A stretch of 64,000 bases of DNA from Williamsia sp. 1138 (GTDB lineage Bacteria > Actinomycetota > Actinomycetes > Mycobacteriales > Mycobacteriaceae): contig NZ_MJEJ02000040.1 in the NCBI RefSeq assembly GCF_002095435.2, positions 1-64,000 of the forward strand, read 5' to 3'. Under the pieces are notes generated by a model. That model searched no databases and was not told where the DNA came from. It saw nothing but the letters and a program-made list of their open reading frames with translations. A program made the translations under genes and the position numbers. Position 1 is the stretch's first letter. The number at the start of each line of letters is the position of its first letter. Shown one piece after another: positions 1 to 64,000 of this stretch.

Positions 1-1362
1 GGTGTCGATCCAGTACTCCCGGTTGCCGCGCATCTCCACCCGGATGATGCCGCGGGTCTTGAGGTCGTGATGCTCCTTGCACAAGCACGCCAGATTCGAT
101 TCGATCGTCCAGCCACCGGCCATGGGGTTGGCATGGTTGAACGGCACGATGTGGTCGATCTCGCAGTCCTTCGCGGGTTTCTTGCAGCCGGTGAAGCGGC
201 AGGTTCCATCCAGCATTCGGATGATCCGGGCAAGCTTGCGCCCGGGTTTGTACTTCAATGCACCCCGCGGCGGATGCTTCCACCCGCCATGACCATCCTT
301 GGAAGGTGGCGCTTTCACCGGCGGAGCCGGACCGACATCCTTCTCCCCTAGAACCAGCCGGTTGCCGTTGTCGACGGCTTTCATCAATGCGGCGGCGACG
401 TCCTCGGCCGTGACCGGTCGACCATCGGCCGAGTTGATCAACTCCACCAACGCAGCGATCGCGTCCTGCCCGATCGTCACCAACGCCTTCCACCGGGAAC
501 GGCCTGCCAGCGACCGCGACTGATCACCATCGAGCGACCCATACCCCAGCAAGTACCCGGGATCCTTCGACAACCCGAGCAGGGTCGGCAGATCAAGCAC
601 CAACTCTGTCCACGCACGCCGGGCAGCGCGCGAAGGCGCAGCAGCAGACGGGCGAGCCGCAGGCTCGGGCTCTACTTCTGGCTCGGGTTCGGGTTCGGCA
701 TCTTCAGTAGCCGCAGCGTTGGCGTTCGCGATCGCCTCGAGCACCGCATCGACCTCACCCGCCGGGTCATCGAGCGCCATCTCCTCCAGCTGAGCTTTCG
801 CCCTGATCGCCTCCTCCGCCGTGCACCCCGTGGTCAGACTCGCCATCCCACCCGCCCGACGACGTACGGTCACCCGACGCAACGGATCCGCCGCACCATC
901 ATCATCAGGGCGGTCCGGTTCGAACGGCATCAAATGACGATCCAGCTCCTCCGCGAAGATGTTGTCACCCAACAACATCGCATCCTCCGCCAGAACGCCA
1001 TCGAGATCCATCAACGCATCCCGATACCCACGACTGGCACGATGATAGAGCGCTTTGAGTTTCTCGATAGACAGGTCACCCGCTGAGAAAGCCTCCGCCA
1101 GCTCCGGCAGATGATCCAACAACCGCCGACACCGCAACAGATGATCAGCCTGACCAGTCGTGCACCGCCACGCCACCGCGATCTCACACGCCGCGGCCCG
1201 CGTCCCATGCTCATCCTCGATCGAGGAGACATACCGGTAATACGCCAGACCATCATCAAGACGCGCCGCCCACGCCTGATTCACCTCACGAGTCCCAGAC
1301 TGCACGCGCGACAACAACTCCGACGCCTCAGCGTCTAACGTTGCGGTCCCCACCCAAGCCAT
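1..1362 (-). CDS. DUF222/HNH endonuclease-like protein (13E12-repeat family), 3' end outside the window
   Basis: An open frame runs leftward from ATG 1362 to the window edge, 454 codons, with the C-terminus missing. The N-terminal two thirds is a DUF222-type helical domain, followed by an acidic Pro/Glu-rich linker (about residues 205-235). Near residue 400 comes an HNH core: CEIDHIVPFNHA, an Asn in ESNLACLC, then KEHHDLKT, with Cys residues placed as in a zinc-stabilised HNH fold. This layout matches the 13E12 REP family of mycobacteria; the family's biological role is not established, so nuclease activity is inferred from the motif. An in-frame ATG at 1377 is a possible alternative start, but a -10-like TATGTT (1374-1369) sits six bases before ATG 1362, which favours a leaderless start there. 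An SOS-type box overlaps this promoter. Confidence 0.85.
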   Translation of the reverse strand, partial: MAWVGTATLDAEASELLSRVQSGTREVNQAWAARLDDGLAYYRYVSSIEDEHGTRAAACEIAVAWRCTTGQADHLLRCRRLLDHLPELAEAFSAGDLSIEKLKALYHRASRGYRDALMDLDGVLAEDAMLLGDNIFAEELDRHLMPFEPDRPDDDGAADPLRRVTVRRRAGGMASLTTGCTAEEAIRAKAQLEEMALDDPAGEVDAVLEAIANANAAATEDAEPEPEPEVEPEPAARPSAAAPSRAARRAWTELVLDLPTLLGLSKDPGYLLGYGSLDGDQSRSLAGRSRWKALVTIGQDAIAALVELINSADGRPVTAEDVAAALMKAVDNGNRLVLGEKDVGPAPPVKAPPSKDGHGGWKHPPRGALKYKPGRKLARIIRMLDGTCRFTGCKKPAKDCEIDHIVPFNHANPMAGGWTIESNLACLCKEHHDLKTRGIIRVEMRGNREYWIDT

Positions 1363-1365
1363 GGA

Positions 1366-1381
1366 TAGAACATACATTCGA
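1366..1381 (-). promoter_or_regulatory. LexA/SOS-type box overlapping a leaderless promoter
   Basis: TAGAAC-ATAC-ATTCGA matches the actinobacterial SOS box TCGAAC-N4-GTTCGA at 10 of the 12 specified positions. It overlaps the -10 hexamer TATGTT (minus strand 1374-1369) of the DUF222/HNH gene, the right place for LexA repression. Several 13E12-family genes of M. tuberculosis are reported to carry LexA sites, which supports the call. Assignment to LexA is inference. Confidence 0.6.
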
Positions 1382-1481
1382 GGTCTGACACTGGACGCCC
1401 GCTGCGAATCGTTCAGCCGCGGGGCAGTGATCTCTTCACCCCGGGAGTCCGAGACTTCTGAACGCTGCGTAACGTCATACC

Positions 1482-2396
1482 GTGGCCAAAAAGAGCAAAC
1501 GCGGCAGTGGTCCGCGCCCCGGAAGTAACCGCGCCGAGCGGGTCGCCGCACGTAAAGAGCGGCAAGCGCAAGAGATCGCGCCCGTCGAGCGCCCGTTCGC
1601 CGGTGTCGCCGCGGAATGCGATCTGGTGGCGCTGCGGTCGTTCGTCGCCTCGGCGACAGCAGATCTGACGCTGGTCGGCTCATCTGCGAACACCGTTCGA
1701 CTGGTCACAGTGCTCCCCGGCGCCGGCCCCGCCCTCGTCCGTGAAGAAAACGGCACGTCGGTGGCACTGGTCGCGCTGCAGACCGAACCCGAGCCCGCGG
1801 ACCCCGGTGATGCGTTGTCCGTCGCGATCGAGTGGGCCGCAGGGGCCGAGGCGGGCGAGACGCTCACCGAGGTCGATGCGTCCGAGGCGAAGGCGCTCTC
1901 CGACATCCTCGACCCGAAGGCAGCACTGGACGTCACCGTGCAGAAGGACTTCAACTGGTGGATCGAAGGCCAGGCGGATCCGGCCCCGCAGATCGTCCAG
2001 ATGATCGAGCAGGCCAACGCCGCCATCCGTCCGACGGCGCGACTCGTGGGAGATTTCGTCGGTGCACCCTGGTGGGTTGATGCCGGCGAGCGTGCGCATC
2101 TGCGCTGGGTCCGTCCCGAAGACGAAGACGACGTGATGGCAGCACTCGCGCGGGTCCACGCCGCCGGCGGCCTGACCCTGGGCGAGGGGTCGCGGTTCGC
2201 GGGATCATTCCGCACCCATGGCCTGCTGGTGCCCGTATTCGACCTGGACGTCGAAATGCACCATCAAGAGTGGACAGAGGGCGCAGAAAAGTTCAACGCC
2301 GCGCTCAACGAAGCACTGGCCTCGGACGCCGAACTGACGAGCGCCGAGCGCAGGTCTCGCGACGGTATCCGTGGCCGCCAGGTCACCTTGCGTTAG
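1482..2396 (+). CDS. DUF5926-type conserved actinobacterial protein
   Basis: A 304-residue protein with a very basic N-terminus (MAKKSKRGSGPRPGSNRAER), which resembles the DUF5926 family as I remember it. The rest is acidic to neutral with no membrane segment, signal peptide or catalytic motif I can name. A WWIEGQ stretch near residue 165 and an APWWVDAGER stretch near 195 are Trp-rich and look conserved. The start is GTG 1482: a -10-like TAACGT lies at 1470-1475, six bases before it, with no Shine-Dalgarno, so a leaderless mRNA is likely. The gene ends 24 bases before a 12-bp perfect hairpin and converges with the ferritin gene. Function unknown. Confidence 0.7.
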   Translation: MAKKSKRGSGPRPGSNRAERVAARKERQAQEIAPVERPFAGVAAECDLVALRSFVASATADLTLVGSSANTVRLVTVLPGAGPALVREENGTSVALVALQTEPEPADPGDALSVAIEWAAGAEAGETLTEVDASEAKALSDILDPKAALDVTVQKDFNWWIEGQADPAPQIVQMIEQANAAIRPTARLVGDFVGAPWWVDAGERAHLRWVRPEDEDDVMAALARVHAAGGLTLGEGSRFAGSFRTHGLLVPVFDLDVEMHHQEWTEGAEKFNAALNEALASDAELTSAERRSRDGIRGRQVTLR

Positions 2397-2419
2397 CAGC
2401 GAACACCGGACACAACACA

Positions 2420-2448
2420 ACGGGCGCCCCCGAGAAGGGGGCGCCCGT
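2420..2448. terminator. 12-bp perfect hairpin between convergent genes
   Basis: ACGGGCGCCCCC (2420-2431), a five-base loop GAGAA, and GGGGGCGCCCGT (2437-2448) form a perfect stem. There is no T-tract on either side. It lies between the DUF5926 gene and the convergent ferritin gene and can serve both. Confidence 0.75.
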
Positions 2449-2471
2449 CGTGGGCTGCAGAGATGGTCTCT

Positions 2472-3011
2472 TTAGATGGAGCCACCGGCGGCGGCCGGTG
2501 CGGTCGCGTCGCTCGTCGCGGCGACACCGATCTCACGCGAGATGAAGTTCTCCAGATCGAACAGGTTGCCGTCGCAGCGGTCTGCGACCGTCTGAAGGGT
2601 ACGCATCACTGCGACCTCCTCGACCTGCTCCTTGAGGAACCACTGCATGAACTGCTCACCGAGGTAGTCACCCTCGTCGCGGGCGACCTTGGCCAGCTGG
2701 ACGATCTGGTCGGTGACGCGCTGCTCCTGCTCGAGCGCAAGCTTGATCGGCGCCCGGTAGTCCGCAAACGAGTTCTCGGGTTGGTCGATACCGGGCAGCT
2801 GCACAGTGATGTCGCGATCGAGGAAGTACTGCACGATCATCATCGCGTGGTTGCGTTCTTCGACCGACTGGCCGTAGAAGTGCTTGGCCAACTGCGGTAG
2901 GTCCTCGTTGTCGTAGAAAGCGGCCACGGCGATGTACTGCTGTGAGGACGCGAACTCGTGGCGGATTTGCTCCTGCAGCAGCGAGTGGAATTTGGTCATC
3001 TTGTTGCTCAT
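2472..3011 (-). CDS. bfrB: Ferritin, BfrB type
   Basis: About 179 residues, starting MSNKMTKFHSLLQEQ. This is a non-haem bacterial ferritin that stores iron in a 24-mer shell. Ferroxidase-type residues are visible: Glu in QIRHEFASSQQY, then EERNHA and, later, GEQFMQWFLKEQVEE. The match to M. tuberculosis BfrB (as remembered) is close through LPQLAKHFY, VEERNHAMM and FLGEQFMQWFL-like segments; the Ala/Gly-rich C-terminal tail is also shared. ATG 3011 is preferred over the upstream TTG 3020 because it matches family length, although no strong Shine-Dalgarno is present at either. Two IdeR-like palindromes lie upstream. In M. tuberculosis the neighbour is the LCP gene Rv3840; here that neighbour is about 15.5 kb away. 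Confidence 0.93.
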   Translation of the reverse strand: MSNKMTKFHSLLQEQIRHEFASSQQYIAVAAFYDNEDLPQLAKHFYGQSVEERNHAMMIVQYFLDRDITVQLPGIDQPENSFADYRAPIKLALEQEQRVTDQIVQLAKVARDEGDYLGEQFMQWFLKEQVEEVAVMRTLQTVADRCDGNLFDLENFISREIGVAATSDATAPAAAGGSI

Positions 3012-3064
3012 GGAAACCAACGTAGTAGCAGGTCAAACCCCTTGTCACCCAAGTTCATCCTTAC

Positions 3065-3108
3065 TTAGGTTGGCTTATCCAAAGGGTCCTGAGGCAAGGT
3101 TAACCTTG
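3065..3108 (-). promoter_or_regulatory. Two IdeR/DtxR-like boxes upstream of ferritin
   Basis: Positions 3065-3083 read TTAGGTTGGCTTATCCAAA, 14 of 19 matches to the DtxR/IdeR consensus. Positions 3095-3108 are a perfect 14-base palindrome, CAAGGTTAACCTTG, with the same AGGTT/AACCT half-site vocabulary. Tandem IdeR sites upstream of bfrB are known in M. tuberculosis, where IdeR activates the gene. The two sites are about 55-95 bases upstream of the start codon. Confidence 0.6.
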
Positions 3109-3167
3109 GAATACAAGGGATTTGGCCGACCGCCGTGGCCATCGGACACAGCTCTAGTGCCCGACGT

Positions 3168-4262
3168 TCATGCGGGAGCGTCCAATCGGCGGCGCGCGAT
3201 ACGGTCCGCCGCGATGCCTGGCAGTATTGATTCCCGGTCGGCGGTGTCGAGGATGAAAGACATTGTGTCGAAGACCTTTTCGACCCGTGAACGAACCTCG
3301 CCGGCGCCGCGTCCACGTAGCTCACCCTCCACCTGGATCAGGCCTCCGGAGTTGGCCACATAGTCCGGTATCCACACGATTCCGCGATCGCCGAGGGCGC
3401 TCTCGAGGTCTGGGGTCAGCAGCTGGTTGTTGGCTGCGCCACAGATGATCGATGTGTCGAGTGTCTCAATGGACGTGGCGTTCACTGTCGCGCCGAGAGC
3501 GCAGGGGGCGTAGACGTCGAGCCGTTCAGCCCGCACATCCGCAGCGACTCGTACGCGCGGGAATGCGGCCAGCACTCGATCCAGCGACGGCCGATACGGG
3601 TCCGCCACGACGATGTCGGCTCCTGCTCCCGAGAGCAGGGAGATCAGCTCGAAGCCCACTTTGCCCGCGCCCTCGACGCCGACAGTCCGTCCTTGGAGCT
3701 CGCGATCACCCCAGGCGCGCACCGCTGCTGCCCGCATGGCCTGGAAGACGCCGAGCGCGGTGTTGGGGCCGCTGTCCCCGGAGCCGCCGGCGGCGGTGTT
3801 GCGCCCGACCACGTGTGCGGTGGTCTCGCCCATGATGTCGAGGTCGTTGCTGTTGGTGCCGACGTCGCCCGCGGTGACGTATCGTCCGCCCAGACGCTCG
3901 ACGAAAGAACCATAGGCGCGTAGGAGTTCCGGCGTCTTGACGGCGTGGGGGTCGCCGATGATCACGGCTTTTCCGCCGCCCAGATCGAGGCCTGCGGCTG
4001 CGGCCTTGTAGGTCATTCCGCGGGCGAGTCGCAAAACGTCTGTCAGAGCTGCACCTTCGTCGCGATATGCACGAAAGCGGGTGCCGCCGAGTGCCGGTCC
4101 GAGCGTGGTCGAGTGCAGCGCGATGATGGCACGGAGCCCGGTGGCACTGTCCTGGCAGAACACCACCTGCTCGTGGGCAGGCTCCTCGACGGGAAAGTCC
4201 GTCCGGTCGAACACGTGGCTCGTGGCTGTGTCGACGTTTGACGGGGTGATGGTGACTGACAT
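3168..4262 (-). CDS. Leucine/phenylalanine-type amino-acid dehydrogenase
   Basis: A 364-residue Glu/Leu/Phe/Val dehydrogenase family enzyme, the usual size for leucine dehydrogenase. It would catalyse NAD-dependent oxidative deamination of a branched-chain (or aromatic) amino acid to its 2-oxo acid in the cytosol. Visible motifs are GPALGGTRF (substrate loop), the catalytic lysine in DLGGGKAVI, GDVGTNSNDLDIMGET, and the Rossmann loop GVEGAGKVG. ATG 4262 is chosen over 4292 because GGAGG sits five to six bases upstream. Its neighbours are an Lrp regulator and a branched-chain oxoacid dehydrogenase operon, which make a branched-chain substrate (Leu, Ile or Val) more likely than Phe; the sequence alone does not settle this. 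Confidence 0.88.
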   Translation of the reverse strand: MSVTITPSNVDTATSHVFDRTDFPVEEPAHEQVVFCQDSATGLRAIIALHSTTLGPALGGTRFRAYRDEGAALTDVLRLARGMTYKAAAAGLDLGGGKAVIIGDPHAVKTPELLRAYGSFVERLGGRYVTAGDVGTNSNDLDIMGETTAHVVGRNTAAGGSGDSGPNTALGVFQAMRAAAVRAWGDRELQGRTVGVEGAGKVGFELISLLSGAGADIVVADPYRPSLDRVLAAFPRVRVAADVRAERLDVYAPCALGATVNATSIETLDTSIICGAANNQLLTPDLESALGDRGIVWIPDYVANSGGLIQVEGELRGRGAGEVRSRVEKVFDTMSFILDTADRESILPGIAADRIARRRLDAPA

Positions 4263-4444
4263 GGAAACCTCCGGGTGGGTGGTCGACGCCATTCGGCGAG
4301 GATGTGCAAACAGCTGAGGGAATGCTGTAACGATGCGCCGATATGTGCAACAGCGGGATCAGAAGTTGCGCATAGCGCCCAAATTAGAACGCTCCGGGAG
4401 TGCATCATTGGTCACAATGTGTCGACTGACCCGAACGCGGGAGT

Positions 4445-4918
4445 TCAGCGACCTCGTGCGAGCCGCTCCAGCAGTGGACGGGTCCGATAGGGGATCGCGT
4501 CACGCATCGCCACCGACATCGTCGTCCGCTCGATGCCTGGTACGGCCAAGACGAGCCCGGCGACTCGGTAGAGATCGTCCGCGTCGACGGCCGCGACGGC
4601 GACGAGAAGGTCGGCGTCTCCGGAGATTCCGATGACCTCGATCACCTCGGGGATGTCGCCGAGGAGCGCGATGATCGGTTCGAGCCGGTGTTGGTCGACG
4701 ACGGCGCTGATGTATGCACGCAACGTGTATCCGAGGTCGCGAGTCGAGATCAGCCGATCCATGGGGGACAGGACCCGCCGTTCCTCCCATCGGGCGAGAC
4801 GGGACTGAACGGTGTTGCGGGCCATCTGCAACGCGGCGGCCAACTGGACGCCGGTTGCGCGTGGGGTGTCGCACAGAGCGAGGAGTAGGCGGGCGTCGGA
4901 TCGATCGAACTGCGTCAT
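4445..4918 (-). CDS. Lrp/AsnC-family transcriptional regulator
   Basis: About 157 residues from MTQFDRSDARLLLALCD. An N-terminal winged helix-turn-helix (GVQLAAALQMARNTVQSRLARWE, residues about 20-45) is followed by a RAM/AsnC effector domain (AYISAVVDQHRLEPIIALLGDIPEVIEVIGISGDADLLV). Lrp-family proteins sense amino acids, and this one lies between leucine dehydrogenase and the divergent branched-chain oxoacid dehydrogenase operon, so it is likely their regulator, probably a branched-chain amino-acid sensor like BkdR (inference). The 160-base divergent spacer 4919-5078 would hold its operators. No clear Shine-Dalgarno precedes ATG 4918, but upstream in-frame extension does not resemble the family. 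Confidence 0.9.
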   Translation of the reverse strand: MTQFDRSDARLLLALCDTPRATGVQLAAALQMARNTVQSRLARWEERRVLSPMDRLISTRDLGYTLRAYISAVVDQHRLEPIIALLGDIPEVIEVIGISGDADLLVAVAAVDADDLYRVAGLVLAVPGIERTTMSVAMRDAIPYRTRPLLERLARGR

Positions 4919-5078
4919 ATCGCCAAGTGTCGCACGTCTCACGGCCGTAAATCTGCGCAGTGTGCTCAAATTCCCGAACTTCTCTTGTGCAATGTGGAGT
5001 CCACTGATTGCCTGGCGATCGCAATTGCTTCCGTTAGCGGCACGCGCCCGCCGACAGCCTACTGAGTGGAGATCTCCG

Positions 5079-6164
5079 GTGACCGATGACGATGGCCTGG
5101 TCCAATTGATCACTCCGACCGGCGAGCGGGTCGAGCATCCCGACTACTCCGGGCTGGTGAGCGACATCGACGTCGCAGAGTTGGGTCGCTTGTACGAGGA
5201 CCTCGTGGTGGTGCGTCGGATAGATGCCGAGGCCACTGCGCTGCAGCGTCAGGGAGAACTGGGTCTGTGGGCGCCACTGCTGGGACAGGAAGCCGCGCAG
5301 GTCGGTTCGGCGCGAGCCCTCGACCCGCAGGACTTCGTCTTCGCGAGCTACCGAGAGCATGCGGTGGCATACTGCCGAGGCGTCGATCCCACGCAGATGC
5401 TCCGGTTCTGGCGCGGGTCGACCCATTCGGGCTGGAATCCATACGAGTATCGGATGACTACGCCTGCGATCATCGTCGGCGCGCAAGCGCTGCACGCCAC
5501 CGGCTACGCCCTCGGTATGCAGTTCGACGGCGTCGACGGCGCCGCCATCACCTATTTCGGTGACGGCGCGACCAGTCAGGGCGACATCTCAGAGGCCTTC
5601 GGCTTCGCTGCGAGCTTCCATGCGCCGGTGGTGTTCTTCTGCCAGAACAATCAGTGGGCGATCTCCGAACCGGTGTCGTTGCAGACCCGGGTGAACATCG
5701 CCGAGCGGGGTCGTGGGTTCGGGGTGCCGAGCGTTCGGGTCGACGGCAACGATGTGCTCGCGGTCATCGCGGTGACGAGAGCAGCACTGGCCCGGGCCCG
5801 TGAGGGCAGCGGCCCGACGCTCATCGAGGCGGTCACCTACCGGATGGGACCTCACACGACGTCGGATGACCCCTCGCGCTACCGCCCGGCCGCATTGGAC
5901 GACGAGTGGCGCGCCAAGGATCCACTCGACCGCATCCGGTTGCTGCTCGAGAAAGAGGGTGCCCTCGGCGACGATGTGCGCGCAGCCATCGGTGCGCAGG
6001 CCGATACCACCGCGGCTGCGCTACGTCGCGGTTGCCTGGAGACCGTAGAACCCGCGCCGCTCTCGATGTTCGACGAGGTCTACGCCGAACCCCATCCCCT
6101 GATCGACGAGGAGCGCCGCGAGTTCGCCTCGTACCTGCAAGGATTCGAAGGAGACGTCCGATGA
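5079..6164 (+). CDS. bkdA: Branched-chain 2-oxoacid dehydrogenase E1 alpha subunit
   Basis: 361 residues from GTG 5079 (VTDDDGLVQL), with GGAG about eight bases upstream; the longer open frame to 4812 crosses the divergent promoter and is not used. E1 alpha binds thiamine diphosphate and decarboxylates the 2-oxo acid. The ThDP motif is clear: YFGDGATSQGDISEAF through FFCQNNQWAIS. The RMGPHTTSDDP loop near residue 255 is typical of E1 alpha phosphorylation-loop regions. It overlaps the E1 beta start by four bases (ATGA), so the two are translationally coupled. Context (leucine dehydrogenase, Lrp) favours a branched-chain rather than pyruvate substrate. Confidence 0.9.
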   Translation: MTDDDGLVQLITPTGERVEHPDYSGLVSDIDVAELGRLYEDLVVVRRIDAEATALQRQGELGLWAPLLGQEAAQVGSARALDPQDFVFASYREHAVAYCRGVDPTQMLRFWRGSTHSGWNPYEYRMTTPAIIVGAQALHATGYALGMQFDGVDGAAITYFGDGATSQGDISEAFGFAASFHAPVVFFCQNNQWAISEPVSLQTRVNIAERGRGFGVPSVRVDGNDVLAVIAVTRAALARAREGSGPTLIEAVTYRMGPHTTSDDPSRYRPAALDDEWRAKDPLDRIRLLLEKEGALGDDVRAAIGAQADTTAAALRRGCLETVEPAPLSMFDEVYAEPHPLIDEERREFASYLQGFEGDVR

Positions 6165-7150
6165 GCACGGCAATCACCCCCGAGGTTCTCCCGATCGGCA
6201 AGGCGATCAACTCCGGTCTGCGAGCAGCCATGGAGAATGACCCGAAGGTCGTACTCCTGGGTGAGGACATCGGAAAGCTCGGTGGTGTCTTCCGCGTCAC
6301 CGACGGCCTGCAGAAGGATTTCGGGCCGCAGCGCGTGATCGACACCCCGCTCGCGGAGTCCGGGATCATCGGTACCGCAGTCGGTCTGGCGATGCGCGGC
6401 TACCGACCGGTCTGCGAGATCCAGTTCGACGGGTTCATCTATCCGGCCTTTGATCAGATCGTCTCCCAGGTCGCCAAGCTCCACTATCGCACTGGCGGAA
6501 ACGTCAAGATGCCCATCACGATCCGGGTGCCCTACGGTGGCGGTATCGGAGCCATCGAGCATCATTCAGAGTCTCCTGAAGGGTACTTCGCGGCCACCGC
6601 CGGATTGCGGGTCGTCACGTGCGGGACATCCGCCGACGCTCACCAGATGATCCAGCAGGCCATCGCCTCAGATGATCCGGTGATGTTCTTCGAACCCAAG
6701 CGCCGCTACTGGGAGAAGGGCCCGCTGGCCGCCGGCGACCCGTACCCGCTACACAAGGCCAGGGTCGTCTCGGCCGGCTCCGACGTCACGCTGGTCGCCT
6801 ACGGACCGTTGGTCACGACGGCGGTTCAGGCAGCGAAAGTAGCAGCAGACGAGGGCCGCTCCATCGAGGTCATCGACTTGCGGTCCATCTCACCGCTCGA
6901 TGTCGACACCGTAGCCGAGTCGGTGCGTCGCACAAGACGATTGGTGATCACCCATGAGGCGCCGGTCTTTCTGGGGATCGGTGCCGAGCTCGCCGCACGG
7001 ATCGGGGAACGCTGCTTCTTCCATCTCGAGGCGCCGGTGGGCCGCGTCGGCGGCTTCACGTTGCCGTATCCGCCGTCCAAGCTCGAAGAGCATTTTCTTC
7101 CCGACGTCGACCGGATCCTCGACGCCGTCGACCGCACGTTCGCACTGTAG
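6161..7150 (+). CDS. bkdB: Branched-chain 2-oxoacid dehydrogenase E1 beta subunit
   Basis: A 329-residue transketolase-like subunit that completes the E1 heterotetramer. Typical features are LGEDIGKLGGVFRVTDGL near residue 30, DTPLAESGIIGTAVG, the EIQFDGFIYPAFDQI segment, PYGGGIGAIEHHSESPE and the C-terminal VIDLRSISPLDVDTV with THEAP. ATG 6161 is preceded by GAAGGAG and overlaps the E1 alpha stop. It is followed 14 bases later by the E2 gene, so the operon is continuous. Length and motif spacing are normal. Pyruvate as alternative substrate cannot be excluded from sequence. Confidence 0.92.
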   Translation: MSTAITPEVLPIGKAINSGLRAAMENDPKVVLLGEDIGKLGGVFRVTDGLQKDFGPQRVIDTPLAESGIIGTAVGLAMRGYRPVCEIQFDGFIYPAFDQIVSQVAKLHYRTGGNVKMPITIRVPYGGGIGAIEHHSESPEGYFAATAGLRVVTCGTSADAHQMIQQAIASDDPVMFFEPKRRYWEKGPLAAGDPYPLHKARVVSAGSDVTLVAYGPLVTTAVQAAKVAADEGRSIEVIDLRSISPLDVDTVAESVRRTRRLVITHEAPVFLGIGAELAARIGERCFFHLEAPVGRVGGFTLPYPPSKLEEHFLPDVDRILDAVDRTFAL

Positions 7151-7164
7151 GAGCTGACCGAACC

Positions 7165-8454
7165 ATGCCGACCATCCAGACGTTCCTCCTGCCCGATCTC
7201 GGTGAAGGTCTCACCGACGCCGAACTGCTGACCTGGCTGGTGAAGGTCGGGGACACAGTCGAACTCAACCAGAACATCGCCGATGTGGAGACCGCCAAGG
7301 CATCGGTCGAGCTGCCCTCTCCCTACGCCGGGACAGTGGTGGCCCTTCATGCCGAGGAAGGTGCGACCGTCGAGGTCGGGAGTCCCTTCATCGACATCGA
7401 GGTGGCCGGTGCGCCCGCATCTGACGCCCCCGAACCCACCACCGCGGAACCCGCGCCCGAACGCACACCGGTCCTGGTCGGGTACGGCGTGGCTGCCGAG
7501 AGCACCGGCCGCAGGCGCCGTCGCCCGGCACCGGTTGTCGCGGTGGCCCCTGTCCCACAACAGGAACGACCGCTGGCCGCACCACCGGTCCGGTACGCCG
7601 CCCGACGTGGCGGCGTCGACCTGAAGGATGTGCAGCCCTCCGGCAGCCGCGGCGAAGTGACCCGCGACGATCTCGAGCGACATCTCTCACAAGCGCCTGT
7701 CGCCGACCCGGCCGAACCCGAGCCCCGGACGGCTCGGCCGCCGGTGACCGGTCTGGACGAAGAACGCACCTCGATCAAAGGGGTGCGTAAGCACACCGCG
7801 GCGGCGATGGTCCAGAGTGCCTTCACCGCACCACATGTCACCGAGTTCATCACCGTCGACGTGACGCCCATGATGGATCTCCTCAGCAAGCTGAAGCAGT
7901 CCAAACACTTCGAGACCGTGCGGATCACGCCGCTGGCCCTGGTTGCGAAAGCACTACTCGTCGCGCTGCGCACGAACCCGTCACTGAACTCGTCGTGGGA
8001 CGAGGCCAATCAAGAGATCGTCACCAAGCGGTACGTGAACCTCGGTATCGCCGCCGCAACCCCGCGAGGCCTGATGGTCCCCAACATCAAGAATGCCCAC
8101 ACACTTGGTCTGCGTGACCTGGCCCAGTCTCTGGTGATGCTGACGACCACCGCGAAGGAAGGACGGACCGGGCCCGAAGATCTCGCTGCCGGAACCATCA
8201 CCATCACCAATGTCGGTGTGTTCGGCGTTGATTCGGGAACTCCGATCCTCAACCCCGGTGAGGCGGCCATCCTGTGTTTCGGGGCGATCCGCCGGCAGCC
8301 CTGGGAGTACGAAGGCGAGATCGCCTTACGTTCGATCACCACCCTGAGCTTGTCCTTCGACCACCGACTCGTCGACGGCGAACAGGGCTCGAGGTTCCTC
8401 GCGACGATCGCCGACATCCTGTCAGACCCGATCAGCTTGATCGCGCTGAGCTAG
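7165..8454 (+). CDS. bkdC: Dihydrolipoamide acyltransferase (E2) of the branched-chain oxoacid dehydrogenase
   Basis: 429 residues with the standard E2 order. A single N-terminal lipoyl domain (residues about 5-80) carries the lipoylated lysine in DVETAKASVEL. An Ala/Pro/Arg-rich linker follows, then a peripheral subunit-binding domain (YAARRGGVDLKDVQPSG, about 145-180), then the catalytic acyltransferase core with SLSFDHRLVDG holding the HxxxDG active site near the C-terminus. One lipoyl domain only, as is usual for Bkd E2. It transfers the branched acyl group to CoA. The gene lies 14 bases after E1 beta and 30 bases before lpd. Confidence 0.93.
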   Translation: MPTIQTFLLPDLGEGLTDAELLTWLVKVGDTVELNQNIADVETAKASVELPSPYAGTVVALHAEEGATVEVGSPFIDIEVAGAPASDAPEPTTAEPAPERTPVLVGYGVAAESTGRRRRRPAPVVAVAPVPQQERPLAAPPVRYAARRGGVDLKDVQPSGSRGEVTRDDLERHLSQAPVADPAEPEPRTARPPVTGLDEERTSIKGVRKHTAAAMVQSAFTAPHVTEFITVDVTPMMDLLSKLKQSKHFETVRITPLALVAKALLVALRTNPSLNSSWDEANQEIVTKRYVNLGIAAATPRGLMVPNIKNAHTLGLRDLAQSLVMLTTTAKEGRTGPEDLAAGTITITNVGVFGVDSGTPILNPGEAAILCFGAIRRQPWEYEGEIALRSITTLSLSFDHRLVDGEQGSRFLATIADILSDPISLIALS

Positions 8455-8484
8455 TCCTACACCGAACACCCACGAGGAGAACAG

Positions 8485-9861
8485 ATGTCTGATCATCCCG
8501 ATGTGCTGATCCTGGGCGGTGGTTCGGGTGGTTACGCCGCCGCGTTCCGCGCAGCTCAACTCGGCAAGAGCGTCACCCTCATCGAAGAGGACAAGGTCGG
8601 CGGAACGTGCCTGCACCGCGGGTGCATCCCCACCAAAGCGCTGCTGCACGCCGCCGAGGTGGCCGACACAGTGAGGGCAGCAGCACAGGTCGGCATCGGA
8701 GCGGATCTGACCAAGATCGACGTCGCCGGGATCCACGCCTACAAGGACTCCGTGGTCGACCGGCTGTACCGCGGTCTGCAAGGACTGGTGAAAGCGCACA
8801 AGGTCGAGGTGGTCCGCGGAACCGGCAGATATGCCGGCGATCGCTCCGTGACCGTGGGTGACCGGACCCTGACCGGCCGGTCGCTGGTTCTCGCCACGGG
8901 ATCGTATGCCCGCACCCTTCCGGGCATCGAGCGTGGTGGTCGCATCCTGACCAGTGATGACGCTCTGGAACTGCCGAGCGTGCCCGGACGGGTGGTCGTT
9001 CTCGGCGGCGGCGTGATCGGCGTCGAGTTCGCCAGTGTCTGGGCCTCGCTGGGCGCTGACGTCACCATCGTCGAAGCGCTGCCGCGGCTGGTCGCAGCCG
9101 AAGACGAGTGGTCGTCGAAGCAGTTGACCAAGGCATTCAAGAAGCGCGGGATCACCGTCAGGACGGGTGTTCGTTGCCGCAGTGTCGATGAAACCCCCGA
9201 TGGTGTGACGACAACACTCGAAGACGGCGAGGCGTTGGACGCAGACGTCGTCTTGGTCGCCGTGGGCCGCGGCCCACGCACCGGGGATCTCGGACTGCTC
9301 GAGGGTGGAATCGATCTCGACGAGAAAGGCTTCATCGCCGTCGATGCCACATTGCAGACGTCGCAACCGGGTGTGTACGCCGTCGGCGACGTCGTTGCGG
9401 GGCCGCAACTGGCTCACCGCGGATTCGCGCAGGGGATTCGGGTGGCCGAGATCATCGCCGGGCAGGCTCCGGTCCCCGTCGCTGACCATCAGATCCCGCG
9501 GGTCGCGTACTGCAGCCCCGAGGTGGCGTCGGTCGGACTCACCGAAGCCGCCGCGCGCGAACAGTTCGGCGACGTCTCGGTGATCGTCTACGACCTCGCC
9601 GGCAACGGTAAGAGTCAGATCCTGGGCACCGGTGGTGGTGTGAAACTGATTCGAGCGGGCAAGGACTCAGGACCCGTCGTCGGCATCCACATGGTCGGAG
9701 AACGGGTCGGGGAACTGATCGGAGAAGCTCAGCTGACCGTCGGCTGGGGCGCCTACCCCCAAGACGTGGCCGACATGATCCATGCCCATCCCACCCAGTC
9801 CGAAGCGCTGGGCGAAGCCCACCTGGCAATGGCCGGAATCCCGCTGCACGCCCACGGCTGA
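8485..9861 (+). CDS. lpdA: Dihydrolipoyl dehydrogenase (E3)
   Basis: A 458-residue class I flavoprotein disulfide reductase that reoxidises the E2 lipoamide with NAD. Visible are the FAD-binding GGGSGGYAAAFRAAQLG, the redox disulfide in GGTCLHRGCIPTKALL, the NAD-binding GGGVIGVEFASVW, the second FAD motif VYAVGDVVAG, and the interface His-Glu pair in HAHPTQSEALGEAH. ATG 8485 follows GAGGAG with good spacing. It is the last gene of the operon, which ends in a strong hairpin with a T-tract. Confidence 0.95.
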   Translation: MSDHPDVLILGGGSGGYAAAFRAAQLGKSVTLIEEDKVGGTCLHRGCIPTKALLHAAEVADTVRAAAQVGIGADLTKIDVAGIHAYKDSVVDRLYRGLQGLVKAHKVEVVRGTGRYAGDRSVTVGDRTLTGRSLVLATGSYARTLPGIERGGRILTSDDALELPSVPGRVVVLGGGVIGVEFASVWASLGADVTIVEALPRLVAAEDEWSSKQLTKAFKKRGITVRTGVRCRSVDETPDGVTTTLEDGEALDADVVLVAVGRGPRTGDLGLLEGGIDLDEKGFIAVDATLQTSQPGVYAVGDVVAGPQLAHRGFAQGIRVAEIIAGQAPVPVADHQIPRVAYCSPEVASVGLTEAAAREQFGDVSVIVYDLAGNGKSQILGTGGGVKLIRAGKDSGPVVGIHMVGERVGELIGEAQLTVGWGAYPQDVADMIHAHPTQSEALGEAHLAMAGIPLHAHG

Positions 9862-9876
9862 TTCAACAGCACGCGC

Positions 9877-9923
9877 AAGCGCCCGACCTCCATCGATTCC
9901 TCGATGAGGTCGGGCGCTTTTGT
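9877..9923 (+). terminator. Rho-independent terminator of the bkd operon
   Basis: The left arm begins AAGCGCCCGACCT and the right arm ends AGGTCGGGCGCTT. An inner CATCGA/TCGATG stem, one bulged C and a TTCC loop complete the hairpin, and TTTTG follows. It is an extended, stable stem with a short T-tract, placed right after lpd and before the convergent FAD monooxygenase gene. Confidence 0.9.
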
Positions 9924-9938
9924 TGTCTGCGTCGCGGT

Positions 9939-11057
9939 TCAGTGTGCCGTGTGGACAGCGAACCTCTGGTTGCGCGCGTGCAAATCCGACTCGGTGGCGG
10001 GTACCAAGAAGTCCCGCGCTTCTGAGACTCCTTCCTGCGCAGTGGCGACCCGTGGACGCATCTGCTGCTCGTATCGGCCGAACGCCTCGGTGTGCTCGGA
10101 CGGCGTCGCGGCCAACTCAGTCGCCAGATGATGGGCACCGATCATGGCCAGTGACGTGCCGCGGCCCGAGAAGAGTGACGCGGCGTGCGCGGCGTCGCCG
10201 ATGAGCGCGACGCGACCGCGTGACCACCCCGGCATGTGCACCTGGCTCACCGAGTCGAAGTAGAGGCGATCGGTCTCGGCGATCGAGTCCAGCAAGAACT
10301 CGGATCGCCAACCGACATCACCCGCCAGCAATCCCACCAACACCCGTTTCTGGTCGGCCAGGTCCCGGTTGTCGTACTCGACCTCCGGTGTTCTCGCAGC
10401 CATGAAACCTATCGTGCGATGCCCGTAATCGTTGATACAGAACATCTTCCCGGGTGCACTGAAGGTGACACTCTCGCCGGGCGTGCCCGAACCGAGGGGG
10501 AGGTCCACGAGCGCGGTGTAGGTGTCCAGGTGTTTGCGGTAGTGGTGCTCGGGTCCGAAGATCGCCTCCCGTACCGTCGAATGGATACCGTCTGCGCCGA
10601 CGACATGGTCGTACCGGGCTGATCGCCCAGAGGCCAGAGTCACTTCGACGACTCTGCCGGTGTCGACCACTGTTTCGATGGAGTCGTCGTAGACGAACTC
10701 GACGCCGGAGCCGATCGCGTCGTGCAAGATGGCAATCAGGTTGTCCCGGGCGATTTCGATGTCGTCCGGTGAGTCGGTTGCGTATTCGTTGGGCAGCACG
10801 GCGATCGGCCGGCCCAGGGAGTCGACCCAGGTGGTGAAGGCGTCCCGTCCCGACGTGGCCACCCGCTGGTCATGAATCGCATCTGCGATGCCCATCTCGG
10901 CCGCAACCCCCAGTGCGTCGCCGCGGATGTCGATCGGCGACCCGGAGACGCGAAGGGCCGGCGCGCGTTCGACGACGGTGACCTCGAATCCGAAGCGGTC
11001 GAGCCAGTACGCGAGCGACAAGCCGGCGATGCTCGCTCCTGAAACCAGCACTGCCAT
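9939..11057 (-). CDS. FAD-dependent aromatic-type monooxygenase
   Basis: 372 residues from ATG 11057 (MAVLVSGASIAGLSLAYWLDR), with AGGAGGC six bases upstream; the longer frame to 11096 is not needed. It is a group A flavin monooxygenase with three landmarks: the GxGxxG-type VSGASIAGLSLAYWL, the DG motif VVGADGIHSTVR near residue 160, and the GD motif ALIGDAAHAASLFSGRG near 280. Its closest remembered relatives are TetX/PgaE-like hydroxylases. The substrate is unknown. An operator-like ATAGGATCCAAT lies at 11117-11128 upstream and is repeated upstream of the gamma-glutamyltransferase-like gene, suggesting shared control with the cluster to its right. Confidence 0.85.
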   Translation of the reverse strand: MAVLVSGASIAGLSLAYWLDRFGFEVTVVERAPALRVSGSPIDIRGDALGVAAEMGIADAIHDQRVATSGRDAFTTWVDSLGRPIAVLPNEYATDSPDDIEIARDNLIAILHDAIGSGVEFVYDDSIETVVDTGRVVEVTLASGRSARYDHVVGADGIHSTVREAIFGPEHHYRKHLDTYTALVDLPLGSGTPGESVTFSAPGKMFCINDYGHRTIGFMAARTPEVEYDNRDLADQKRVLVGLLAGDVGWRSEFLLDSIAETDRLYFDSVSQVHMPGWSRGRVALIGDAAHAASLFSGRGTSLAMIGAHHLATELAATPSEHTEAFGRYEQQMRPRVATAQEGVSEARDFLVPATESDLHARNQRFAVHTAH

Positions 11058-11116
11058 GGTTGCCTCCTGTTGAGAGTTCGTTGAGTCGGCATTCAATCGT
11101 ATTCAATCCGACTAGG

Positions 11117-11128
11117 ATAGGATCCAAT
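11117..11128. promoter_or_regulatory. GGATCC-centred operator-like motif, copy A
   Basis: ATAGGATCCAAT, followed by CT, lies 60 bases upstream of the FAD monooxygenase and 103 bases upstream of the divergent hydrolase. The same 12-mer occurs at 14335-14346, and the reverse complement of 16952-16961 gives the related GGATCCAATC. Candidate site for the GntR regulator at 16181-16924 (inference). Confidence 0.45.
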
Positions 11129-11230
11129 CTAGCAGCCCGTGGTGTTCGGCGCACGGTTTGTGTGAGATAAGTACGGCGACGTTCCCTCTGGACGGCGCCT
11201 GCCCGACCGGTTCGAGAAAGTAGCTGCGAT

Positions 11231-12010
11231 ATGCAGGACGAAACAATCACACTCAGCGACGGACGCACGGTGAAGTACTCATCAGTGGGCTCCGGCGAAT
11301 CTCTGCTGCTGATCCACGGGATCGGCAGCGACCGTGGCCAATTCACGGATCTCGCAGGTAGGTTTGCGGCGGGGATCGAGGCTGTCGCCTACGATCAGCG
11401 CGACACCGGCGACCAGATCAGTGACCGCCCGGCGTATTCGATGGGTGACCTCGCCGACGACGCGGCGGATCTCATGACCGCCCTGGGGTGGTCGTCAGCG
11501 CATGTACTGGGCACCTCGTTCGGAGGAGCGATCGCGCAGCATCTCGCCATTCGGCATCCGGAACGGGTGCGCACGCTTGCGTTGGTCTCGACGACGGCAA
11601 CCCACGCCTCGACGCGGACGTTCGCCGAGAGTTCGACCGCGATGACCGCGGAGGAGCGCGCGTTGGCGATGCTGGACGCAGCACTGAGTCCCGCTGTCAG
11701 AGAGCATGATCCCTCGATCGTCGAGACGGTACGGGCGGCGCTGGTCCGTCGGCCCGACGAACTGCATGCTCGCAGGATCGGTGCGCTCGCAGGCCACGAC
11801 ACCACCGAACTCCTGGCATCCATCCGTATACCCACGTTGGTGGTGCACGGAACCGACGACACGGTGATCCCTTACGAGGCCGGACGCCTGCTGGCCGAAC
11901 GTATTCCGGGCGCAGCATTCTGGAGCATCGAGGGTGCCCGGCATGCCACCGCGTTCGAATGTGCCGAGGAACTGGCGGGGCGGGTATCGCTGCTGATCGC
12001 CGAGTACTGA
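11231..12010 (+). CDS. Alpha/beta-hydrolase fold protein
   Basis: 259 residues. The nucleophile elbow GTSFGGA (serine near residue 96), the oxyanion segment LLIHGIGSDR, an acid region VVHGTDDTVIPYEAG, and a C-terminal His in EGARHATAF give a complete Ser-Asp-His triad. The length and motif spacing resemble the 3-oxoadipate enol-lactonase/haloperoxidase-like hydrolases, but I cannot assign a substrate. It is divergent from the FAD monooxygenase and shares the 173-base spacer with it. A perfect 14-bp terminator hairpin follows. Confidence 0.85.
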   Translation: MQDETITLSDGRTVKYSSVGSGESLLLIHGIGSDRGQFTDLAGRFAAGIEAVAYDQRDTGDQISDRPAYSMGDLADDAADLMTALGWSSAHVLGTSFGGAIAQHLAIRHPERVRTLALVSTTATHASTRTFAESSTAMTAEERALAMLDAALSPAVREHDPSIVETVRAALVRRPDELHARRIGALAGHDTTELLASIRIPTLVVHGTDDTVIPYEAGRLLAERIPGAAFWSIEGARHATAFECAEELAGRVSLLIAEY

Positions 12011-12024
12011 GCATTCACACGACA

Positions 12025-12064
12025 ACGATGGGGGCGCCCAGTCCAGGCGCCCCCATCGTCTTTT
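12025..12064 (+). terminator. Perfect 14-bp hairpin with T-tract
   Basis: ACGATGGGGGCGCC (12025-12038), loop CAGTCCA, GGCGCCCCCATCGT (12046-12059), then CTTTT. It terminates the hydrolase gene and separates it from the convergent permease gene. Confidence 0.9.
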
Positions 12065-12078
12065 CGTGTGTGTCGTCC

Positions 12079-13509
12079 TCAGTCGGCGAGATGCTTCTCC
12101 AGATCATGACCCCGCCCGCGGCGATAGATGACCGCGCCGTAGATCGCACCGAGAACAGGTAGTGCGGGCATCGCGGCGACGATCCACGACGAACTCCCGG
12201 TGACATCCTGGTAATTGATCACCACGATGACGCCGATGGCGGCGAGGAGTACGCCGGACAATGCCGGGGCGATTCGCGACGACCAGGCCGATTCGCCCTC
12301 GAGGAGCCCCCGGTATGAGGCGACCACAACGCTGAGGCTGCACCCGATCATGAGGCCGAGGATCGAGAGGGAGGTGATGCCCGAGACTGCGGGGAACAGG
12401 TTGATGATCGGGTCCGACTCGGCGATCACGAAGGGGACCAACACGATGAGCGAGATGGCGATCTGGATCGCCCCGGAGACCTGGGGTGTTCCGAAACGTG
12501 GATTGACGTGCGCGAGGCGCTGGGGAAGCAACCGGGAGCGGCCGAGCGCGAACATGTATCGGGCCGCCATGTTGTGGAACGCGACGGCCGCGGCGAGAAA
12601 GCTGAATGCCACCAGCAGGCTCAACATCTGTTCGGACCAACCGCCGAGATAGAGGTCGGCGGTTGCGAAGATCAACCCACCTGGGTCTTGTGCGGCGACT
12701 GCTTGCACATCGGAGAATGCGGCGACGATCGACCAGGTCGAGCCCATGAAGATCAGGACCAGAAGGGCCAGTGCGCAATACGTCGCGACCTTGATGCTGC
12801 GCCGCGCAGCCCGTGCCTCTTCGCCGTAGATGGCGGTGGCCTCGAAGCCCGCGAACGACAGCACACAGAAGACCAGGGAGAGTGCGAGGTTGCCCTCGAA
12901 CATTCGATCCGGCGCGAACACGTCCATGGAGAACCCTTCGGGCCGCTGCACGACGATGGCGATACCCAGCCAGATGATGATGACGAACTGGGCGATCGAC
13001 ACGATGGAGGTGACTCTCTTCGTGATCCCGACCCCGATGAAGCCGAGGGCTGCTGTCACGACCAGCGCCAAAGCTCCGTACACGTACCAGGGAAGGTCTA
13101 TGTCGAACATCGAACTGACGGCGATGTCGGTGAAATAACCTGTCGCGGCGATCATTCCAGCGGCGGCGAGGTTGTAGGCGATGGTGGCGACGAATGCCGA
13201 GGCAGATCCTGATGCCTTGCCGAGGCCGTACCCGATGAAGGCGTAGTAGGCGCCGGCGTTGATGACACGACGACTCAGGACCACATAGCCGGCGGTGAAC
13301 ACCGCAAGGAGGATGCCCACCAGGAGCAGCAACCCGACCAGCCCTTCGCCGACCCCGAAGGCGAGTCCGATCGACAGGTTCGAGGCCATGGCGGTCAGGG
13401 GTGCGGTCGCTGCGACGACCATGAACACCATGCCGGCCACGCCGATGGTGTTTCGTTTGAGGTGATCTGTCTCGGTGGTGGTGATGAGCTCGTCGTTCGG
13501 GACGGCCAT
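12079..13509 (-). CDS. APC-superfamily amino-acid/polyamine permease
   Basis: 476 residues from ATG 13509, with AGGAG seven bases upstream. About twelve hydrophobic segments are visible, beginning NTIGVAGMVFMVVAATAPL and ending near YGAVIYRRG. The first helix region (GVAGMVFMVVAATAPLTAMA) and the EARAARR loop after SFAGFEATAIYGEE are typical of the amino acid-polyamine-organocation family. It probably imports an amino acid, amine or amide. It lies 142 bases downstream of the cupin gene on the same strand and is likely co-transcribed. Together with the gamma-glutamyltransferase-like enzyme across the divergent promoter it suggests uptake of a nitrogenous substrate. Confidence 0.88.
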   Translation of the reverse strand: MAVPNDELITTTETDHLKRNTIGVAGMVFMVVAATAPLTAMASNLSIGLAFGVGEGLVGLLLLVGILLAVFTAGYVVLSRRVINAGAYYAFIGYGLGKASGSASAFVATIAYNLAAAGMIAATGYFTDIAVSSMFDIDLPWYVYGALALVVTAALGFIGVGITKRVTSIVSIAQFVIIIWLGIAIVVQRPEGFSMDVFAPDRMFEGNLALSLVFCVLSFAGFEATAIYGEEARAARRSIKVATYCALALLVLIFMGSTWSIVAAFSDVQAVAAQDPGGLIFATADLYLGGWSEQMLSLLVAFSFLAAAVAFHNMAARYMFALGRSRLLPQRLAHVNPRFGTPQVSGAIQIAISLIVLVPFVIAESDPIINLFPAVSGITSLSILGLMIGCSLSVVVASYRGLLEGESAWSSRIAPALSGVLLAAIGVIVVINYQDVTGSSSWIVAAMPALPVLGAIYGAVIYRRGRGHDLEKHLAD

Positions 13510-13651
13510 GGCGATCTCCTGGGATGTGTGATGGATCTTGTCGAGGGCGTGGGGTGACCACGCAGGTCGCGTCGCCGCGATGGTGCCGAAGTCTTCGGTG
13601 AGGTGGGGGAGCCGGGTGGCGGCTCGGTGTGCGGGGTGTGGCGCAGCGGTG

Positions 13652-14065
13652 TCAGCGACCGTCGGGGGTCGTGAACGAACCGCGATCGTTGTGCTGCCAG
13701 GGAAGCTCGACTGCACTGGGCGAGGTCTCGAGGAGTTCGATGATGAAGTGGGTGACCTTTTCATCGCCGAGGTTGCGAATGCGGTGTGGGTGCAGCGGTT
13801 TCGAGGATCCAACGGTCTTGTACAACACGAAGCCCGGATCGGCGTGCTGGGCGATACCCCACTCCGCGTCACCGAGTTCTTGACCCTGTACGTCGCCGGC
13901 GTCCGGCCAGATCACCACGTGATCGTGATGGTGCTGGTGGAAATCGAACATGCCGCCGGGCTCCAGAGTCATCGACCAGACACGTACACGATCGTTCTCG
14001 AAGACCAGGGTGTCTCCGGGCGTGGGAGGGCTGACCTCGCCGGAATGTGCGGGGGTGTCTGTCAT
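13652..14065 (-). CDS. Small cupin-domain protein
   Basis: 137 residues from ATG 14065, with AAGGAG at ideal spacing. A single cupin barrel is apparent: the first motif is PGGMFDFHQHHHDHVVIWPDAG, containing the His cluster and an acidic residue for metal binding, and the second half contains LHPHRIRNLGDEKVTHFIIELLE. Such small cupins are isomerases, dioxygenases or binding proteins; the sequence does not say which. It leads a probable two-gene operon with the APC permease and is divergent from the gamma-glutamyltransferase-like gene. A GGATCC-centred site lies about 60 bases upstream. Confidence 0.82.
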   Translation of the reverse strand: MTDTPAHSGEVSPPTPGDTLVFENDRVRVWSMTLEPGGMFDFHQHHHDHVVIWPDAGDVQGQELGDAEWGIAQHADPGFVLYKTVGSSKPLHPHRIRNLGDEKVTHFIIELLETSPSAVELPWQHNDRGSFTTPDGR

Positions 14066-14125
14066 GGGTCGCTCCTTGGGTGTGGGTACTGACTTTAGTG
14101 TCGTCGATAGCGGGCGGTTTCGTAG

Positions 14126-14136
14126 TTGGATCCCAA
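14126..14136. promoter_or_regulatory. GGATCC-centred operator-like motif, copy D
   Basis: TTGGATCCCAA, a near-perfect palindrome, lies about 60 bases upstream of the cupin start codon. It shares TTGGATCC with copy C near the GntR gene. Confidence 0.4.
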
Positions 14137-14334
14137 AAATTAGTTCAGGATGCAGAGCAGACGATGCCACCGACTTTCGTAGACGTCAACCCCTTCGTAC
14201 ACTAAAAACGCAGCTAGAGGATGTTTCAGCGGCGTTACGCGGCTGGTGGTCGCCCCAATTTTGTGAAGCGTGGGTGCGATCTAAACACCGATCTTCTATC
14301 GATATGACCCGCTAGGTGCGGTACGGTTGCGCAA

Positions 14335-14346
14335 ATAGGATCCAAT
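14335..14346. promoter_or_regulatory. GGATCC-centred operator-like motif, copy B
   Basis: ATAGGATCCAAT, identical to copy A at 11117-11128, ends 24 bases before the start codon of the gamma-glutamyltransferase-like gene, a position suited to repression. Confidence 0.45.
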
Positions 14347-14370
14347 TGTTCCGTCGACTCTAGGAGAACC

Positions 14371-16158
14371 ATGTCGTTCGCCGCCCCCGCCGAGTTCCAG
14401 ACCAGGCCCGACCTCACCGGCACGTTCGGAATGTCTGCGTCGACCCACTGGCTGGCGTCCGGGACAGCGCAGTCGGTTCTCGAACGGGGCGGCAATGCAT
14501 TCGACGCGGCGACGGCGGCCGCTTTCGTCCTGCACGTGGTGGAACCGCATCTGAACGGCCCCGGAGGCGACCTGGTGGCCATTGCCTCGCCGGTGGGAAA
14601 ACCCCCGGTTGTGCTGATGGGCCAAGGTCCGGCGCCGGCTGCGGCCTCGATCACCCATATGCGGAGGCTGGGGCTGCATCTCGTCCCGGCGGCGGGCGCG
14701 CTGGCGGCGGCAGTGCCGGGAGCTGTGGATGCCTGGCTGTTGATGCTGCGCGATCACGGCACCTGGGAGCCGGCAGACGTGCTCGAGTACGCGATCGGCT
14801 ATGCCGCCAATGGCCACGTTCTCTCGGATCGGGCGGCAGCAGTGATCGGCACCGTCGCAGACTTGTTCTTCGAGCACTGGCCCACCTCGGCGGCGTTGTG
14901 GATGCCCGACGGCCGTATTCCCCTGCCCGGCAGTCTTTTCCGCAATCCCTCCTATGCCGCCACACTGCGACGACTGGTGAGCGCCGGACGCGGTCACCGG
15001 TCGCGTTACGAACGCATCGATGCAGCTCGTACGGAATGGTGCTCGGGTTCTGTCGCAGGTGAGATCGACGAGTTCGTGCGCAGGCCACACCGACATTCGG
15101 ACGGACGGGACCACCGCGGCGTGCTCCGCAGGTCAGACATGGCCGCGTTCAGCGCATCCTGGGAAGAGCCTGTCGAGTTCGACTTCCGGGGTGTCACCGT
15201 CCTCAAATCCGGCCCCTGGGGCCAAGGCCCGGTGCTGCTGCAGGCCCTCGCCATCCTCGACGAATTCGGTGACACCGAGATCGACCCGTCGACGGCGGTC
15301 GGCGCCCATAACGTCCTGGAGGCACTCAAACTCGCGCTGGCCGACCGAGACGCCTACTACGGCGACGGGCTGGATCGGGAGCATCTGGAGATGCTGTTGT
15401 CGCGGGAGTATGCGTCGATCCGCCGGAAGGAGATCGGAGAACGTGCATCCGCCGAGTTCCGGCCGGGGGTGTGCGACATCGAGCCCTTCCTTCCTCCCCT
15501 CGTCGAGACCGCATCGGGTGCAGCGTCGGGCGCCACCGGCGAACCGACCGTCACGGTGACCGGTGAGACGCGGGGTGACACCTGCCATATCGACGTCATC
15601 GACCGATGGGGAAACGCGGTGTCGGCCACACCTTCTGGTGGTTGGTTGCAGTCGTCGCCGACGATTCCCGGACTCGGGTTCGCGCTCGGGACCAGGTTGC
15701 AGATGACCTGGCTCGACGCGGCGAGCCCGTCTGCGCTGTGCCCCGGCATGAGGCCGCGGACCACATTGACACCGACCATGCTCATGCGCGATGGCTGGGC
15801 AATCGCGGCGCTGGGTACTCCGGGTGGCGATCAACAGGACCAGTGGCAGCTCAGCTATCTGCTGCGAACCCTCGTCGGCGGTTACACGCCTCAGCAGGCC
15901 ATCGACGCACCGACACTGCACACGACGTCGATGCCGGGATCGTTCTGGCCGCGCACCTGGGAACCGGCGGGGGCCGTGGTCGAGGACCGTTTGGGAGACA
16001 GGGTGATCGACGAACTCATCGCTCGCGGCCACAAGGTGACCAGGGCGGGTGACTGGGCGCTCGGGCGGCTGAGTGCGGTCACGCGCGATCCGGTGACCGG
16101 TGTTCTGGGCGGGGCGGCCAATCCCCGCGGGGCGCAAGGTTATGCGGTGGGTCGGTGA
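14371..16158 (+). CDS. Gamma-glutamyltransferase-family Ntn hydrolase
   Basis: 595 residues with no signal peptide, so probably cytoplasmic, unlike classical exported GGT. Family landmarks are RGGNAFDAATAAAF near residue 40, NGPGGDLVAI, the processing/nucleophile region ETRGDTCHIDVIDRWGNAVS (the Thr of GDTCH, near residue 411, would be the new N-terminus) and GTPGGDQQDQ. It could hydrolyse a gamma-glutamyl or related amide bond, or act as an acylase-like homologue. AGGAG precedes ATG 14371. It is divergent from the cupin-permease pair and convergent with the GntR gene, 22 bases away. The cluster suggests catabolism of an imported amide or amino-acid conjugate (inference). Confidence 0.85.
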   Translation: MSFAAPAEFQTRPDLTGTFGMSASTHWLASGTAQSVLERGGNAFDAATAAAFVLHVVEPHLNGPGGDLVAIASPVGKPPVVLMGQGPAPAAASITHMRRLGLHLVPAAGALAAAVPGAVDAWLLMLRDHGTWEPADVLEYAIGYAANGHVLSDRAAAVIGTVADLFFEHWPTSAALWMPDGRIPLPGSLFRNPSYAATLRRLVSAGRGHRSRYERIDAARTEWCSGSVAGEIDEFVRRPHRHSDGRDHRGVLRRSDMAAFSASWEEPVEFDFRGVTVLKSGPWGQGPVLLQALAILDEFGDTEIDPSTAVGAHNVLEALKLALADRDAYYGDGLDREHLEMLLSREYASIRRKEIGERASAEFRPGVCDIEPFLPPLVETASGAASGATGEPTVTVTGETRGDTCHIDVIDRWGNAVSATPSGGWLQSSPTIPGLGFALGTRLQMTWLDAASPSALCPGMRPRTTLTPTMLMRDGWAIAALGTPGGDQQDQWQLSYLLRTLVGGYTPQQAIDAPTLHTTSMPGSFWPRTWEPAGAVVEDRLGDRVIDELIARGHKVTRAGDWALGRLSAVTRDPVTGVLGGAANPRGAQGYAVGR

Positions 16159-16180
16159 CCTGGTGGCGACGGCGTGGCCG

Positions 16181-16924
16181 TCACGGCGCGAACGAGTCCT
16201 GGGATCGGCTCGTGATCAGCTCCCGGGCCCGGCGAGAATGCTCGATCATCTGCGCCCGAGCGGCTTCTCCATCTCGACGGTCGATGGCCGCGACGATCGC
16301 GGCGTGTGCGTCCGCGTTCTCGGCGAGCAGCCGTGGATCGGCGTCCAGCGCCGTCCACGTGAGGTTCCGCGGGATGCGATGGTGGAGCGAAGAGACAGTG
16401 GCCCGCAGCTGAGTGTTGCCACCGGCCTCGAGGATGGTGTCGTGGAACGCGGAATTGGCTTGTACCCAGCGGCGACGCAGTTCAGCGGTATCGAGGTCAC
16501 CGCTGAGCGCATCAGCGACGATTCCCCGGAAATCCTCGACCGTTGCATAGAGGACCTGCAGTTGGGCGTGGGTGATCAGGCGGGCGGCCTCGTGCGCGGC
16601 ATGACCTTCGAGGAGAGCGCGAACTTCGAAGACCTCGGTCAGTTCTCGCAGCGACGGCTGCCGCGGACGGGCGCCACGATTCGGTACCATCTCGACGATT
16701 CCGAGCGCCTGAAGCTGCCCGAGCGCTTCGCGAATCGGCATCCTGCTGACCCCGAGTTCCTTGGCGAGCGACTCCTGTCGGATCCAGGTACCGAAGTTGT
16801 ATTCACCGCGGCTGATCCGCTCCGCGATGGTGTCGGCGAGCTGCTGCACCAGCGGAGACGTGGTTCCCGCTGCCTGTGCGCCACCCGAACCCCCAGGTCG
16901 GTGCCCGTCCGGGCCGTCTGTCAT
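16181..16924 (-). CDS. GntR-family regulator, FCD (FadR-like) subfamily
   Basis: 247 residues from ATG 16924, with GGGAGGAA upstream. After a Gly-rich N-terminus comes a winged helix (residues about 25-90: WIRQESLAKELGVSRMPIREALGQLQALG, then NRGARPRQPS). The C-terminal FCD effector domain carries metal/ligand residues in FEVRALLEGHAAHEAA, NSAFHDTILEAGGN and ADAHAAIVAAIDRRD. Such regulators usually repress a catabolic cluster and sense an acidic substrate. It is divergent from the DHDPS-like gene, with a GGATCC-centred site in the 39-base spacer. The same site type occurs before three other operons nearby, its likely targets. Confidence 0.9.
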   Translation of the reverse strand: MTDGPDGHRPGGSGGAQAAGTTSPLVQQLADTIAERISRGEYNFGTWIRQESLAKELGVSRMPIREALGQLQALGIVEMVPNRGARPRQPSLRELTEVFEVRALLEGHAAHEAARLITHAQLQVLYATVEDFRGIVADALSGDLDTAELRRRWVQANSAFHDTILEAGGNTQLRATVSSLHHRIPRNLTWTALDADPRLLAENADAHAAIVAAIDRRDGEAARAQMIEHSRRARELITSRSQDSFAP

Positions 16925-16952
16925 CGAGTTCCTCCCGCGATACCTACAAAAG

Positions 16953-16965
16953 ATTGGATCCAGAT
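16953..16965. promoter_or_regulatory. GGATCC-centred operator-like motif, copy C
   Basis: ATTGGATCCAGAT lies in the 39-base spacer between the GntR gene and the DHDPS-like gene and touches the latter's start codon. With the preceding AG, its reverse complement is ATCTGGATCCAATCT, sharing GGATCCAATCT with copy A. An autoregulatory position. Confidence 0.45.
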
Positions 16966-17857
16966 GAATGCTACTGAGTTCACCACAGCTGTGTGGGGGA
17001 TGGTGCCAACACCGTTCACTCCTGACGGGAGCGGAGTGTGTCACCGATCGCTGCGGTCCCTCACCCGCGAGATGCTGAGCAGAGGATGCGCGGGCTCGAT
17101 CGCGCTGGGTGTGATCGGGGAACCGGCGGCGTTGTCCGGTGCAGAGAAGATGGCGGTCGTCGAGGCGGTGCTCGAGGAGTCCGGCGATTCCCCTGTCGTC
17201 GCCTCGGTGATGTCACTCGATGAGCAGGGCGCACTCGAGGAGATCAAGGCGCTCACGGATGCGTTCGGGAGTGTCATCACCGCGGTCTTGATCCCTGTGT
17301 CGTCGCCCGATCCTCAGACGCTCCGCCGATCGATTGAGCGGGCACATGACCGCAGCGGGCTGCCTGTGCTGATCCAGGATCTGCCATCGGCCACCGGAGT
17401 TCACATCGACATCGATGATCTGGTGACAGCTCTCGAAGGTGTCGAGGACATGCTTTGGGCCGTCAAATGTGAGGCAGCGCCCACTTTTTCGCGAGTTCGA
17501 CGACTTCGCAGCGAGACGCCGACGACGATCATGGCCGGTAACGGCGGCATCGGGTTGGTCGACGACCATCTGGCGGGTGCCCGGTGGGCCGCCGCCGGCA
17601 TCTCCCGGCCGGAGGTGATCGTCGAGGCCATGGGGTGGTTGAGGTCCGGGAATCCCTCTCGCGCGCAGGAGGTCATCTCCGCGGCGTCGGCGCTGATCTC
17701 ATTCGAGACCCAGGCCGGGACCAGTATCGGAATCCGCAAGGAGCACTGGCGCAGGCAGGGAGTGATCACCAGTGCCGCGGTCAGGCCGCCGGCCACGCCC
17801 TATGAAGCTCACCTCACGCACACAGTGCGCGCCTCGGATTCGAGGCGGCATGATTGA
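16964..17857 (+). CDS. Dihydrodipicolinate synthase-superfamily lyase/aldolase
   Basis: 297 residues from ATG 16964 (MNATEFTTAVWGMVPTPF). The TIM-barrel signature TPFTPDGSG, the GVIGEPAALSGAEK segment replacing the usual GTTGE, and the Schiff-base lysine in LWAVKCEAA (near residue 167) are present. The catalytic tyrosine of the usual YN-P motif is replaced: the corresponding segment reads VLIQDLPSATG. It therefore probably uses Schiff-base chemistry on a different 2-oxo acid and is not a lysine-biosynthetic DapA. No Shine-Dalgarno is seen; an operator-like site overlaps the start. Its stop overlaps the DUF1275 gene by eight bases. Confidence 0.82.
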   Translation: MNATEFTTAVWGMVPTPFTPDGSGVCHRSLRSLTREMLSRGCAGSIALGVIGEPAALSGAEKMAVVEAVLEESGDSPVVASVMSLDEQGALEEIKALTDAFGSVITAVLIPVSSPDPQTLRRSIERAHDRSGLPVLIQDLPSATGVHIDIDDLVTALEGVEDMLWAVKCEAAPTFSRVRRLRSETPTTIMAGNGGIGLVDDHLAGARWAAAGISRPEVIVEAMGWLRSGNPSRAQEVISAASALISFETQAGTSIGIRKEHWRRQGVITSAAVRPPATPYEAHLTHTVRASDSRRHD

Positions 17858-18560
17858 GCCGACCGGCAGAACTGCTCTGCGCCAGAAGGTGCAGACGCGC
17901 GGATTGGTCTTGATGCTCGCGTTGACCTTCGTCACAGGAGTGGTCGACGCAGTCGGCTTTCTCGGGCTCGACCGGGTGTTCGTGGGCAACATGACCGGCA
18001 ACATCGTGATCCTCGGGATGGGTGTCGCGGGTGCTGATGAACTGCCGGTCCTCGGGCCGGCTGTGGCGTTGGGGACGTTCGTCGTCGGGGCGTTCATCGC
18101 AGGAATGGTGTTGCGCAGCAGGCCGAAAGGTTGGACGACCGCAGTGACGGGGTGTCTCGCGGTGGGGTCGGTTATTTTGTTCGGCGCAGCATTCGCCGCT
18201 GCGGTGACAGATGTCGCAGGCGATCTGGGCGCCCAGATCGCGGTTGCTGCCGCCACTGCCGCCGCGATGGGCGTGCAGGCGTGCGTCGCACGCAAGGTGG
18301 CGATCGCCGACATGACGACGGTGGTGGTCACCTCGACACTGACCTCGCTGGCCGCCGAGACCTGGACCCGTGGTGGACGAGAAGCGTTGTGGAACCGGCG
18401 ACTGGGGGCGATCGTGCTGATCTTTCTCGGTGCAGTGATCGGTGCGCTGATCCTGGCGGTCACCGGAGTCGCGGTGGCGCTGACCCTCGCGGCGGTGCTG
18501 TCACTGGTTGTGACTTCTGCCGGTCACCGGTACGTCCGGACCGCAGCCGGCGACGAGTGA
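17850..18560 (+). CDS. DUF1275 (YoaK-family) membrane protein
   Basis: 236 residues with about six hydrophobic segments. The N-terminal LTFVTGVVDAVGFLGLDRVFVGNMTGNIVILG is the hallmark of YoaK/DUF1275 proteins, which are of unknown, possibly transport, function. ATG 17850 overlaps the preceding DHDPS-like gene by eight bases, indicating translational coupling and thus a possible role in moving the pathway's substrate or product. It ends five bases before the convergent LCP gene with no room for a separate terminator. Confidence 0.88.
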   Translation: MIEPTGRTALRQKVQTRGLVLMLALTFVTGVVDAVGFLGLDRVFVGNMTGNIVILGMGVAGADELPVLGPAVALGTFVVGAFIAGMVLRSRPKGWTTAVTGCLAVGSVILFGAAFAAAVTDVAGDLGAQIAVAAATAAAMGVQACVARKVAIADMTTVVVTSTLTSLAAETWTRGGREALWNRRLGAIVLIFLGAVIGALILAVTGVAVALTLAAVLSLVVTSAGHRYVRTAAGDE

Positions 18561-18565
18561 GGTTG

Positions 18566-19978
18566 TCAGCCGCCGGTTTGGATCAGCTCCGGCGGTACCT
18601 CTTTGCCGTCGGCTATCGCAGCGAAGAACGCGGTGGTGTTGTCTCCCCAGGCAAGTGAGTCACCATCGTCGGTGAAGACCGGACCTCCGTTGGGAGTGGT
18701 GACCGTGACCGGATCGCTCCGCAGGGCCCAGGCGAGCCGCGCGAGGTGCCAGATGTGGTCGCCGTTGTCGACGGTGAGCGATCCCACAGTGCCACTGACC
18801 AACGGCCAGAAGCGAAAAGGGTTCAGGATCGTCGAGAAGCTGGTGGCCTTCTGCATGAGCGCTGCCATGAACTTGCGCTGATTCACCACGCGGTCGAGGT
18901 CGGCGTTCGCGAACGCCCGGGTCCGGACGAAGCCCAGGGCCTCCTTGCCGTTCAGGGTCTGGCATCCGGCTTGCAGGTCGATGCCGGCGAGAGGGTCGTT
19001 GATGGGTGCGTCGAGGCACATCTCGATGCCGCCGACGGCGTCGACGAGCTTGTCGAAGCCGCCGAAGCCGATCTCGGCGTAATGATCGATGTGCACGCCG
19101 GTGTTCGTCTCGATCGTCTGCACCAACAGCTCCGGACCGCCGATGCTGAAGGCGGCGTTGATCTTGTGGGCGCCGTTGCCGGGGATGTCGACGAAGAGAT
19201 CACGGGGGATGGAGATGATCATCGGCTTACCGCCCGACCCGAAATGAACCAGCATGATCGTGTCGGTCCGGGACCCCTCGCTGTCGCCGGTCGCCAGCGC
19301 AGCGCGCTCTTCCTCACTCAGGTCGGCCCGCGAATCGGAACCGACGAGGAGCCAGTTCGTTCCGGGCGTTCCTGCGACCCGGCCCTCGTAGTTGGACAGC
19401 GCGTCGACCCGGTTCAGTTTGGTGTCGAAGTACACGAACAGGCCGACGGTGCCGAGCACCATCACCAGCAGCAGGATCAGGACAGTGCGCAGGATCGGGA
19501 TGCGACGCTTGCGTCGTGTTCGCGACGGCGGGGGCGGCGCGAAACGATCTGCCGGTCGTGGCGGCCGATCCCGGGGTGGTTCCGGCGGTCGGGGCCGGTT
19601 GTAGGCGACGATCGGTGGCGGCGGACTCTGCCGCGGCGGCTGGGGTGCAGGCTGGTGCGCGGGCCGCCCGGTTCGGGTCTCCGGTGCCTCTGACTGAGAC
19701 CAGGCCCGCGGTGACTGGTAGCCGGGCTGGGCAGGAGGTGGGCCCTTGCGGGTCATGGGCGGGGGAATGGGCGGACCGCTCTGGTGGCGCGGATCGGGCC
19801 GCGGGCGCTGAGGCGGGTTCGGCGGCTGGGGCGGACGACCGTGTCGCGGCGGTCCCTGCTGAGGCGGACCCTGTTGGTGAGGCTGACCGGGCCCCATACG
19901 CCTGGTCGGATCAGGTTGATCGGCCGGCGGCGGGCCCTGGCGGGGACGGCGGATGAACGGCTCTTCCCGGTCGCTCAT
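18566..19978 (-). CDS. LytR-CpsA-Psr (LCP) family glycopolymer ligase
   Basis: 470 residues. A long Pro/Arg/Gln-rich cytoplasmic N-terminus (about 1-155) is followed by a basic stop and one membrane helix (ILRTVLILLLVMVLGTVGLFVYF). The extracellular LCP domain has SRTDTIMLVHF, IISIPRDLFVDIPG, INAAFSIGG, VGGIEMCLDAPI and GFVRTRAFANADLDRV; the Arg/Asp residues match pyrophosphate-binding positions. LCP proteins attach glycopolymers such as arabinogalactan to peptidoglycan. It corresponds in position to M. tuberculosis Rv3840, next to bfrB there. A seven-codon upstream ORF (19998-19975) overlaps its start as ATGA and may couple translation. Confidence 0.9.
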   Translation of the reverse strand: MSDREEPFIRRPRQGPPPADQPDPTRRMGPGQPHQQGPPQQGPPRHGRPPQPPNPPQRPRPDPRHQSGPPIPPPMTRKGPPPAQPGYQSPRAWSQSEAPETRTGRPAHQPAPQPPRQSPPPPIVAYNRPRPPEPPRDRPPRPADRFAPPPPSRTRRKRRIPILRTVLILLLVMVLGTVGLFVYFDTKLNRVDALSNYEGRVAGTPGTNWLLVGSDSRADLSEEERAALATGDSEGSRTDTIMLVHFGSGGKPMIISIPRDLFVDIPGNGAHKINAAFSIGGPELLVQTIETNTGVHIDHYAEIGFGGFDKLVDAVGGIEMCLDAPINDPLAGIDLQAGCQTLNGKEALGFVRTRAFANADLDRVVNQRKFMAALMQKATSFSTILNPFRFWPLVSGTVGSLTVDNGDHIWHLARLAWALRSDPVTVTTPNGGPVFTDDGDSLAWGDNTTAFFAAIADGKEVPPELIQTGG

Positions 19979-19998
19979 CGCATCTGGCCAGCTGTCAT
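19975..19998 (-). CDS. Seven-codon upstream ORF of the LCP gene (possible)
   Basis: ATG ACA GCT GGC CAG ATG CGA TGA. Its ATG 19998 lies seven bases after a -10-like TAAAGT (20011-20006), as in leaderless transcripts, and its TGA overlaps the LCP ATG. This could deliver ribosomes to a gene that lacks a Shine-Dalgarno sequence. It could equally be chance. Confidence 0.3.
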   Translation of the reverse strand: MTAGQMR

Positions 19999-20008
19999 TG
20001 CACAGACT

Positions 20009-20815
20009 TTAGCGAAGCCAGCTGAGATGGTCCCTCAGGAGCGCGAAGCCGACGAAGGCGACGGTGTCGATCAACGCGTGCCCGACGACCAGCGGCCAGA
20101 TCCGATCGGTGCGTTGGAACACCCTGCCGTAGACCAGGCCCATGACGACATTGCCCAGCGCCGCGCCGAAACCCTGATACAGGTGGTAGCTGCCGCGCAG
20201 CACCGCCGAGAACAGCACACTGCGATTCTCGCTCCACCCGAGTTGCCGTAGCCGGGTGATGAGGTAGGCGACCACCACGAACTCTTCGGCCGCAGAGTTG
20301 GCGATCGCAGAGAACACGAGCATGGGCAGGCGCCAGAACGTCTCGTCAAGGTTCGATGGCAACACCTGGACGTTGAGGTCGAGTGCCCGGGCCACGAGAT
20401 AGAAGCCCAGTCCGGGGATGCCGATCAGCGCGGCGAGACCGGCGCCCAGACCGAGGTCGAACTTGGCCCTGAGCTTCGGAAAACCGATGCGGGCCAGGGG
20501 AACCCCGGCGCGCCAGATCAGGTAGATCCCCAACGCCGCGATGGCGAAGAGTTTCGTGGCGGAGAGCAGTTGCCGGAAGAAGTCGATGAGCCCGAGGTCG
20601 GACGAGCTGGAGTTCAATGCGACGCTGGCGCCGCCGAGGCCTTCGGTGGACAGCAGATCCTCGATGATCGAGAGCAGCGAGGACGCGGCCGACAATCCGA
20701 ACGTCAACGTCAGGACGATCGCGATCTCGATGCCGATCGCGCGGCGCTGTACCGGGTCGGTGACGACCTCGATCTGCGCCGGGCGGGTCGGCTGTAGCCA
20801 CGGGCGCAGGTTCAC
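20009..20815 (-). CDS. CPBP-family intramembrane metalloprotease
   Basis: 268 residues from GTG 20815, with about seven to eight hydrophobic segments. The CPBP (Abi) signature is present: NSAAEEFVVVAYLITRL (paired glutamates), then SAVLRGSYHLYQGFG with a His, and GHALIDTVAF with a final His. These motifs form a putative metal-dependent active site of the Rce1-like fold; actual proteolysis is unproven. It lies between the LCP and DUF2470 genes on the same strand, 36 bases after the latter, so an operon with DUF2470 and perhaps LCP is plausible. Confidence 0.88.
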   Translation of the reverse strand: MNLRPWLQPTRPAQIEVVTDPVQRRAIGIEIAIVLTLTFGLSAASSLLSIIEDLLSTEGLGGASVALNSSSSDLGLIDFFRQLLSATKLFAIAALGIYLIWRAGVPLARIGFPKLRAKFDLGLGAGLAALIGIPGLGFYLVARALDLNVQVLPSNLDETFWRLPMLVFSAIANSAAEEFVVVAYLITRLRQLGWSENRSVLFSAVLRGSYHLYQGFGAALGNVVMGLVYGRVFQRTDRIWPLVVGHALIDTVAFVGFALLRDHLSWLR

Positions 20816-20851
20816 CCGGTAGAGATTACTGACGGAGTATGTGAGGCGTTC

Positions 20852-21616
20852 TCAGCTGTGACCGGGGAGGCTGTTGAGGAACGGGCAGCCGGCCAGCGTG
20901 CGCAGCGCCTTGGACAGCTCCATGACGTCGCCGACCGGGCGCGGGAACGGCAGCCGTACGTCGGAATCGCTGTCCGGACCTTCGATGCGGAACCGGATAC
21001 CGAAGCGATCGATGCCCAGCGGCCGCACCCGGCCGTCCCGGAGTTCGGTGGGGAGCCGGTTGCTGAGCGCGGTGATCAGGTCGGCGTGATCGGAATCCAT
21101 GTGTGCGACCCAGTCGGCCTCGAACTCCCAGAAAGGGTCGGGCACGGCCTGGGCGAGTTCGTCCGAACTGACCGATGCTGCGCCGCCACTGTTCGCGAGC
21201 ACCGCCGACGTCAGGCCCAGTCTGAGCAGCGAGTAACCGTGGCCGATGTCGAGCAGGCCGGGGCAGGGATGGTCGGTGGCGATTTCGCAGGCGAGGTCGC
21301 GCTCGAGGTCCGACGGGACCGAGTGCAGGGTGCCGTTGAGCCAGATCAGGGAGCGGACCTGCTCGCGCAGGTCGATGGGCGCCACGTCGGTGACCTCGAC
21401 CATCGCGGGCAAGCCGTTCGATCCGGCCTGCCACGCCAATGCGCTGGCCGCGCTGTCGGTGGGTACGAGAACAAACGCCTGCGAGTCATAAAGGTGCACC
21501 ATCGTCACCGGCGAGGGTTCGCTGCCTTCGATGGCGAGCATCGCATCGGTCACCCGCATGCAGGCGGTACGAACCGACTCGGCGTCGGACGGTCGATCGA
21601 TCGCGGTTTTCTGCAT
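20852..21616 (-). CDS. DUF2470-domain protein, probable iron/haem-related (Rv3839-like)
   Basis: 254 residues from ATG 21616. The C-terminal third carries the DUF2470 signature FEADWVAHMDSDHADLITALSNRL and ends with FPRPVGDVMELSKALRTL; DUF2470 is found at the C-terminus of HugZ-like haem-utilisation proteins. The N-terminal part (MVHLYDSQAFVLVPTD onward) resembles a degenerate pyridoxamine-oxidase-like fold, but I see no cofactor residues I can name. An IdeR-like box lies 32-50 bases upstream, so iron-dependent repression is expected. Position and strand match M. tuberculosis Rv3839, which lies next to pheA and is, from memory, IdeR-controlled. The exact reaction is unknown. Confidence 0.82.
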   Translation of the reverse strand: MQKTAIDRPSDAESVRTACMRVTDAMLAIEGSEPSPVTMVHLYDSQAFVLVPTDSAASALAWQAGSNGLPAMVEVTDVAPIDLREQVRSLIWLNGTLHSVPSDLERDLACEIATDHPCPGLLDIGHGYSLLRLGLTSAVLANSGGAASVSSDELAQAVPDPFWEFEADWVAHMDSDHADLITALSNRLPTELRDGRVRPLGIDRFGIRFRIEGPDSDSDVRLPFPRPVGDVMELSKALRTLAGCPFLNSLPGHS

Positions 21617-21647
21617 CTCGGTCCTCGCGGTGTGTCGGTGAGCCTGT

Positions 21648-21666
21648 GTAGGTAACCCTAACCTAA
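21648..21666 (-). promoter_or_regulatory. IdeR/DtxR-like iron box
   Basis: GTAGGTAACCCTAACCTAA matches 15 of 19 positions of the DtxR/IdeR consensus, with one perfect half (CTAACCTAA). It sits 32-50 bases upstream of the DUF2470 start codon, where it would block transcription when iron is plentiful. Confidence 0.7.
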
Positions 21667-21743
21667 ACCCGCTGACGGTGAGTTGGCAACCCTCGAACCG
21701 ACTCTGATTTTCGAGCCGACGCCGGTCTCTGCCGTAATCTCGG

Positions 21744-22664
21744 ATGGTGCCTGCCATCGCCTACTTCGGACCATCCGGGACGTTCACCGAGATGGCGCTC
21801 GACCAGTTGCTCGCGCAGAACGCATGGCTGACCGACCAGGGCCCCGCCGAGCGGATCAGCGCGAGCAGTCCCGCCCGAACCGTGGCCCTCGTCCGCGAGG
21901 GGCGCGCCGATTACGGCTGCGTACCGATAGAAAGCTCCATCGAGGGGTCGGTACCAGCGACGCTGGATGCCTTGATCAAGGGGTCTCGAGTACAGATCTT
22001 CGCCGAGACCGTGCTGGACATCGCGTTCACCCTCGCCGCCCGCGAACACATCGACGCAGCAGACATCCGGACCATCGCGGCCTATCCGGTGGCGTCGGCG
22101 CAGGTCCGCGAAACGCTCGAACAACGCTTTCCGGCCGCGCAGGTGATCACCAGCGCCTCCAATGCTGCAGCCGCTCAGGATGTCGCGGCCGGCCGGGCAG
22201 ACGCCGCGCTCACCACGGCGCTGGCCGCGCGCCTGTACGAGCTGCACGACATCGCGAACGGACTCGCCGATGTGTCCGACGCCAACACCAGGTTCGTCCT
22301 CGTCGGCCCTCCCGGTCCCGTGCCGGCGCGAACCGGACAGGATCGGACGTCGGTCACCCTCGACCTCCCCAACATCCCGGGGTCGCTGATGGCGGCAATG
22401 TACGAATTCGCCACGCGGAGTATCGATTTGACCCGTATCGAGTCCAGGCCCCGGCGCAACGGCGGGTTCTTCTTCAACCTCGACGTCGTGGGGCACCTGG
22501 ACGATCCACCCATCGCGGAGGCGCTCGGCGCGCTGCACCGCCGCGCCACTGCGATGCATTTCCTGGGATCGTGGCCGTCGGCGCGGCCGAACGGGACCCC
22601 ACCTCCTCGCCACGACGACAGTGATCGCTGGCTCGAGTCGATCCGGTTGGGACGCGAGCGATGA
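21744..22664 (+). CDS. pheA: Prephenate dehydratase
   Basis: 306 residues. It converts prephenate to phenylpyruvate in phenylalanine synthesis. The PDT domain runs from AYFGPSGTFTEMAL through DYGCVPIESSIEGSVPATLD to DANTRFVLVG, with the catalytic Thr in the TRF motif. The C-terminal ACT domain has TRIESRPRRNGGFFF, the phenylalanine-binding motif for feedback control. ATG 21744 is annotated; the next codon pair allows GTG 21747, which has a -10-like TAATCT exactly six bases upstream and would be a leaderless start. It overlaps the next gene by four bases (ATGA) and corresponds to Rv3838c. Confidence 0.95.
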   Translation: MVPAIAYFGPSGTFTEMALDQLLAQNAWLTDQGPAERISASSPARTVALVREGRADYGCVPIESSIEGSVPATLDALIKGSRVQIFAETVLDIAFTLAAREHIDAADIRTIAAYPVASAQVRETLEQRFPAAQVITSASNAAAAQDVAAGRADAALTTALAARLYELHDIANGLADVSDANTRFVLVGPPGPVPARTGQDRTSVTLDLPNIPGSLMAAMYEFATRSIDLTRIESRPRRNGGFFFNLDVVGHLDDPPIAEALGALHRRATAMHFLGSWPSARPNGTPPPRHDDSDRWLESIRLGRER

Positions 22665-23323
22665 CCACCCTCCACCTGGTACGGCATGGTGAGACCACCT
22701 CGAATGTGTTGCAGCGCCTGGACACCGCATTGCCCGGAGCCGGCCTGACCGACTTCGGGGCCCGCCAGGCCGTCCGCTACGCCCTCGAGCGTCCCGACGC
22801 CGAAACGCCCATCCTGATCTCGTCCGCGGCCCGGCGCGCCCAGCAGACCGCCGAATTGATCGGATCGGTGTGGGGCGTCCCGAACGACGTCCGCGACGGA
22901 CTGTTCGAGGTGCAGGTGGGCGACCTGGAGGACCAGACCTCCGAGGATGCGCACAAGGTGTTCGGGGCCACGGTCCGCAGCTGGTTCTCGGGCGACACCG
23001 CGGCGCGGATCCCGGGCGGTGAGTCGCTCGACGACGTCTACGCCCGCTATCTACCGGTGATCGACGCGATCGCGGAGGAGTATCTGTCCGGGCCGAACGC
23101 CCGCGAGGTGCATCTGGTGAGCCATGGCGCCGCGATCAGGCTGGTCGCCGCGCATCTGGTCGGCATGCCTGCCGAGTTCGCGCTGGCGCATCACCTGAAG
23201 AACACCGGTTCCATCGAACTCACCCGCACACCCGACGGCTGGACCTGCGAGCGCTGGGGCCAGGAACTGCCCCCGTTCCACACCGACGACGAACCGGAGT
23301 TCGCCCGCGACCCGATGGGTTAG
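22661..23323 (+). CDS. Histidine-phosphatase (phosphoglycerate mutase-like) protein
   Basis: 220 residues. It opens with TTLHLVRHGETTSN (the RHG catalytic motif with phospho-accepting His), has SSAARRAQQTAELI (second Arg), GLFEVQVGDLED, and a C-terminal HLVSHGAAIRL with the second catalytic His. This is the histidine phosphatase superfamily; the family member is a broad phosphatase as often as a mutase, so I give no narrower function. ATGA overlap with pheA implies coupling, and the pair matches Rv3838c-Rv3837c. A large nested palindrome follows the stop codon. Confidence 0.9.
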   Translation: MTTLHLVRHGETTSNVLQRLDTALPGAGLTDFGARQAVRYALERPDAETPILISSAARRAQQTAELIGSVWGVPNDVRDGLFEVQVGDLEDQTSEDAHKVFGATVRSWFSGDTAARIPGGESLDDVYARYLPVIDAIAEEYLSGPNAREVHLVSHGAAIRLVAAHLVGMPAEFALAHHLKNTGSIELTRTPDGWTCERWGQELPPFHTDDEPEFARDPMG

Positions 23324-23343
23324 CCCCGCTCCTCCCCACAAAT

Positions 23344-23401
23344 GCTCCACAAATACAAAGACGCGCCACAAATATGTGGAGCGCCTTTGTATTTGTGGAG
23401 C
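23344..23401. terminator. Nested 17-bp palindrome between convergent genes
   Basis: GCTCCACAAATACAAAG (23344-23360) pairs perfectly with CTTTGTATTTGTGGAGC (23385-23401). The interior holds a second hairpin, CCACA-AATA-TGTGG (23366-23379). CCACAAAT occurs three times in direct orientation here. It lies between the mutase-like gene and the convergent zincin gene. It is AT-rich in a GC-rich genome. Confidence 0.75.
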
Positions 23402-23411
23402 GTTTGCGAGC

Positions 23412-23762
23412 TCAGCCCCAGCCGTTGGCGTGGAGCCAGTCGTCGGAGATGCCGAAGTGGTGCGCTATCTCGTGGACCACGGTGATCGCGACCTCTGAGA
23501 CCACCTGTTCGTCGTCATCACACATCTCGAGAATCGGTTCCCGATAGATCGTGATGGTGTCGGGCAACGTGCCGCCGTAGTGGCTGTCGCGTTCGGTGAG
23601 AGCGATGCCGAAGTAGAGCCCGAGCAGATCGGGCTCCTCTTCGTTGTGCGGCTCCACCAGGATCACGACGTTGTTCATCGCCGCGGCGAGTTCTTCGGGG
23701 ATGGTGTCGAGCGCGTCAGAGACCAGCTCGTCGAACGCCTTGTCCGACATGACAACCGGCAT
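23412..23762 (-). CDS. Small zincin-like metallopeptidase-family protein
   Basis: 116 residues, or 112 if ATG 23750 (MSDKAFDELV) is used. It contains HEIAHHFGISD (residues about 96-106), the extended HExxHxxG zinc motif with downstream Asp, and GTLPDTITIYREPI. This matches the possible-zinc-metallopeptidase family (Rv3836-like), whose substrate is not known. It is cytoplasmic by sequence. It starts four bases after the septum-formation-like gene ends, so the two are co-transcribed, as in M. tuberculosis Rv3835-Rv3836. Confidence 0.88.
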   Translation of the reverse strand: MPVVMSDKAFDELVSDALDTIPEELAAAMNNVVILVEPHNEEEPDLLGLYFGIALTERDSHYGGTLPDTITIYREPILEMCDDDEQVVSEVAITVVHEIAHHFGISDDWLHANGWG

Positions 23763-23765
23763 CGA

Positions 23766-24869
23766 TCAGCCTCCGCCACCACCGGCGGGCGCCGGTGTCT
23801 CCAGAGGGTTGGCCTCGACGCCGGGAGGCAGCGGAACCGGGGTCGGATTGAGTCGGCCCGGCGGCTCGGCCGGTGGTGGGGTGGGGACTACTCCGTTGAT
23901 CAGCAGGCTGCCCTTGGCATCTCCGACGAGCGTCGCGAATCCGCCCTGGTCGGGTAGACCGATGTAGCACACGACCTTTCGGCTACCGGCCAGCCAGCTG
24001 GGCTCGGTCAGGGTGGACCACTGCAGGTTGAGCGTGGTCTGGTCCAGTTTGTCGTTACCGCCGAGGAACTGATCGGTGACCCCGGGGCAGGTCGACTGCA
24101 GATAGGTGTTCTGCTCGTCGACGTTCGGCCACGGTGAACCGGCGGGCCCGAACTTCAGGCCGAGGTCGATCACCGCGGTCACCTGGAATGAATGGGGTTC
24201 GGTGCAATCGACGGGATCGGTCGGCTTGCGGGTCTCCATGTCGATCCCGATACAGGTCCCCGACGGCCACTGCTGGGACTGATCCTGATCGCGGACGTGA
24301 CCGAGGAACGGCTTGAGCGTGCCGGTGGTGCCCGACAGCTGCAAGCCGCATCTCAGGGTGCGTTCGCCGTCCGCCCATTGTTCGGCGGACGGGTACATCA
24401 ATCCGATCGAGAACCGCCCTGCCGGGTCGAGCTTGCCGCCGAGATAGGTGTTGACCACCGCGGGACAGTGTTCGTCGCGGATGATGGTGAACTGCTCCGG
24501 GCCCGGCCACGGGGCATCCTCGCCGAACTGGATCCCCGGATAGGCGGCGGTGTCGACGGCGCCCGCGACCTCGAACATGTGCTCCTGGGTGCAATCGACC
24601 AGCGACTGACTCGTGGGGAGTTCTTCGGGCCAGGTCAGGCAGTCGCCTGCCGTCGACTCGGTGAAAGGCGTGGATTTCTTCGACGCCTTGGCGTCGCCGA
24701 TCTCGTCGCCCTTGACCTTGCCGGCGTCGTTGAACCCCCCGATCACTGCGACCACGCCAGCGCAGATCACCGCGCCTACCAGCACCGCGGCGAGCAACAC
24801 GCGCACCGGATGCCGCGCTGCCGCCAGGGCCAGGCGTTGTCGCTGTCCTCCACTGTCAACCATCGGCAT
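23766..24869 (-). CDS. Membrane-anchored septum-formation-like protein (Rv3835-like)
   Basis: 367 residues from ATG 24869, or 365 from ATG 24863. A short basic N-terminus and one membrane segment (VRVLLAAVLVGAVICAGVVAVIGGF) precede an extracellular part with two repeats of a Cys-containing unit. In each unit an early Cys (AGDCLTW; SGTCIGI) is followed by VDCTQEHMFEV or VDCTEPHSFQV and later Cys residues. This CxxxHxxE/Q type of repeat is typical of actinobacterial septum formation family proteins. The C-terminus is Pro/Gly-rich. Its precise role in envelope or division is not established. It is divergent from the ankyrin gene. Confidence 0.8.
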   Translation of the reverse strand: MPMVDSGGQRQRLALAAARHPVRVLLAAVLVGAVICAGVVAVIGGFNDAGKVKGDEIGDAKASKKSTPFTESTAGDCLTWPEELPTSQSLVDCTQEHMFEVAGAVDTAAYPGIQFGEDAPWPGPEQFTIIRDEHCPAVVNTYLGGKLDPAGRFSIGLMYPSAEQWADGERTLRCGLQLSGTTGTLKPFLGHVRDQDQSQQWPSGTCIGIDMETRKPTDPVDCTEPHSFQVTAVIDLGLKFGPAGSPWPNVDEQNTYLQSTCPGVTDQFLGGNDKLDQTTLNLQWSTLTEPSWLAGSRKVVCYIGLPDQGGFATLVGDAKGSLLINGVVPTPPPAEPPGRLNPTPVPLPPGVEANPLETPAPAGGGGG

Positions 24870-24948
24870 CCATAATGCCCTGGTGGCGCTCCCTGGCGGC
24901 GAAATGGGCCCTGGTGTCGGGCTGCCGGTCGGCGTTATCGTCTGACGC

Positions 24949-25365
24949 ATGGCAGTCGACGGCACAGGCGAGATACCAGAGAACGGGTCCCCCGGCGACG
25001 ACGTGGCAGAACTCGCGGGGCGGATGTTCGAGATGGCCCGCACGGGGGACACGGCGCTCATCGACTACGTGAAGGCCGGTGTGCCGGTGAACCTGACCAA
25101 TCAGGCGGGCGACACGGTCTTGATGCTCTCGGCCTATCACGGTCACGCGCCGGTGGTGTCGGCGCTGATCGAGCTCGGTGCGGACGTCAACCGGCCCAAC
25201 GACAAAGGACAGACCCCACTCGCCGGCGCGGTGTTCAAGTCACACGACGAGGTGGTGGCAGCTCTTGTCGCAGGGGGCGCGGATCCCGACGCCGGTCACC
25301 CGACGGCGCGTGATGCGGCGTCGATGTTCGGGCGCGAGGACTACCTGGGTTTGCTAGACAAGTAG
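24949..25365 (+). CDS. Ankyrin-repeat protein
   Basis: 138 residues with about three ankyrin repeats: [40 protein letters not shown] with [16 protein letters not shown], and [26 protein letters not shown]. Ankyrin repeats mediate protein-protein contacts; no partner is evident. No signal peptide. The start ATG 24949 has TATCGT (24936-24941) seven bases upstream and no Shine-Dalgarno, indicating a leaderless transcript. It ends ten bases before serS and is likely transcribed with it. Confidence 0.88.
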
Positions 25366-25375
25366 GGTTTCTTCC

Positions 25376-26632
25376 GTGATCGACCTGAAGATTTTGCGTG
25401 ATAACCCTGATCTGGTCCGCGCGTCCCAGCGGACCCGCGGCGAGGACCCCGCGTTGGTGGATGTGCTGCTCGAAGCAGACACCGCGAGGCGTGCCGCGAT
25501 CGTCGAGGCAGATCAGTTGAGGTCTGCGCAGAAGGATCTCGGCAAGCTGATCGGCAAGGCGTCGGCAGACGAGAAGCAGGCGCTGCTGGCGAAGGGCAAG
25601 GAGTTCTCCGAGCAGGTCAAGGCCGCGAACGCACGCGAGTCGGCTGCCGATGAGCGGATGAACGCCGCGCACCGGGCCATCAACAACATCGTGGCGCCGC
25701 AGGCGCCTGCCGGCGGCGAGGAGGACTTCAACCTTCTCGAGACCATCGGCGAACCGACCGTCATAGAGAATCCGAAGGATCATCTCGAGCTCGGCGAGAG
25801 CCTGGGATTGCTCGACATGGAGCGCGGCGCAAAGGTGTCGGGGTCGAGGTTCTACTTCCTCACCGGAGCCGGGGCCATGCTGCAGCTGGGGCTGCTGCAG
25901 CTCGCTGCGCAGAAAGCCACCGCCAATGGATTCACGGTAATGATCCCGCCGGTGCTCGTGCGGCGAGAGGTGATGGAGGGCACCGGATTTCTGGGCGCGC
26001 ATGCGGCAGAGGTGTACCACCTGCCCGACGATGACCTGTTCCTGGTGGGGACCTCGGAGGTGCCGATGGCCGGCTACCACATGAACGAGATCCTGGATTT
26101 GTCCGATGGCCCCAAGCGTTATGCGGGCTGGTCGAGCTGCTTCCGTCGAGAAGCGGGTAGCTACGGCAAGGACACCCGGGGGATCATCCGGGTCCACCAG
26201 TTCGACAAGGTCGAGGGGTTCATCTACTGCCGTCCAGAAGACGCCGAGGCGGAGCACGACAAGCTGCTCGGCTGGCAGAAAGAGATGCTGGCCGCGATTG
26301 ACGTCCCCTACCGGGTGATCGATGTCGCCGGAGGCGATCTCGGCTCGTCGGCCGCCCGCAAGTTCGACTGCGAGGCCTGGGTTCCCACCCAGAACACCTA
26401 CCGGGAGCTGACGTCCACCTCGAACTGCACCACGTACCAGGCTCGCCGGTTGCAGGTCCGGTACCGAGGTGAGAACGGAAAGCCACAGGTCGCGGCCACC
26501 CTCAACGGCACGCTTGCGACGACGCGGTGGATTGTCGCCATCCTGGAGAACCATCAGCAGCCCGACGGCAGCGTCCGGGTTCCGGCGGCGTTGGTGCCGT
26601 TCGTCGGCACAGATGTTCTGACACCGACATAA
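25376..26632 (+). CDS. serS: Seryl-tRNA synthetase
   Basis: 418 residues from GTG 25376. It charges tRNA-Ser with serine. The N-terminal helical arm (residues about 25-100, Ala/Glu/Lys/Gln-rich coiled coil) binds the tRNA long variable arm. Class II motifs follow: the motif 2 region [22 protein letters not shown] and motif 3 [28 protein letters not shown] supplies the serine-binding TxE. Length is normal. Its position next to the septum-formation-like and zincin genes matches Rv3834c. Confidence 0.97.
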
Positions 26633-26639
26633 TCCCCTC

Positions 26640-27575
26640 ATGATCATCGGTATCCTCGCCGCGCTCTTCGCATGTGTGGCGTACGGCGTCTCGTCAGTGA
26701 TGCAGGCCTACGGCGCGCGGAAGTCCCGGCAGGCCGCGGCCGACCGGGGCGAGGCCGGTTTCGAGACGGAGACCGGCGCGCCGACGATGAAGTCCACGAT
26801 CGCGGCGGCGCTGACGGCCGCGTTCATCATCGGCACGATCCTCGACGTGGTGGGATTCGCCGGGAGTGCGGTCTCGGCCCGACTCATCCCGCTCTTCCTG
26901 TCCCAGACGATCGTCAGTGCGAACCTCATCATCACAGCGATCCTGGGGATTTTCGTCCTGGGCATCAACCTGCACCGCCGCGACTGGGTCGCAATCGCGG
27001 TGGTCGTGATCGCGTTGTTCGCGCTGGGGATCTCGGCAGATTCGGAAGGCACCGGTCACGACGCCGAATGGTTCCACTGGGCACTGCTACTGGTCACCCT
27101 GGCCCTGCTGGCCCTGTCGGTCGGGCTCATCCAATGGCTGGGGTCCCGGGCCGCCATCGCGGCCGGTCTGTGCGCCGGCGCCATGTTCGGCGCGGTCGCG
27201 ATCTCCGTCCGGGTCATGCACGGGATCACCGATTTCGACATCGCCGACATCCTCGCCGACCCGGCCGCGTACGCGCTCGTCGTCTCCGGGATCGGCGGGT
27301 TCTACCTCCATACCGTTGCGCTGCAACTGGGTTCGGTGAACGGTGCGACCGCCGCCCTGGTGGTCGGGGAGACGGTGGTGCCCGGCTTGGTGGGCATCAT
27401 CTGGCTCGGTGACAACGCGTTGCCGGGTCGCACGTGGCTGGCCGTACTCGGCTTCGTCTTCGCGGTCGCAGGTGCGATCGCGGTGGCGTGGTCCGGCGCG
27501 GTCGAGGCCAGCGCGCAGGCAGAAGCAGGCGGCTCCGACGGAGCCGCCGCAGGCGGGGAGAAACAAACAGCATGA
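26640..27575 (+). CDS. EamA/DMT-like multi-pass membrane protein
   Basis: 311 residues, seven bases after serS. About nine to ten hydrophobic helices, starting MIIGILAALFACVAYGVSSVMQ, with an internal polar loop after helix 1 (KSRQAAADRGEAG). Helix pairs such as SARLIPLFLSQTIVSANLIITAILG and LQLGSVNGATAALVVGETVVPGLVGIIWLGD look like the drug/metabolite transporter fold. The substrate is unknown. It overlaps the next gene by four bases (ATGA), so the two proteins may act together. Confidence 0.75.
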   Translation: MIIGILAALFACVAYGVSSVMQAYGARKSRQAAADRGEAGFETETGAPTMKSTIAAALTAAFIIGTILDVVGFAGSAVSARLIPLFLSQTIVSANLIITAILGIFVLGINLHRRDWVAIAVVVIALFALGISADSEGTGHDAEWFHWALLLVTLALLALSVGLIQWLGSRAAIAAGLCAGAMFGAVAISVRVMHGITDFDIADILADPAAYALVVSGIGGFYLHTVALQLGSVNGATAALVVGETVVPGLVGIIWLGDNALPGRTWLAVLGFVFAVAGAIAVAWSGAVEASAQAEAGGSDGAAAGGEKQTA

Positions 27576-28078
27576 ACACGCCGATGTACGACCGCTCGAC
27601 CAGGATGGTCAGATTCAAGGATCTGTCCATGCCTATGACACAGGCGCTGGCCGAGCACGCCGAGAGCAGGCAGTTGGTGCTCTCCGACGAGATGCCGGCC
27701 TGGCTGACGCACAGCGTGAACCTGCCGTCACAGTCGCTGCTGGGAAAGTTGCTCGGGCACAAGGCCAATCGCACCGACCGCGACAAGGAGCACGATGTGC
27801 TCGTGGTGCTGCACACCACGCACGTGATCATCGTGACCTCGGGAGCCAAACGCGGTACGTCGGCTCTGTCCCTGCCGATCGAACACGCGACGATCCGGGT
27901 GGGAAGCGCACTCGAGACGACCTTCTCGTCGGTCGAGGACGCCGGGTTCACGCTGGGTGGTTTTCCCGGTGATCACGGAAAGTCCGGCACGTTCTACATC
28001 GGGCTGGGCACCGAGCCTGCGGGTGCCGAGTGTGCGGAAGCGATCAGAGCTGCGATCACCGACGCGAAGAACCCCTGA
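27572..28078 (+). CDS. Uncharacterised protein coupled to the DMT-like gene
   Basis: 168 residues from ATG 27572, overlapping the upstream stop (ATGA). No membrane segment, signal peptide or catalytic motif is recognisable. The centre (EHDVLVVLHTTHVIIVTSGAKRGTSALSLPIEHATIRVG) is a run of beta-strands like a PH-like or GRAM-like fold, and the end (GAECAEAIRAAITDAKNP) is helical. I do not recognise the family. Confidence 0.7.
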   Translation: MNTPMYDRSTRMVRFKDLSMPMTQALAEHAESRQLVLSDEMPAWLTHSVNLPSQSLLGKLLGHKANRTDRDKEHDVLVVLHTTHVIIVTSGAKRGTSALSLPIEHATIRVGSALETTFSSVEDAGFTLGGFPGDHGKSGTFYIGLGTEPAGAECAEAIRAAITDAKNP

Positions 28079-28230
28079 TCTACTGGTGCAGGCGGATCGG
28101 TCGATCCACGACAGGGATCTGATCCGCAAGCCCACTCTTTGTCCTGAGTGTTGTGGAGGGAACGGGCATTCTCGATTGAAACCGTCGGCGCCCATGCGCG
28201 CTTGTCCTGGGCAGGAACGGGATTGACACA

Positions 28231-28265
28231 TCCCTCGGAGATCCGATGACGGAACTCCGAGGGGA
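28231..28265. terminator. Hairpin between convergent genes
   Basis: CCCTCGGAG and CTCCGAGGG flank a loop of about 14 bases. There is no T-tract. It lies in the 217-base spacer 28079-28295, which otherwise shows nothing I can assign. Confidence 0.5.
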
Positions 28266-28295
28266 GTGGTGTTCGCTGGCAACTGGCGGCCGAGG

Positions 28296-28697
28296 TCAGT
28301 CGGCGGCGGCACGGGCCATTTCGGTGTCTTGCTCTGGTGTGCCTCCTGATGCTCCGATCGCGCCGATCAGGCCTCCGGCGTTATCGAAAATCGGGACGCC
28401 GCCGCCCATGAGGAGCAGACCACCGTTGGTGTGGTCGAAATGGGACACTGGTTGGTCGAGCGTAAGTGGCATGTTCAGTGCCTCGCTGGGCGCTTCGAAC
28501 ATGACCGATGTTCGTGCTTTGGTGATGGCGAGATCATTGGATGCCAGCCAGGCGCCGTCCATGCGGTCGAAGGCGACGAGGTTCGCGCCGGCGTCGAGAA
28601 CGGCGAAGACAGCCCGCAGCCCGAGTTCATCGGCTTTGGTCTGTCCTTGTGCAATGGCCTGCCGCGCCATGTCCAGGGTGATAGTGGGCTGTGACAA
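28296..28697 (-). CDS. GlcG/HbpS-family (haem-degrading-like) protein
   Basis: 133 residues spanning a single GlcG/HbpS domain: ITLDMARQAIAQGQTKADELG, AVLDAGANLVAFDRMDGAWLAS, DLAITKARTSVMF, GGLLLMGGGVPIFDNAGGLIGAIGASGGTPEQD. These octameric proteins bind small ligands, in some cases haem or glycolate-pathway compounds; here there is no signal peptide. It lies 21 bases after the SDR gene on the same strand, probably one operon under the TetR regulator. Confidence 0.88.
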   Translation of the reverse strand: MSQPTITLDMARQAIAQGQTKADELGLRAVFAVLDAGANLVAFDRMDGAWLASNDLAITKARTSVMFEAPSEALNMPLTLDQPVSHFDHTNGGLLLMGGGVPIFDNAGGLIGAIGASGGTPEQDTEMARAAAD

Positions 28698-28718
28698 AGT
28701 CTTGTATTCCGTTCCGGT

Positions 28719-29495
28719 CTAGGCTTTTTGGGTCCACTCGGTGTTCTGCCAGTCCTTTGCGGCCTCGACGGTCGCGAGTGGCCGCATCGTCCGATAGAGG
28801 TGATCGTCGGCGGGAATGATCTCCACCATGGCGTCGATCATTTCCGCAGGGTCGTACTGGTCGACCAGCGATGGACCGAAGTCTGGCATGGGGACCTGGG
28901 CGGTCTCGGGGTCATACCACTGCACATAGCTTTCGGCGCCGGTGTCGTTGAACCCGGTCCCGAAGACGCCGGGGTTGACCGTGGCGACCTTGATGCCGAA
29001 CTGTTCGAGTTCGGCTTTCATGGATCCGGCGATGGCTTCGATGGCGTGCTTGGTGGCGCAGTATGCCCCCAGGAAGGGAACGACGAGGATGCCGCCCATC
29101 GACGACGTCCACACGATCTTTCCGCGCTTGCGGGCAATCATCTTCGGCACGATGGCTTGGACAAGCTGCAGATGCCCGAAGACGTTGATGTCGAAAGATT
29201 CACGGACACGCTGGAGCGGGATGTCGACGACAGCGCCGCCTTCCATCACCCCCGCATTGAGTACCAGCACGTCGACATCGAACGATCCCGCGTGCTCGAT
29301 GTCAATGCTGTCGAGCAGATTGAGTTTGATGACCTCGAGCGTGACGCCGGCGTTGCGAGCGTCCGCGCGCAGGCTCCGCACCTGAGGCCACGTCTCGCCG
29401 GTGGCGACGACGTGATGGCCTTGGCGAGCCAATTCGAGGGCGGTTCCGCGGCCGAAACCGCTGCTGGCGCCGGTGATCAAGATCGTTTGGGGCAT
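28719..29495 (-). CDS. Short-chain dehydrogenase/reductase
   Basis: A 258-residue classical SDR. The cofactor motif TGASSGFGRGTA, NAG in LVLNAGVMEGG, the catalytic serine in IVWTSSMGG, and YCATKHA (YxxxK) are all intact. The substrate is unknown. ATG 29495 has GAGGA upstream. It is divergent from a TetR gene, with strong inverted repeats in the 106-base spacer, so it is the TetR protein's probable target, with the GlcG-like gene downstream. Confidence 0.9.
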   Translation of the reverse strand: MPQTILITGASSGFGRGTALELARQGHHVVATGETWPQVRSLRADARNAGVTLEVIKLNLLDSIDIEHAGSFDVDVLVLNAGVMEGGAVVDIPLQRVRESFDINVFGHLQLVQAIVPKMIARKRGKIVWTSSMGGILVVPFLGAYCATKHAIEAIAGSMKAELEQFGIKVATVNPGVFGTGFNDTGAESYVQWYDPETAQVPMPDFGPSLVDQYDPAEMIDAMVEIIPADDHLYRTMRPLATVEAAKDWQNTEWTQKA

Positions 29496-29509
29496 GAGAA
29501 TCCTCGTCT

Positions 29510-29584
29510 GTAGGTAACTATCTAGATGCTTACCTACGGGAGTGTGTCATCCGCACATCGTGCTGTCAATAACCGGATAGTTAC
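29510..29584. promoter_or_regulatory. TetR-type operators in a divergent promoter
   Basis: GTAGGTAA (29510-29517) and TTACCTAC (29530-29537) form an 8+8 inverted repeat. GTAACTATC (29514-29522) is also inverted as GATAGTTAC (29576-29584), the latter within TAACCGGATAGTTA, itself a TAAC/GTTA dyad. The right-hand site lies just before the -10 hexamer TATTCT of the TetR gene, the left-hand one near the SDR start. Dual control of both genes is likely. Confidence 0.65.
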
Positions 29585-29601
29585 GTTGTATTCTGGGAGG
29601 T

Positions 29602-30180
29602 ATGCCGCCTGATGCCACCGATACCAAGCGAAGGATCATGCTCGCTGCCGGCGACGAGTTCTCGGAGTTCGGGTTGGCCGGTGCGCGTATCGATCGGATC
29701 GCCGACCGCGCGAAGGTGAACAAGCGCTCGATTTACGTCCATTTCGGGCCCAAGGAAGCACTGTTCGATCTAGTGGTGTCACGAACCCTGTCTGCGATGT
29801 CGGACGACGTCCCGTTCACCGCGGACGACCTACCTGGTTATGCCGGTGCACTGTTCGACTACCTGATGGCCGCGCCGGCCGTTCTGCGCTTGATCACCTG
29901 GGCGGGCCTCGAGCGTCCCGACGCCACCGATGCGGAGTTCGCAACTTACGAGCCGAAAGTCATGGAACTGAACGACAGATATGACCTCAATGGGGCCGAC
30001 GTCTTATCTCTATTGTTAGGACTGGTCACCGCGTGGCCGGCGGCTTCGCCCGCCCTGCGTTCGCACGCGTCCCGATCGCCGTGGTCCAAGGCCCGGCTGC
30101 GAACGCATCGCACGTTGATGATGGCTGCCGTCGAAGCGCTCGTCGGGGTCTCACGACAGACTGCACCGAACCGCCGATGA
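29602..30180 (+). CDS. TetR-family transcriptional regulator
   Basis: 192 residues. The N-terminal helix-turn-helix is clear: IMLAAGDEFSEFGLAGARIDRIADRAKVNKRSIYVHFGPKEALFDLV. The C-terminal ligand domain is family-variable. A -10-like TATTCT (29589-29594) lies seven bases before ATG 29602. The GGGAGG between them is too close to the start to act as a Shine-Dalgarno, so a leaderless transcript is likely. Probable repressor of itself and of the divergent SDR-GlcG pair. Confidence 0.92.
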   Translation: MPPDATDTKRRIMLAAGDEFSEFGLAGARIDRIADRAKVNKRSIYVHFGPKEALFDLVVSRTLSAMSDDVPFTADDLPGYAGALFDYLMAAPAVLRLITWAGLERPDATDAEFATYEPKVMELNDRYDLNGADVLSLLLGLVTAWPAASPALRSHASRSPWSKARLRTHRTLMMAAVEALVGVSRQTAPNRR

Positions 30181-30232
30181 AACGGCGTATCCGCCGCCAA
30201 CCATCGTCGCAAGTGGTGCCGTTGCGCAGTAT

Positions 30233-30880
30233 CTACTCGGATACGCGCACGGCGCGACTCAACTCCTCGTCCAGCGAGGCACGTAGGAGGGCGGCGGCGA
30301 ACTTCGCGTTGGACGAGGGCGTGAGGTCGGCGAGTTTCTCCGGGTCCGCAGGTAGATTCAGGTCCTGCGCCGCACCCAGGGACTTGGGGTCGTAGAACGG
30401 CGCGACCCACGGCCACACGTCCTGCACCTCACGCAAGAAGATGTCGGCCCCCACCGGGCCGATGCCCTCGAACTCCTGTAGGAGTTCGCGCGCCTTCCCC
30501 ACGTCGCCGTCGCATGCCGACGCGAGCTTGCGGAGATCACCGTCGTAGGTATCGATGAGCAGATGTGAGCCCTCCGTGAGCCGGGTGGCAGTGCTCTCGT
30601 CGTAACGGGCATAGTGCCCGCGTCCCAGCGCCGCGATGATCGTCGAGCGGTCAGCGTCGATGACCGCCTTCGGGTTGCGCAGACCTGCGTCGAAGAGTTC
30701 ACGCGCAGCGCCGACCGCGATCTCCGCAGAGATCCGCGCACTCAGCAACATCGTCAACACAAGAAGTTCGAAGAGCGGTATCGGTGTGTCCTGCAACCGA
30801 ATACCGGCTTCGTCGGCGTAAGTCCGACCTGCGCGCCTGTCGAGTTCGGCGGCAACCTCTCTCTGTTCCTTGGTGCTCAC
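30233..30880 (-). CDS. HhH-GPD superfamily (endonuclease III-like) protein
   Basis: 215 residues from GTG 30880, preceded by AAAGGAAAG. The helical glycosylase fold is suggested by FELLVLTMLLSARIS and the helix-hairpin-helix LLQEFEGIGPVGADIFLREVQ (residues about 140-160). The classic endonuclease III lysine and the C-terminal four-cysteine iron-sulfur cluster are absent, and the Asp that should follow the hairpin appears only in PFYDPK. It may be a divergent base-excision enzyme or a non-catalytic homologue. It lies 52 bases after the SDR gene and probably shares its SigF-type promoter. Confidence 0.75.
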   Translation of the reverse strand: MSTKEQREVAAELDRRAGRTYADEAGIRLQDTPIPLFELLVLTMLLSARISAEIAVGAARELFDAGLRNPKAVIDADRSTIIAALGRGHYARYDESTATRLTEGSHLLIDTYDGDLRKLASACDGDVGKARELLQEFEGIGPVGADIFLREVQDVWPWVAPFYDPKSLGAAQDLNLPADPEKLADLTPSSNAKFAAALLRASLDEELSRAVRVSE

Positions 30881-30932
30881 GGGACTTTCCTTTCGCCGGC
30901 GATCTCACCGTGTGGATGGGTGCCCGGGGTGC

Positions 30933-31730
30933 TCAACCGGGCAGGGTCTCACCGCCGATGGGGGCGAGAACTTCTCCGCTGTAGTACGACGACATCACGT
31001 CGGAGGCGAAGAACACGTAGGACGGGGCGATCTCGTCTGGTTGCGCCGCGCGACCGTAGGGCACCTGCTCGCCGAAGTCCTCGACCTTGTCCGCCGGCAT
31101 GGTGGCAGGGATCAGCGGCGTCCACACCGGTCCCGGCGCGACGCAGTTGACCCGGATCCCACGATCGAGGAGATTCTGGGCCAGCGAGTAGGTCAGCGCG
31201 GTGACCGCGCCTTTGGTGGCCGAGTAGTCGATCAGGGACTTGTTTCCGCGTAGTCCGTTGATGGAGCCGGTGTTGACGATCGCCGCACCTCGTTCGAGGT
31301 ACTCGAGCGCCGCATGGGTGACGTAATAGAAGCTGTCGATGTTCACGCTGAACGTGCGCCGCCACTGCGCAGGCGTGAGTTCGGCGAAGTCATCGACCGG
31401 TTGCTGGTACGCGACGTTGTTGACCAGCAACTCCAGACCGCCCAGATCAGCTGCCGCCCGGTCGACGACATCCTGACAGTGTGTCGGGTCCGCGAGATCC
31501 CCGGCGTAGGTGAAGCACTTGCGCCCCTGCTCTTCCACCAGCTTCTTGGTGTGCTCGGCGTCGTCGGATTCCGACAGGTAGGCGATTGCCACATCCGCCC
31601 CCTCTTTGGCGAACGCAACCGCCACCGCGCGGCCGATGCCCGAGTCGCCGCCGGTGATCAGGGCCCGCTTGCCGAGAAGTAGCTCACGCCCCTTGTACGT
31701 CCGCATCTCGTCGTTCGGCTTCTCGGCCAT
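30933..31730 (-). CDS. SDR-family oxidoreductase, stress-type (YhdF/Gsp39-like); start uncertain
   Basis: 265 residues from ATG 31730 (MAEKPNDEMRTYKGREL). Motifs: ITGGDSGIGRAVA cofactor loop, NNVAYQQ, NTGSINGLRG, and YSATKGA. This subclass of extended SDRs (GGDSGIGRAV) is common in general-stress regulons. The coding frame stays open upstream with homology-like text (NIEYPGSTGD). However, the only good Shine-Dalgarno/ATG (GGAGGT before ATG 31780) is one base out of frame with it, so either the start is internal at 31730 or a one-base deletion has occurred near 31765-31775. A SigF-type promoter lies at 31836-31811. Confidence 0.8.
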   Translation of the reverse strand: MAEKPNDEMRTYKGRELLLGKRALITGGDSGIGRAVAVAFAKEGADVAIAYLSESDDAEHTKKLVEEQGRKCFTYAGDLADPTHCQDVVDRAAADLGGLELLVNNVAYQQPVDDFAELTPAQWRRTFSVNIDSFYYVTHAALEYLERGAAIVNTGSINGLRGNKSLIDYSATKGAVTALTYSLAQNLLDRGIRVNCVAPGPVWTPLIPATMPADKVEDFGEQVPYGRAAQPDEIAPSYVFFASDVMSSYYSGEVLAPIGGETLPG

Positions 31731-31810
31731 ATCGCCTGTGCTGCCTGGATACTCGATGTTTGCGCGCGGTGTTCGCCCATGTGGATACCTCCGTTTCGTT
31801 GACAGGCGGG

Positions 31811-31836
31811 TACCCGCTGTGAGCTGCCCACGAAAC
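31811..31836 (-). promoter_or_regulatory. SigF-type promoter for the SDR gene
   Basis: On the minus strand GTTT (31836-31833), 17 bases, GGGTA (31815-31811). It fits the SigF/SigB-type consensus GTTT-N15-17-GGGTA and lies about 30 bases upstream of the GGAGGT-ATG at 31780. Confidence 0.65.
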
Positions 31837-31840
31837 ATCC

Positions 31841-31865
31841 GATTGGCACCAGCAGATTCGGGGTA
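31841..31865 (+). promoter_or_regulatory. SigF-type promoter for the ChaB-like gene
   Basis: GATT (31841-31844), 16 bases, GGGTA (31861-31865), about 40 bases before the ChaB-like start. The -35 differs from GTTT by one base. It is divergent from the SDR promoter, with the two elements only four bases apart. Confidence 0.5.
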
Positions 31866-31906
31866 ATCCGATTCGGTTGAGACGTCGCCGAGCCGGAGGG
31901 AACACC

Positions 31907-32326
31907 ATGCCGAAGACCACGAAGTCAGGTGCACCGAAGAAGAGCGAGCTGCCGAGCACCCTGCTGAAGTCTAAGAAGAAGGCTCAACGCACCTTCACGA
32001 AAACCTATGACTCGGCGATGGAGGAGTACGACGACACCAAGCGCGCCCATCGGGTCGCCTTCGCCGCCCTGAAACACAGCTTCGAAAAGGTCGGCGACCA
32101 TTGGGAGCCGAAGGGTAAGCGCGGCCCGTCCGACGATCGAGCGAAGAGCGGTGGGCCCAACCCCAAGGGCAAGAGCGCCGAGGGTGTGGACGCCAACGCG
32201 AGCAAGAAGCACCTCCTCGAGGTTGCCCGCCGCCTCGATGTCAAGGGTCGGTCGGACATGAAGAAGAAGGAACTGGTGTCCGCGATCAAGAAGGCGAACC
32301 GAAAGAAGACCGCCCGCAACCGGTGA
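31907..32326 (+). CDS. ChaB-domain protein with a Rho N-terminal-like tail
   Basis: 139 residues, very Lys-rich. The N-terminal ChaB-like domain is LPSTLLKSKKKAQRTFTKTYDSAMEEYDDTKRAHRVAFAALKHSF. After a basic Gly/Ser/Lys linker, the C-terminus KKHLLEVARRLDVKGRSDMKKKELVSAIKKAN matches the Rho N-terminal/SAP-like helix-extended-loop-helix. Such proteins are probably DNA- or RNA-associated and stress-induced. GGAGG lies six bases before ATG 31907. A SigF-type promoter precedes it. It converges with the alcohol dehydrogenase gene, 29 bases apart. Confidence 0.85.
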   Translation: MPKTTKSGAPKKSELPSTLLKSKKKAQRTFTKTYDSAMEEYDDTKRAHRVAFAALKHSFEKVGDHWEPKGKRGPSDDRAKSGGPNPKGKSAEGVDANASKKHLLEVARRLDVKGRSDMKKKELVSAIKKANRKKTARNR

Positions 32327-32355
32327 GGTGCGGGCGGCCTGACGGGCCCCGATCC

Positions 32356-33534
32356 TCAGGGGTTCAGAAGGATTTTCACCGCGCCGTCCTGCTTCTTCTG
32401 GAAGATCTCGTAGGCGTGCGGGGCTTCTTCCAACGACAGTTCGTGGGTCGCGAAGCTGTCGACGCCGAGCGGATCGTCGTCGGTCAGCAGGGGCATGATG
32501 TCGTCGGCCCAGCGTTTGACGTTCGCCTGGCCCATCTTGAGGGTGACCTGCCTGTCGAACATCGAACCGAGTGGCAGCGCGTCCATGTCGCCGGCATACA
32601 CCCCGATCAACGAGACGGTGCCGCCGCGACGGACCGTGTCCAGGGCCGTGTAGACGGCGCTCAGGCGGTCTACGCCCGCTGACTTGAAGACCGGTTGGGC
32701 CACGGCGTCGGGTAGCAGCCCGGCCATCGTCTGGACGATCTTCGCACCGGTGGATCCGTGCGCCTCGGTACCTACTGCGTCGATGACCGAATCCGGTCCA
32801 CGGCCGTCGGTGCGATCGCGCATGATCGCACCGATGTCGTCGTTCTCTGACAAGTCGATGGTGTCGATCCCGCGGGCCCGCGCGCGTTCGAGTCGCTCCG
32901 GGACCAGGTCGACTGCCGTGACGTGGTAGCCCTTGTGTGCCGCGATCCGTGCCGCCATGTCGCCGATCGGCCCGAGACCGAGGACCGTCACCGACCCACC
33001 GTCCGGGATGTTGGCGTACTCCACGGACTGCCACGCGGTGGGAAGTACATCCGACAGGTAGACGAAGCGTGAATCCGGCGGTCCCTCCGGCACTTTGATG
33101 TGGGTGAAGTCGGCGTGCGGCACGCGCAAGAACTGGGCCTGGCCGCCCGGTACCGAACCGTAGAGCTGCGAGAAGCCGAACAGGGCGGCACCGCGTCCCT
33201 CTGAGGTGACCTGGGTGGTCTCGCACTGGGTGGGTAGCGCGTGATCGCACATATAACAACTGCCACAGGCGATCTGGAACGGGATGACGACACGGTCGCC
33301 GACTTCGAGGTTCTTGATCGCCGATCCGACCTCGACGACTCTGCCCATGGGTTCGTGGCCGAGGATGTCCCCAGGACTCATGAAGGGTCCGAAGACTTCG
33401 TACAGGTGAAGGTCCGAGCCACAGATGTTGGTGGTCGTGATCTCGATGATGGCATCGGTCGGCTCTTCGATCTTCGGGTCGGGTACGGTCTCGACCCGCA
33501 CATCGCGCTTTCCCTGCCAGGTCACTGCTCGCAT
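32356..33534 (-). CDS. Zinc-dependent alcohol/formaldehyde dehydrogenase-like protein (MDR family)
   Basis: 392 residues. The catalytic zinc ligands are in NICGSDLHLY (Cys) and DILGHEPMG (His/Glu). A structural-zinc lobe is represented by ACGSCYMCDHALPTQCE, with four Cys-type ligands. The Rossmann motif is VTVLGLGPIGDMAARIAA, and DLVPERLERA suggests NAD preference. It resembles glutathione-independent formaldehyde dehydrogenase-like members by length and the long insert, but the substrate is not determinable. AAGGGG precedes ATG 33534. A SigF-like promoter lies at 33600-33576, placing it in the stress regulon. Confidence 0.88.
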   Translation of the reverse strand: MRAVTWQGKRDVRVETVPDPKIEEPTDAIIEITTTNICGSDLHLYEVFGPFMSPGDILGHEPMGRVVEVGSAIKNLEVGDRVVIPFQIACGSCYMCDHALPTQCETTQVTSEGRGAALFGFSQLYGSVPGGQAQFLRVPHADFTHIKVPEGPPDSRFVYLSDVLPTAWQSVEYANIPDGGSVTVLGLGPIGDMAARIAAHKGYHVTAVDLVPERLERARARGIDTIDLSENDDIGAIMRDRTDGRGPDSVIDAVGTEAHGSTGAKIVQTMAGLLPDAVAQPVFKSAGVDRLSAVYTALDTVRRGGTVSLIGVYAGDMDALPLGSMFDRQVTLKMGQANVKRWADDIMPLLTDDDPLGVDSFATHELSLEEAPHAYEIFQKKQDGAVKILLNP

Positions 33535-33575
33535 GTTGCGCCCCTTTCACGTGGGTGATTGCTCAGGTGTCGACG

Positions 33576-33600
33576 TACCCACGGGCACGGGGCGACAACC
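33576..33600 (-). promoter_or_regulatory. SigF-like promoter for the alcohol dehydrogenase gene
   Basis: On the minus strand GGTT (33600-33597), 16 bases, GGGTA (33580-33576), about 40 bases upstream of the start codon. The -35 is imperfect. Confidence 0.5.
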
Positions 33601-33637
33601 ATGTGCGCATGCGTGAATGAGAACGTGACAAGGTTGT

Positions 33638-33663
33638 GTTTGAGGTACGCATCGGTTGGGGTA
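33638..33663 (+). promoter_or_regulatory. SigF-type promoter of sigF (autoregulation)
   Basis: GTTT (33638-33641), 17 bases, GGGTA (33659-33663), a perfect match to the SigF-type consensus. It lies inside the open frame that extends upstream of sigF, so translation must begin downstream, fitting GTG 33702. Confidence 0.75.
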
Positions 33664-33701
33664 CTCCGGGCAGGCCAGATTCACTACGCGCAGATAGGAC
33701 C

Positions 33702-34520
33702 GTGTTGGAGCGAGCCAAACCCAGGTCACGGGTCTCCGACGACTATTCAGATGTGGTCGCGACGATCGGACGCCTGCGGGAGTTGCCGGACGACAGCACG
33801 CAGAGTGAGCGCTTGCGCGAAGAGGTCATCACCCGGTGTCTGCCTCTGGCGGAGAACATCGCGCGGCGTTTCAGCGGCCGCGGAGAGAATCACGATGACC
33901 TCGTCCAGGTGGCCCGACTGGGTCTCGTCAACGCCGTCGACCGATTCGACCCGGCGCACGGCTCCGAGTTCGTCTCGTTCGCGGTGCCGACCATCATGGG
34001 TGAGGTCCGGCGCCACTTCAGGGATGCAGCCTGGGCGACGCGCGTTCCGCGGCGCTTGAAAGAACTCCACAAGTCGATCAGCGACGCGTCCGAGAATCTG
34101 TCGCAGAGGCTGGGCCGCTCACCATCGGCGAGCGAGATCGCCGCGGAGCTGGATCTCGATGTCGCCGAGGTGACAGAAGGATTGCTCGCCCGCGGTGCGT
34201 ACCAGGCCCTCTCGACCGACTCCGGCGCCGCCGACGACGAGATAGGCGCCCCGCTACTGGAGACGCTCGGCGCGGAGGATCCCGAGTACGACCATGTGGA
34301 GAGTTACGTGGCGATCAGGCCTGCATTGGCGAAGCTCGGTGAGCGCGAGCGCCGAATCCTGGTGCTGCGCTTCTTCGGTTCGCAGACGCAGACCGAGATC
34401 GCGAAGCAGATGGGGATCTCTCAGATGCACGTCTCCCGAATACTTTCGAGCACCCTTGCGAAGCTCCGGGATGAGTTGGGAAGCGATGCGGCGGGTGATG
34501 CCAATGTATTTCTGCAATGA
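33702..34520 (+). CDS. sigF: SigF-family RNA polymerase sigma factor
   Basis: 272 residues from GTG 33702, preceded by a weak ATAGGA. It recognises stress promoters of the GTTT/GGGTA type. Conserved regions are clear. Region 2 is RCLPLAENIARRFSGRGENHDDLVQVARLGLVNAVDRFDP, with FVSFAVPTIMGEVRRHFRD. Region 3 is VPRRLKELHKSI, with LSQRLGRSPSASEIAAELDLD. Region 4 is RILVLRFFGSQTQTEIAKQMGISQMHVSRILS. The close likeness to M. tuberculosis SigF is from memory. The frame is open to 33636, but the promoter at 33638-33663 rules out the upstream start. An RsbW-like kinase follows, the reverse of the usfX-sigF order in M. tuberculosis. Confidence 0.95.
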   Translation: MLERAKPRSRVSDDYSDVVATIGRLRELPDDSTQSERLREEVITRCLPLAENIARRFSGRGENHDDLVQVARLGLVNAVDRFDPAHGSEFVSFAVPTIMGEVRRHFRDAAWATRVPRRLKELHKSISDASENLSQRLGRSPSASEIAAELDLDVAEVTEGLLARGAYQALSTDSGAADDEIGAPLLETLGAEDPEYDHVESYVAIRPALAKLGERERRILVLRFFGSQTQTEIAKQMGISQMHVSRILSSTLAKLRDELGSDAAGDANVFLQ

Positions 34521-34553
34521 GGCGACCGCGTCTCGAGCCACTCCGCGGGCGGT

Positions 34554-34578
34554 GCTTAGAGCCCGGGGCAGTGGGGTA
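34554..34578 (+). promoter_or_regulatory. SigF-like promoter upstream of the RsbW-like gene
   Basis: GCTT (34554-34557), 16 bases, GGGTA (34574-34578). The -35 has one mismatch. It lies in the 159-base spacer between sigF and the anti-sigma gene and would give the latter its own transcript. Confidence 0.45.
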
Positions 34579-34679
34579 CACGTCCGAAGACCGCACTACG
34601 AGAGGGTCGAGTGTATGTCGATCATGACCGATGAGCGGCGGATGCGGCAAGGTATTCTGCCCGCTGAAGGGGGACCGAA

Positions 34680-35087
34680 GTGGTGATGGGTGGTGTGATG
34701 CATATCGACGAGGCCGCAGAGGCACCGGTGAACATTCGTGTCCCGGCCGACAGGTCCCAGGTGCCGATGATCAGGGCCATCGCCGAGACCCTTGCGGTCC
34801 TGGCGGACTTCTCGCTCGACGAGGTCGCCGACATCAAGTTGGCGGTCGACGAGGCCGCGATGACGATCATCGCAGGAGCTTCGGCGGATGCTGAGCTGAC
34901 GGTTGCCCTGACCGCTGCGGATCAGAAATTCCACGCGATCATCCGGTCCTGGTTTCCGGCTGACAACGCGTTGGTGCAGCAGGGTTTTGGTTGGCACGTC
35001 CTGCAGACGCTGACCTCTCTGGTCGCGGTGCACGAGGGCGAGACACAGCGAGATGGGCGTTTGGTCGCCATCGAACTGTCGAAGTAG
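34680..35087 (+). CDS. RsbW/UsfX-type anti-sigma factor
   Basis: 135 residues from GTG 34680; GTG 34683, ATG 34686 and ATG 34698 are in-frame alternatives, and AGGGGGA at 34668 fits the first three. The GHKL/HATPase fold is suggested by the N-box helix DEVADIKLAVDEAAMTIIAGA (residues about 55-75) and a short C-terminal half ending FGWHVLQTLTSLVAV. The catalytic Asn of the classical N-box is not present (VDEAAMTII), a variation seen in some actinobacterial RsbW-like proteins, so it may bind the sigma factor without efficient kinase activity. It likely restrains SigF. Confidence 0.8.
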   Translation: MVMGGVMHIDEAAEAPVNIRVPADRSQVPMIRAIAETLAVLADFSLDEVADIKLAVDEAAMTIIAGASADAELTVALTAADQKFHAIIRSWFPADNALVQQGFGWHVLQTLTSLVAVHEGETQRDGRLVAIELSK

Positions 35088-35148
35088 GTGTCGGGCACGC
35101 AACTTTCTTGAAGAGTTGCGTCTCCTTTTGTTCGACCGGTGATCCGGC

Positions 35149-36642
35149 TCAGTCGGGTCGGTGAAGCGACCGCGTGGTCGGTCCTTCGAGAAGTGCCCCG
35201 TCGTAGCTGAATCGGGAGCCGTGCAACGGGCAGTCCCAACTCCTCTCGGCGTCATTCCATTCCAAAATCCCGAAGAGGTGGGGGCAGACCGCCGAAACAC
35301 TGTGCTGGGCACCGTCGACCGTGCAGACACCCACCGGTCGAGCGCCATGCCGACGAACCACACCCTGTCCCTCTGGTGGTGTTTCTCCGCCCGGCAACAG
35401 TGACCTGAGCGCAGTTCCCGCCCAGCCCTTGGCCATTTCGAATCCGACCTCACTGTTGATGACCGCTGCAGTCGGTAGCCCGAACAGCTGTTTCGGTCGC
35501 GAGGGGTCGAAGACCGGGGCCCACTGTGGCGCGTTGCCCAGGATGCGCCCCGACATCGACAGGGCAGCGGCCACTCCGTTGGTCATGCCCCACTTCGCAA
35601 AGCCGGTCGCCACCTGGATGTCTCCGTAGCCGGGCGCGAGCTGACCCACGAACGGAAGCTCGTCGATGGGCGTGTAATCCTGGGCGGACCAGCGAGCCCG
35701 CAATCGTGCCGTAGGGAAATGCTTTGTGGTCCAGTCGATGAGGTCGTCGACCAGCGCACGTTCGGAACGCGCCCGGCCTACGGTGTGGCCGGCTCCACCG
35801 GTGAGGAGCAGGGGACCGCTCTCGCCGGGAGTCGTCCGTAGCGATCGTGACGGCTTGTCCACCGCCAGATACATGCCCTCCGCGAGGGGTTCGGAGACGT
35901 CGAAGGCCGCTGCATAGGATCGCTGCGGATGGAGTCTGGCGAAGAATGCGCCGCGATCGAGAATCGGTGTCCCGGTGGCCAGGACAACAGATTGTGCGCG
36001 CACCTCACCCTGCGCGGTGTGCAAGACCTGATCGCCGTGCCTGCGTCGCACGGTGACCACGCGGGTGTTCTCGTAGATGTCGGCGCCGTGGGCGACGGCG
36101 TCAGCGATCAACGCGGCGAGCACGTCCATGGGATCGAACTGGGCTTGGTCGTCGAGCGCCACCGCCGAGCGCGCGGGGAACGGGACGTCGAGTCGGGCGA
36201 TGTGGCGTACGGGCAGGTCCACGCGGCGAGCCGCCCGCAGTTCCTCCTCGACGGTCTTGTCGCCGTCGGCGGACTGGGCGTAGGTGTAAGCCGTCTGGAC
36301 CTGGTGCGCGACACCCTTGTCGCGGAGGAAGGCGAGTAGCCAGCGCTGCCCTTCGAGGTTCGCGTCGACGTAGGCCCGGACGGTGTCGGCCGACTGTTTC
36401 CGGGAGATCATCGACAGTCGGGTCCCCTGCAGCACACTGAGCTTCGCGGTCGTGTTGCCGGTGGCGGCTGCGCCGATGTGGCGTGCTTCGAGCAGCGCGA
36501 CCCGAAGTCCGGCCCGGGCCAGCAATACCGCCGTTGTCGCGCCGGTGATCCCGCCGCCGACCACGACGCACTCGTAGCGCGAATCCTCCGCCGGTCGTGA
36601 CGGCGCTTCAACAGGGACCCGGGCAGACCAGAGTGCAGACAC
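35149..36642 (-). CDS. FAD-dependent oxidoreductase with C-terminal Rieske [2Fe-2S] domain
   Basis: About 497 residues from GTG 36642. The N-terminal DAO-type FAD domain has CVVVGGGITGATTAVLLARAG, LEARHIGAAATGNTTAKLSV and a C-terminal FVGQLAPGYGDIQVATGFAKWGMTNG. A Rieske domain follows (CPHLFGILEWNDAERSWDCPLHGSRFS: Cys-His and Cys-His ligands). This FAD/Rieske architecture is widespread in stress-response loci; the reaction is unknown. The frame is open to 36675, but a perfect SigF-type promoter at 36677-36653 overlaps that end, so the start must be downstream; GTG 36642 gives an almost leaderless mRNA. Confidence 0.85.
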   Translation of the reverse strand: MSALWSARVPVEAPSRPAEDSRYECVVVGGGITGATTAVLLARAGLRVALLEARHIGAAATGNTTAKLSVLQGTRLSMISRKQSADTVRAYVDANLEGQRWLLAFLRDKGVAHQVQTAYTYAQSADGDKTVEEELRAARRVDLPVRHIARLDVPFPARSAVALDDQAQFDPMDVLAALIADAVAHGADIYENTRVVTVRRRHGDQVLHTAQGEVRAQSVVLATGTPILDRGAFFARLHPQRSYAAAFDVSEPLAEGMYLAVDKPSRSLRTTPGESGPLLLTGGAGHTVGRARSERALVDDLIDWTTKHFPTARLRARWSAQDYTPIDELPFVGQLAPGYGDIQVATGFAKWGMTNGVAAALSMSGRILGNAPQWAPVFDPSRPKQLFGLPTAAVINSEVGFEMAKGWAGTALRSLLPGGETPPEGQGVVRRHGARPVGVCTVDGAQHSVSAVCPHLFGILEWNDAERSWDCPLHGSRFSYDGALLEGPTTRSLHRPD

Positions 36643-36652
36643 GAACGGGCAA

Positions 36653-36677
36653 TACCCTCGCGGGTCGGCACTCAAAC
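36653..36677 (-). promoter_or_regulatory. SigF-type promoter for the FAD/Rieske oxidoreductase
   Basis: On the minus strand GTTT (36677-36674), 16 bases, GGGTA (36657-36653), followed by T, giving a full GGGTAT. A perfect consensus match 11 bases before GTG 36642. Confidence 0.75.
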
Positions 36678-36709
36678 GCCCAGCTCACCGAGGGCCGGGG
36701 TCCTGCGAT

Positions 36710-37582
36710 TCACTGCCCGCGGCCGATGATCCGGGACAAGAGTGGCTTCAGAACAAGTCCGCCGAGGCGTTCGTAGGCACCGCCGGTCAGCCGCCAGGTG
36801 AGGTCGATGAGCCGGCCGTCGAGACCGACCACGATCCGGCGCCGATCCTGGGCAACCCCGGAGAGAATGGCTCGCGCTGCTCCCTCGGGACTCGACGCCG
36901 GCAGGATGTCATCGAATGCCTTTATCACCCAACGTTGTACCTGTGTGTCAGGAAAGACTGCGTCCCGGGCGACGGCGGTGTTGACTGCACCCGGGTACAC
37001 CAGGTGCGCATGGACCCCCGAACCGGAGATCGCGAGTTCGTGCTGCAGAGCCTCCGTGAACCCGCGTACCGCGAACTTCGACGCAGAGTAGGAACTCTGC
37101 ATCGGTGACGCGACGAGTCCGAAGGCGCTCGAGGTGTTGACGATGTGGCCGCGGTCGCTGCGACGCAGATGAGGCAGGAACGCCTTGGTGCCGTTGAGTA
37201 CCCCGCCGAAGTTCACATCGAAGACGCGTCGGCCGACGTCGTGGGATTCGGACGCGACATCGATCACCGCCGTCTGTCCGGCATTGTTGAAGACGGCAAG
37301 AGGAACCCCCATCGTGGCCACCACGTCGTCGGCGAAGGACGAAACCGCATGCCGATCGGCGACGTCGACAATCGTCGTGGCGACCCGACGAGCCCTGGAA
37401 CGGCAGAGGGCGGCGGTTTCCTCGAGGCCGCCGGGGTCGATGTCGCAGAGAGCAAGCGCGGCACCCGACGAGGCCAACTGCTGCGCGAGGGATCGGCCCA
37501 TCCCGGAGCCCGCCCCGGTGACCACGACAGTCTGGTCGTAGAACAAGGTGCGGGCGGCGTCGGGAGTGCGGTGACGGGGCAT
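36710..37582 (-). CDS. Short-chain dehydrogenase/reductase
   Basis: 290 residues. Classical SDR motifs are VVVTGAGSGMGRSLA, FNNAGQTA, VNTSSAFG and YSASKFAVRGF (YxxxK). The C-terminal extension (WRLTGGAYERLGGLVLKPLLSRIIGRGQ) is amphipathic and may associate with membranes. There is no Shine-Dalgarno; a GGGTATACCC palindrome (37588-37597) lies directly upstream and gives a -10-like GGGTAT on this strand. It is divergent from the phytoene-desaturase-like gene. Substrate unknown. Confidence 0.88.
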   Translation of the reverse strand: MPRHRTPDAARTLFYDQTVVVTGAGSGMGRSLAQQLASSGAALALCDIDPGGLEETAALCRSRARRVATTIVDVADRHAVSSFADDVVATMGVPLAVFNNAGQTAVIDVASESHDVGRRVFDVNFGGVLNGTKAFLPHLRRSDRGHIVNTSSAFGLVASPMQSSYSASKFAVRGFTEALQHELAISGSGVHAHLVYPGAVNTAVARDAVFPDTQVQRWVIKAFDDILPASSPEGAARAILSGVAQDRRRIVVGLDGRLIDLTWRLTGGAYERLGGLVLKPLLSRIIGRGQ

Positions 37583-37587
37583 CTGGT

Positions 37588-37631
37588 GGGTATACCCAGT
37601 GTTCGGTGTTTAATCGCGGCGCACTCGGCTA
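37588..37631. promoter_or_regulatory. Divergent stress-type promoter region
   Basis: GGGTATACCC (37588-37597) is a perfect palindrome offering a SigF-like -10 on each strand. For the rightward gene GTTT (37608-37611), 15 bases, GGCTA (37627-37631) is an approximate SigF promoter. No good -35 is seen for the leftward gene. Confidence 0.4.
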
Positions 37632-37642
37632 CCCAGGCAGGT

Positions 37643-39229
37643 ATGACAACCTCTGACGCCGTGGTGATCGGTGCCGGGCACAACGGCCTGGTCGCCGCAG
37701 CCAACCTGGCCGACGCGGGATGGGACGTCACCGTCCTCGAAGCGCAGCCGCACGTCGGAGGTGCCGTGCGCAGCGCTGAGCTCTTTCCCGGCTACACCAG
37801 CGATCTGTTCAGCGCCTTCCACCCCCTCGCCGTGTCTTCGCCGGCGTTCCGGGAACTCGACCTCGAGTCGTATGGGCTGCGGTGGAGTCACGCACCCATT
37901 CCGTTCGGTCATCCGGCCGGACCGGGCGACAGGGACGCGGTGGTGGTCCACCACGATGTCGCCGACACGGCAGCGCACTTCGCGCAGTACGACAAGCGGG
38001 ACGGCGAGACCTGGTTGCAGCTGGTCGAGCAGTGGCAGTCGGTCCGATCGGCCGTGATCGACACGCTGTTCGGCCCGTTCCCGCCGGTGCGCGGGCCGGC
38101 GGCCCTGCTGCGTGCCCTCGGTGTCGGAGGTTCTCTGCGCTTTGCGCGCTTTCTGCTGTTGCCCGCGAACCGGATGGTCACCGAACTGTTCCACAGCGAA
38201 CAGGCGCGCCTGGCGATCCTCGGCAACGCGATGCACGCGGACATCCCACTCGATGCGCCCGGCAGCGGCGTGATGGGCTACTTGCTCACGATGCTGGCTC
38301 AGGACACCGGCTTCCCCGTGCCGGTGGGAGGAGCCGGAGCCCTGACCGACGCGCTGGTCCGCAGATGTGAAGCCGGTGGCGTCCGGATCGTCACCGACTG
38401 CCGGGCGACCGGAATCGACGTCGGGTCCGGGAAGGCCACCGGCGTCCGGACGGCAGATGGGGAACGATGGGGTGCGCGGCACGCCGTGATCGCCGACGTG
38501 GCGGCGCCCACGCTGTACCGGGACCTGCTACCCGCAGACGCGGTACCCGCCCGGGTGCTGGCCGATCTCGAGAACTTCGAGTGGGATGCCCCGGTCGTGA
38601 AGGTCAATTACGCCCTGGGCGACAAGATTCCCTGGAACTGCGCCGATCTCGGACGAACAGGTACGGTTCACCTCGGTGCAGACCGGCGCGGCATGATCCA
38701 GTGGATGGCAGACCTCAACACCGGCGTCGTCCCGCAGACGCCGTTCCTGCTCTTCGGTCAGATGACCACTTCTGATCCGAGCCGCTCTCCGGCCGGAACC
38801 GAAAGCGCCTGGGCGTACACGCATCTGCCCCGCGACGTCGCCGATAGAGAGTCCGCGGAAGTGCTCTCAGGTCGTGTCGACGACGTACTGGAAGCCCATG
38901 CGCCCGGTTTCGGTGAACTGATCGTCGGGCGTCATCTGCAAACCCCGGCGGACCTGAGCGCTGCGGACGAAAATCTCTTTGCCGGTGCGGTCAACGGCGG
39001 AACCTCGCAGCTCTACCAGCAGCTCATCTTTCGCCCATCCCCGGGGCTCGGGCGTGCGGAAACCCCGGTGGCCCAACTCTTCCTGGGTGGGGCGTCTGCG
39101 CATCCGGGTGGGGGAGTGCACGGGACCTGCGGCCGTAACGCGGCGCGGGCGGCGCTCGCCTCCCGAGGTGTGCGCGGACTACCGCGCCGCTTCATCACCG
39201 GCAAGACGATCGATCTGCTCAACAACTGA
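37643..39229 (+). CDS. Phytoene-desaturase-like FAD oxidoreductase (PYROXD2-like)
   Basis: 528 residues from ATG 37643. The N-terminal FAD motif is AVVIGAGHNGLVAAANLADAGWDVTVLEAQPHVGGAVRS, and the C-terminal FAD motif is LFLGGASAHPGGGVHGTCGRNAARAAL. It belongs to the phytoene dehydrogenase/NAD(P)-dependent oxidoreductase family; without a carotenoid gene nearby I do not assign carotenoid synthesis. The longer open frame to 37145 crosses the divergent SDR gene and is rejected. It lies 14 bases before the SRPBCC gene, likely an operon. Confidence 0.88.
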   Translation: MTTSDAVVIGAGHNGLVAAANLADAGWDVTVLEAQPHVGGAVRSAELFPGYTSDLFSAFHPLAVSSPAFRELDLESYGLRWSHAPIPFGHPAGPGDRDAVVVHHDVADTAAHFAQYDKRDGETWLQLVEQWQSVRSAVIDTLFGPFPPVRGPAALLRALGVGGSLRFARFLLLPANRMVTELFHSEQARLAILGNAMHADIPLDAPGSGVMGYLLTMLAQDTGFPVPVGGAGALTDALVRRCEAGGVRIVTDCRATGIDVGSGKATGVRTADGERWGARHAVIADVAAPTLYRDLLPADAVPARVLADLENFEWDAPVVKVNYALGDKIPWNCADLGRTGTVHLGADRRGMIQWMADLNTGVVPQTPFLLFGQMTTSDPSRSPAGTESAWAYTHLPRDVADRESAEVLSGRVDDVLEAHAPGFGELIVGRHLQTPADLSAADENLFAGAVNGGTSQLYQQLIFRPSPGLGRAETPVAQLFLGGASAHPGGGVHGTCGRNAARAALASRGVRGLPRRFITGKTIDLLNN

Positions 39230-39243
39230 CGAAAGGACACCTC

Positions 39244-39678
39244 ATGATCGGCGTGACTCACGAGACCTCTGCGACCCCTGCCCAGGTGTGGTCGATCCTG
39301 TCCAACGGATGGCTGTACTCGTCCTGGGTGGTCGGTGCCTCCCGCATCCGCGACGTCGACAGCAACTGGCCCCAGGAGGGCTCGAAGATCCATCACTCGG
39401 TGGGGGTCTGGCCCGTCCTGCTCAACGACGAGACGGTCTCGCTCCAGTCTTCGGCCGGACACCTCGAACTGTCTGCCCACGGCTGGCCCGCCGGCACCGC
39501 GCGAGTGAAGGTGCACGTGGAGAAGTCGGCCAACGGGTCACTGCTGACGATGGACGAGTTCGCGGAAACCGCGCCCGTGAAATGGATCCCGACCAACGCG
39601 CAACGCCTGGCCACGTCCCCGCGGCTCAAGGAGTGTCTCCACCGACTGGCCCTGCTCGCAGAGAACGGCGCCGCCTGA
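39244..39678 (+). CDS. SRPBCC-superfamily protein
   Basis: 144 residues. It resembles the polyketide cyclase/START-like fold: an N-terminal strand VTHETSATPAQVWSILSNGWLYSSWVVG, then a series of strands, and a closing helix LKECLHRLALLAENG. Such proteins bind hydrophobic ligands. GAAAGGA precedes ATG 39244. The 14-base gap to the upstream oxidoreductase suggests it delivers or receives that enzyme's substrate (inference). Confidence 0.82.
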   Translation: MIGVTHETSATPAQVWSILSNGWLYSSWVVGASRIRDVDSNWPQEGSKIHHSVGVWPVLLNDETVSLQSSAGHLELSAHGWPAGTARVKVHVEKSANGSLLTMDEFAETAPVKWIPTNAQRLATSPRLKECLHRLALLAENGAA

Positions 39679-39709
39679 AAACTGCTGCGCCACAAAAGCA
39701 CACAGTTCA

Positions 39710-39745
39710 GTCATATGCACACGTTGAAAAACGTGTGCATATGAC
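39710..39745. terminator. Perfect 16-bp hairpin with GAAA loop
   Basis: GTCATATGCACACGTT, GAAA, AACGTGTGCATATGAC. A perfect stem with a stable tetraloop and no T-tract, between the SRPBCC gene and the convergent amidohydrolase gene. Confidence 0.8.
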
Positions 39746-39774
39746 TCGTTGGGGTGTATTTGTAGGAGATGCGA

Positions 39775-40677
39775 TCAGAACCAGAGCGCGGTGGCGTTAT
39801 CGGCACCCACCTGCCGGGCCACCGAATCGGGAAGTCCGTCGAGTACCTGCGCAGCCTGCACACTGCGGTCGCGCACGATCGCGGGGTCCGCGACGGTGTC
39901 CGAACCCAGGACGAACCGTTCCGGATGACGGCAGATGAGGTCGCGCCAGTCGTCCCGCAGGGTGCCATTCGGAACGATCGAGTCGAGCAATACCCAGGAC
40001 AGTTCGACGGTGAGATTCGGATTGTCATCGACCAGTTTCTCCACGAGATCCAACTGGTCATCGGGACGGACGCGGCGGGAGACCCCGGCATGGCACCACA
40101 CGATCGCGGTCTGTCGATGTCTGGAGATCGCGTTCTCGAATGGTTGGACATACTCGTGCGCTGACGGACGACCGGCTGAACTGGAGTCGTGATGGATGGA
40201 GATCGGGACGTCGTGCTGCGCGCAGAAATCGAAGATCCCGTCCATCGCGGCGTGGTCGGCAACCGGTGTCTCGCCCAAGGTGAGGTTCGTCAGATCGTCG
40301 TGGCGCAGCAACACTTCACCGACACCCGCCCAGCGGTCTGATCGGGACCACACCGCGTCGAGGTGATCGACCGCGAGCCGGTCCGTCGGATCGAAGCCGC
40401 AGATCAGTGGTGCGACCGGCATGCCTGCGTCGTCGAAGCCGGCCGAGGCATCGAGCACGAGAACGTCTGTCAGAGAATGGTAGTGGCAGGGTGCGTTGTC
40501 ATCGAGGTAGTAATCGGGCTTCATCGGCTCGGCGGTGGACCACTTCTTCTTCAGCGGCAACCCGAAAACAACGGCCCGATCGGCGCCGCCCTGCCTCAAC
40601 GCGTCGATCAGATCGTCGATGGGAGCCGGTCGCTGTAGGAAGTCCACGAGATGGACGTGGGTGTCGGTCCAGGTCAT
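39775..40677 (-). CDS. Amidohydrolase-family (TIM-barrel) protein
   Basis: 300 residues from ATG 40677, with CAGGAG about ten bases upstream. The metal-binding opening DTHVHLVDF, the mid-barrel ISIHHDSSSAG and VWCHAGVS, and the C-terminal FVLGSDTVADP Asp are consistent with the amidohydrolase_2 (decarboxylase/lactonase-type) family. The substrate is unknown. No regulator or partner is evident; its promoter must lie in the 101-base spacer to the next gene, which is mostly hairpin. Confidence 0.82.
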   Translation of the reverse strand: MTWTDTHVHLVDFLQRPAPIDDLIDALRQGGADRAVVFGLPLKKKWSTAEPMKPDYYLDDNAPCHYHSLTDVLVLDASAGFDDAGMPVAPLICGFDPTDRLAVDHLDAVWSRSDRWAGVGEVLLRHDDLTNLTLGETPVADHAAMDGIFDFCAQHDVPISIHHDSSSAGRPSAHEYVQPFENAISRHRQTAIVWCHAGVSRRVRPDDQLDLVEKLVDDNPNLTVELSWVLLDSIVPNGTLRDDWRDLICRHPERFVLGSDTVADPAIVRDRSVQAAQVLDGLPDSVARQVGADNATALWF

Positions 40678-40703
40678 CCGCACGCTCCTGACGATTGTTC
40701 TGT

Positions 40704-40769
40704 AAACCCATGCGCTCCAGGCAAACCCAGGTTCTGCAATACCTGGTTTTGCCTGAAGCCGCTGGGTTT
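40704..40769. terminator. Nested palindrome downstream of the MBL/Rieske gene
   Basis: Outer arms AAACCCA (40704-40710) and TGGGTTT (40763-40769). Inner arms CAGGCAAACCCAGGT (40718-40732) and ACCTGGTTTTGCCTG (40741-40755) have one mismatch. It lies nine bases after the metallo-beta-lactamase/Rieske stop on the minus strand. Confidence 0.65.
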
Positions 40770-40778
40770 GTGTGCGAG

Positions 40779-42341
40779 CTAGTCGATCTTGGCGCTACGG
40801 AGTTCGTGACCCTTCGACGTCAGGCACCGACCACTGGTCAGGTCCCACGACCAGCCATGCAGATTGCAGGTGAGCTTCTCTCCCTCGATGACCCCGAACT
40901 TGCTCAGATCGGCTTTGAGGTGTGGGCACCGGCGCTGAATTTTCCAGCCGTCCTTCTCAATCGACGATGAATCATCGTGCGCTTCGCTGAACCAGCCGTC
41001 CGCGTACGCAATTCGTTCGTCGGTCAGGCACTTGAAGAAGGTATAGAGGAACTCGTTGTACCCGCCGATACGCCAGGTGGTGAAACGGGTCGAGAGAAAG
41101 ATCGTGTTGACCCAGTCGGGTTCGTTGTCGCGCAACACGGTCCGGACCAGTTCGGGTGCGATCCGGAAACCGTAGCGGTACTTGCCCTCTTTCTCCTTGG
41201 GCTCGCGCACGGTGCGGTTGGGGAAGTCGAGGACCACGGTCTCGTCGCCCATCACCAGACCGACCGGGTAGCCGATGCCGTCGCAGATCAGATCGCTCTG
41301 GGCCATGATCGGCTCGAACAGCTCCTTGAGCGGGGCCAGCAGCGGATCACCCTGTGCAGGTGCCCACGTTGCCTTCTGGGCGGCGATCACCGGCGCGAAC
41401 TTCTGGGCCATCTTCTCCAGGTACGCGGCCTTGTTCTCCCCGAACACCTGCTCCGGCGGGTATGGGTGTGAGATCTCGTTCAGCTGAGATCCGGTGAGGT
41501 CGACCGTCGACCCGGAGACCATCATCAGTCCGCGATGCTTCACGCCGTCGTCGGTGCCGTGTTCCTTCATCTGATCGAGGAAGGTCTCCTGGTCAGGGAA
41601 GATGCAGGTGGGATCGTTCTCGATGTCGTTGAGGTAGCGCAGTTCGTCGTCCAGGAACATCGGCGGGCCTGCCGAGGGCACGACCCAGGTGGCGCCGACC
41701 TGCTCGATGTACGACCGCGCACGGTCCATGCCGCGCTGCCGCTTCTGCGCGGCGAAGTTGGCTTTCGATCGCTTCGGGATGTCGTAGACCATCGGGTACC
41801 AGATGGCACCCGAGTACTGCAGCAGGTGGATGTCGATGTGGCCGAACTGGTCGGCGATGACGTCGAGGTCGACCGGCCGGGCGTCGTTCATGTTGAAGAC
41901 GGTGGTCTCGCCGTCGCTGACCACCAGGCCGCTGTCGCCGATGGGTCCGTCTGCCGGCGCCCGCAGCGCGACGATCATGATCTCGAGGCTGCCCTTGTCA
42001 CCTGTGACCGTCGTCTTCACCGAATCCTCGGTCTCGACGAACTTGTGGAACCCGAGCTTCTCGAGCTCGCGCTTGAGGTCGGGGACCGGGTAATCGGGCA
42101 GCAGCACGGTGGTGTCCTTGTTCACGTGATCGCGCAGGTTCTGCTCGTCGAAGTGATCGCGGTGCAGGTGACTGACGTACAGGTAGTCGCAGTTGCCCAG
42201 CGAGGTCCAGTCGAGTTCGGTGTTGTCGGGGAAAGGCACCCATGAGGCGAAGTACGCAGGGTTCACCCACGGGTCGCACAGAATTGATCCTGCTGCTGTC
42301 TGGATATGGAATCCCGCGTGCCCAACGCTCGTGACCTGCAC
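40779..42341 (-). CDS. Metallo-beta-lactamase-fold/Rieske fusion protein (Rv3818-like)
   Basis: 520 residues from GTG 42341, with GGAGG at good spacing. The N-terminal metallo-beta-lactamase domain carries YVSHLHRDHFDEQNL (HxHxDH) and later FNMNDARPVD. The C-terminal Rieske domain has RRCPHLKADLSKFG and LTCNLHGWSWDLTSG (Cys-His, Cys-His). This combination resembles CMP-N-acetylneuraminate hydroxylase-like proteins and M. tuberculosis Rv3818 (from memory), but sialic acid metabolism is not implied. It is divergent from the first acyltransferase gene, as Rv3818 is from the Rv3816c group. Confidence 0.88.
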   Translation of the reverse strand: MQVTSVGHAGFHIQTAAGSILCDPWVNPAYFASWVPFPDNTELDWTSLGNCDYLYVSHLHRDHFDEQNLRDHVNKDTTVLLPDYPVPDLKRELEKLGFHKFVETEDSVKTTVTGDKGSLEIMIVALRAPADGPIGDSGLVVSDGETTVFNMNDARPVDLDVIADQFGHIDIHLLQYSGAIWYPMVYDIPKRSKANFAAQKRQRGMDRARSYIEQVGATWVVPSAGPPMFLDDELRYLNDIENDPTCIFPDQETFLDQMKEHGTDDGVKHRGLMMVSGSTVDLTGSQLNEISHPYPPEQVFGENKAAYLEKMAQKFAPVIAAQKATWAPAQGDPLLAPLKELFEPIMAQSDLICDGIGYPVGLVMGDETVVLDFPNRTVREPKEKEGKYRYGFRIAPELVRTVLRDNEPDWVNTIFLSTRFTTWRIGGYNEFLYTFFKCLTDERIAYADGWFSEAHDDSSSIEKDGWKIQRRCPHLKADLSKFGVIEGEKLTCNLHGWSWDLTSGRCLTSKGHELRSAKID

Positions 42342-42433
42342 GTGTTGCCTCCAAAATTGTGGTGCCTAGAACGTCCACCAGAGTATCGACCAGTTGATGG
42401 GAGTCGGGTGTCAGCCAACGCTAAGCTCGCAGC

Positions 42434-43204
42434 ATGGAACCGGTCTACGACACTGTCATCGCCGTCGCACGTTCGCTGTGGGCGGCTGAAGGACTGAAAT
42501 TCACGGTGTCAGGGGTCGAGAACGTACCGAAGACCGGAGGCGCGGTGATCGCGGTGAATCACACCGGATACCTCGACTTCACCTATGCCGGATTACCCGC
42601 GTTTCTCCAGGGCAAACGCAAAGTCCGGTTCATGGCGAAGAAGGAGGTCTTCGACAACAAGATCAGCGGTCCGATCATGCGCAGCCTCAAACACATCCCC
42701 GTCGACCGCGCGGCCGGGGCCGACAGCTATCGCGCCGCGGTCGAATACCTGCAGCGTGGCGAGCTGGTCGGTGTTTATCCCGAGGCCACCATCAGTCGGA
42801 GCTTCGAGATCAAGGCCTTCAAGTCCGGTGCCGCCCGGATGGCGCAGGAAGCGGGGGTCCCGATCATCCCGACCGTGATCTGGGGCGCGCAGCGAGTGTG
42901 GACGAAGGGCCACCCCAAGCGGCTGGGAAGGACCAACACCCCGATCTCGATCGGCGTCGCAGAGCCGGTCGAGTCGAGCGGCGATCCGGCCGAGGTGACT
43001 TTGCGCCTACATCAGGTCATGAGTGAGCAATTACGCACTCTGCAGGAGACGTACGGCCCGTATCCGCCCGGAGCGTATTGGGTTCCTGCGCGCTTGGGAG
43101 GCGGTGCACCGACTCTCGAAGAGGCCGACCAGATGGATGCCGACGAGCAGGCGGAGAAGGCAGCGAGGCGAGCTGCGGCAGCGAAGGACGGACAGGCCGG
43201 CTGA
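42434..43204 (+). CDS. Lysophospholipid (1-acylglycerol-3-phosphate-like) acyltransferase 1
   Basis: 256 residues. The PlsC-type active-site motif NHTGYLD (HX4D) lies near residue 39, and the acceptor motif VGVYPEATISRS near residue 119. The cytoplasmic C-terminus is Ala/Glu/Lys-rich. There is no strong membrane helix, so peripheral attachment is likely. ATG 42434 has TAAGCT six bases upstream and no Shine-Dalgarno (leaderless). It is paralogous to the gene at 45121 and corresponds to the Rv3814c-Rv3816c group. Confidence 0.9.
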   Translation: MEPVYDTVIAVARSLWAAEGLKFTVSGVENVPKTGGAVIAVNHTGYLDFTYAGLPAFLQGKRKVRFMAKKEVFDNKISGPIMRSLKHIPVDRAAGADSYRAAVEYLQRGELVGVYPEATISRSFEIKAFKSGAARMAQEAGVPIIPTVIWGAQRVWTKGHPKRLGRTNTPISIGVAEPVESSGDPAEVTLRLHQVMSEQLRTLQETYGPYPPGAYWVPARLGGGAPTLEEADQMDADEQAEKAARRAAAAKDGQAG

Positions 43205-43223
43205 CCCCTCGAGCCGACCGGGC

Positions 43224-43658
43224 TCAGTCTTCGACAGGCTGGGCGAGGTTCCATTCGAGGTTGACGATGGTGCCGTCGGGACCCGGCTTGATCCGGGGGT
43301 GGTCGGACAGCGCCTGCATCAGCGGGATCCCGCGTCCGCGCAGCCGGCTGGTGGTCGGGGCCGGCTCCTGCCAATGACCCTGGTCTTGCACAGTGACATG
43401 AAGTTGCTGGTCAGCGGGATGATAGGTGGCGCGCAGTGTCATCGTGCCCGGATCGTCACGATCGGCATACGCGTGCTCCACTGCGTTCGCCAAGGCCTCG
43501 TAGGCCGCGAGTGTGATGGCGTCCGCGCGGTCGCCGGCGCTGGGAACGTGCTGCGCCAGCCACTCCGCGAGGAGCTGGCGCAATTGTGTGGCCGACATCG
43601 GATCCGCACTCACGTCGGAATACGTGAGATGCAGGCCCTCGGTCGGCGAGTTGGTCAT
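43224..43658 (-). CDS. RsbW-like anti-sigma factor/serine kinase with intact N-box
   Basis: 144 residues from ATG 43658. The GHKL ATPase N-box LAAYEALANAVEHAY (catalytic Glu and Asn, residues about 55-70) and the G1 box VTVQDQGHWQEP with downstream RGRGIPLMQAL are intact, so this protein probably can phosphorylate its antagonist. The upstream gene on the same strand encodes a STAS antagonist, the usual partner. A 10-residue ORF with a strong Shine-Dalgarno lies between the two and ends two bases before this ATG. GTG 43676 is an in-frame alternative. The target sigma factor may be SigF, 9 kb away. Confidence 0.88.
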   Translation of the reverse strand: MTNSPTEGLHLTYSDVSADPMSATQLRQLLAEWLAQHVPSAGDRADAITLAAYEALANAVEHAYADRDDPGTMTLRATYHPADQQLHVTVQDQGHWQEPAPTTSRLRGRGIPLMQALSDHPRIKPGPDGTIVNLEWNLAQPVED

Positions 43659-43660
43659 GA

Positions 43661-43693
43661 TTAAATCGGCACCCACGCACCACTGGTACCCAT
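43661..43693 (-). CDS. Ten-residue leader ORF between STAS and anti-sigma genes (possible)
   Basis: ATG 43693 encodes MGTSGAWVPI and stops with TAA at 43663-43661, two bases before the anti-sigma ATG. AAAAGGAG lies seven to nine bases upstream of its ATG, while the anti-sigma ATG itself has no Shine-Dalgarno. Translational reinitiation from the leader would set the kinase level. No homologue is known to me. Confidence 0.4.
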   Translation of the reverse strand: MGTSGAWVPI

Positions 43694-43705
43694 GAGCAGC
43701 TCCTT

Positions 43706-44128
43706 TTATGCGGAGTACGGATCGTCACGTTCTTCGGCGAACTCAACAGCAGCTTCGTCCACGGTCGAATATATGGTGATCGTTTCATCCAAACCGACCA
43801 GCCGCATAGGCCGCGCGGTGGCCGGACCGTCTGCGACGACACCGAATCGGCTCGTCGGCGCGATGTTCTCATGTGCCGTGACCAGAGCAGCCATACCGGC
43901 CGACGACAGGAAGTCGACCGCGGTGATGTCGATGATCAACGCCGCCGGAACCCCGCTCATCGCCTCTCGAACCGCGTCCGCCAATTGCGGCACCGTGAGT
44001 ATGTCGATGCTGCCCCGGACGGTCAGCACGACCAGACCGCCGGTGCGGTCGGCGGCGATCGTCAACCCGCTGCCCGGGACGTCTTTGCTGTCACGGACGG
44101 TCGGTGAGAGCCCGTCGATCGAATCCAT
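43706..44128 (-). CDS. STAS-domain anti-sigma factor antagonist
   Basis: 140 residues from ATG 44128, with a G-rich GGGGGG upstream. The STAS signature is intact: LVVLTVRGSIDILTVPQLADAV, then ALIIDITAVDFLSSAGMAALV, where one serine of DFLSSAG is the phosphorylation site of SpoIIAA/RsbV proteins. It would bind and neutralise the RsbW-like kinase encoded just downstream. A partner-switch module is thus complete in 43224-44128. There is no obvious SigF promoter. Confidence 0.88.
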   Translation of the reverse strand: MDSIDGLSPTVRDSKDVPGSGLTIAADRTGGLVVLTVRGSIDILTVPQLADAVREAMSGVPAALIIDITAVDFLSSAGMAALVTAHENIAPTSRFGVVADGPATARPMRLVGLDETITIYSTVDEAAVEFAEERDDPYSA

Positions 44129-44377
44129 CGATACCCCCCTGCTCGGCTGGCATGTGCACAACACGTCCGCCGACGAGGTCGCGCCGAACGCACGCGGCTG
44201 CTAGTTGAACCGGCGAACTCCATATTTGCACATTCTGTGTGCCCGTCGACCAGATGGTGATCTTTGCCGTGCGCGCGGACGGTGGGCTGCGGTCGCCGAG
44301 GAACCCCACGAAGGTGACGTTGCGTCGAACCCGCTGTGCGAGTGCAGAACTCGATGAAAAAAAGTTGCGCGCAGGTA

Positions 44378-44404
44378 TTGGCAGTCCAAGGCGTCGAGTG
44401 CTAA
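44378..44404 (+). promoter_or_regulatory. CIRCE-like element (HrcA operator) upstream of hsp20
   Basis: TTGGCAGTC (44378-44386), nine bases, GAGTGCTAA (44396-44404). The right arm is a perfect CIRCE half, the left matches 7 of 9 of TTAGCACTC, and the nine-base spacing is exact. It is 72 bases upstream of the hsp20 GTG. HrcA control is inferred. Confidence 0.7.
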
Positions 44405-44476
44405 AAAAGTAATCGCACAGTGATTGGTCGCCCGCCACGGTGGCGGGCCCGAGTGAGGAGATGGAGGTGGGTTGCT

Positions 44477-44929
44477 GTGCTGCGTTTCGACCCGTTCAGT
44501 GATGTGGATTCCCTCGCCCGAGGTCTGCTGGCCGGTCAGCAGATCGGTTCGACGAGGACGCCCCGTTTCATGCCAATGGACCTGTACAAGGTCGATGACC
44601 ACTACGTTCTGACCGCTGACCTGCCAGGAGTCGACCCGGGTTCGGTCGACGTGAGCGTCGACAACGGGACCCTGACGTTGACCGCCCACCGGTCGTCGAG
44701 GTCGGAGGAATCGGTCGAGTGGCTCTCCAGCGAGCGCTTCTACGGCTCCTATCGGCGCCAGCTCACCCTCGGCGACAACATCGACACCGCAGGCATCAGC
44801 GCCGACTATGCGAACGGCGTGCTGACAGTGACCATTCCGGTCGCGGAGCGGGCCAAGCCGCGACGAATCGAGATCGCACACGCCGACACGATGCGGTCCA
44901 TCGATCCGGTCTCGACGTCTCCGGACTGA
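44477..44929 (+). CDS. Hsp20/alpha-crystallin small heat-shock protein
   Basis: 150 residues from GTG 44477 (VLRFDPFSDVDSLARGLLAG), with GGAGGTGGG upstream. It is an ATP-independent holdase. The alpha-crystallin domain runs from PMDLYKVDDHYVLTADLPGVD through SSERFYGSYRRQLTLGDNIDTAGISADYANGVLTVTIPVAE, with the A-x-x-x-NGVL signature. N-terminal extension to 44420 is Arg/Trp-rich and implausible. A CIRCE-like element controls it. It lies beside the anti-sigma module in the stress region. Confidence 0.93.
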   Translation: MLRFDPFSDVDSLARGLLAGQQIGSTRTPRFMPMDLYKVDDHYVLTADLPGVDPGSVDVSVDNGTLTLTAHRSSRSEESVEWLSSERFYGSYRRQLTLGDNIDTAGISADYANGVLTVTIPVAERAKPRRIEIAHADTMRSIDPVSTSPD

Positions 44930-44987
44930 CCTGTGCCCGAAAGCTGTTGATGTTCGGCTGTTTCGGTACAAGGTAGGAGGTGAACGA

Positions 44988-45074
44988 TTGGAAGAGAACT
45001 CTGCTGTGGTCTGGCCTGATCCGAGTCCCCTGCAGGACTGGTGGTCCGAGGTCATGTCTGCACGCTCGAAGTGA
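44988..45074 (+). CDS. Predicted 28-residue small protein after hsp20
   Basis: TTG 44988 opens a 28-codon ORF ending at TGA 45074; the product is acidic and Trp-containing (three Trp, WPDPSPLQDWWSEV in the middle) with a basic end. It has an unusually complete Shine-Dalgarno, AGGAGGTGA, ending four bases before the TTG, one of the best in the window. It follows hsp20 by 58 bases. No homologue is known to me. A non-ATG start and short length keep confidence modest. Confidence 0.45.
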   Translation: MEENSAVVWPDPSPLQDWWSEVMSARSK

Positions 45075-45120
45075 GAACGCGCGGAGACGGGTTCTTTGCC
45101 GCTGAACTAGGCTCGTCGGC

Positions 45121-45879
45121 ATGGAACCCGTCTTCCGGGCACTGGAGATCACCGCCCACGCGCTGACCAAGGCGCAGGGGCTGAAGATCACCTTCATCGA
45201 CGTAGAGAAATTGCCGGCGACCGGAGGCGTCGTGCTGGCGATCAACCACACCGGTTATCTGGACTTCCTGCCCGCAGCGCTCGGCGTGCAACGTCGGGGA
45301 CGGCGCGTGCGGTTCATGATCAAGGCCGAGATGCAGAAGATCGCGATCATGCGGTTCCTGATCAAACACACCCGTACGGTGCCTGTCGATCGCGCCGCCG
45401 GAGCGCAGGCCTATCTGCTCGCCGTCGAGACCCTCCGCGATGGCGAGGTGGTCGGCGTCTATCCCGAGGCCACCATCAGTCGCAGTTTCGAGATCAAGGA
45501 CTTCAAGACGGGTGCCGCGCGGATGGCGCTCGATGCCGAGGTGCCCATCGTCCCGGTCATCGTCTGGGGTGCTCAACGCATAGCCACCAAGGGCCAACCC
45601 CGCCACCTGGGCCGTACCAAGACCCCGATCATCGTCCAGTTCGGCGAACCCATCCGCCCGCATGCCGGGGCCGGCGACGATGCGGTCGAACTGACAAAAC
45701 GGCTGCGCACAACGATGAAGCAGCTGCTGCTCGCGGTGCAGCAGCAGTATGGCGAGCACCCGGCGGGCGCCTTCTGGGTGCCGTCCCGTCTCGGTGGTGG
45801 CGCTCCGACACTGGCCGAGGCCGACGCCCTCGACGTGGCCGATGCGGCTGCCCGGCGGGACAAACGGCAAGATGGGTGA
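45121..45879 (+). CDS. Lysophospholipid acyltransferase 2
   Basis: 252 residues, a paralogue of the gene at 42434. NHTGYLD (HX4D) near residue 43 and VGVYPEATISRSFEIKDFKTG near residue 115 are conserved, as are the IVWGAQR and PAGAFWVPSRLGGGAPTL segments. It probably acylates a glycerophospholipid or mannoside acceptor. ATG 45121 has TAGGCT seven bases upstream and no Shine-Dalgarno (leaderless). It is immediately followed by the HAD gene. Confidence 0.9.
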   Translation: MEPVFRALEITAHALTKAQGLKITFIDVEKLPATGGVVLAINHTGYLDFLPAALGVQRRGRRVRFMIKAEMQKIAIMRFLIKHTRTVPVDRAAGAQAYLLAVETLRDGEVVGVYPEATISRSFEIKDFKTGAARMALDAEVPIVPVIVWGAQRIATKGQPRHLGRTKTPIIVQFGEPIRPHAGAGDDAVELTKRLRTTMKQLLLAVQQQYGEHPAGAFWVPSRLGGGAPTLAEADALDVADAAARRDKRQDG

Positions 45880-46710
45880 ATGCCGCAACCAGAGTTCGTC
45901 GGGCCGCCGACGCTGATCGCCAGTGATGTGGACGGCACACTGATCGATGACAACAACGTCGTTCCGGAGCTCGTCCGCACCATGATCAGCAAGGCGACCG
46001 CCGCCGGGGCCACGTTCGTGATCGCAACCGGCCGCCCACCGCGGTGGATTGCCGAGATCACCGACCAGATCGACGTGCAGCCGCTGGCGGTGTGTGCCAA
46101 CGGGGCCATCGTCTACGACACCGCAAACGACACCATCCTGCACTCGGCGACCCTCGGTCCACAGGTACTGACCAAGCTCGCCGAGCTCGCGTACGAACAG
46201 ATCCCCGGTTGTGGGCTGGCCGTCGAGCGGGTCGGCCGCAGTGCCCACGACGCCGCGACCCCTCCGTTCGTCGCGACAGCGGGCTACCAGCATGCCTGGC
46301 TCAATCCCGACCACATCGAGATGAACGAAGCAGATGTGTTGTCGGAGAACGCCGTCAAGATGCTGGTGCGCCGACCCGACATGAGCAGTGACGAGATGGC
46401 GAGGCGACTGACCGCAGTGGTCGGCGACATCGCCGACGTCACCTTCTCGACCGACAACGGGCTGATCGAGCTCTCGGCCCCCGGGGTCAGCAAGGCCCAT
46501 GGCCTGACCACTCTGGCCGAGCTACGAGGCCTGCCCGTCGACGCGTCCGTAGCCTTCGGTGACATGCCGAACGACGTCGAGATGTTGCGTTGGGCCACCA
46601 GAGGTTTCGCGATGGCACACGGTCACCCCGCGGCGCTGGCCGCGGCCGATGAGGTCGCGCCCGGCAACAACGAGGGCGGCGTCGGACAGGTCCTCGCCCG
46701 CTGGTTCTGA
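45880..46710 (+). CDS. HAD-superfamily phosphatase (Cof type)
   Basis: 276 residues. Motif I IASDVDGTLIDD (nucleophile Asp), motif II VIATGRPP, motif III Lys in SKAHGL, motif IV VAFGDMPNDVEML. This is the Cof/YbhA-like IIB subclass with a large cap. Substrate unknown; Rv3813c occupies the same place in M. tuberculosis beside the acyltransferases. Its ATG directly follows the upstream TGA with no intervening base, so translation is coupled. Confidence 0.9.
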   Translation: MPQPEFVGPPTLIASDVDGTLIDDNNVVPELVRTMISKATAAGATFVIATGRPPRWIAEITDQIDVQPLAVCANGAIVYDTANDTILHSATLGPQVLTKLAELAYEQIPGCGLAVERVGRSAHDAATPPFVATAGYQHAWLNPDHIEMNEADVLSENAVKMLVRRPDMSSDEMARRLTAVVGDIADVTFSTDNGLIELSAPGVSKAHGLTTLAELRGLPVDASVAFGDMPNDVEMLRWATRGFAMAHGHPAALAAADEVAPGNNEGGVGQVLARWF

Positions 46711-46722
46711 CCCCCCGGAAGT

Positions 46723-46771
46723 GGTGGGTTCTGGCGAGCAAACCCGCAGGTCGCGCTCGCCAGAAGCCACC
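46723..46771. terminator. 17-bp hairpin between convergent genes
   Basis: GGTGGGTTCTGGCGAGC (46723-46739) and GCTCGCCAGAAGCCACC (46755-46771) pair with one mismatch around a 15-base loop. There is no T-tract. It lies between the HAD gene and the convergent amidase gene. Confidence 0.75.
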
Positions 46772-46780
46772 AAGATCGGG

Positions 46781-48925
46781 TCAGCCGGCGGGCGCTGTGG
46801 TGGGTGCCGGTGCCGGTGCAGGGGTACCGCGCTGTTCGTTGTAGCTGTTGGTGAACTCGTCGACGTAGGTCCGCAGCACTTGGACGATCCCGGTGATGAG
46901 GTTGAAGAACAGTGTTCCGCCCTGGAACGTCTGACTCACGCCGTCAGGACCCGTGGTCTCAGGCGAGGTCGGCAACCCGAGTGAGGAGTTCTCGAATCCC
47001 AGTGCGCCCCAGGCTTTGGCGATGGCGCCCTGGATGACCTGCGCGCCGGTCGCCTCGGACCAGTAGATCTTGCCGTTCTCGAAGTCGGCGTACTTCGCGG
47101 TGCCGTCGGGTGTGGTCTGCTCGACGGTCGTCGCGTTGCCCAGGGTGCCGGTGGGTCCGCCGGTCGCGACCCACTGTTGTGCGATGGCGCCCTGATCGGT
47201 GGTCGAGAGGACCTCCGGGGCCGGTGCCGGCGCGACGGGCAAGGCGCCCGCACCTGCTGCGATCGCGCGGATCTGGGGCAGCGCCTCGTATCCGTACTGC
47301 CCCGGGCAGGCGGTGCTGTAGAAGTCCCGGTGGCCGCTGATGATCGGCAGGGTCGCGGTTTCACCTGCGGCATACAGGCCGCCGTCGAAACCGCGAGAGA
47401 CCACCGAGCCCGTCCCGTTCGGGTCTTTACCGGCCAGGCGCAGCCGCCAGCCGAGGTAGGTACCGGCCGAGTTGATCATCTCCGGCGTCGGGGCGATCTC
47501 GTCGAGGTTACCCATGAGCGACAGGCCCATCGTCTCGTCGTTGAAGCCTCCGGTGTGGGTGCCCTGGACGTTCTTGTCCAGTCCGCCGAAGGTGCCCTCG
47601 AAGATCTGGCCGTACTTGTCGACGAGCACGTTGTAGCCGATGTCGCACCAGCCCAACGTTTGTGCGTGATACGCGTAGATTCCGCGCACGATCTCTGCGG
47701 ACTGCTCGCGGGTGTAGTCGTTGGTGCCTGCGGTGTGGTGCACCACGGTCTCCTTGAGCTCCGGATCGTACGTCGGCTCGGAGCAGCGCATCGATTCGTC
47801 GGCACCCCACTGGGCGCGGGTGATGACCTGGGGTTCACCCGTCGGTGCCGGGATTCCCGGGAGTACCGGGGCCGCAGGTGCTTCGGGCGCAAGCGGTGCT
47901 GCCGGGTCCACCGGCGCAGCCGGGTCGGCCGGGGCCTGCGCGCCCTCGGCCGAACCTGTGCCGGGTGAGATCAGGGCTGCGCTGAGCGTCGACACCGCCT
48001 GCTGCAGCGGGTCGGCGCCAGGGGCTCCGGTCGTGGTCAGCATCGGTTCCTGCTTGGGTGTGAATGCCTGCGGCACAACCTCGCCGGAGGTGACGGTCGA
48101 GGTGGGTACCGAGGTGTCGGTGCGTTTGGGTACCGGTGGTGTCGTGAAGGTTGTCGATGTGGTGGGGCCGGTCGGTGATGCCGAGCCGGTCGACTCTGCC
48201 GGGCTCGGGGACTGCGCGGGGGCGGTGTTCGTCGCGCCCGGTGCTGCGACGCCGTTGTCGGTGACTGCGATCTGGACGAGGTTCGTGCGGCCGACCCAGA
48301 CGGGCTCGGTGCCCTGCTTGTTGGGATCCTTTTCGCTGACACCGTCGGCCTTGTCGGCGGAGATCCACGGCCCCCAGGTGCCGTCGGGCTTCTTCGCCCG
48401 GACATAGGCGGTGGTGTTCGCCACGCCTTCCCACGTCAGGCCCACCATCGAGAACGGGTTGTCCTGACTCACCTCTTTGACGATCGCGCCCTCAGGGGTA
48501 CCTGCAGGCGCATCGGTGCTCGGTGACGTTTCCGGTGCGGTGGTCCCCGGCGGTGTGGTCGTTCCGCCGGGCGCGCCCGGTGCGGTGGTCGACGGGAGCG
48601 CCGGCAGGAGCTCGGTCGGGATCAGGCCCGGCGGGATCTGCAGCGGGATGTCAGGGAGATCGATGCCGGAGACATCGATCGGCGGAAGGGTGACCCCGGC
48701 GTCGGCGAGACCGGACTTGACCAGGTTGAGGACGATCGTCGGTACGTCGTCCAGGCTTACCTGACTGATCGTGGTCGGCGTCAACGCCGACGCGGCGGGT
48801 GGCTCACTCGGGTCGACGGCGATCGTCGGCGCGCTGCCGCCGATCAGGACCGCGAGCGGACTCGCGACCACAACGGCGGCAACCGTGCCAAGGATGATCG
48901 ATGGCTTCGGTCGGCGGTAGCGCAC
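46781..48925 (-). CDS. Exported peptidoglycan-recognition/N-acetylmuramoyl-L-alanine amidase with LGFP repeats (Rv3811-like)
   Basis: 714 residues from GTG 48925, with AAGGAG upstream. A signal-anchor (SIILGTVAAVVVASPLAVLIGG) precedes a long Pro/Thr/Ala-rich region (to about residue 380). The PGRP/amidase_2 domain (about 390-560) has zinc-site residues in ETVVHHTAGTND, a Tyr in GYNVLVDKYGQIFEGTFGG, and ISGHRDFYSTACPG (His, Cys). The C-terminus holds LGFP-type repeats (GTLGNATTVEQ, ALGFENSSLGLPTS), which occur in mycolate-layer-associated proteins. It probably cleaves or binds peptidoglycan outside the membrane. It is divergent from the SpoIID gene. Confidence 0.9.
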   Translation of the reverse strand: MRYRRPKPSIILGTVAAVVVASPLAVLIGGSAPTIAVDPSEPPAASALTPTTISQVSLDDVPTIVLNLVKSGLADAGVTLPPIDVSGIDLPDIPLQIPPGLIPTELLPALPSTTAPGAPGGTTTPPGTTAPETSPSTDAPAGTPEGAIVKEVSQDNPFSMVGLTWEGVANTTAYVRAKKPDGTWGPWISADKADGVSEKDPNKQGTEPVWVGRTNLVQIAVTDNGVAAPGATNTAPAQSPSPAESTGSASPTGPTTSTTFTTPPVPKRTDTSVPTSTVTSGEVVPQAFTPKQEPMLTTTGAPGADPLQQAVSTLSAALISPGTGSAEGAQAPADPAAPVDPAAPLAPEAPAAPVLPGIPAPTGEPQVITRAQWGADESMRCSEPTYDPELKETVVHHTAGTNDYTREQSAEIVRGIYAYHAQTLGWCDIGYNVLVDKYGQIFEGTFGGLDKNVQGTHTGGFNDETMGLSLMGNLDEIAPTPEMINSAGTYLGWRLRLAGKDPNGTGSVVSRGFDGGLYAAGETATLPIISGHRDFYSTACPGQYGYEALPQIRAIAAGAGALPVAPAPAPEVLSTTDQGAIAQQWVATGGPTGTLGNATTVEQTTPDGTAKYADFENGKIYWSEATGAQVIQGAIAKAWGALGFENSSLGLPTSPETTGPDGVSQTFQGGTLFFNLITGIVQVLRTYVDEFTNSYNEQRGTPAPAPAPTTAPAG

Positions 48926-49234
48926 GTGGTTCTCCTTGATATGTCGCACCTGGTGGTTCGTGGTCTTCACCGCCATCGGCCGGGCACGCCGAAGGAGGCG
49001 TCCAGGCAGATGTCGACTTCCCCATCGACTTGTCAGACTTCGAAAGCGTGTCCGTTGTGCGGCTCGAAGTCCACGACCCCGCTCGGCGTGGCGTGAAACT
49101 TGTGATGCGGTTGTTATCGGGTGGGGCTTATGTGACTCAAATTGAGCCACTACTGTCACTTGAGTCCCACTAGTCACATATCGCGGCTGTCGCGTGCGTG
49201 CGTCGACCGTGGGCGAACTCGAGAAGGGACACCC
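48926..49234. promoter_or_regulatory. Divergent region between the amidase and SpoIID genes (309 bases, no gene)
   Basis: I see no coding sequence. A dyad-rich block lies at 49130-49179: ATGTGACT (49130-49137) is inverted as AGTCACAT (49172-49179), and inside it CTCAA-A-TTGAG (49136-49146) and ACTTGAGT form further dyads. These are likely operators for one or both cell-wall genes; the regulator is not identifiable. Confidence 0.4.
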
Positions 49235-50917
49235 ATGCCGCGTATTCCAGGGCTGTACACAACTCGACCCATCGGGGGCCGGGCTGCGTATGGTGCCCGG
49301 CTGCGCAGACCGGCTGCTGCCGGGGTGGCCCTGATCCTCGCCGCGGGAGCTGCTGTCTGGGCCGTACCCCAGGCAGTCGATTCGGATGTGTCTCTCACCG
49401 TCGGCGGTGAGGTCACGCTGATAGGGCATGGCAACGGGCATGGTCGCGGGATGGGCCAGTGGGGTGCGTTCGGCTACGCAAAACAAGGCTGGACCTCGAC
49501 TCAGATACTGAGTCATTACTACGGCGGCACCACCGCGGGGAAGGTGGACAACGTCGACGTCTCGGTCATTCTCACAGGTGAGACGTCGGTCAATGTCTTC
49601 GCGGACGCCGGTTTGAAAGTTGGTGATGTGGTGGTGGCGCCCGGACAGGCCGTGAGTCTGTCGGGTTCCACCGCCACCATCACCGCCGGATGCGGCGGGG
49701 GCGCCGTGCAGTCGGTGGAACTACCGAGGCCATTGGTCTCACCGATCACCCCGGGGCCCTCACGCCCCGGCCCCGAACTCCTCAAGATGTGTGGTTCCAA
49801 CACGACGTTCCGGGGCTCACTCGGCCTCGACGGAGGGCGCGTGATCAATGTGTTGCCCCTCGACGACTACGTCAAAGGCGTGCTGCCCAGAGAGATCTAC
49901 CTGAATTGGGCAGAAGAAGGGGGTGCCGAGGCGCTCAAGGCACAAGCCGTTGCTGCCCGCACCTATGCACTCGCCTCGATCGACATCAGCAAACCGATCG
50001 ACGACACCCAGAACTCCCAGGTCTACGGCGGCTTCGGCGGTGAGGACCCACGCTCGAATGCAGCAGTCGACGCGACTGCGGGCATCGTCCTCAACAAAGC
50101 GGATGGCAAACCGGCCTTCACCGAGTTCTCGTCATCCACCGGCGGTGCCACCGACGGCCGTGATTTTCCTGCGGTCATCGATGACGGTGATGCGATCTCG
50201 CCGTTCCACGACTGGACGGCAGCGGTCTCCTCCGACAGCATCGCGTCCGCCTTCGGCGTCGGTTCCCTCACGGGTTTCGAGGTCATCGAGGCCTATGGGA
50301 TGGGCGCCGAGAACGGCCGTGCGGCCAAGGTCCGCATCAGCGGCACCGGCGGCACCGTCGAGGTTCCCGCGCAGGAGGTGCGCACCAAACTCCAACTGCG
50401 GTCGTCGTTCTTCTCCGTGCAGGGCCAGGAAACCAAGCCGGCCATCGTGGCGCCGCCGTCCGGCGTCGGGGCCAACGCCCCCGCCGTGCCGGTTCCGGGT
50501 GCCGTGCCGGGAATCCCTCCGGTGACCCCGTCCGTTCCGGGCGCCACCGGCGACACCCTGAGCCAGTTGCTCGCACTCGCGGAGGCGGCGATCGGTGGCA
50601 AGTTCTCCGAACTCGGTGGTAGCTCCGGCCTGCTCGGGGCGGTCCTGGGACCGGTCGAGGCAACGCCGTCGGGAACGGGTGCGGTACAGCAGTTCCAGAA
50701 CGGCTCGGTCTTCTTCAGCCCGGAGAGTGGGGCGCATGCACTCGGTGGACTGTCGTTGCTCAACTTCGCGTTGCAGGGCGGGGAAAGCGTGCTCGGCCTT
50801 CCGCTCGAGGACTCCCTGAGCACTCTGGCCGGGCCGCTCACGCAGATCTTCCAGAGTCGGTTCGCGAACGGCATCCTCGAGGTCGATCCGACCACCGGAC
50901 TCGCTACTCGCAGATAG
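49235..50917 (+). CDS. Exported SpoIID/LytB-domain protein with C-terminal LGFP-like segment
   Basis: 560 residues from ATG 49235, with AGAAGGGA upstream. A signal peptide/anchor (PAAAGVALILAAGAAVWAVPQAV) comes first. The SpoIID domain has GHGNGHGRGMGQWGAFGYAKQGW, LDDYVKGVLPREIYLNW and GGAEALKAQAVAARTYAL. The GHGxGHGxGxSQxGA-type motif contains Q in place of the usual S, as GMGQWGA, which is common in actinobacteria. The C-terminal part (GAVQQFQNGSVFFSPESGAHALGG) is LGFP-like, as in the neighbouring amidase. SpoIID proteins cleave glycan strands; exact activity here is unproven. Confidence 0.87.
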   Translation: MPRIPGLYTTRPIGGRAAYGARLRRPAAAGVALILAAGAAVWAVPQAVDSDVSLTVGGEVTLIGHGNGHGRGMGQWGAFGYAKQGWTSTQILSHYYGGTTAGKVDNVDVSVILTGETSVNVFADAGLKVGDVVVAPGQAVSLSGSTATITAGCGGGAVQSVELPRPLVSPITPGPSRPGPELLKMCGSNTTFRGSLGLDGGRVINVLPLDDYVKGVLPREIYLNWAEEGGAEALKAQAVAARTYALASIDISKPIDDTQNSQVYGGFGGEDPRSNAAVDATAGIVLNKADGKPAFTEFSSSTGGATDGRDFPAVIDDGDAISPFHDWTAAVSSDSIASAFGVGSLTGFEVIEAYGMGAENGRAAKVRISGTGGTVEVPAQEVRTKLQLRSSFFSVQGQETKPAIVAPPSGVGANAPAVPVPGAVPGIPPVTPSVPGATGDTLSQLLALAEAAIGGKFSELGGSSGLLGAVLGPVEATPSGTGAVQQFQNGSVFFSPESGAHALGGLSLLNFALQGGESVLGLPLEDSLSTLAGPLTQIFQSRFANGILEVDPTTGLATRR

Positions 50918-50921
50918 TCCG

Positions 50922-50996
50922 CACCACATTCAGCCTCATATGACGGCTTCGAGGGCAATGCTCCCTCGACGGTGCCGTGAGGGGATGAATGTGGTG
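50922..50996. terminator. Long nested palindrome between convergent genes
   Basis: Outer arms CACCACATTCA (50922-50932) and TGAATGTGGTG (50986-50996). An inner stem TCGAGGG-N7-CCCTCGA lies near 50949-50969. It starts five bases after the SpoIID stop and ends two bases before the FUSC stop. Confidence 0.7.
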
Positions 50997-50997
50997 G

Positions 50998-51960
50998 TCA
51001 GTCCCGAGCGGGTCGCGGTCTGAGCAACAGCGGCAGCAGTATTCCGAAGAAAAGGGCAATACCGACCCCGAGCAGCGTCTCGTTGATCCGCTCGAACAAT
51101 CGGGACGGCGCGTCGTCCGGATTGGAAAACCCGAGCAGCATGATCACGAAGAACGTGGTGAACGCCGGCGTGACATAGAACCTCGATCCGTGCGTCGCCG
51201 ATGCGAGCGACAACGCGAGAAGGAACACTGCCGCGAAAACAGCTGCGGGCGGTCCACTTTCGATGAGCAGGAGCGCCACCGCACCGCCGGAGACCACCGA
51301 AACGACGCGACCTGTCATACGTGCGAGCTGTACGTCGCGGACCGGTCTCATCACCATCAGTGCTGCGGCGCACGCCCAGCCGACGTGGTCGAAGTCGAAG
51401 ACGAACCCGATGGTGGCGGCGAGCGCGCCCGCCGCTCCGAAACGCAGCCCGTAACCGAGGCCGGGCGACCCCGGGGGCTGATCGCCGGCGGCCGGTTCGC
51501 GTTCGGGTACGGCCATGGCGCACAACCAGACCAGTACCGAGCCGCCGACAAAGAGTGCTGTCAGCTCGGCGGACTCGCCGACCGTGTCGTAGCTGAGCCC
51601 GACACCGACCATGGGTACGGCGAGCGTCATCAGGAGTCCGCCCAGCCGGGCGAACCGGGCGGTACCCGCCAGCAGCACCGCTCCGACGGCCAGCCCGAAG
51701 ATCACCGGCACGGCCACCACGGGTAGTGGTGCCACCAGTGAGCCGAGCATCATCGGTAGCCCGATGAGCAGTCCGGCGAGCAGCAGGACGATTCGTTGCC
51801 TGCGCAGCGGCGCGATCCCGACGATGGCGGCGGGCAGTACCCCGACCCCCAGCGCCGCGGCCGCGGCGATGTCCGAGAACGCCACCACCACAGCGGGGAT
51901 CGCTGCCACCGCGCCGACGATCGCCGCGGCCGGGTTCCAGGCGAACCACCGCTCACCCAT
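50998..51960 (-). CDS. FUSC-type multi-pass membrane protein
   Basis: 320 residues from ATG 51960, which overlaps the Hsp70-like stop (TGATG); ATG 51993 (MAQVRRALPLLMGERW) is an in-frame alternative. About ten helices are visible in two sets around a charged loop (PEREPAAGDQPPG). The second half (GGLGYGLRFGAAGALAATIGFVFDFDHVGWACAAALMVMRP with DVQLARMTGRVVSVVSGG) resembles the FUSC/aromatic-acid-exporter family. Substrate unknown. Its overlap with the Hsp70-like gene suggests that the two products work together. Confidence 0.78.
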   Translation of the reverse strand: MGERWFAWNPAAAIVGAVAAIPAVVVAFSDIAAAAALGVGVLPAAIVGIAPLRRQRIVLLLAGLLIGLPMMLGSLVAPLPVVAVPVIFGLAVGAVLLAGTARFARLGGLLMTLAVPMVGVGLSYDTVGESAELTALFVGGSVLVWLCAMAVPEREPAAGDQPPGSPGLGYGLRFGAAGALAATIGFVFDFDHVGWACAAALMVMRPVRDVQLARMTGRVVSVVSGGAVALLLIESGPPAAVFAAVFLLALSLASATHGSRFYVTPAFTTFFVIMLLGFSNPDDAPSRLFERINETLLGVGIALFFGILLPLLLRPRPARD

Positions 51961-53999
51961 CAGCAGAGGCAGAGCCCGGCGGACTTGAGCCATTCGGCAA
52001 ACGCTGCCTGATCAGTGCTGTCGGTCATCCACCAGGTGACGGTGCCGTTGCCCGGCGAGTACACAATGTACGCGACCGTGCCGTCGTCGAAGGTGTCGAA
52101 GTACGCATACGTCGTATCGCCGTCGACCACCCGCGAATACAGCTCAGAGGTGTTGCTCGCGGCATGCTCCTCTTCTGCGAGGGCCTTGATGTCGGTGTCG
52201 GCGACGACCTCGATGAGTCCGATCGCGCTGGCGGGAGCGCCGACCGTGCCCTGGCCGGCAACGGCCGGCGTCGGTTCGCAGAAGATGCTCGCGAGTGCGT
52301 AATCGATGCTGTCGATGGATACGCAGGTATCGGTCTCGACGAGGTCGACGTTGGCGTCCGCCAGCGCTTGTTCGTCGGAGTTCAACGATGCATTGGCAGT
52401 CGAGGTGTCGGTGGTCGGCTCGACCCGTTCGGTGGTCGTTGCGGACGACGACGTGGACGGCTCGGACGACGCGGTGGGGCCGGGTCCCGGGTCGTCGTCG
52501 CCGGAACTCGCGAGAGCCACTCCCAGGATGCCGGCCACGATCAACACCACGACCGCCCCGATAGCGATGATCGCGATGTTGCGATTGCGGTTCGGGTTGG
52601 GTGGTGTCGGGTTGTGCGGGTTCGGGGCCCCGCCGGCGGCGTACTGGGATGCCGCGGCGTACTGGGGCGAAGGCCCCGAGGCGTACGACGGCTGCCGGCC
52701 GTACGGACCGGGTGGAGGCATCGGGGGCGGCGTGTTCGGCCCGCCTCCCCAGGCCGGTGTACTCGACGCGGGCGTCGGTGGCGGCGTCGGCGCTCCCCAG
52801 GGGGCCGGCGGCGGCGTGGCGGGCTTCGACAGCGGCACCGGGGCGACGGGTGGTACCGAGGGTGTCGGTGCGCCCACGGCACCACCTTCGTTGACGATCG
52901 CCTCGAGCGCACCCAGTGCAACAACGGTTTTCGGATTGTCGAGGGTGGCGACGGTACCGAGTTCTCCGAGTCTGCGGTGCACCAGCGGCACCCGGGAAGA
53001 ACCGCCGGTCAGGTAGAGCTGCACGTCTGTGCCCGCACCCGCCCGCGCCAGGGTGCGGGTGGTCAGATCGACCACGGAGTCGACGTTGTGGGCGATCAGT
53101 TCTTCGAACTCGCCGCGGGTGAGCTCGAGGATCGCCTCGTGGCCACCGGCGCTGATGTTGATCACGGCGCGCGGCGACTCCGACAGCAGCTCCTTGGCCC
53201 GCCGGATGTTGTCGTCGACGGCGCGCTTGGTGGTCAGGTTGGCGCCGGTGCGCAGGTATTCCAGCAGGTCCGGTGCCCGCGAGGTGAGCTGCTTGTCGAC
53301 CCACCGCCGGATCATGGCATCGAGATTCTTGCCGCCGAGTCCGTTGTTGCCGTCGTGCGCGATCAGATCGATGGGACCGCCGTCGCCGGAAGCGGGGTTG
53401 CCGGAGGCGATCTTGACGACTGCGACATCGCACGTGCCGCCGCCGTAATCCACCACCGCGACCGTCTGCCCGGGCTTTGACACGATGGTCGAGCCCGGGT
53501 CCGCGGTCGCCCGCGTGTAGTGGGCGATGGCGGCACGAGGTTCGGAGATCAGTGTGACCGCACCACGATCGAACCCGATCAGTTCGGCGGCGCGGGTCAG
53601 GACATCGATCTCCTCCGGGGACCAGGCGACCGGATGGGTCAGGATGAGCCGCGCCGGCCGGGTGCCGCCGCGCCGTTCCGAGGCGCGGTTCAGGGCCGAA
53701 TTCAACACGGCTGCAATGAGATTCTCGAGCGGGAGGTCGAGGTTTCCGACGGGTACCGTGCCGGCGGCGATGTGGCGTTTCGGGTGGGTGATGAAGGCGG
53801 CAGGGTTGTTGGTCGCCTGGTTCACCGCCGCCTCTCCGACCACGATGTTGCGGTAGGAATCGGCATACACCGAGGAGGACATGATGTCGCTGGTGTGCGA
53901 CAGCGGCACCACCTGCGGGGCACCCGAGCCCGGCTCATAGGAGGCGGCAGCCGTATTGGAGGTGCCGAAGTCGATCGCCAGCCACCAGTGCATCGACAT
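51960..53999 (-). CDS. Membrane-anchored Hsp70-like actin-fold ATPase with extracellular domain
   Basis: 679 residues from ATG 53999, with AAAGGA upstream. The N-terminal actin/Hsp70 nucleotide-binding domain (about 1-365) has phosphate-1 LAIDFGTSNTAAA, phosphate-2 VVDYGGGTCDVAVV, and the adenosine motif YLTGGSSRVPLV. The Hsp70 substrate-binding domain is absent. A Pro/Gly/Ala/Tyr-rich linker (about 390-490) leads to one helix (IAIIAIGAVVVLIVAGILGVALASS). A Ser/Thr-rich stalk and a roughly 130-residue outer domain follow, with Cys in DTCVSID, IFCEP and the C-terminal GLCLC. An ATP-driven or ATP-sensing transmembrane device is suggested. Three acidic repeat proteins lie upstream on the same strand. 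Confidence 0.85.
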   Translation of the reverse strand: MSMHWWLAIDFGTSNTAAASYEPGSGAPQVVPLSHTSDIMSSSVYADSYRNIVVGEAAVNQATNNPAAFITHPKRHIAAGTVPVGNLDLPLENLIAAVLNSALNRASERRGGTRPARLILTHPVAWSPEEIDVLTRAAELIGFDRGAVTLISEPRAAIAHYTRATADPGSTIVSKPGQTVAVVDYGGGTCDVAVVKIASGNPASGDGGPIDLIAHDGNNGLGGKNLDAMIRRWVDKQLTSRAPDLLEYLRTGANLTTKRAVDDNIRRAKELLSESPRAVINISAGGHEAILELTRGEFEELIAHNVDSVVDLTTRTLARAGAGTDVQLYLTGGSSRVPLVHRRLGELGTVATLDNPKTVVALGALEAIVNEGGAVGAPTPSVPPVAPVPLSKPATPPPAPWGAPTPPPTPASSTPAWGGGPNTPPPMPPPGPYGRQPSYASGPSPQYAAASQYAAGGAPNPHNPTPPNPNRNRNIAIIAIGAVVVLIVAGILGVALASSGDDDPGPGPTASSEPSTSSSATTTERVEPTTDTSTANASLNSDEQALADANVDLVETDTCVSIDSIDYALASIFCEPTPAVAGQGTVGAPASAIGLIEVVADTDIKALAEEEHAASNTSELYSRVVDGDTTYAYFDTFDDGTVAYIVYSPGNGTVTWWMTDSTDQAAFAEWLKSAGLCLC

Positions 54000-54095
54000 C
54001 GGTGCAGGTCCTTTCGTCTTGTGTGGAGAGTGGTTCGAACCGAGGTGATCCGGGAGATGGGACCCCGCTGCCGCCAACGTAGTTCATGCTCGTTG

Positions 54096-54476
54096 TCAGA
54101 GGATCTGGAACCCGTCGGGGATGCCGTTCTGGTCGACGTCGGAGATCGCGAAGTCGTGGGACCCGTCCTGGTCGATGTCGGCGAAGACCGTGTCTGCGGT
54201 GCCGTCCTGGTCGAGGTCGGACATGCTCGTCTCGCTGAATCCGTCACCATCGGCGTCGTAGGCGATGGTCTCGACCTCACCGTCCTCGGTGAAGTCCTGG
54301 ACGATGGTGTCGCCGAGGCCGTCTCCGTCGGTGTCGAGCAGGACGGACTCGTCGTAGCCGTTGCCGTCGTAGTCTGCGTACTCGATGACCGTCGGGCCTG
54401 TCGTCTCGGTCGGTCCCGCCGTCTCGGTGGTGGAGGGATCGGTGGTCGAGGGATCGGACTTGATGGAATCGGACAT
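54096..54476 (-). CDS. Acidic protein of seven 13-residue DxDxDG repeats (paralogue 1)
   Basis: 126 residues, strongly acidic. After a Ser/Thr/Pro-rich N-terminus (about 1-34) come seven exact 13-residue units, for example DTDGDGLGDTIVQ, DADGDGFSETSMS and DIDQDGSHDFAIS. Each unit has a D-x-D/N-x-D/N-G calcium-loop-like start. There is no signal peptide, which is unusual for such repeats, so it may act in the cytosol or leave by a non-Sec route. GAGGAG precedes ATG 54476. The gene has its own ECF-like promoter (54558-54529) and lies 96 bases before the Hsp70-like start. Calcium binding is inferred. No family name is known to me. Confidence 0.8.
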   Translation of the reverse strand: MSDSIKSDPSTTDPSTTETAGPTETTGPTVIEYADYDGNGYDESVLLDTDGDGLGDTIVQDFTEDGEVETIAYDADGDGFSETSMSDLDQDGTADTVFADIDQDGSHDFAISDVDQNGIPDGFQIL

Positions 54477-54528
54477 GGTCGGTGCTCCTCGGTTGCTCTC
54501 TGCTGCGATGGACTCGCGGTGTCGTCAG

Positions 54529-54558
54529 TAGGAGAGCCGCCGGGCCCGAAATGTTCCC
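54529..54558 (-). promoter_or_regulatory. ECF-like promoter of acidic repeat paralogue 1
   Basis: On the minus strand GGGAAC (54558-54553), 18 bases, CTCCTA (54534-54529). The same two hexamers with the same 18-base gap precede paralogue 3. GGAAC is a common ECF-sigma -35 core. Confidence 0.55.
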
Positions 54559-54581
54559 GGGTTGCGCGTGATGTCTACCGG

Positions 54582-54974
54582 TCAGACGACGCCGGTGTCG
54601 CCGGAGCCCGGATCCACCTCGGTCCACTCGCCTGTGCCCGGATCGTTGACGTAGGCATTGTCGATGTCGCCGTCCTGGTCGACGTCCACGAATGCGACAT
54701 CGGCGCTGCCGTCGGCGTCCTCGTCGACCACTACGGTGTCGGCGTTGCCGTCGCCGTCGGTGTCCACCGCCGCCGTCTCGAAGTAGTTGTCACCGTCGGT
54801 GTCGTAGGAGAGGGTGTCGATGGCGCCGTCCTGGTCGGCATCGGAGGCCACGACATCACCGACGCCATCACCGTCGACATCGACCAGGGCCGAGTCCACG
54901 ACCCCGTCACCGTCGTTGTCGAAAACCTCGAGTATCGCGGCGTCGGTGGGCTCGGGGGTGTTGGGATCGGTCAT
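54582..54974 (-). CDS. Acidic protein of seven 13-residue DxDxDG repeats (paralogue 2)
   Basis: 130 residues. It has seven exact 13-residue units after residue 18, such as DNDGDGVVDSALV, DVDGDGVGDVVAS, DTDGDNYFETAAV and DVDQDGDIDNAYV. It ends with NDPGTGEWTEVDPGSGD, shared with paralogue 3 (GTGEWTEIDP). There is no signal peptide or membrane segment. AAGGAG precedes ATG 54974. In the 196-base upstream spacer I do not find the shared ECF-like promoter; a GGAACC is present, but no matching -10. Confidence 0.8.
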   Translation of the reverse strand: MTDPNTPEPTDAAILEVFDNDGDGVVDSALVDVDGDGVGDVVASDADQDGAIDTLSYDTDGDNYFETAAVDTDGDGNADTVVVDEDADGSADVAFVDVDQDGDIDNAYVNDPGTGEWTEVDPGSGDTGVV

Positions 54975-55170
54975 GTCCAGGCTCCTTGAACTCGGGTGTC
55001 ACCATCGTCGTGGCACGCAGCTTGCTGACAAGCACACTCCGGTTCCGCGGCCTGTGCGCGGGAATCGGTGAAAAGTTTCGCAGGAGTTTTCCCGGCTGCC
55101 GACGACAACCAGACCGCGCCGGCACCCGGGGGGAGGTGCCGACACGGTCTGGGGGCTTACAGCGGGCGTC

Positions 55171-55572
55171 TTACAGGGCGCTGGTGTCAGGGGTCTCGAC
55201 GCTGGCGGGGTCGATCTCGGTCCACTCGCCGGTGCCGTCGTTGACGTAGGCGCTGTCGATCTCGCCGTCCTCGTTGTCATCGACGAAAGCGATGTCGTGG
55301 GTGCCGTCTGCGTTCTCATCGAAGTAGACGGTGTCCGCCTCTCCGTTCTGGTCGGTGTCGGAGATGGCGGTCTCGTAATGGTTGTCGCCGTCGGTGTCGA
55401 AGGCGATCGATTCGGCTTCTCCGTCCTGGTCGTAGTCCTGGACCATGACGTCGCCCGTGCCGTCGGCGTCGATGTCGACGAGTGCGGATTCTTCGGTGCC
55501 GTCGCCGTCCACGTCGAGTATGTCGAGGACGGTGGCGTCTTCAGAGATCTCGGGCATCGTGTTGTCGGACAT
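55171..55572 (-). CDS. Acidic protein of seven 13-residue DxDxDG repeats (paralogue 3)
   Basis: 133 residues from ATG 55572, with AAGGAG six bases upstream; the longer frame to 55740 crosses the promoter. It has seven exact 13-residue units, including DVDGDGTEESALV, DIDADGTGDVMVQ, DYDQDGEAESIAF, DTDGDNHYETAIS and DENADGTHDIAFV. It ends NDGTGEWTEIDPASVETPD. It is first in a leftward array of three repeat genes, the Hsp70-like gene and the FUSC gene. An ECF-like promoter lies at 55660-55631. Repeat number and length are the same in all three paralogues, which argues for a folded rod or solenoid of defined length. Confidence 0.8.
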   Translation of the reverse strand: MSDNTMPEISEDATVLDILDVDGDGTEESALVDIDADGTGDVMVQDYDQDGEAESIAFDTDGDNHYETAISDTDQNGEADTVYFDENADGTHDIAFVDDNEDGEIDSAYVNDGTGEWTEIDPASVETPDTSAL

Positions 55573-55630
55573 GGTTTCTCCTTGTTTGTTGTGGATTGGC
55601 CGCAAGCTGTTGTGGCCGGGTTGTTGTTGA

Positions 55631-55660
55631 TAGGAGGGGCGCAGTCCCCACAAAGTTCCC
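55631..55660 (-). promoter_or_regulatory. ECF-like promoter of acidic repeat paralogue 3
   Basis: On the minus strand GGGAAC (55660-55655), 18 bases, CTCCTA (55636-55631), identical in hexamers and spacing to the promoter at 54558-54529. It leaves a 58-base leader to ATG 55572. Confidence 0.55.
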
Positions 55661-55733
55661 GGGGCCCGAGAATTCCTCGAAAAAGTTTCGGCGAATAGCA
55701 TGAGCGCCGGGGCAAAGCAGGAAGCGGACAGAT

Positions 55734-57299
55734 ATGACATCGAACGACATGGTCGACCCGGAGCCCGGCGAGTTCACGTTTGCTCCGCTGTCGCCTGCGG
55801 GTTTCCTCACCCGGGCCGCTAAGGCCTTCGCCGACCGCATCGCCGTCGTCGACGGCGAGCATTCCTTCACCTACGCAGAGCACCACCGTCGCGTACTGGC
55901 GCTGACCGGAGTACTGGGCGCGGCGGGCGTCCGGGCCGGCGACCGGGTGGCGGCGTTGTGTGCGAACAGTCACGTGATGCTCGAGTTGCACGGCGCGATC
56001 CCGCTGCACGGGTCGGTCCTGGTGCCGTTGAACACCCGGCTCTCGGTCCCGGAGATCAGCTACATCCTCGAGCACAGCGGGGCGACGATCTTGTTCGCGA
56101 CCGAAGAGTTCGCCGAGACCGCGGCTGCGGTGGCGGACGCCGCAGGTATCGACCTGGTGCTCGCCGGAGCCGGCGGTGATTACGAGAAGCTGCTCGCGGA
56201 TGCGCCGGGGCCGGTGCTGCGGGACCCTCATGAGCGCGGGCTCCTCGCGATCAACTACACGTCAGGGACCACCGGGCGGCCCAAAGGGGTGATGTATCAC
56301 CACCGTGGGGCCTACCTGCAGGCCGTGGCGATGGCTTACCATTCCCGGCTCGACCCTGCGTCGAAGTATCTGTGGACGTTGCCGATGTTCCATTGCGACG
56401 GATGGTGTTTCACCTGGGCGGTCACCGCCGCCGGTGGCACCCATGTCTGTCTACGGTCCATCGACACCGCCGAGATCTGGCGGCGGCTGCGCGAAAGCGG
56501 TGTCACGCACTTCAGTGCGGCGCCGACGGTGCTGACGATGATCGCCGAGGATTCGGCTGCGGCGCCACTTGATCGCGCGGTGGCCGTGGGTACCGGGGGA
56601 GCTCCACCTTCACCCGTGCTGCTCTCCCGGATGTCTCGACTGGGCATGGAGGTCACCCACCTGTACGGGATGACCGAGACGTTCGGGCCGATCATGGTCA
56701 ACCAGTGGCAACCCGAGTGGGATGAGCTGGAACGGGACGAGGTCTCGGTGCTCAAGGCCCGGCAAGGGATCGGCAACATCGTCGCCAGACCGGCACGGGT
56801 GGTGACGCCTGAAGGCATCGATGTGCCCGCCGACGGAAACACCATGGGAGAGTTGGTGGTCAGCGGAAATGACGTGATGCTCGGCTACTACCGGGACCCG
56901 GATGCCACCGCTGCAGCCACGATCGACGGGCATCTGCGGACCGGTGATCTGGCCGTGATGCACCCTGACGGATACGTCGAACTCCGAGACCGCAGCAAAG
57001 ACGTCATCATCTCCGGCGGGGAGAACATAGCCTCCGTCGAGGTCGAGCGGGTTCTCGACGCCCATCCCGATGTCGTGGAATCGGCGGTCGTCGGACGCCC
57101 CGACGAACGCTGGGGTGAGGTACCGGTCGGCTATGTCACGATCCGGGCGGGTCGGGATCTGAGCGCGGAGGAGCTGATCGATTTCGCGAGAACACGTCTC
57201 GCGCGTTTCAAGGTCCCGAAGGAGATCGTGTTCACCGAACTCCCGAAGACATCGACCGGGAAGATCCAGAAAAACGTCCTGCGATCGGGACTGCGCTGA
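55734..57299 (+). CDS. Fatty-acid/acyl-CoA synthetase (AMP-binding family)
   Basis: 521 residues. ANL-superfamily motifs are P-loop INYTSGTTGRPKGVMYHH, LYGMTETFGPI, GHLRTGDLAVMHPDGYVELRDRSKDVIISGGENI, and the catalytic lysine in LPKTSTGKIQKNVLR. It activates a carboxylic acid, medium-chain or branched by likeness, to its CoA ester. GGAAG precedes ATG 55734. It is divergent from the acidic repeat genes and followed by a 196-base spacer (57300-57495) in which I see only a possible -10 TAGATT near 57376. Confidence 0.92.
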   Translation: MTSNDMVDPEPGEFTFAPLSPAGFLTRAAKAFADRIAVVDGEHSFTYAEHHRRVLALTGVLGAAGVRAGDRVAALCANSHVMLELHGAIPLHGSVLVPLNTRLSVPEISYILEHSGATILFATEEFAETAAAVADAAGIDLVLAGAGGDYEKLLADAPGPVLRDPHERGLLAINYTSGTTGRPKGVMYHHRGAYLQAVAMAYHSRLDPASKYLWTLPMFHCDGWCFTWAVTAAGGTHVCLRSIDTAEIWRRLRESGVTHFSAAPTVLTMIAEDSAAAPLDRAVAVGTGGAPPSPVLLSRMSRLGMEVTHLYGMTETFGPIMVNQWQPEWDELERDEVSVLKARQGIGNIVARPARVVTPEGIDVPADGNTMGELVVSGNDVMLGYYRDPDATAAATIDGHLRTGDLAVMHPDGYVELRDRSKDVIISGGENIASVEVERVLDAHPDVVESAVVGRPDERWGEVPVGYVTIRAGRDLSAEELIDFARTRLARFKVPKEIVFTELPKTSTGKIQKNVLRSGLR

Positions 57300-57495
57300 G
57301 TCGTCGACCCGTTCAGGGCGGTCGGATCGGGGCGATTTCGGTCTGAAACCTCACGGTGGCGCCGCAGGTCACGTAGATTTACTCCCGCCACGAACTTCGC
57401 CTTTCAGCTCTTCGACTCACTTCGTAGAAGTGCCGCCAGACATCGGGTTCGGCCCGCCGGCCGCCGTGGCATGAGCTGCCGAGGGAGACGACGCC

Positions 57496-58320
57496 ATCGA
57501 TATCAACACGATCACGGAAGTGGTCCGGCACCCGCCCGACCGGCCGGGGCACGACTGGCGCGACGGAGACGCGTGGCTGGCCGGGGGTACCTGGCTGTTC
57601 TCCGACGAGCAACCCCATCTGCGCAGGTTGATCGATCTCGCCGCCCTCGGATGGGACTCGCTGACCGCTGGTCCGCACGGCCTTCAGATCGGAGCCACCT
57701 GCACCATCCGCGAGCTCTACGCGCTTGTGACTCCTGATGATTGGACTGTCGGTCCGCTGCTGCGCACCAGTTGTGAGGCGTTCTTGGCCTCGTTCAAGGT
57801 GTGGAACTCCGCAACGGTCGGTGGCAACATCGTGATGGCCCTGCCTGCGGGGCCGATGACCACGGTGACGGTCGCACTGGAGGCGACCTATACCCTGTGG
57901 TCACCCGACGGCACCGAACGGACAGTTGACGCAGTCGATTTCGTGACGGCGAACAACCGAAATGTGCTTGCCCCGGGAGAGATCCTGCGCCGCATCGACA
58001 TTCCGGCCTCCGCGCTCCGCAAGCGCTACACCCATCGCCGGTTCACCCTGACCAAGATGGGGCGTTCGACGATCTTCATGATCGCCACGCAGACGCCGGG
58101 CAGCGACGATCTGCTGCTGACCCTCACGGCGGGAACGACGCATCCGGTGCAGTTGGCCTTCGATTCCATGCCCGATGCGGATACCCTTCGCGACGCCGTC
58201 GACGCGGTACCGGCAGACGTCTGGTTCGACGACCCCAACGGCACGCCGGACCATCGGCATCATCTGGCGAGGCACTTCGCCGAAGAGATCCGCGTCGAAC
58301 TGGCAGGCGGCACCCCATGA
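57496..58320 (+). CDS. FAD-binding subunit of a molybdenum hydroxylase (CoxM/XdhB-like); probable non-canonical AUC start
   Basis: 274 residues if started at ATC 57496. The protein carries the FAD-binding segments AGGTWLFSDEQPH and NSATVGGNIVMALPAGPM, plus a C-terminal CO-dehydrogenase flavoprotein-type domain. It passes electrons between the iron-sulfur/Mo subunit and FAD. The only in-frame standard start is GTG 57520 (VRHPPDRPGHDW). But the frame upstream encodes DINTITEV, the usual N-terminus of the family, and begins with ATC preceded by GAGGGAG eight bases upstream; a stop at 57472 blocks any longer start. It overlaps the next gene by four bases (ATGA). Confidence 0.8.
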   Translation: MDINTITEVVRHPPDRPGHDWRDGDAWLAGGTWLFSDEQPHLRRLIDLAALGWDSLTAGPHGLQIGATCTIRELYALVTPDDWTVGPLLRTSCEAFLASFKVWNSATVGGNIVMALPAGPMTTVTVALEATYTLWSPDGTERTVDAVDFVTANNRNVLAPGEILRRIDIPASALRKRYTHRRFTLTKMGRSTIFMIATQTPGSDDLLLTLTAGTTHPVQLAFDSMPDADTLRDAVDAVPADVWFDDPNGTPDHRHHLARHFAEEIRVELAGGTP

Positions 58321-61049
58321 CGTACACGGTGAACGGTAAGACCTTCTCCGAGGAACCCGATCCAGGGCAATGCCTGCGTACCTTCATGCGCTCATTGGGC
58401 CATCATGGCGTCAAGAAGGGTTGCGACGGCGGCGATTGCGGGGCGTGCACGGTCTGGCTCGACGGCAATCCCGTTCACAGTTGCATCACCCCGGCGTTCC
58501 GGGCAGACGGGCACGAGGTCACCACGATCGAGGGGCTAGGCACACCTGAAGCTCTGCATCCGATGCAGAAGAACTTCTGTGCTGCACCTGGATTCCAGTG
58601 TGGGTTCTGCACGGCAGGCATGATCATGACCGCTGCGACGTTCACCGACGAGCAGAAGCAGGATCTGCCCCGGGCGCTCAAAGGCAACCTGTGCCGTTGC
58701 ACCGGATACCGCGCGATCGAAGACGCGGTGAACGGGGTCGCGGAAATCGAGGAGGCGAAGCCCGGTCACGCCGTCGGCACCAGCGTAGGTGCGCCGGCCG
58801 CCCTCGACATCGTGACCGGGCGGGCCGAGTACACGATGGATGTCGAGATGGACGGAATGCTCCATCTGAAACTGCTGCATTCCCCGCACGCGCATGCACG
58901 CATCGTGTCCATCGACACAACCGCAGCGTTGGCGATCCCCGGGGTGCAACGGGTCTACACCTGGGAGGACGTGCCCCGCAAGCTCTATACGACGGCGATC
59001 CACACCGATCACCTCGTCGACCCCGACGACACCTACATGCTCGACAACGTCGTCAGGTTCGTCGGTCAGCGGGTGGTGGCGGTGCTCGCCGACACCATCG
59101 GGGCGGCAGAGGAAGGCTGCAGGCGAGTTGTCGTCGAGTACGAGCCGCTGCCCGCGGTGTTCGACCCCGTCGAGGCGATGAAAGACGGAGCCCCGGCGCT
59201 GCACGGCTCGGACGACCCGTTTGTGCAGGATCCCGAGCACAACATCTTGCTCGAGATCCACGGCCACGTCGGAGACGTCGAAGCGGGTTTCGCCGAGGCC
59301 GACGTCATCCACGAGGGCACGTATTCCTCGCCGCGCGTGCAGCATGCGCATCTGGAGACCCACGGTGCGGTCGCGTGGATGGAAGACGGACGGCTCAACG
59401 TCCGGACCAGTTCGCAATCACCGTCCATCGCCAAGATCAAACTCTCGCACCTGTTCGATCTGCGGCCGGACCAGCTCCGCGTCTTCTGCAAGCGCGTCGG
59501 TGGCGGATTCGGTGGCAAGCAGGAGGTGATCGTCGAGGACCTGGTGTCACTGGCGACGCTCGACACCGGCAAACCGGTCAGTCTCGAGTTCACCCGCACC
59601 GAGGAGTTCACCACCGCCTCACCGCGGCATCCCATGACCCTGACCATCAAGCTCGGCGCCAAGGCGGATGGAACCCTCACGGCGTTCTCGGTGCACAACA
59701 TCTCCAACACCGGTGCTTATGGCAACCATGGCGGTGAGACCTTGTTCGCAGGCGGCGCGGCCGTGGCGATCTACCGCTGTGCGAACAAGAAATACGACGC
59801 GTACTCGGTGTACACGAACACCGTTCCGAGTGGCGCGCTGCGCGGCTACGGCATGACTCAGCCGTCGTTCGCGGTCGAATCTGCCATGCACGAGTTGGCG
59901 GTCGCACTGCACATGGATCCGCTCGAGTTGCGCCGCCGCAACATCGTGCGCCCCGGTGACGCGCTGGTCGCGCTCGAAGACGGGCCCGACGATGTGATGT
60001 TCAGTGAAGACGGGCTCGGTGATTGTCTCGACCTGGTGGACGCGGCGTTGAAGCGCAACACCATCGAAGGACCCGCAGGTGACGAATGGTCGGTGGGCGT
60101 CGGAACCGCCAGCTCGGTGCATGAGACCGCGCCCCCGACAGAACACATCTCCGAGGCCTGGGCGACGCTCGGTGACGATCTCGTCTACGAGCTGGCCGTC
60201 GGAACCGTGGAGTTCGGTGAGGGCACATCGACCGCACATGTGCAGATCTGTGCGAATCAGCTCGGCACCACACCGTCTCGCGTGCGCTTGATCCAATCAG
60301 ACACCGACAAGACGGGTTTCGACACAGGTGCCTTTGCCAGCGCCGGGCTCTTCGTGGCGGGAAACGCAGTTCTCAATGCGTCGAACGCACTCCGGAGCAG
60401 GATCCTGGCGTTTGCGGCGTCGCATACCGGGGTGCCCCTGGCCGACTGCTCGATGGACGATGACGGGGTGCTGTGCGGTGACACGAGATTGACGCTGGCC
60501 GAGGTGGTGGCGGCGGGCAAGGCCCGGGGGATCAGGTTCACCGAGGCGCGTAAAGCCTACGGATCGCCGCGTAGCGTCACCTCGAACACGCACGGCTTCC
60601 GGATCGCGGTCAACCGGATCACCGGCGAGATCCGCGTCCTCTACAGCGTCCAGGCCGCCGATCCGGGGGTCGTCATCAACCCGGCACAGGTACGCGGACA
60701 GATCGAAGGTGGTGTCGCGCAAGGCCTCGGTTTCGTTCTCACCGAGGATCACCACGTCGATCACACGGGGACGATGATCAATCCGAACCTGCGGAACTAC
60801 CGGATCCCCACCTATGCGGACGTGCCGCGCACTGAGGTGATCCTGGTGGAGTCCCAGGATTCGGTGGGCCCGATGCGTTCTAAAGGTATGGCGGAGTGCT
60901 GCATCAACCCGGTCGCCGGGGCAATGGCCAACGCTCTCTTCGACGCCACGGGGGTTCGCATTCGTGAGCTTCCGCTCACCCCGGACCGTATATTCAGCAC
61001 GTTGCTCGAGCACCAGAAGACGGTTGTCTCAGCGGCGGCAACCGCTTGA
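58317..61049 (+). CDS. Molybdenum hydroxylase: fused [2Fe-2S] and molybdopterin subunits (xanthine dehydrogenase family)
   Basis: 910 residues. The N-terminal part (1-150) is a complete small subunit: the plant-ferredoxin cluster GCDGGDCGACTVW with a later Cys, and the second cluster in QCGFCTAGMIM and LCRCTGYRAI. From about residue 165 comes the aldehyde oxidase/xanthine dehydrogenase Mo-binding region, with KRVGGGFGGKQE, LRGYGMTQPSFAVE and, near the C-terminus, MRSKGMAECCIN, whose Glu fits the catalytic position. With the FAD subunit it forms a full hydroxylase. It would oxidise an N-heterocycle or aldehyde; the substrate is unknown. The fusion of the iron-sulfur and Mo domains is less common than separate subunits. 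Confidence 0.9.
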   Translation: MTYTVNGKTFSEEPDPGQCLRTFMRSLGHHGVKKGCDGGDCGACTVWLDGNPVHSCITPAFRADGHEVTTIEGLGTPEALHPMQKNFCAAPGFQCGFCTAGMIMTAATFTDEQKQDLPRALKGNLCRCTGYRAIEDAVNGVAEIEEAKPGHAVGTSVGAPAALDIVTGRAEYTMDVEMDGMLHLKLLHSPHAHARIVSIDTTAALAIPGVQRVYTWEDVPRKLYTTAIHTDHLVDPDDTYMLDNVVRFVGQRVVAVLADTIGAAEEGCRRVVVEYEPLPAVFDPVEAMKDGAPALHGSDDPFVQDPEHNILLEIHGHVGDVEAGFAEADVIHEGTYSSPRVQHAHLETHGAVAWMEDGRLNVRTSSQSPSIAKIKLSHLFDLRPDQLRVFCKRVGGGFGGKQEVIVEDLVSLATLDTGKPVSLEFTRTEEFTTASPRHPMTLTIKLGAKADGTLTAFSVHNISNTGAYGNHGGETLFAGGAAVAIYRCANKKYDAYSVYTNTVPSGALRGYGMTQPSFAVESAMHELAVALHMDPLELRRRNIVRPGDALVALEDGPDDVMFSEDGLGDCLDLVDAALKRNTIEGPAGDEWSVGVGTASSVHETAPPTEHISEAWATLGDDLVYELAVGTVEFGEGTSTAHVQICANQLGTTPSRVRLIQSDTDKTGFDTGAFASAGLFVAGNAVLNASNALRSRILAFAASHTGVPLADCSMDDDGVLCGDTRLTLAEVVAAGKARGIRFTEARKAYGSPRSVTSNTHGFRIAVNRITGEIRVLYSVQAADPGVVINPAQVRGQIEGGVAQGLGFVLTEDHHVDHTGTMINPNLRNYRIPTYADVPRTEVILVESQDSVGPMRSKGMAECCINPVAGAMANALFDATGVRIRELPLTPDRIFSTLLEHQKTVVSAAATA

Positions 61050-61083
61050 AGAACTCAACTTTCGCAACCAGTAGGAGATGGCG

Positions 61084-62055
61084 ATGAGCGCCGACACGAC
61101 CACCAACAACGCCGCGACGGTGATCATCGGCCAGAAGGTTCGGCCGGGTGCAGAGGCCGCATTCGCCATCTGGCAGGACAACATGAATGCCGCGGCCGCA
61201 CAGTATCCCGGCTTCATCGCCGCCGAGACGGCACAGCCCACCAACGTCCAGCCCGACTGGGTCGTCGTCTACCGCTTCGATTCAATCTCCAATGTGCAGG
61301 CCTGGATCAACAGTTCGACCCGCCAGGAGCATCTCGATCTCGGCCGCGACTACTTCGACGGACCGGCCACCCAGCAGGTGATCAGCGGCGGGTCGAGGCC
61401 CACCGACCCGCTGGTGACGGTGGTCGTGACCCATCGGGTCAGACCTGAACACGTCGAAGACTTCCTTGCGTGGCAGGGGCGACTTCGGGAGGCCGAGACC
61501 TCGTTCGCGGGTTTTCGTGGGACCGAGTTGTTCCGCCCGATCGAGGGTCTGCAGGACGAGTGGACGGCGCTGTACCGCTACGACACCGCCGCCGATCTCG
61601 ATGCCTGGCTGACCTCGCCGAAGCGCACGGCTCTGCTCGACGAGGGAAAGAAGTTCGACGACTTCGAACTCCGCACCATCGACAACTCGTTCGGCAGCTG
61701 GTTCGCCTTCGACGACAAGGGACACGAGGCCCCACCGCCGTCGGACTTCAAGACCTCGATAGCGGTTTGGGTTGGTCTGTACCCGACCGTCGTGCTGCTG
61801 ACGCTTGCGCTGTCGCCGCTGGAGATGCCGCTGTGGCTGGGCCTGCTGATCGGCAACTTGATCTCGAGCTTCGTGATGAGCTATTTCACGATGCCCTACT
61901 ACGTCAACAAGCTCCTCAAGATCTGGCTGTGGCCGAGACAAGACCGCACGGTGTCATGGACCAACGGCTGGGGATGGGCGATCATCGCCGGCGTCAACGT
62001 CTTCTGGGTTGCGGTGTTCTTCCTCTGCACCACGGTGTTCTGGAGCCTGCCCTAG
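61084..62055 (+). CDS. Membrane protein with two ABM (antibiotic biosynthesis monooxygenase) domains
   Basis: 323 residues from ATG 61084; TAGGAG lies seven bases upstream, better than for ATG 61078. Two ABM-type ferredoxin-like domains in tandem (about 10-95 and 110-200: VIIGQKVRPGAEAAFAIWQ and VVVTHRVRPEHVEDFLAWQ) are followed by about three helices (SIAVWVGLYPTVVLLTLAL, MPLWLGLLIGNLISSFVM, GWGWAIIAGVNVFWVAVFFLC). ABM domains oxidise or bind small aromatics. It follows the molybdenum hydroxylase by 34 bases and may be co-transcribed, but a shared pathway is only inferred. Confidence 0.87.
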   Translation: MSADTTTNNAATVIIGQKVRPGAEAAFAIWQDNMNAAAAQYPGFIAAETAQPTNVQPDWVVVYRFDSISNVQAWINSSTRQEHLDLGRDYFDGPATQQVISGGSRPTDPLVTVVVTHRVRPEHVEDFLAWQGRLREAETSFAGFRGTELFRPIEGLQDEWTALYRYDTAADLDAWLTSPKRTALLDEGKKFDDFELRTIDNSFGSWFAFDDKGHEAPPPSDFKTSIAVWVGLYPTVVLLTLALSPLEMPLWLGLLIGNLISSFVMSYFTMPYYVNKLLKIWLWPRQDRTVSWTNGWGWAIIAGVNVFWVAVFFLCTTVFWSLP

Positions 62056-62058
62056 CGA

Positions 62059-62811
62059 TCAGAAACCGGTGCGGTCGAGCCAGGTGTCCCAGACCGAACG
62101 GTCTCCGATGATCTCGACCCCGGCGTCATCGGTCGGGCGTCGCCGAGTCAGCGCGAGCAGCAGATCGACCGATCGTCCGCGGACGGCCGTCGTCGCCTTG
62201 GCGTGAGAGTGCTCGACGCCGAGCGCATCGCCATCGCGACGGATGAACCATTCGCCTGCCGAACCGAGATCCTTCTCGGCCGCGTGCAGGTGCAAAGTGG
62301 ACCCGTCGTCGAGTGGGGGAGTCCGTCGGCCGGCGGGCTCTGCTGCGAATATCTCGAACCATTCGGAGATGCAGTCAGCGGACAGTTCCGGCGACAGCGT
62401 GTAATCGCGTCCCACCGCGAGCTCTGCGTCTGCGCGATGGACCGTGGTCTCGTGCAGGCGACGGCGGATCCACCAGGAGGCGGGACGGGGTCCTACGAAG
62501 GTCCATACCGGAGTGTCGGGACCGGTCGCCCCCACCGCGTCGAGCAGTGTCCGGACGCCACCGTGGTACCACTCGATCGCACCATCGATGTCCGCCGGCG
62601 GCTTACCGTCGGGCACCTGCCGAGGGTCTCGAGGGCCGTCGGCCTTCTCGGCGACGATCTGGGCGGCCCAGCGATCACCTCGGCCGATGTGGCGGAAGAG
62701 CTGCTGGATCGTCCACTCCGGACACGTCGGTACGGGCGCGCCGTGGTCCGCGCCTCGGAAGACCTCACCGAGTAAGCGGTTCTGTTCGAGGAGAGCAGCT
62801 GAGTAGTCCAT
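62059..62811 (-). CDS. Mycothiol-dependent maleylpyruvate isomerase-family protein
   Basis: 250 residues. The DinB-like four-helix N-terminus has ATCPEWTIQQLFRHIGRG and WWIRRRLHETTVHRADAEL, in which a His, a Glu and a second His form the metal site. A C-terminal domain (about 160-250) is typical of the actinobacterial mycothiol-dependent subgroup. The thiol partner would be mycothiol; the substrate need not be maleylpyruvate. It converges with the ABM gene, three bases apart. Confidence 0.88.
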   Translation of the reverse strand: MDYSAALLEQNRLLGEVFRGADHGAPVPTCPEWTIQQLFRHIGRGDRWAAQIVAEKADGPRDPRQVPDGKPPADIDGAIEWYHGGVRTLLDAVGATGPDTPVWTFVGPRPASWWIRRRLHETTVHRADAELAVGRDYTLSPELSADCISEWFEIFAAEPAGRRTPPLDDGSTLHLHAAEKDLGSAGEWFIRRDGDALGVEHSHAKATTAVRGRSVDLLLALTRRRPTDDAGVEIIGDRSVWDTWLDRTGF

Positions 62812-62867
62812 GGCTGAACGATACCGCCCGGGTCTGCCGTGACCGTGCCGGAAATCGCCGACGGAGG

Positions 62868-64000
62868 TCAGCGGCCGGCCAAGGCCGGCGCTCCGGTACC
62901 GGGTGTCGATGGCGGCAGTATCGTGAGCAGCCGTGGGCTCACTGTCGTCGAGGCCGGATCGGGCCGTCCAAGAGCATATTTGCGTACCTCGCCACCCGGG
63001 CCGGCGACCAGCAGGTCAGCGCCCGTGGTGGTGCTCGTGGTCGCGAGCCGGGCACCCGAACCGGGGAAGGCTGCGAACGATGCGATCTGACGGAACGCCA
63101 CCGAGTCGTGGTGATGGGCCGGATTCTGCAGGTACATCTCGGGTCCACCGTCGAGCAGCGATCCACTGGACCAGACGTTCACCACGCCTTCGCCCGAGGC
63201 CATCCCGGTGACGATGCTCTGTGCGCCACCCTCTGCGCCTGCAACCCATCCCGTCGCCAATGACACTCCACCGGTGTAGGTCTCGTCGAAGGCAAGAAAC
63301 TCTGAGGTCTTCGTCGGTTCGCCTATCTTGACCGCGTGTTCGGGGTCCGGTCTGGAACCGGGGCGCTCGTGTCGTGCCGTCGGCTGGTAGAGGTCGTAAC
63401 GGAAGGTCTTGATCAGCGGTGACTCACCGGGCCCCGGCGCCGTCACGATGCTCATCCGGCCGGAAACGGCGTCGACCATCCCCGTCGCGACGGTGACCCC
63501 GCTCGTCGACCCCGGGTAGGGCGTGAAGCGTGAGAACTCATCAGGTGCCGTGCCGGACGGAGGCAGCACGCTCGAATAGATCCGCACCTGCGATTCGGTG
63601 CCGGGTCCTGTACCGACGATGATGTTGTCGGCCAGAGCATTTCCATCGATATCCGCGCCCGCGACGTTCACCCCACCGCGGACGTCGGCAGGGAAAGGTG
63701 CAAAGCGGGTGATCTCCTGCTGGAAGGGTGCACCACCCGCACCGCTGTACGCAACGACCTGCGGCGCGACCCCGGGCCCGGTGCCGGCCAGCAGGTCGAG
63801 CACCATGTCGCCGTCGACGTCTGCCATGGCCACGGTCGGTGTTCCCTCGAACCCGGGAAAGGGAGTGATGTTTGCCAGGGGCCGGTCTCCCGTGCCGTCG
63901 AGGACCTGTACCGCAGCTGCCCTGCCGGGTGAACCAGGCACTGTCACTGCATAACTCGACACCTCGGGGATCACATTGACCGTGGCCATCAACCCGTTGT
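62868..64000 (-). CDS. C-terminal part of a beta-propeller-like (FG-GAP/VCBS-type) protein, 5' end outside the window
   Basis: The frame is open to the right edge, so only the C-terminal part, at least 376 residues, is present; an internal ATG at 63992 should not be taken as the start without the upstream sequence. At least two FG-GAP-type blades are visible: TVAMADVDGDMVLDLLAGTGPGVAPQVVAY and VNVAGADIDGNALADNIIVGTGPGTESQVRIY. More degenerate GxGxG-containing blades follow (IVTAPGPGESPLIKTF, IVTGMASGEGVVNVW, LLVAGPGGEVRKY). DxDG loops bind calcium in such proteins, which are usually exported and adhesive. The signal peptide would lie upstream, off the window. Confidence 0.75.
   Translation of the reverse strand, partial: NGLMATVNVIPEVSSYAVTVPGSPGRAAAVQVLDGTGDRPLANITPFPGFEGTPTVAMADVDGDMVLDLLAGTGPGVAPQVVAYSGAGGAPFQQEITRFAPFPADVRGGVNVAGADIDGNALADNIIVGTGPGTESQVRIYSSVLPPSGTAPDEFSRFTPYPGSTSGVTVATGMVDAVSGRMSIVTAPGPGESPLIKTFRYDLYQPTARHERPGSRPDPEHAVKIGEPTKTSEFLAFDETYTGGVSLATGWVAGAEGGAQSIVTGMASGEGVVNVWSSGSLLDGGPEMYLQNPAHHHDSVAFRQIASFAAFPGSGARLATTSTTTGADLLVAGPGGEVRKYALGRPDPASTTVSPRLLTILPPSTPGTGAPALAGR

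Follow-up and report, generated by a model that had tools for sequence, protein, structure and literature searches.

Acidic 13-residue repeat proteins, a membrane Hsp70-like ATPase and a dynamin pair as one gene system in Mycobacteriaceae, with a likeness to iniBAC

Three paralogous acidic repeat proteins are encoded next to an unusual Hsp70-like ATPase in Williamsia sp. 1138, which raises the question of what kind of system they belong to. A sequence-only reading of the window (the whole 64,000-nucleotide stretch that was analysed) had proposed a calcium-responsive assembly of acidic rods, the membrane ATPase and a FUSC transporter. The features concerned are:

50998..51960, minus strand: FUSC_2 membrane protein, 320 aa (PF13515, 60.9 bits, cut-off 25.6)
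51960..53999, minus strand: Hsp70-like membrane ATPase, 679 aa, with nucleotide-binding domain (approximately residues 1–370), Pro-rich linker, helix and outer domain
54096..54476, minus strand: repeat protein 1, 126 aa, seven 13-residue DxDxDG units, own ECF-type promoter
54529..54558, minus strand: promoter of repeat gene 1, upstream of it, GGGAACATT-N15-CTCCTA
54582..54974, minus strand: repeat protein 2, 130 aa, seven units, no promoter match for its own gene
55171..55572, minus strand: repeat protein 3, 133 aa from the ATG at 55572, seven units, own ECF-type promoter
55631..55660, minus strand: promoter of repeat gene 3, upstream of it, GGGAACTTT-N15-CTCCTA

All three paralogues consist of seven contiguous units of 13 residues with the pattern D-x-D/N-x-D/N-G-x-x-D/E, and the other two are 48% and 47% identical to repeat protein 1. 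The loop D-x-D/N-x-D/N-G had been described for every unit; this is right as a general pattern, but the strict form D.[DN].[DN]G is satisfied by six of the seven units in each protein. For repeat gene 3, the start at 55572 was preferred over the ORF start at 55740 because the promoter match at 55631–55660 falls within the longer ORF. Read in this way, none of the three proteins has an N-terminal hydrophobic stretch, in agreement with the suggested lack of a signal peptide.

The repeat family is present in all nine Williamsia genomes examined, and the repeat arrangement is therefore not a matter of chance. The number of copies per genome is 3, 3, 3, 3, 2, 2, 2, 2 and 1 (E<=1e-25), and all 21 of these proteins have seven units, so that within the genus the unit number is fixed, as had been supposed, and does not vary freely between close relatives. 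The arrangement of three paralogues with seven units each holds for the window but is not a rule: one to three copies occur per Williamsia genome, and at loci elsewhere the longest in-register run varies between 4 units, the lowest number that the filter admits, and 15. Loop positions 1, 3, 5, 6 and 9 are conserved in the unit statistics, which exclude 18 loci that are remote from the module described below or come from unrelated records. Position 9, which was not a selection criterion, is D or E in 126/126 units from 18 distinct Williamsia proteins. This conservation supports the reading of the units as metal loops, and a structure prediction for repeat protein 2 gives an extended sheet with one strand per unit, consistent with the proposed rod-like shape.

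We note that the DxDxDG loops are shared with DUF6802, FG-GAP_3, TSP3 and EF-hand, from which the repeat proteins differ in their strict 13-residue period and in not reaching the gathering cut-offs. Pfam and NCBIfam scans gave no family assignment at curated cut-offs for the three repeat proteins of the window: FG-GAP_3 fell narrowly short (best 26.0 vs 26.9 bits), TSP_3 and EF-hand_1 were further below (13.8 vs 25 and 9.7 vs 25.4 bits, respectively), and DUF6802 had no Pfam match at E<=1.

The nucleotide-binding domain of the ATPase was confirmed by PF00012 (74.2 bits, cut-off 20.6). In this profile search the substrate-binding domain is unmatched, because the match ends at profile position 368 of 599. 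The protein is approximately 27% identical over 398 residues to DnaK of the same genome. It has in common with DnaK and HscA the actin-fold nucleotide-binding domain and, presumably, its phosphate and adenosine motifs. It differs from them in that the substrate-binding domain is replaced by the Pro-rich linker, a single membrane helix at approximately residues 475–497 and an outer domain containing Cys 559, 574, 677 and 679, an architecture that the earlier reading had described correctly.

Further genes lie just beyond the window, comprising an ECF sigma factor, a small acidic protein and an adjacent pair of GTPases of the dynamin kind, which is known for cutting membranes:

G000:C44:66201-67580, outside the window: DYN2, IniA/IniC-type dynamin-like GTPase
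G000:C44:67751-69580, outside the window: DYN1, IniA/IniC-type dynamin-like GTPase

The dynamin pair, the ECF sigma factor, the sharing of a promoter and the likeness to iniBAC were missed earlier because they are outside the window. In the clade of the window a stretch of approximately 11 kb, containing other genes, separates the dynamins from the repeat genes. The counterparts of DYN1 and DYN2 at locus L087 match PF00350, and the match of this DYN1 to the solved structure of IniA (6j72) is confined to the GTPase part.

The Hsp70-like protein (E<1e-55) and DYN2 (E<1e-45) were found in the identical 42 of 151 Mycobacteriaceae genomes, at cut-offs chosen after the match lists had been seen; loosening the cut-off to E<=1e-25 gives Hsp70-like matches in 50 genomes, of which eight lack this dynamin (the nearest being G052, 1.5e-49). 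In the retrieved stretches, DYN1 occurs in 42/42 of these module genomes and the ECF sigma factor in 38/42. The Hsp70-like protein, DYN1 and DYN2 co-diverge (r 0.87–0.95), and a second small acidic protein often accompanies them. A repeat protein is encoded near the module in 39/42 module genomes, made up of 9/9 Williamsia, 29/33 others (among the matches listed) and one further genome, G044, where it is beside DYN1; this bears out the suggestion that the repeat proteins and the ATPase belong together. The converse expectation, that repeats would be found mostly apart from the ATPase, does not hold among strong matches: of the best 33 listed non-Williamsia places, 23 lie no more than 15 kb from the module. 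It partly holds for weaker ones: among the matches listed, 48/77 in module genomes are near the module and 24 module-less genomes carry 26, and DxDxDG proteins also occur remote from the module. Genes were called with a home-made ORF picker, so that long ORFs in L106, L110 and L114 are possibly artefacts, and the retrieved stretches that end at contig ends include L088, L102, L120, L179 and L189. The labels small acidic, Tyr-rich, C39-like, desaturase-like, lipoprotein, IniR, dnaK and glf were given by eye unless a profile is named. The comparison shows that the parts of the module have been gained and lost together in Mycobacteriaceae, and at the level of sequence it is well supported that the dynamin pair, Hsp70-like ATPase, repeat proteins and ECF sigma factor form one gene system in this family.

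The promoters point in the same direction. The pattern GGGAAC-N(14-22)-CTCCTA has two matches in the window against 0.01 expected. Repeat gene 2 has no promoter match of its own and probably is read from repeat gene 3. An initial looser pattern gave four sites in this genome and three for the reversed control. GGGAACWTT-N15-CTCYWA, a pattern derived from Williamsia sites, gave 55 sites in 17/151 genomes, compared to three for the reversed pattern; 42 of the 55 are upstream of repeat or small acidic genes, and 16 of the 17 genomes contain the module. Outside Williamsia there are 17 sites in eight genomes, 11 of them upstream of repeat or small acidic genes. Strict sites are present in just 16/42 module genomes, and a relaxed form is found upstream of 35/96 repeat regions. 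By this comparison, the acidic genes share one putative ECF-type promoter in part of the module genomes.

The operon iniBAC has been studied for its response to cell-wall drugs, with isoniazid and ethambutol as inducers. The module resembles it in having paired IniA/IniC-type GTPases and a partner gene for an acidic protein of low complexity or with repeats, and in that Hsp70-like genes also lie beside IniR-like genes (labelled by eye) at L196 and L197. In passages of PMC5760070, a dnaK-like gene by iniR of smegmatis is mentioned just in passing, and the role of IniB is called unclear. IniA is reported to carry out membrane fission (PMC6715688), and IniA/IniC are linked to vesicles (PMC11832169, citing Gupta 2023). 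The module differs from iniBAC in its constant Hsp70-like ATPase and in its ECF sigma factor with ECF-type promoters; in the gene map of L140, inspected by eye for the window clade, an ECF sigma factor was seen but no IniR-type AAA regulator, and AAA-like genes were seen by eye at L190, L193 and L180. It differs also in that its repeat proteins do not match the IniB N-terminal domain (NF038175), either in the window (E<=1) or at L119, L117, L040, L193, L105 and L190 (E<=0.01). The module appears to be a second, paralogous set, because the same genome seems to have its own iniBAC on another contig (C53, locus L196), including a separate protein with the IniB N-terminal domain.

On balance we favour the explanation that the module is an envelope or vesicle stress system paralogous to iniBAC, with Ca2+-type repeats in place of IniB and control by an ECF sigma factor. 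Points against it are the DxDxDG proteins remote from the module, the limited spread of strict promoter sites, the genes that intervene before the dynamins in the window clade, the choice of cut-offs after inspection of the match lists, and the features of L040 and of the order-level and class-level samples given below. A different view is that the DxDxDG proteins act on their own as a buffer of calcium or another metal, produced under the control of an envelope-stress ECF sigma factor, and are near the Hsp70-like and dynamin genes because the sigma gene is. Such a regulon would fit the seven promoter sites of this Williamsia genome, three of which serve small DxDxDG genes at a distance from the module, as well as the sites at secreted and desaturase-like genes and the assignment of 0/55 sites to an Hsp70-like or dynamin gene. 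It fits poorly with L040, a low-GC contig that has Hsp70, repeat, DYN1 and DYN2 genes in a single run, with L190, L193 and L194, where repeat genes adjoin the dynamins, and with the ini loci, where IniB_NTERM proteins take that same position next to the dynamins in place of repeats. We give this view a small but real chance.

The original proposal of calcium-responsive acidic rods, membrane ATPase and FUSC transporter as one assembly now seems very improbable, even though the repeats resemble metal loops and the reported TGATG, in which the ATPase stop overlaps the FUSC start, is present. FUSC adjoins the ATPase in just 3/9 Williamsia genomes and in none of the other loci covered by the same ORF search of the retrieved stretches, and it is far less constant than the dynamins and the sigma factor. 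We therefore judge the FUSC gene to be an incidental neighbour and not a conserved part of the module. We also regard as quite unlikely a conflict or anti-phage system, in which the dynamin pair and accessory proteins would guard the membrane. The patchy presence of the module within genera (for example 3/10, 1/10 and 4/9) is like that of defence genes, and DYN1 of L087 matches LeoBC (E 6.4e-17) and LeoA (4.9e-12) in the PADLOC library, which has no curated cut-off; Eleos (LeoA, LeoBC) likewise encodes dynamin-like GTPases with partners. However, the Leo resemblance is limited to DYN1 and DYN2 among the module proteins scanned: the repeat, C39 and Hsp70-like proteins of L087 had no PADLOC match at E<=0.01, and the sole match of the window Hsp70-like protein was PD-T4-6 (E 0.0093). 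Furthermore, the repeat family is kept throughout the Williamsia genomes examined, the L140 module adjoins putative glf and galactan genes, and the sigma promoter and iniBAC likeness favour envelope stress.

For the favoured stress system we infer that calcium is bound, that the proteins interact and that membrane is remodelled, in the following way. Stress would free or induce the ECF sigma factor, and acidic repeat proteins would fill the cytoplasm. Each 13-residue unit may form a loop for Ca2+ (or another hard metal) plus one β-strand. A chain of units would then make a stiff acidic ribbon, its length depending on how many units there are, and this ribbon would occupy the position of IniB in iniBAC. 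The Hsp70-like protein would be a plasma-membrane protein whose outer domain is sensor-like, and its ATP turnover may bind and release the acidic scaffold, recruiting or recycling the dynamin pair. The dynamins, once in place, could cut, fuse or mend membrane; vesicle shedding or damage sealing would be the simplest case, by analogy with what is reported for IniA/IniC. This offers a functional context for strict 13-residue calcium-loop proteins outside the curated Pfam and NCBIfam families. The module sets apart the recurring parts, namely a dynamin pair, a membrane Hsp70-like ATPase and an acidic repeat protein, together with a compact group of ECF-type promoters. In Williamsia each part could be deleted singly, so that a role of an acidic partner and an Hsp70-like protein for bacterial dynamins becomes directly testable.

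Hsp70–repeat–dynamin loci are found also in some other families and in one MAG labelled Bacillota. A broader generalization, which we consider unlikely, is that these loci encode a coat-and-uncoat-like vesicle machinery, in which a membrane Hsp70-like ATPase would assemble and strip a calcium-hardened scaffold for dynamin pinching or sealing, with an ECF sigma factor as its switch in Mycobacteriaceae and with further loci in other families of actinobacteria and at least one lineage beyond. The Bacillota-labelled locus is L040 (45% GC contig), which was recovered with the repeat proteins as sole query; its Hsp70-like protein scores 52 bits only, is closer to DnaK by blast, and has no visible membrane helix. 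In the order-level sample (17 of 20 non-family loci), 5/17 loci have the Hsp70-like protein and 3/17 have repeats. At class level, 34 non-family genomes had a match, and the sample consisted of 20 of them taken from high in the list, with G468 skipped; a membrane helix was not seen in 5/17 of its Hsp70-like proteins, and 2/20 loci have in-register repeats and 6/20 IniB-type proteins, five of them above the curated cut-off. At L204, DxDxDG loops that are not in 13-residue register are fused to a C39-like peptidase, and at L191 the protein after the dynamins is a DUF6802 protein (42.8 bits, cut-off 27).

The repeat proteins and the Hsp70-like protein are half of a larger set, which continues with two IniA/IniC-type dynamin-like GTPases, DYN1 and DYN2. 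In the genome of Williamsia sp. 1138 (G000) the remaining parts start 2.2 kb beyond the window end.

Genes of the set on contig C44 of G000
51960-53999 (-), Hsp70-like protein, 679 aa
54096-54476 (-), repeat protein 1
54582-54974 (-), repeat protein 2
55171-55572 (-), repeat protein 3
66201-67580, DYN2, outside the window
67751-69580, DYN1, outside the window
end at 70192, ECF sigma factor, opposite reading direction
70755-71114 (10755-11114 of fetched locus L140), small acidic protein

About 11 kb, with other genes in between, separate the repeat genes from the dynamins in G000; the distance is 2.4-3.3 kb in five sister genomes. The genes after the small acidic protein are presumably glf and galactan synthesis genes. 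In the Hsp70-like protein a Pro-rich linker joins the nucleotide-binding domain to a single membrane helix, beyond which lies an outer part that contains Cys; its identity to the DnaK of G000 is about 27% over 398 residues. The sequence-only reading had grouped it with the repeat proteins and the FUSC_2 membrane protein (50998-51960, minus strand); the first two are constant parts, as it saw correctly, but FUSC is not. Adjoining the FUSC gene are two divergently transcribed, cell-wall related LGFP-repeat genes (46781-50917); one product also has an amidase domain, the other a SpoIID domain.

Two separate searches of 151 Mycobacteriaceae genomes used as query the Hsp70-like domain and DYN2, the latter being the IniC-like dynamin that adjoins the Hsp70-like gene in another genus. 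Matches were found in 50 genomes (E<=1e-25) and 90 genomes (E<=1e-20) respectively. With cut-offs set from gaps in the match lists, strong Hsp70-like (E<1e-55) and DYN2 (E<1e-45) matches fell in the same 42 genomes, and the remaining 109 had neither at these cut-offs; weaker Hsp70-like matches without this DYN2 occur in eight genomes, the nearest (G052) at 1.5e-49. In the fetched stretches, DYN1 is present in 42/42 module genomes and the ECF sigma factor in 38/42. A repeat protein lies near the module in all nine Williamsia and, among the matches listed, within 15 kb of it in 29 of the 33 module genomes outside the genus. A further module genome, G044, has a repeat protein beside DYN1, G026 retains a protein with a single DxDxDG unit, and in G014 and G081 the pieces of the module sit on contigs that are short or cut. 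Nine stretches of 17-20 kb around module-distant DxDxDG proteins (L134-L138, L153, L154, L157, L158) gave no Hsp70-like or dynamin match. Presence is patchy inside genera (e.g. 3/10, 1/10, 4/9). Distances of the Hsp70-like protein, DYN1 and DYN2 are correlated (r 0.87 to 0.95; 0/2000 permutations as high), as expected from joint inheritance. We are highly confident that the parts form one gene system.

In some of these genomes repeat and small acidic genes share a promoter. The pattern GGGAAC-N18-CTCCTA lies upstream of repeat genes 1 and 3 (two in the window, against 0.01 expected). This looser pattern is weak on its own, because it gave 4 sites in the whole of G000 against 3 for the reversed control. 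The refined pattern GGGAACWTT-N15-CTCYWA, derived from eight Williamsia sites, gave 55 sites in 17/151 genomes (seven in G000) against 3 for the reversed pattern. Sixteen of these 17 genomes have the module, and in all 16 the fetched loci include the sigma factor. Downstream genes were assigned by reading each site, together with the listed places of repeat proteins.

Genes downstream of the 55 refined promoter sites
28, DxDxDG protein
14, small acidic protein
3, Tyr-rich small protein
3, desaturase-like protein
2, lipoprotein
1, C39-like peptidase
1, DUF7373 lipoprotein (G108)
1, secreted peptidase-like protein
1, no clear gene
1, unrelated gene (in the one genome that lacks the module)

Outside Williamsia there are 17 sites in eight genomes, 11 of them upstream of a repeat or small acidic gene. 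The strict site is absent from the other 26 of the 42 module genomes, and 35 of 96 repeat regions have a relaxed form upstream; other genera therefore have a diverged or different promoter. We infer that the sigma factor of the locus reads the shared promoter. The site at G000:C39:137921 (L221) precedes a 76-aa protein rich in Tyr, Ser and Asp, which has look-alikes in G076 and G032. At G106:C5:205522 (L230) a perfect copy has no clear gene behind it and a terminator-like hairpin at most about 110 bases downstream, which may mark a small RNA or a lost gene. The small acidic proteins of L140 (10755-11114), L087 (13797-14231) and L121 (5525-5887) have a common VxxxALxxAxDPxTP-like stretch, and a home-made profile finds such proteins in the fetched loci of 25/42 module genomes. 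In L087 a DUF7373 lipoprotein gene (4244-5590) lies beside the dynamin pair; DUF7373 proteins occur in the fetched loci of 22/42.

The three acidic window proteins were borne out as described from sequence: each has seven contiguous 13-residue units without insertion, and no signal peptide was seen. The unit is D1-x-D/N3-x-D/N5-G6-x-x-D/E9 plus four residues. Position 9, which played no part in unit picking, is D or E in 126/126 units (18 distinct Williamsia proteins); across 44 proteins from other loci, with 18 loci left out, the figure is 95% of 285 units. All 21 repeat proteins of the nine Williamsia genomes, which carry three, two or one copies each, have seven units; elsewhere the longest run in register ranges from 4 (the filter floor) to 15 units. 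In the AlphaFold model of repeat protein 2 (pLDDT 82.8, pTM 0.69, alignment of 11 sequences) each unit forms one strand of an extended sheet, most like single-layer sheets such as OspA. The metal loops would sit at the sheet edges, between strands.

The clear relative of this system is iniBAC, the mycobacterial envelope-stress operon. Passages of the literature describe membrane fission mediated by IniA (PMC6715688) and report vesicle release assisted by IniA/IniC (PMC11832169, citing Gupta 2023); PMC5760070 calls the role of IniB unclear, its size and presence variable, and places a dnaK-like gene by iniR in M. smegmatis, which is without IniB. In the window system repeat proteins take the place of IniB, they gave no match to the IniB domain, and no IniR regulator was seen. 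G000 also has an apparent ordinary iniBAC locus on contig C53 (L196 1-13801), which encodes an IniB-domain protein and two dynamin-like proteins and includes a dnaK-like gene; the window module is therefore a paralogue. In L196 two genes point away from the 1011-aa IniB-domain ORF, one for an Hsp70-like protein and one for an ATPase that by eye is IniR-like; past the ORF lie two dynamin-like genes and a dnaK operon. In L197, too, an Hsp70-like gene adjoins an IniR-like gene. Tentatively, the repeat protein may be a calcium-stiffened acidic ribbon, serving as scaffold or client of the membrane Hsp70-like ATPase and the dynamins. Taking gene system and mechanism as a whole, a paralogous iniBAC-like envelope-stress system is a reasonably probable reading.

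Beyond the family, DYN2 matched 25/298 genomes of the order (E<=1e-36). Of 20 non-family loci, 17 were fetched; five have an Hsp70-like protein, and three of these five are the only ones with an in-register repeat protein. DYN1 matched 53/345 genomes of the class (E<=1e-40), and 20 non-family loci from 34 such genomes were examined. A non-DnaK Hsp70-like protein (>=60 bits) was found in 17/20, with a membrane helix by hydropathy in 12 of the 17. In-register DxDxDG repeats occur in two loci (L202, L217), a DUF6802-like protein, by eye, in two (L200, L201), and an IniB-like protein in six, of which L211, L213, L214, L215 and L218 are above the curated IniB_NTERM cut-off and L212 slightly under. 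A search by repeat proteins alone gave 11 loci; in nine, several on short contigs, the module was not seen, and the other two were Williamsia and L040, recovered without Hsp70 or dynamin as query. L040 is a 6.7-kb contig (45% GC), labelled Bacillota in its record, with the gene row Hsp70-like, repeat, DYN1, DYN2; its Hsp70-like protein is distant, scoring 52 bits, lying closer to DnaK by blast and showing no membrane helix. In L204 (10963-12207), a dynamin/Hsp70 locus that is another of the 20 class-level ones, DxDxDG loops that do not keep the 13-residue register are fused to a C39-like peptidase domain, linking the two families.
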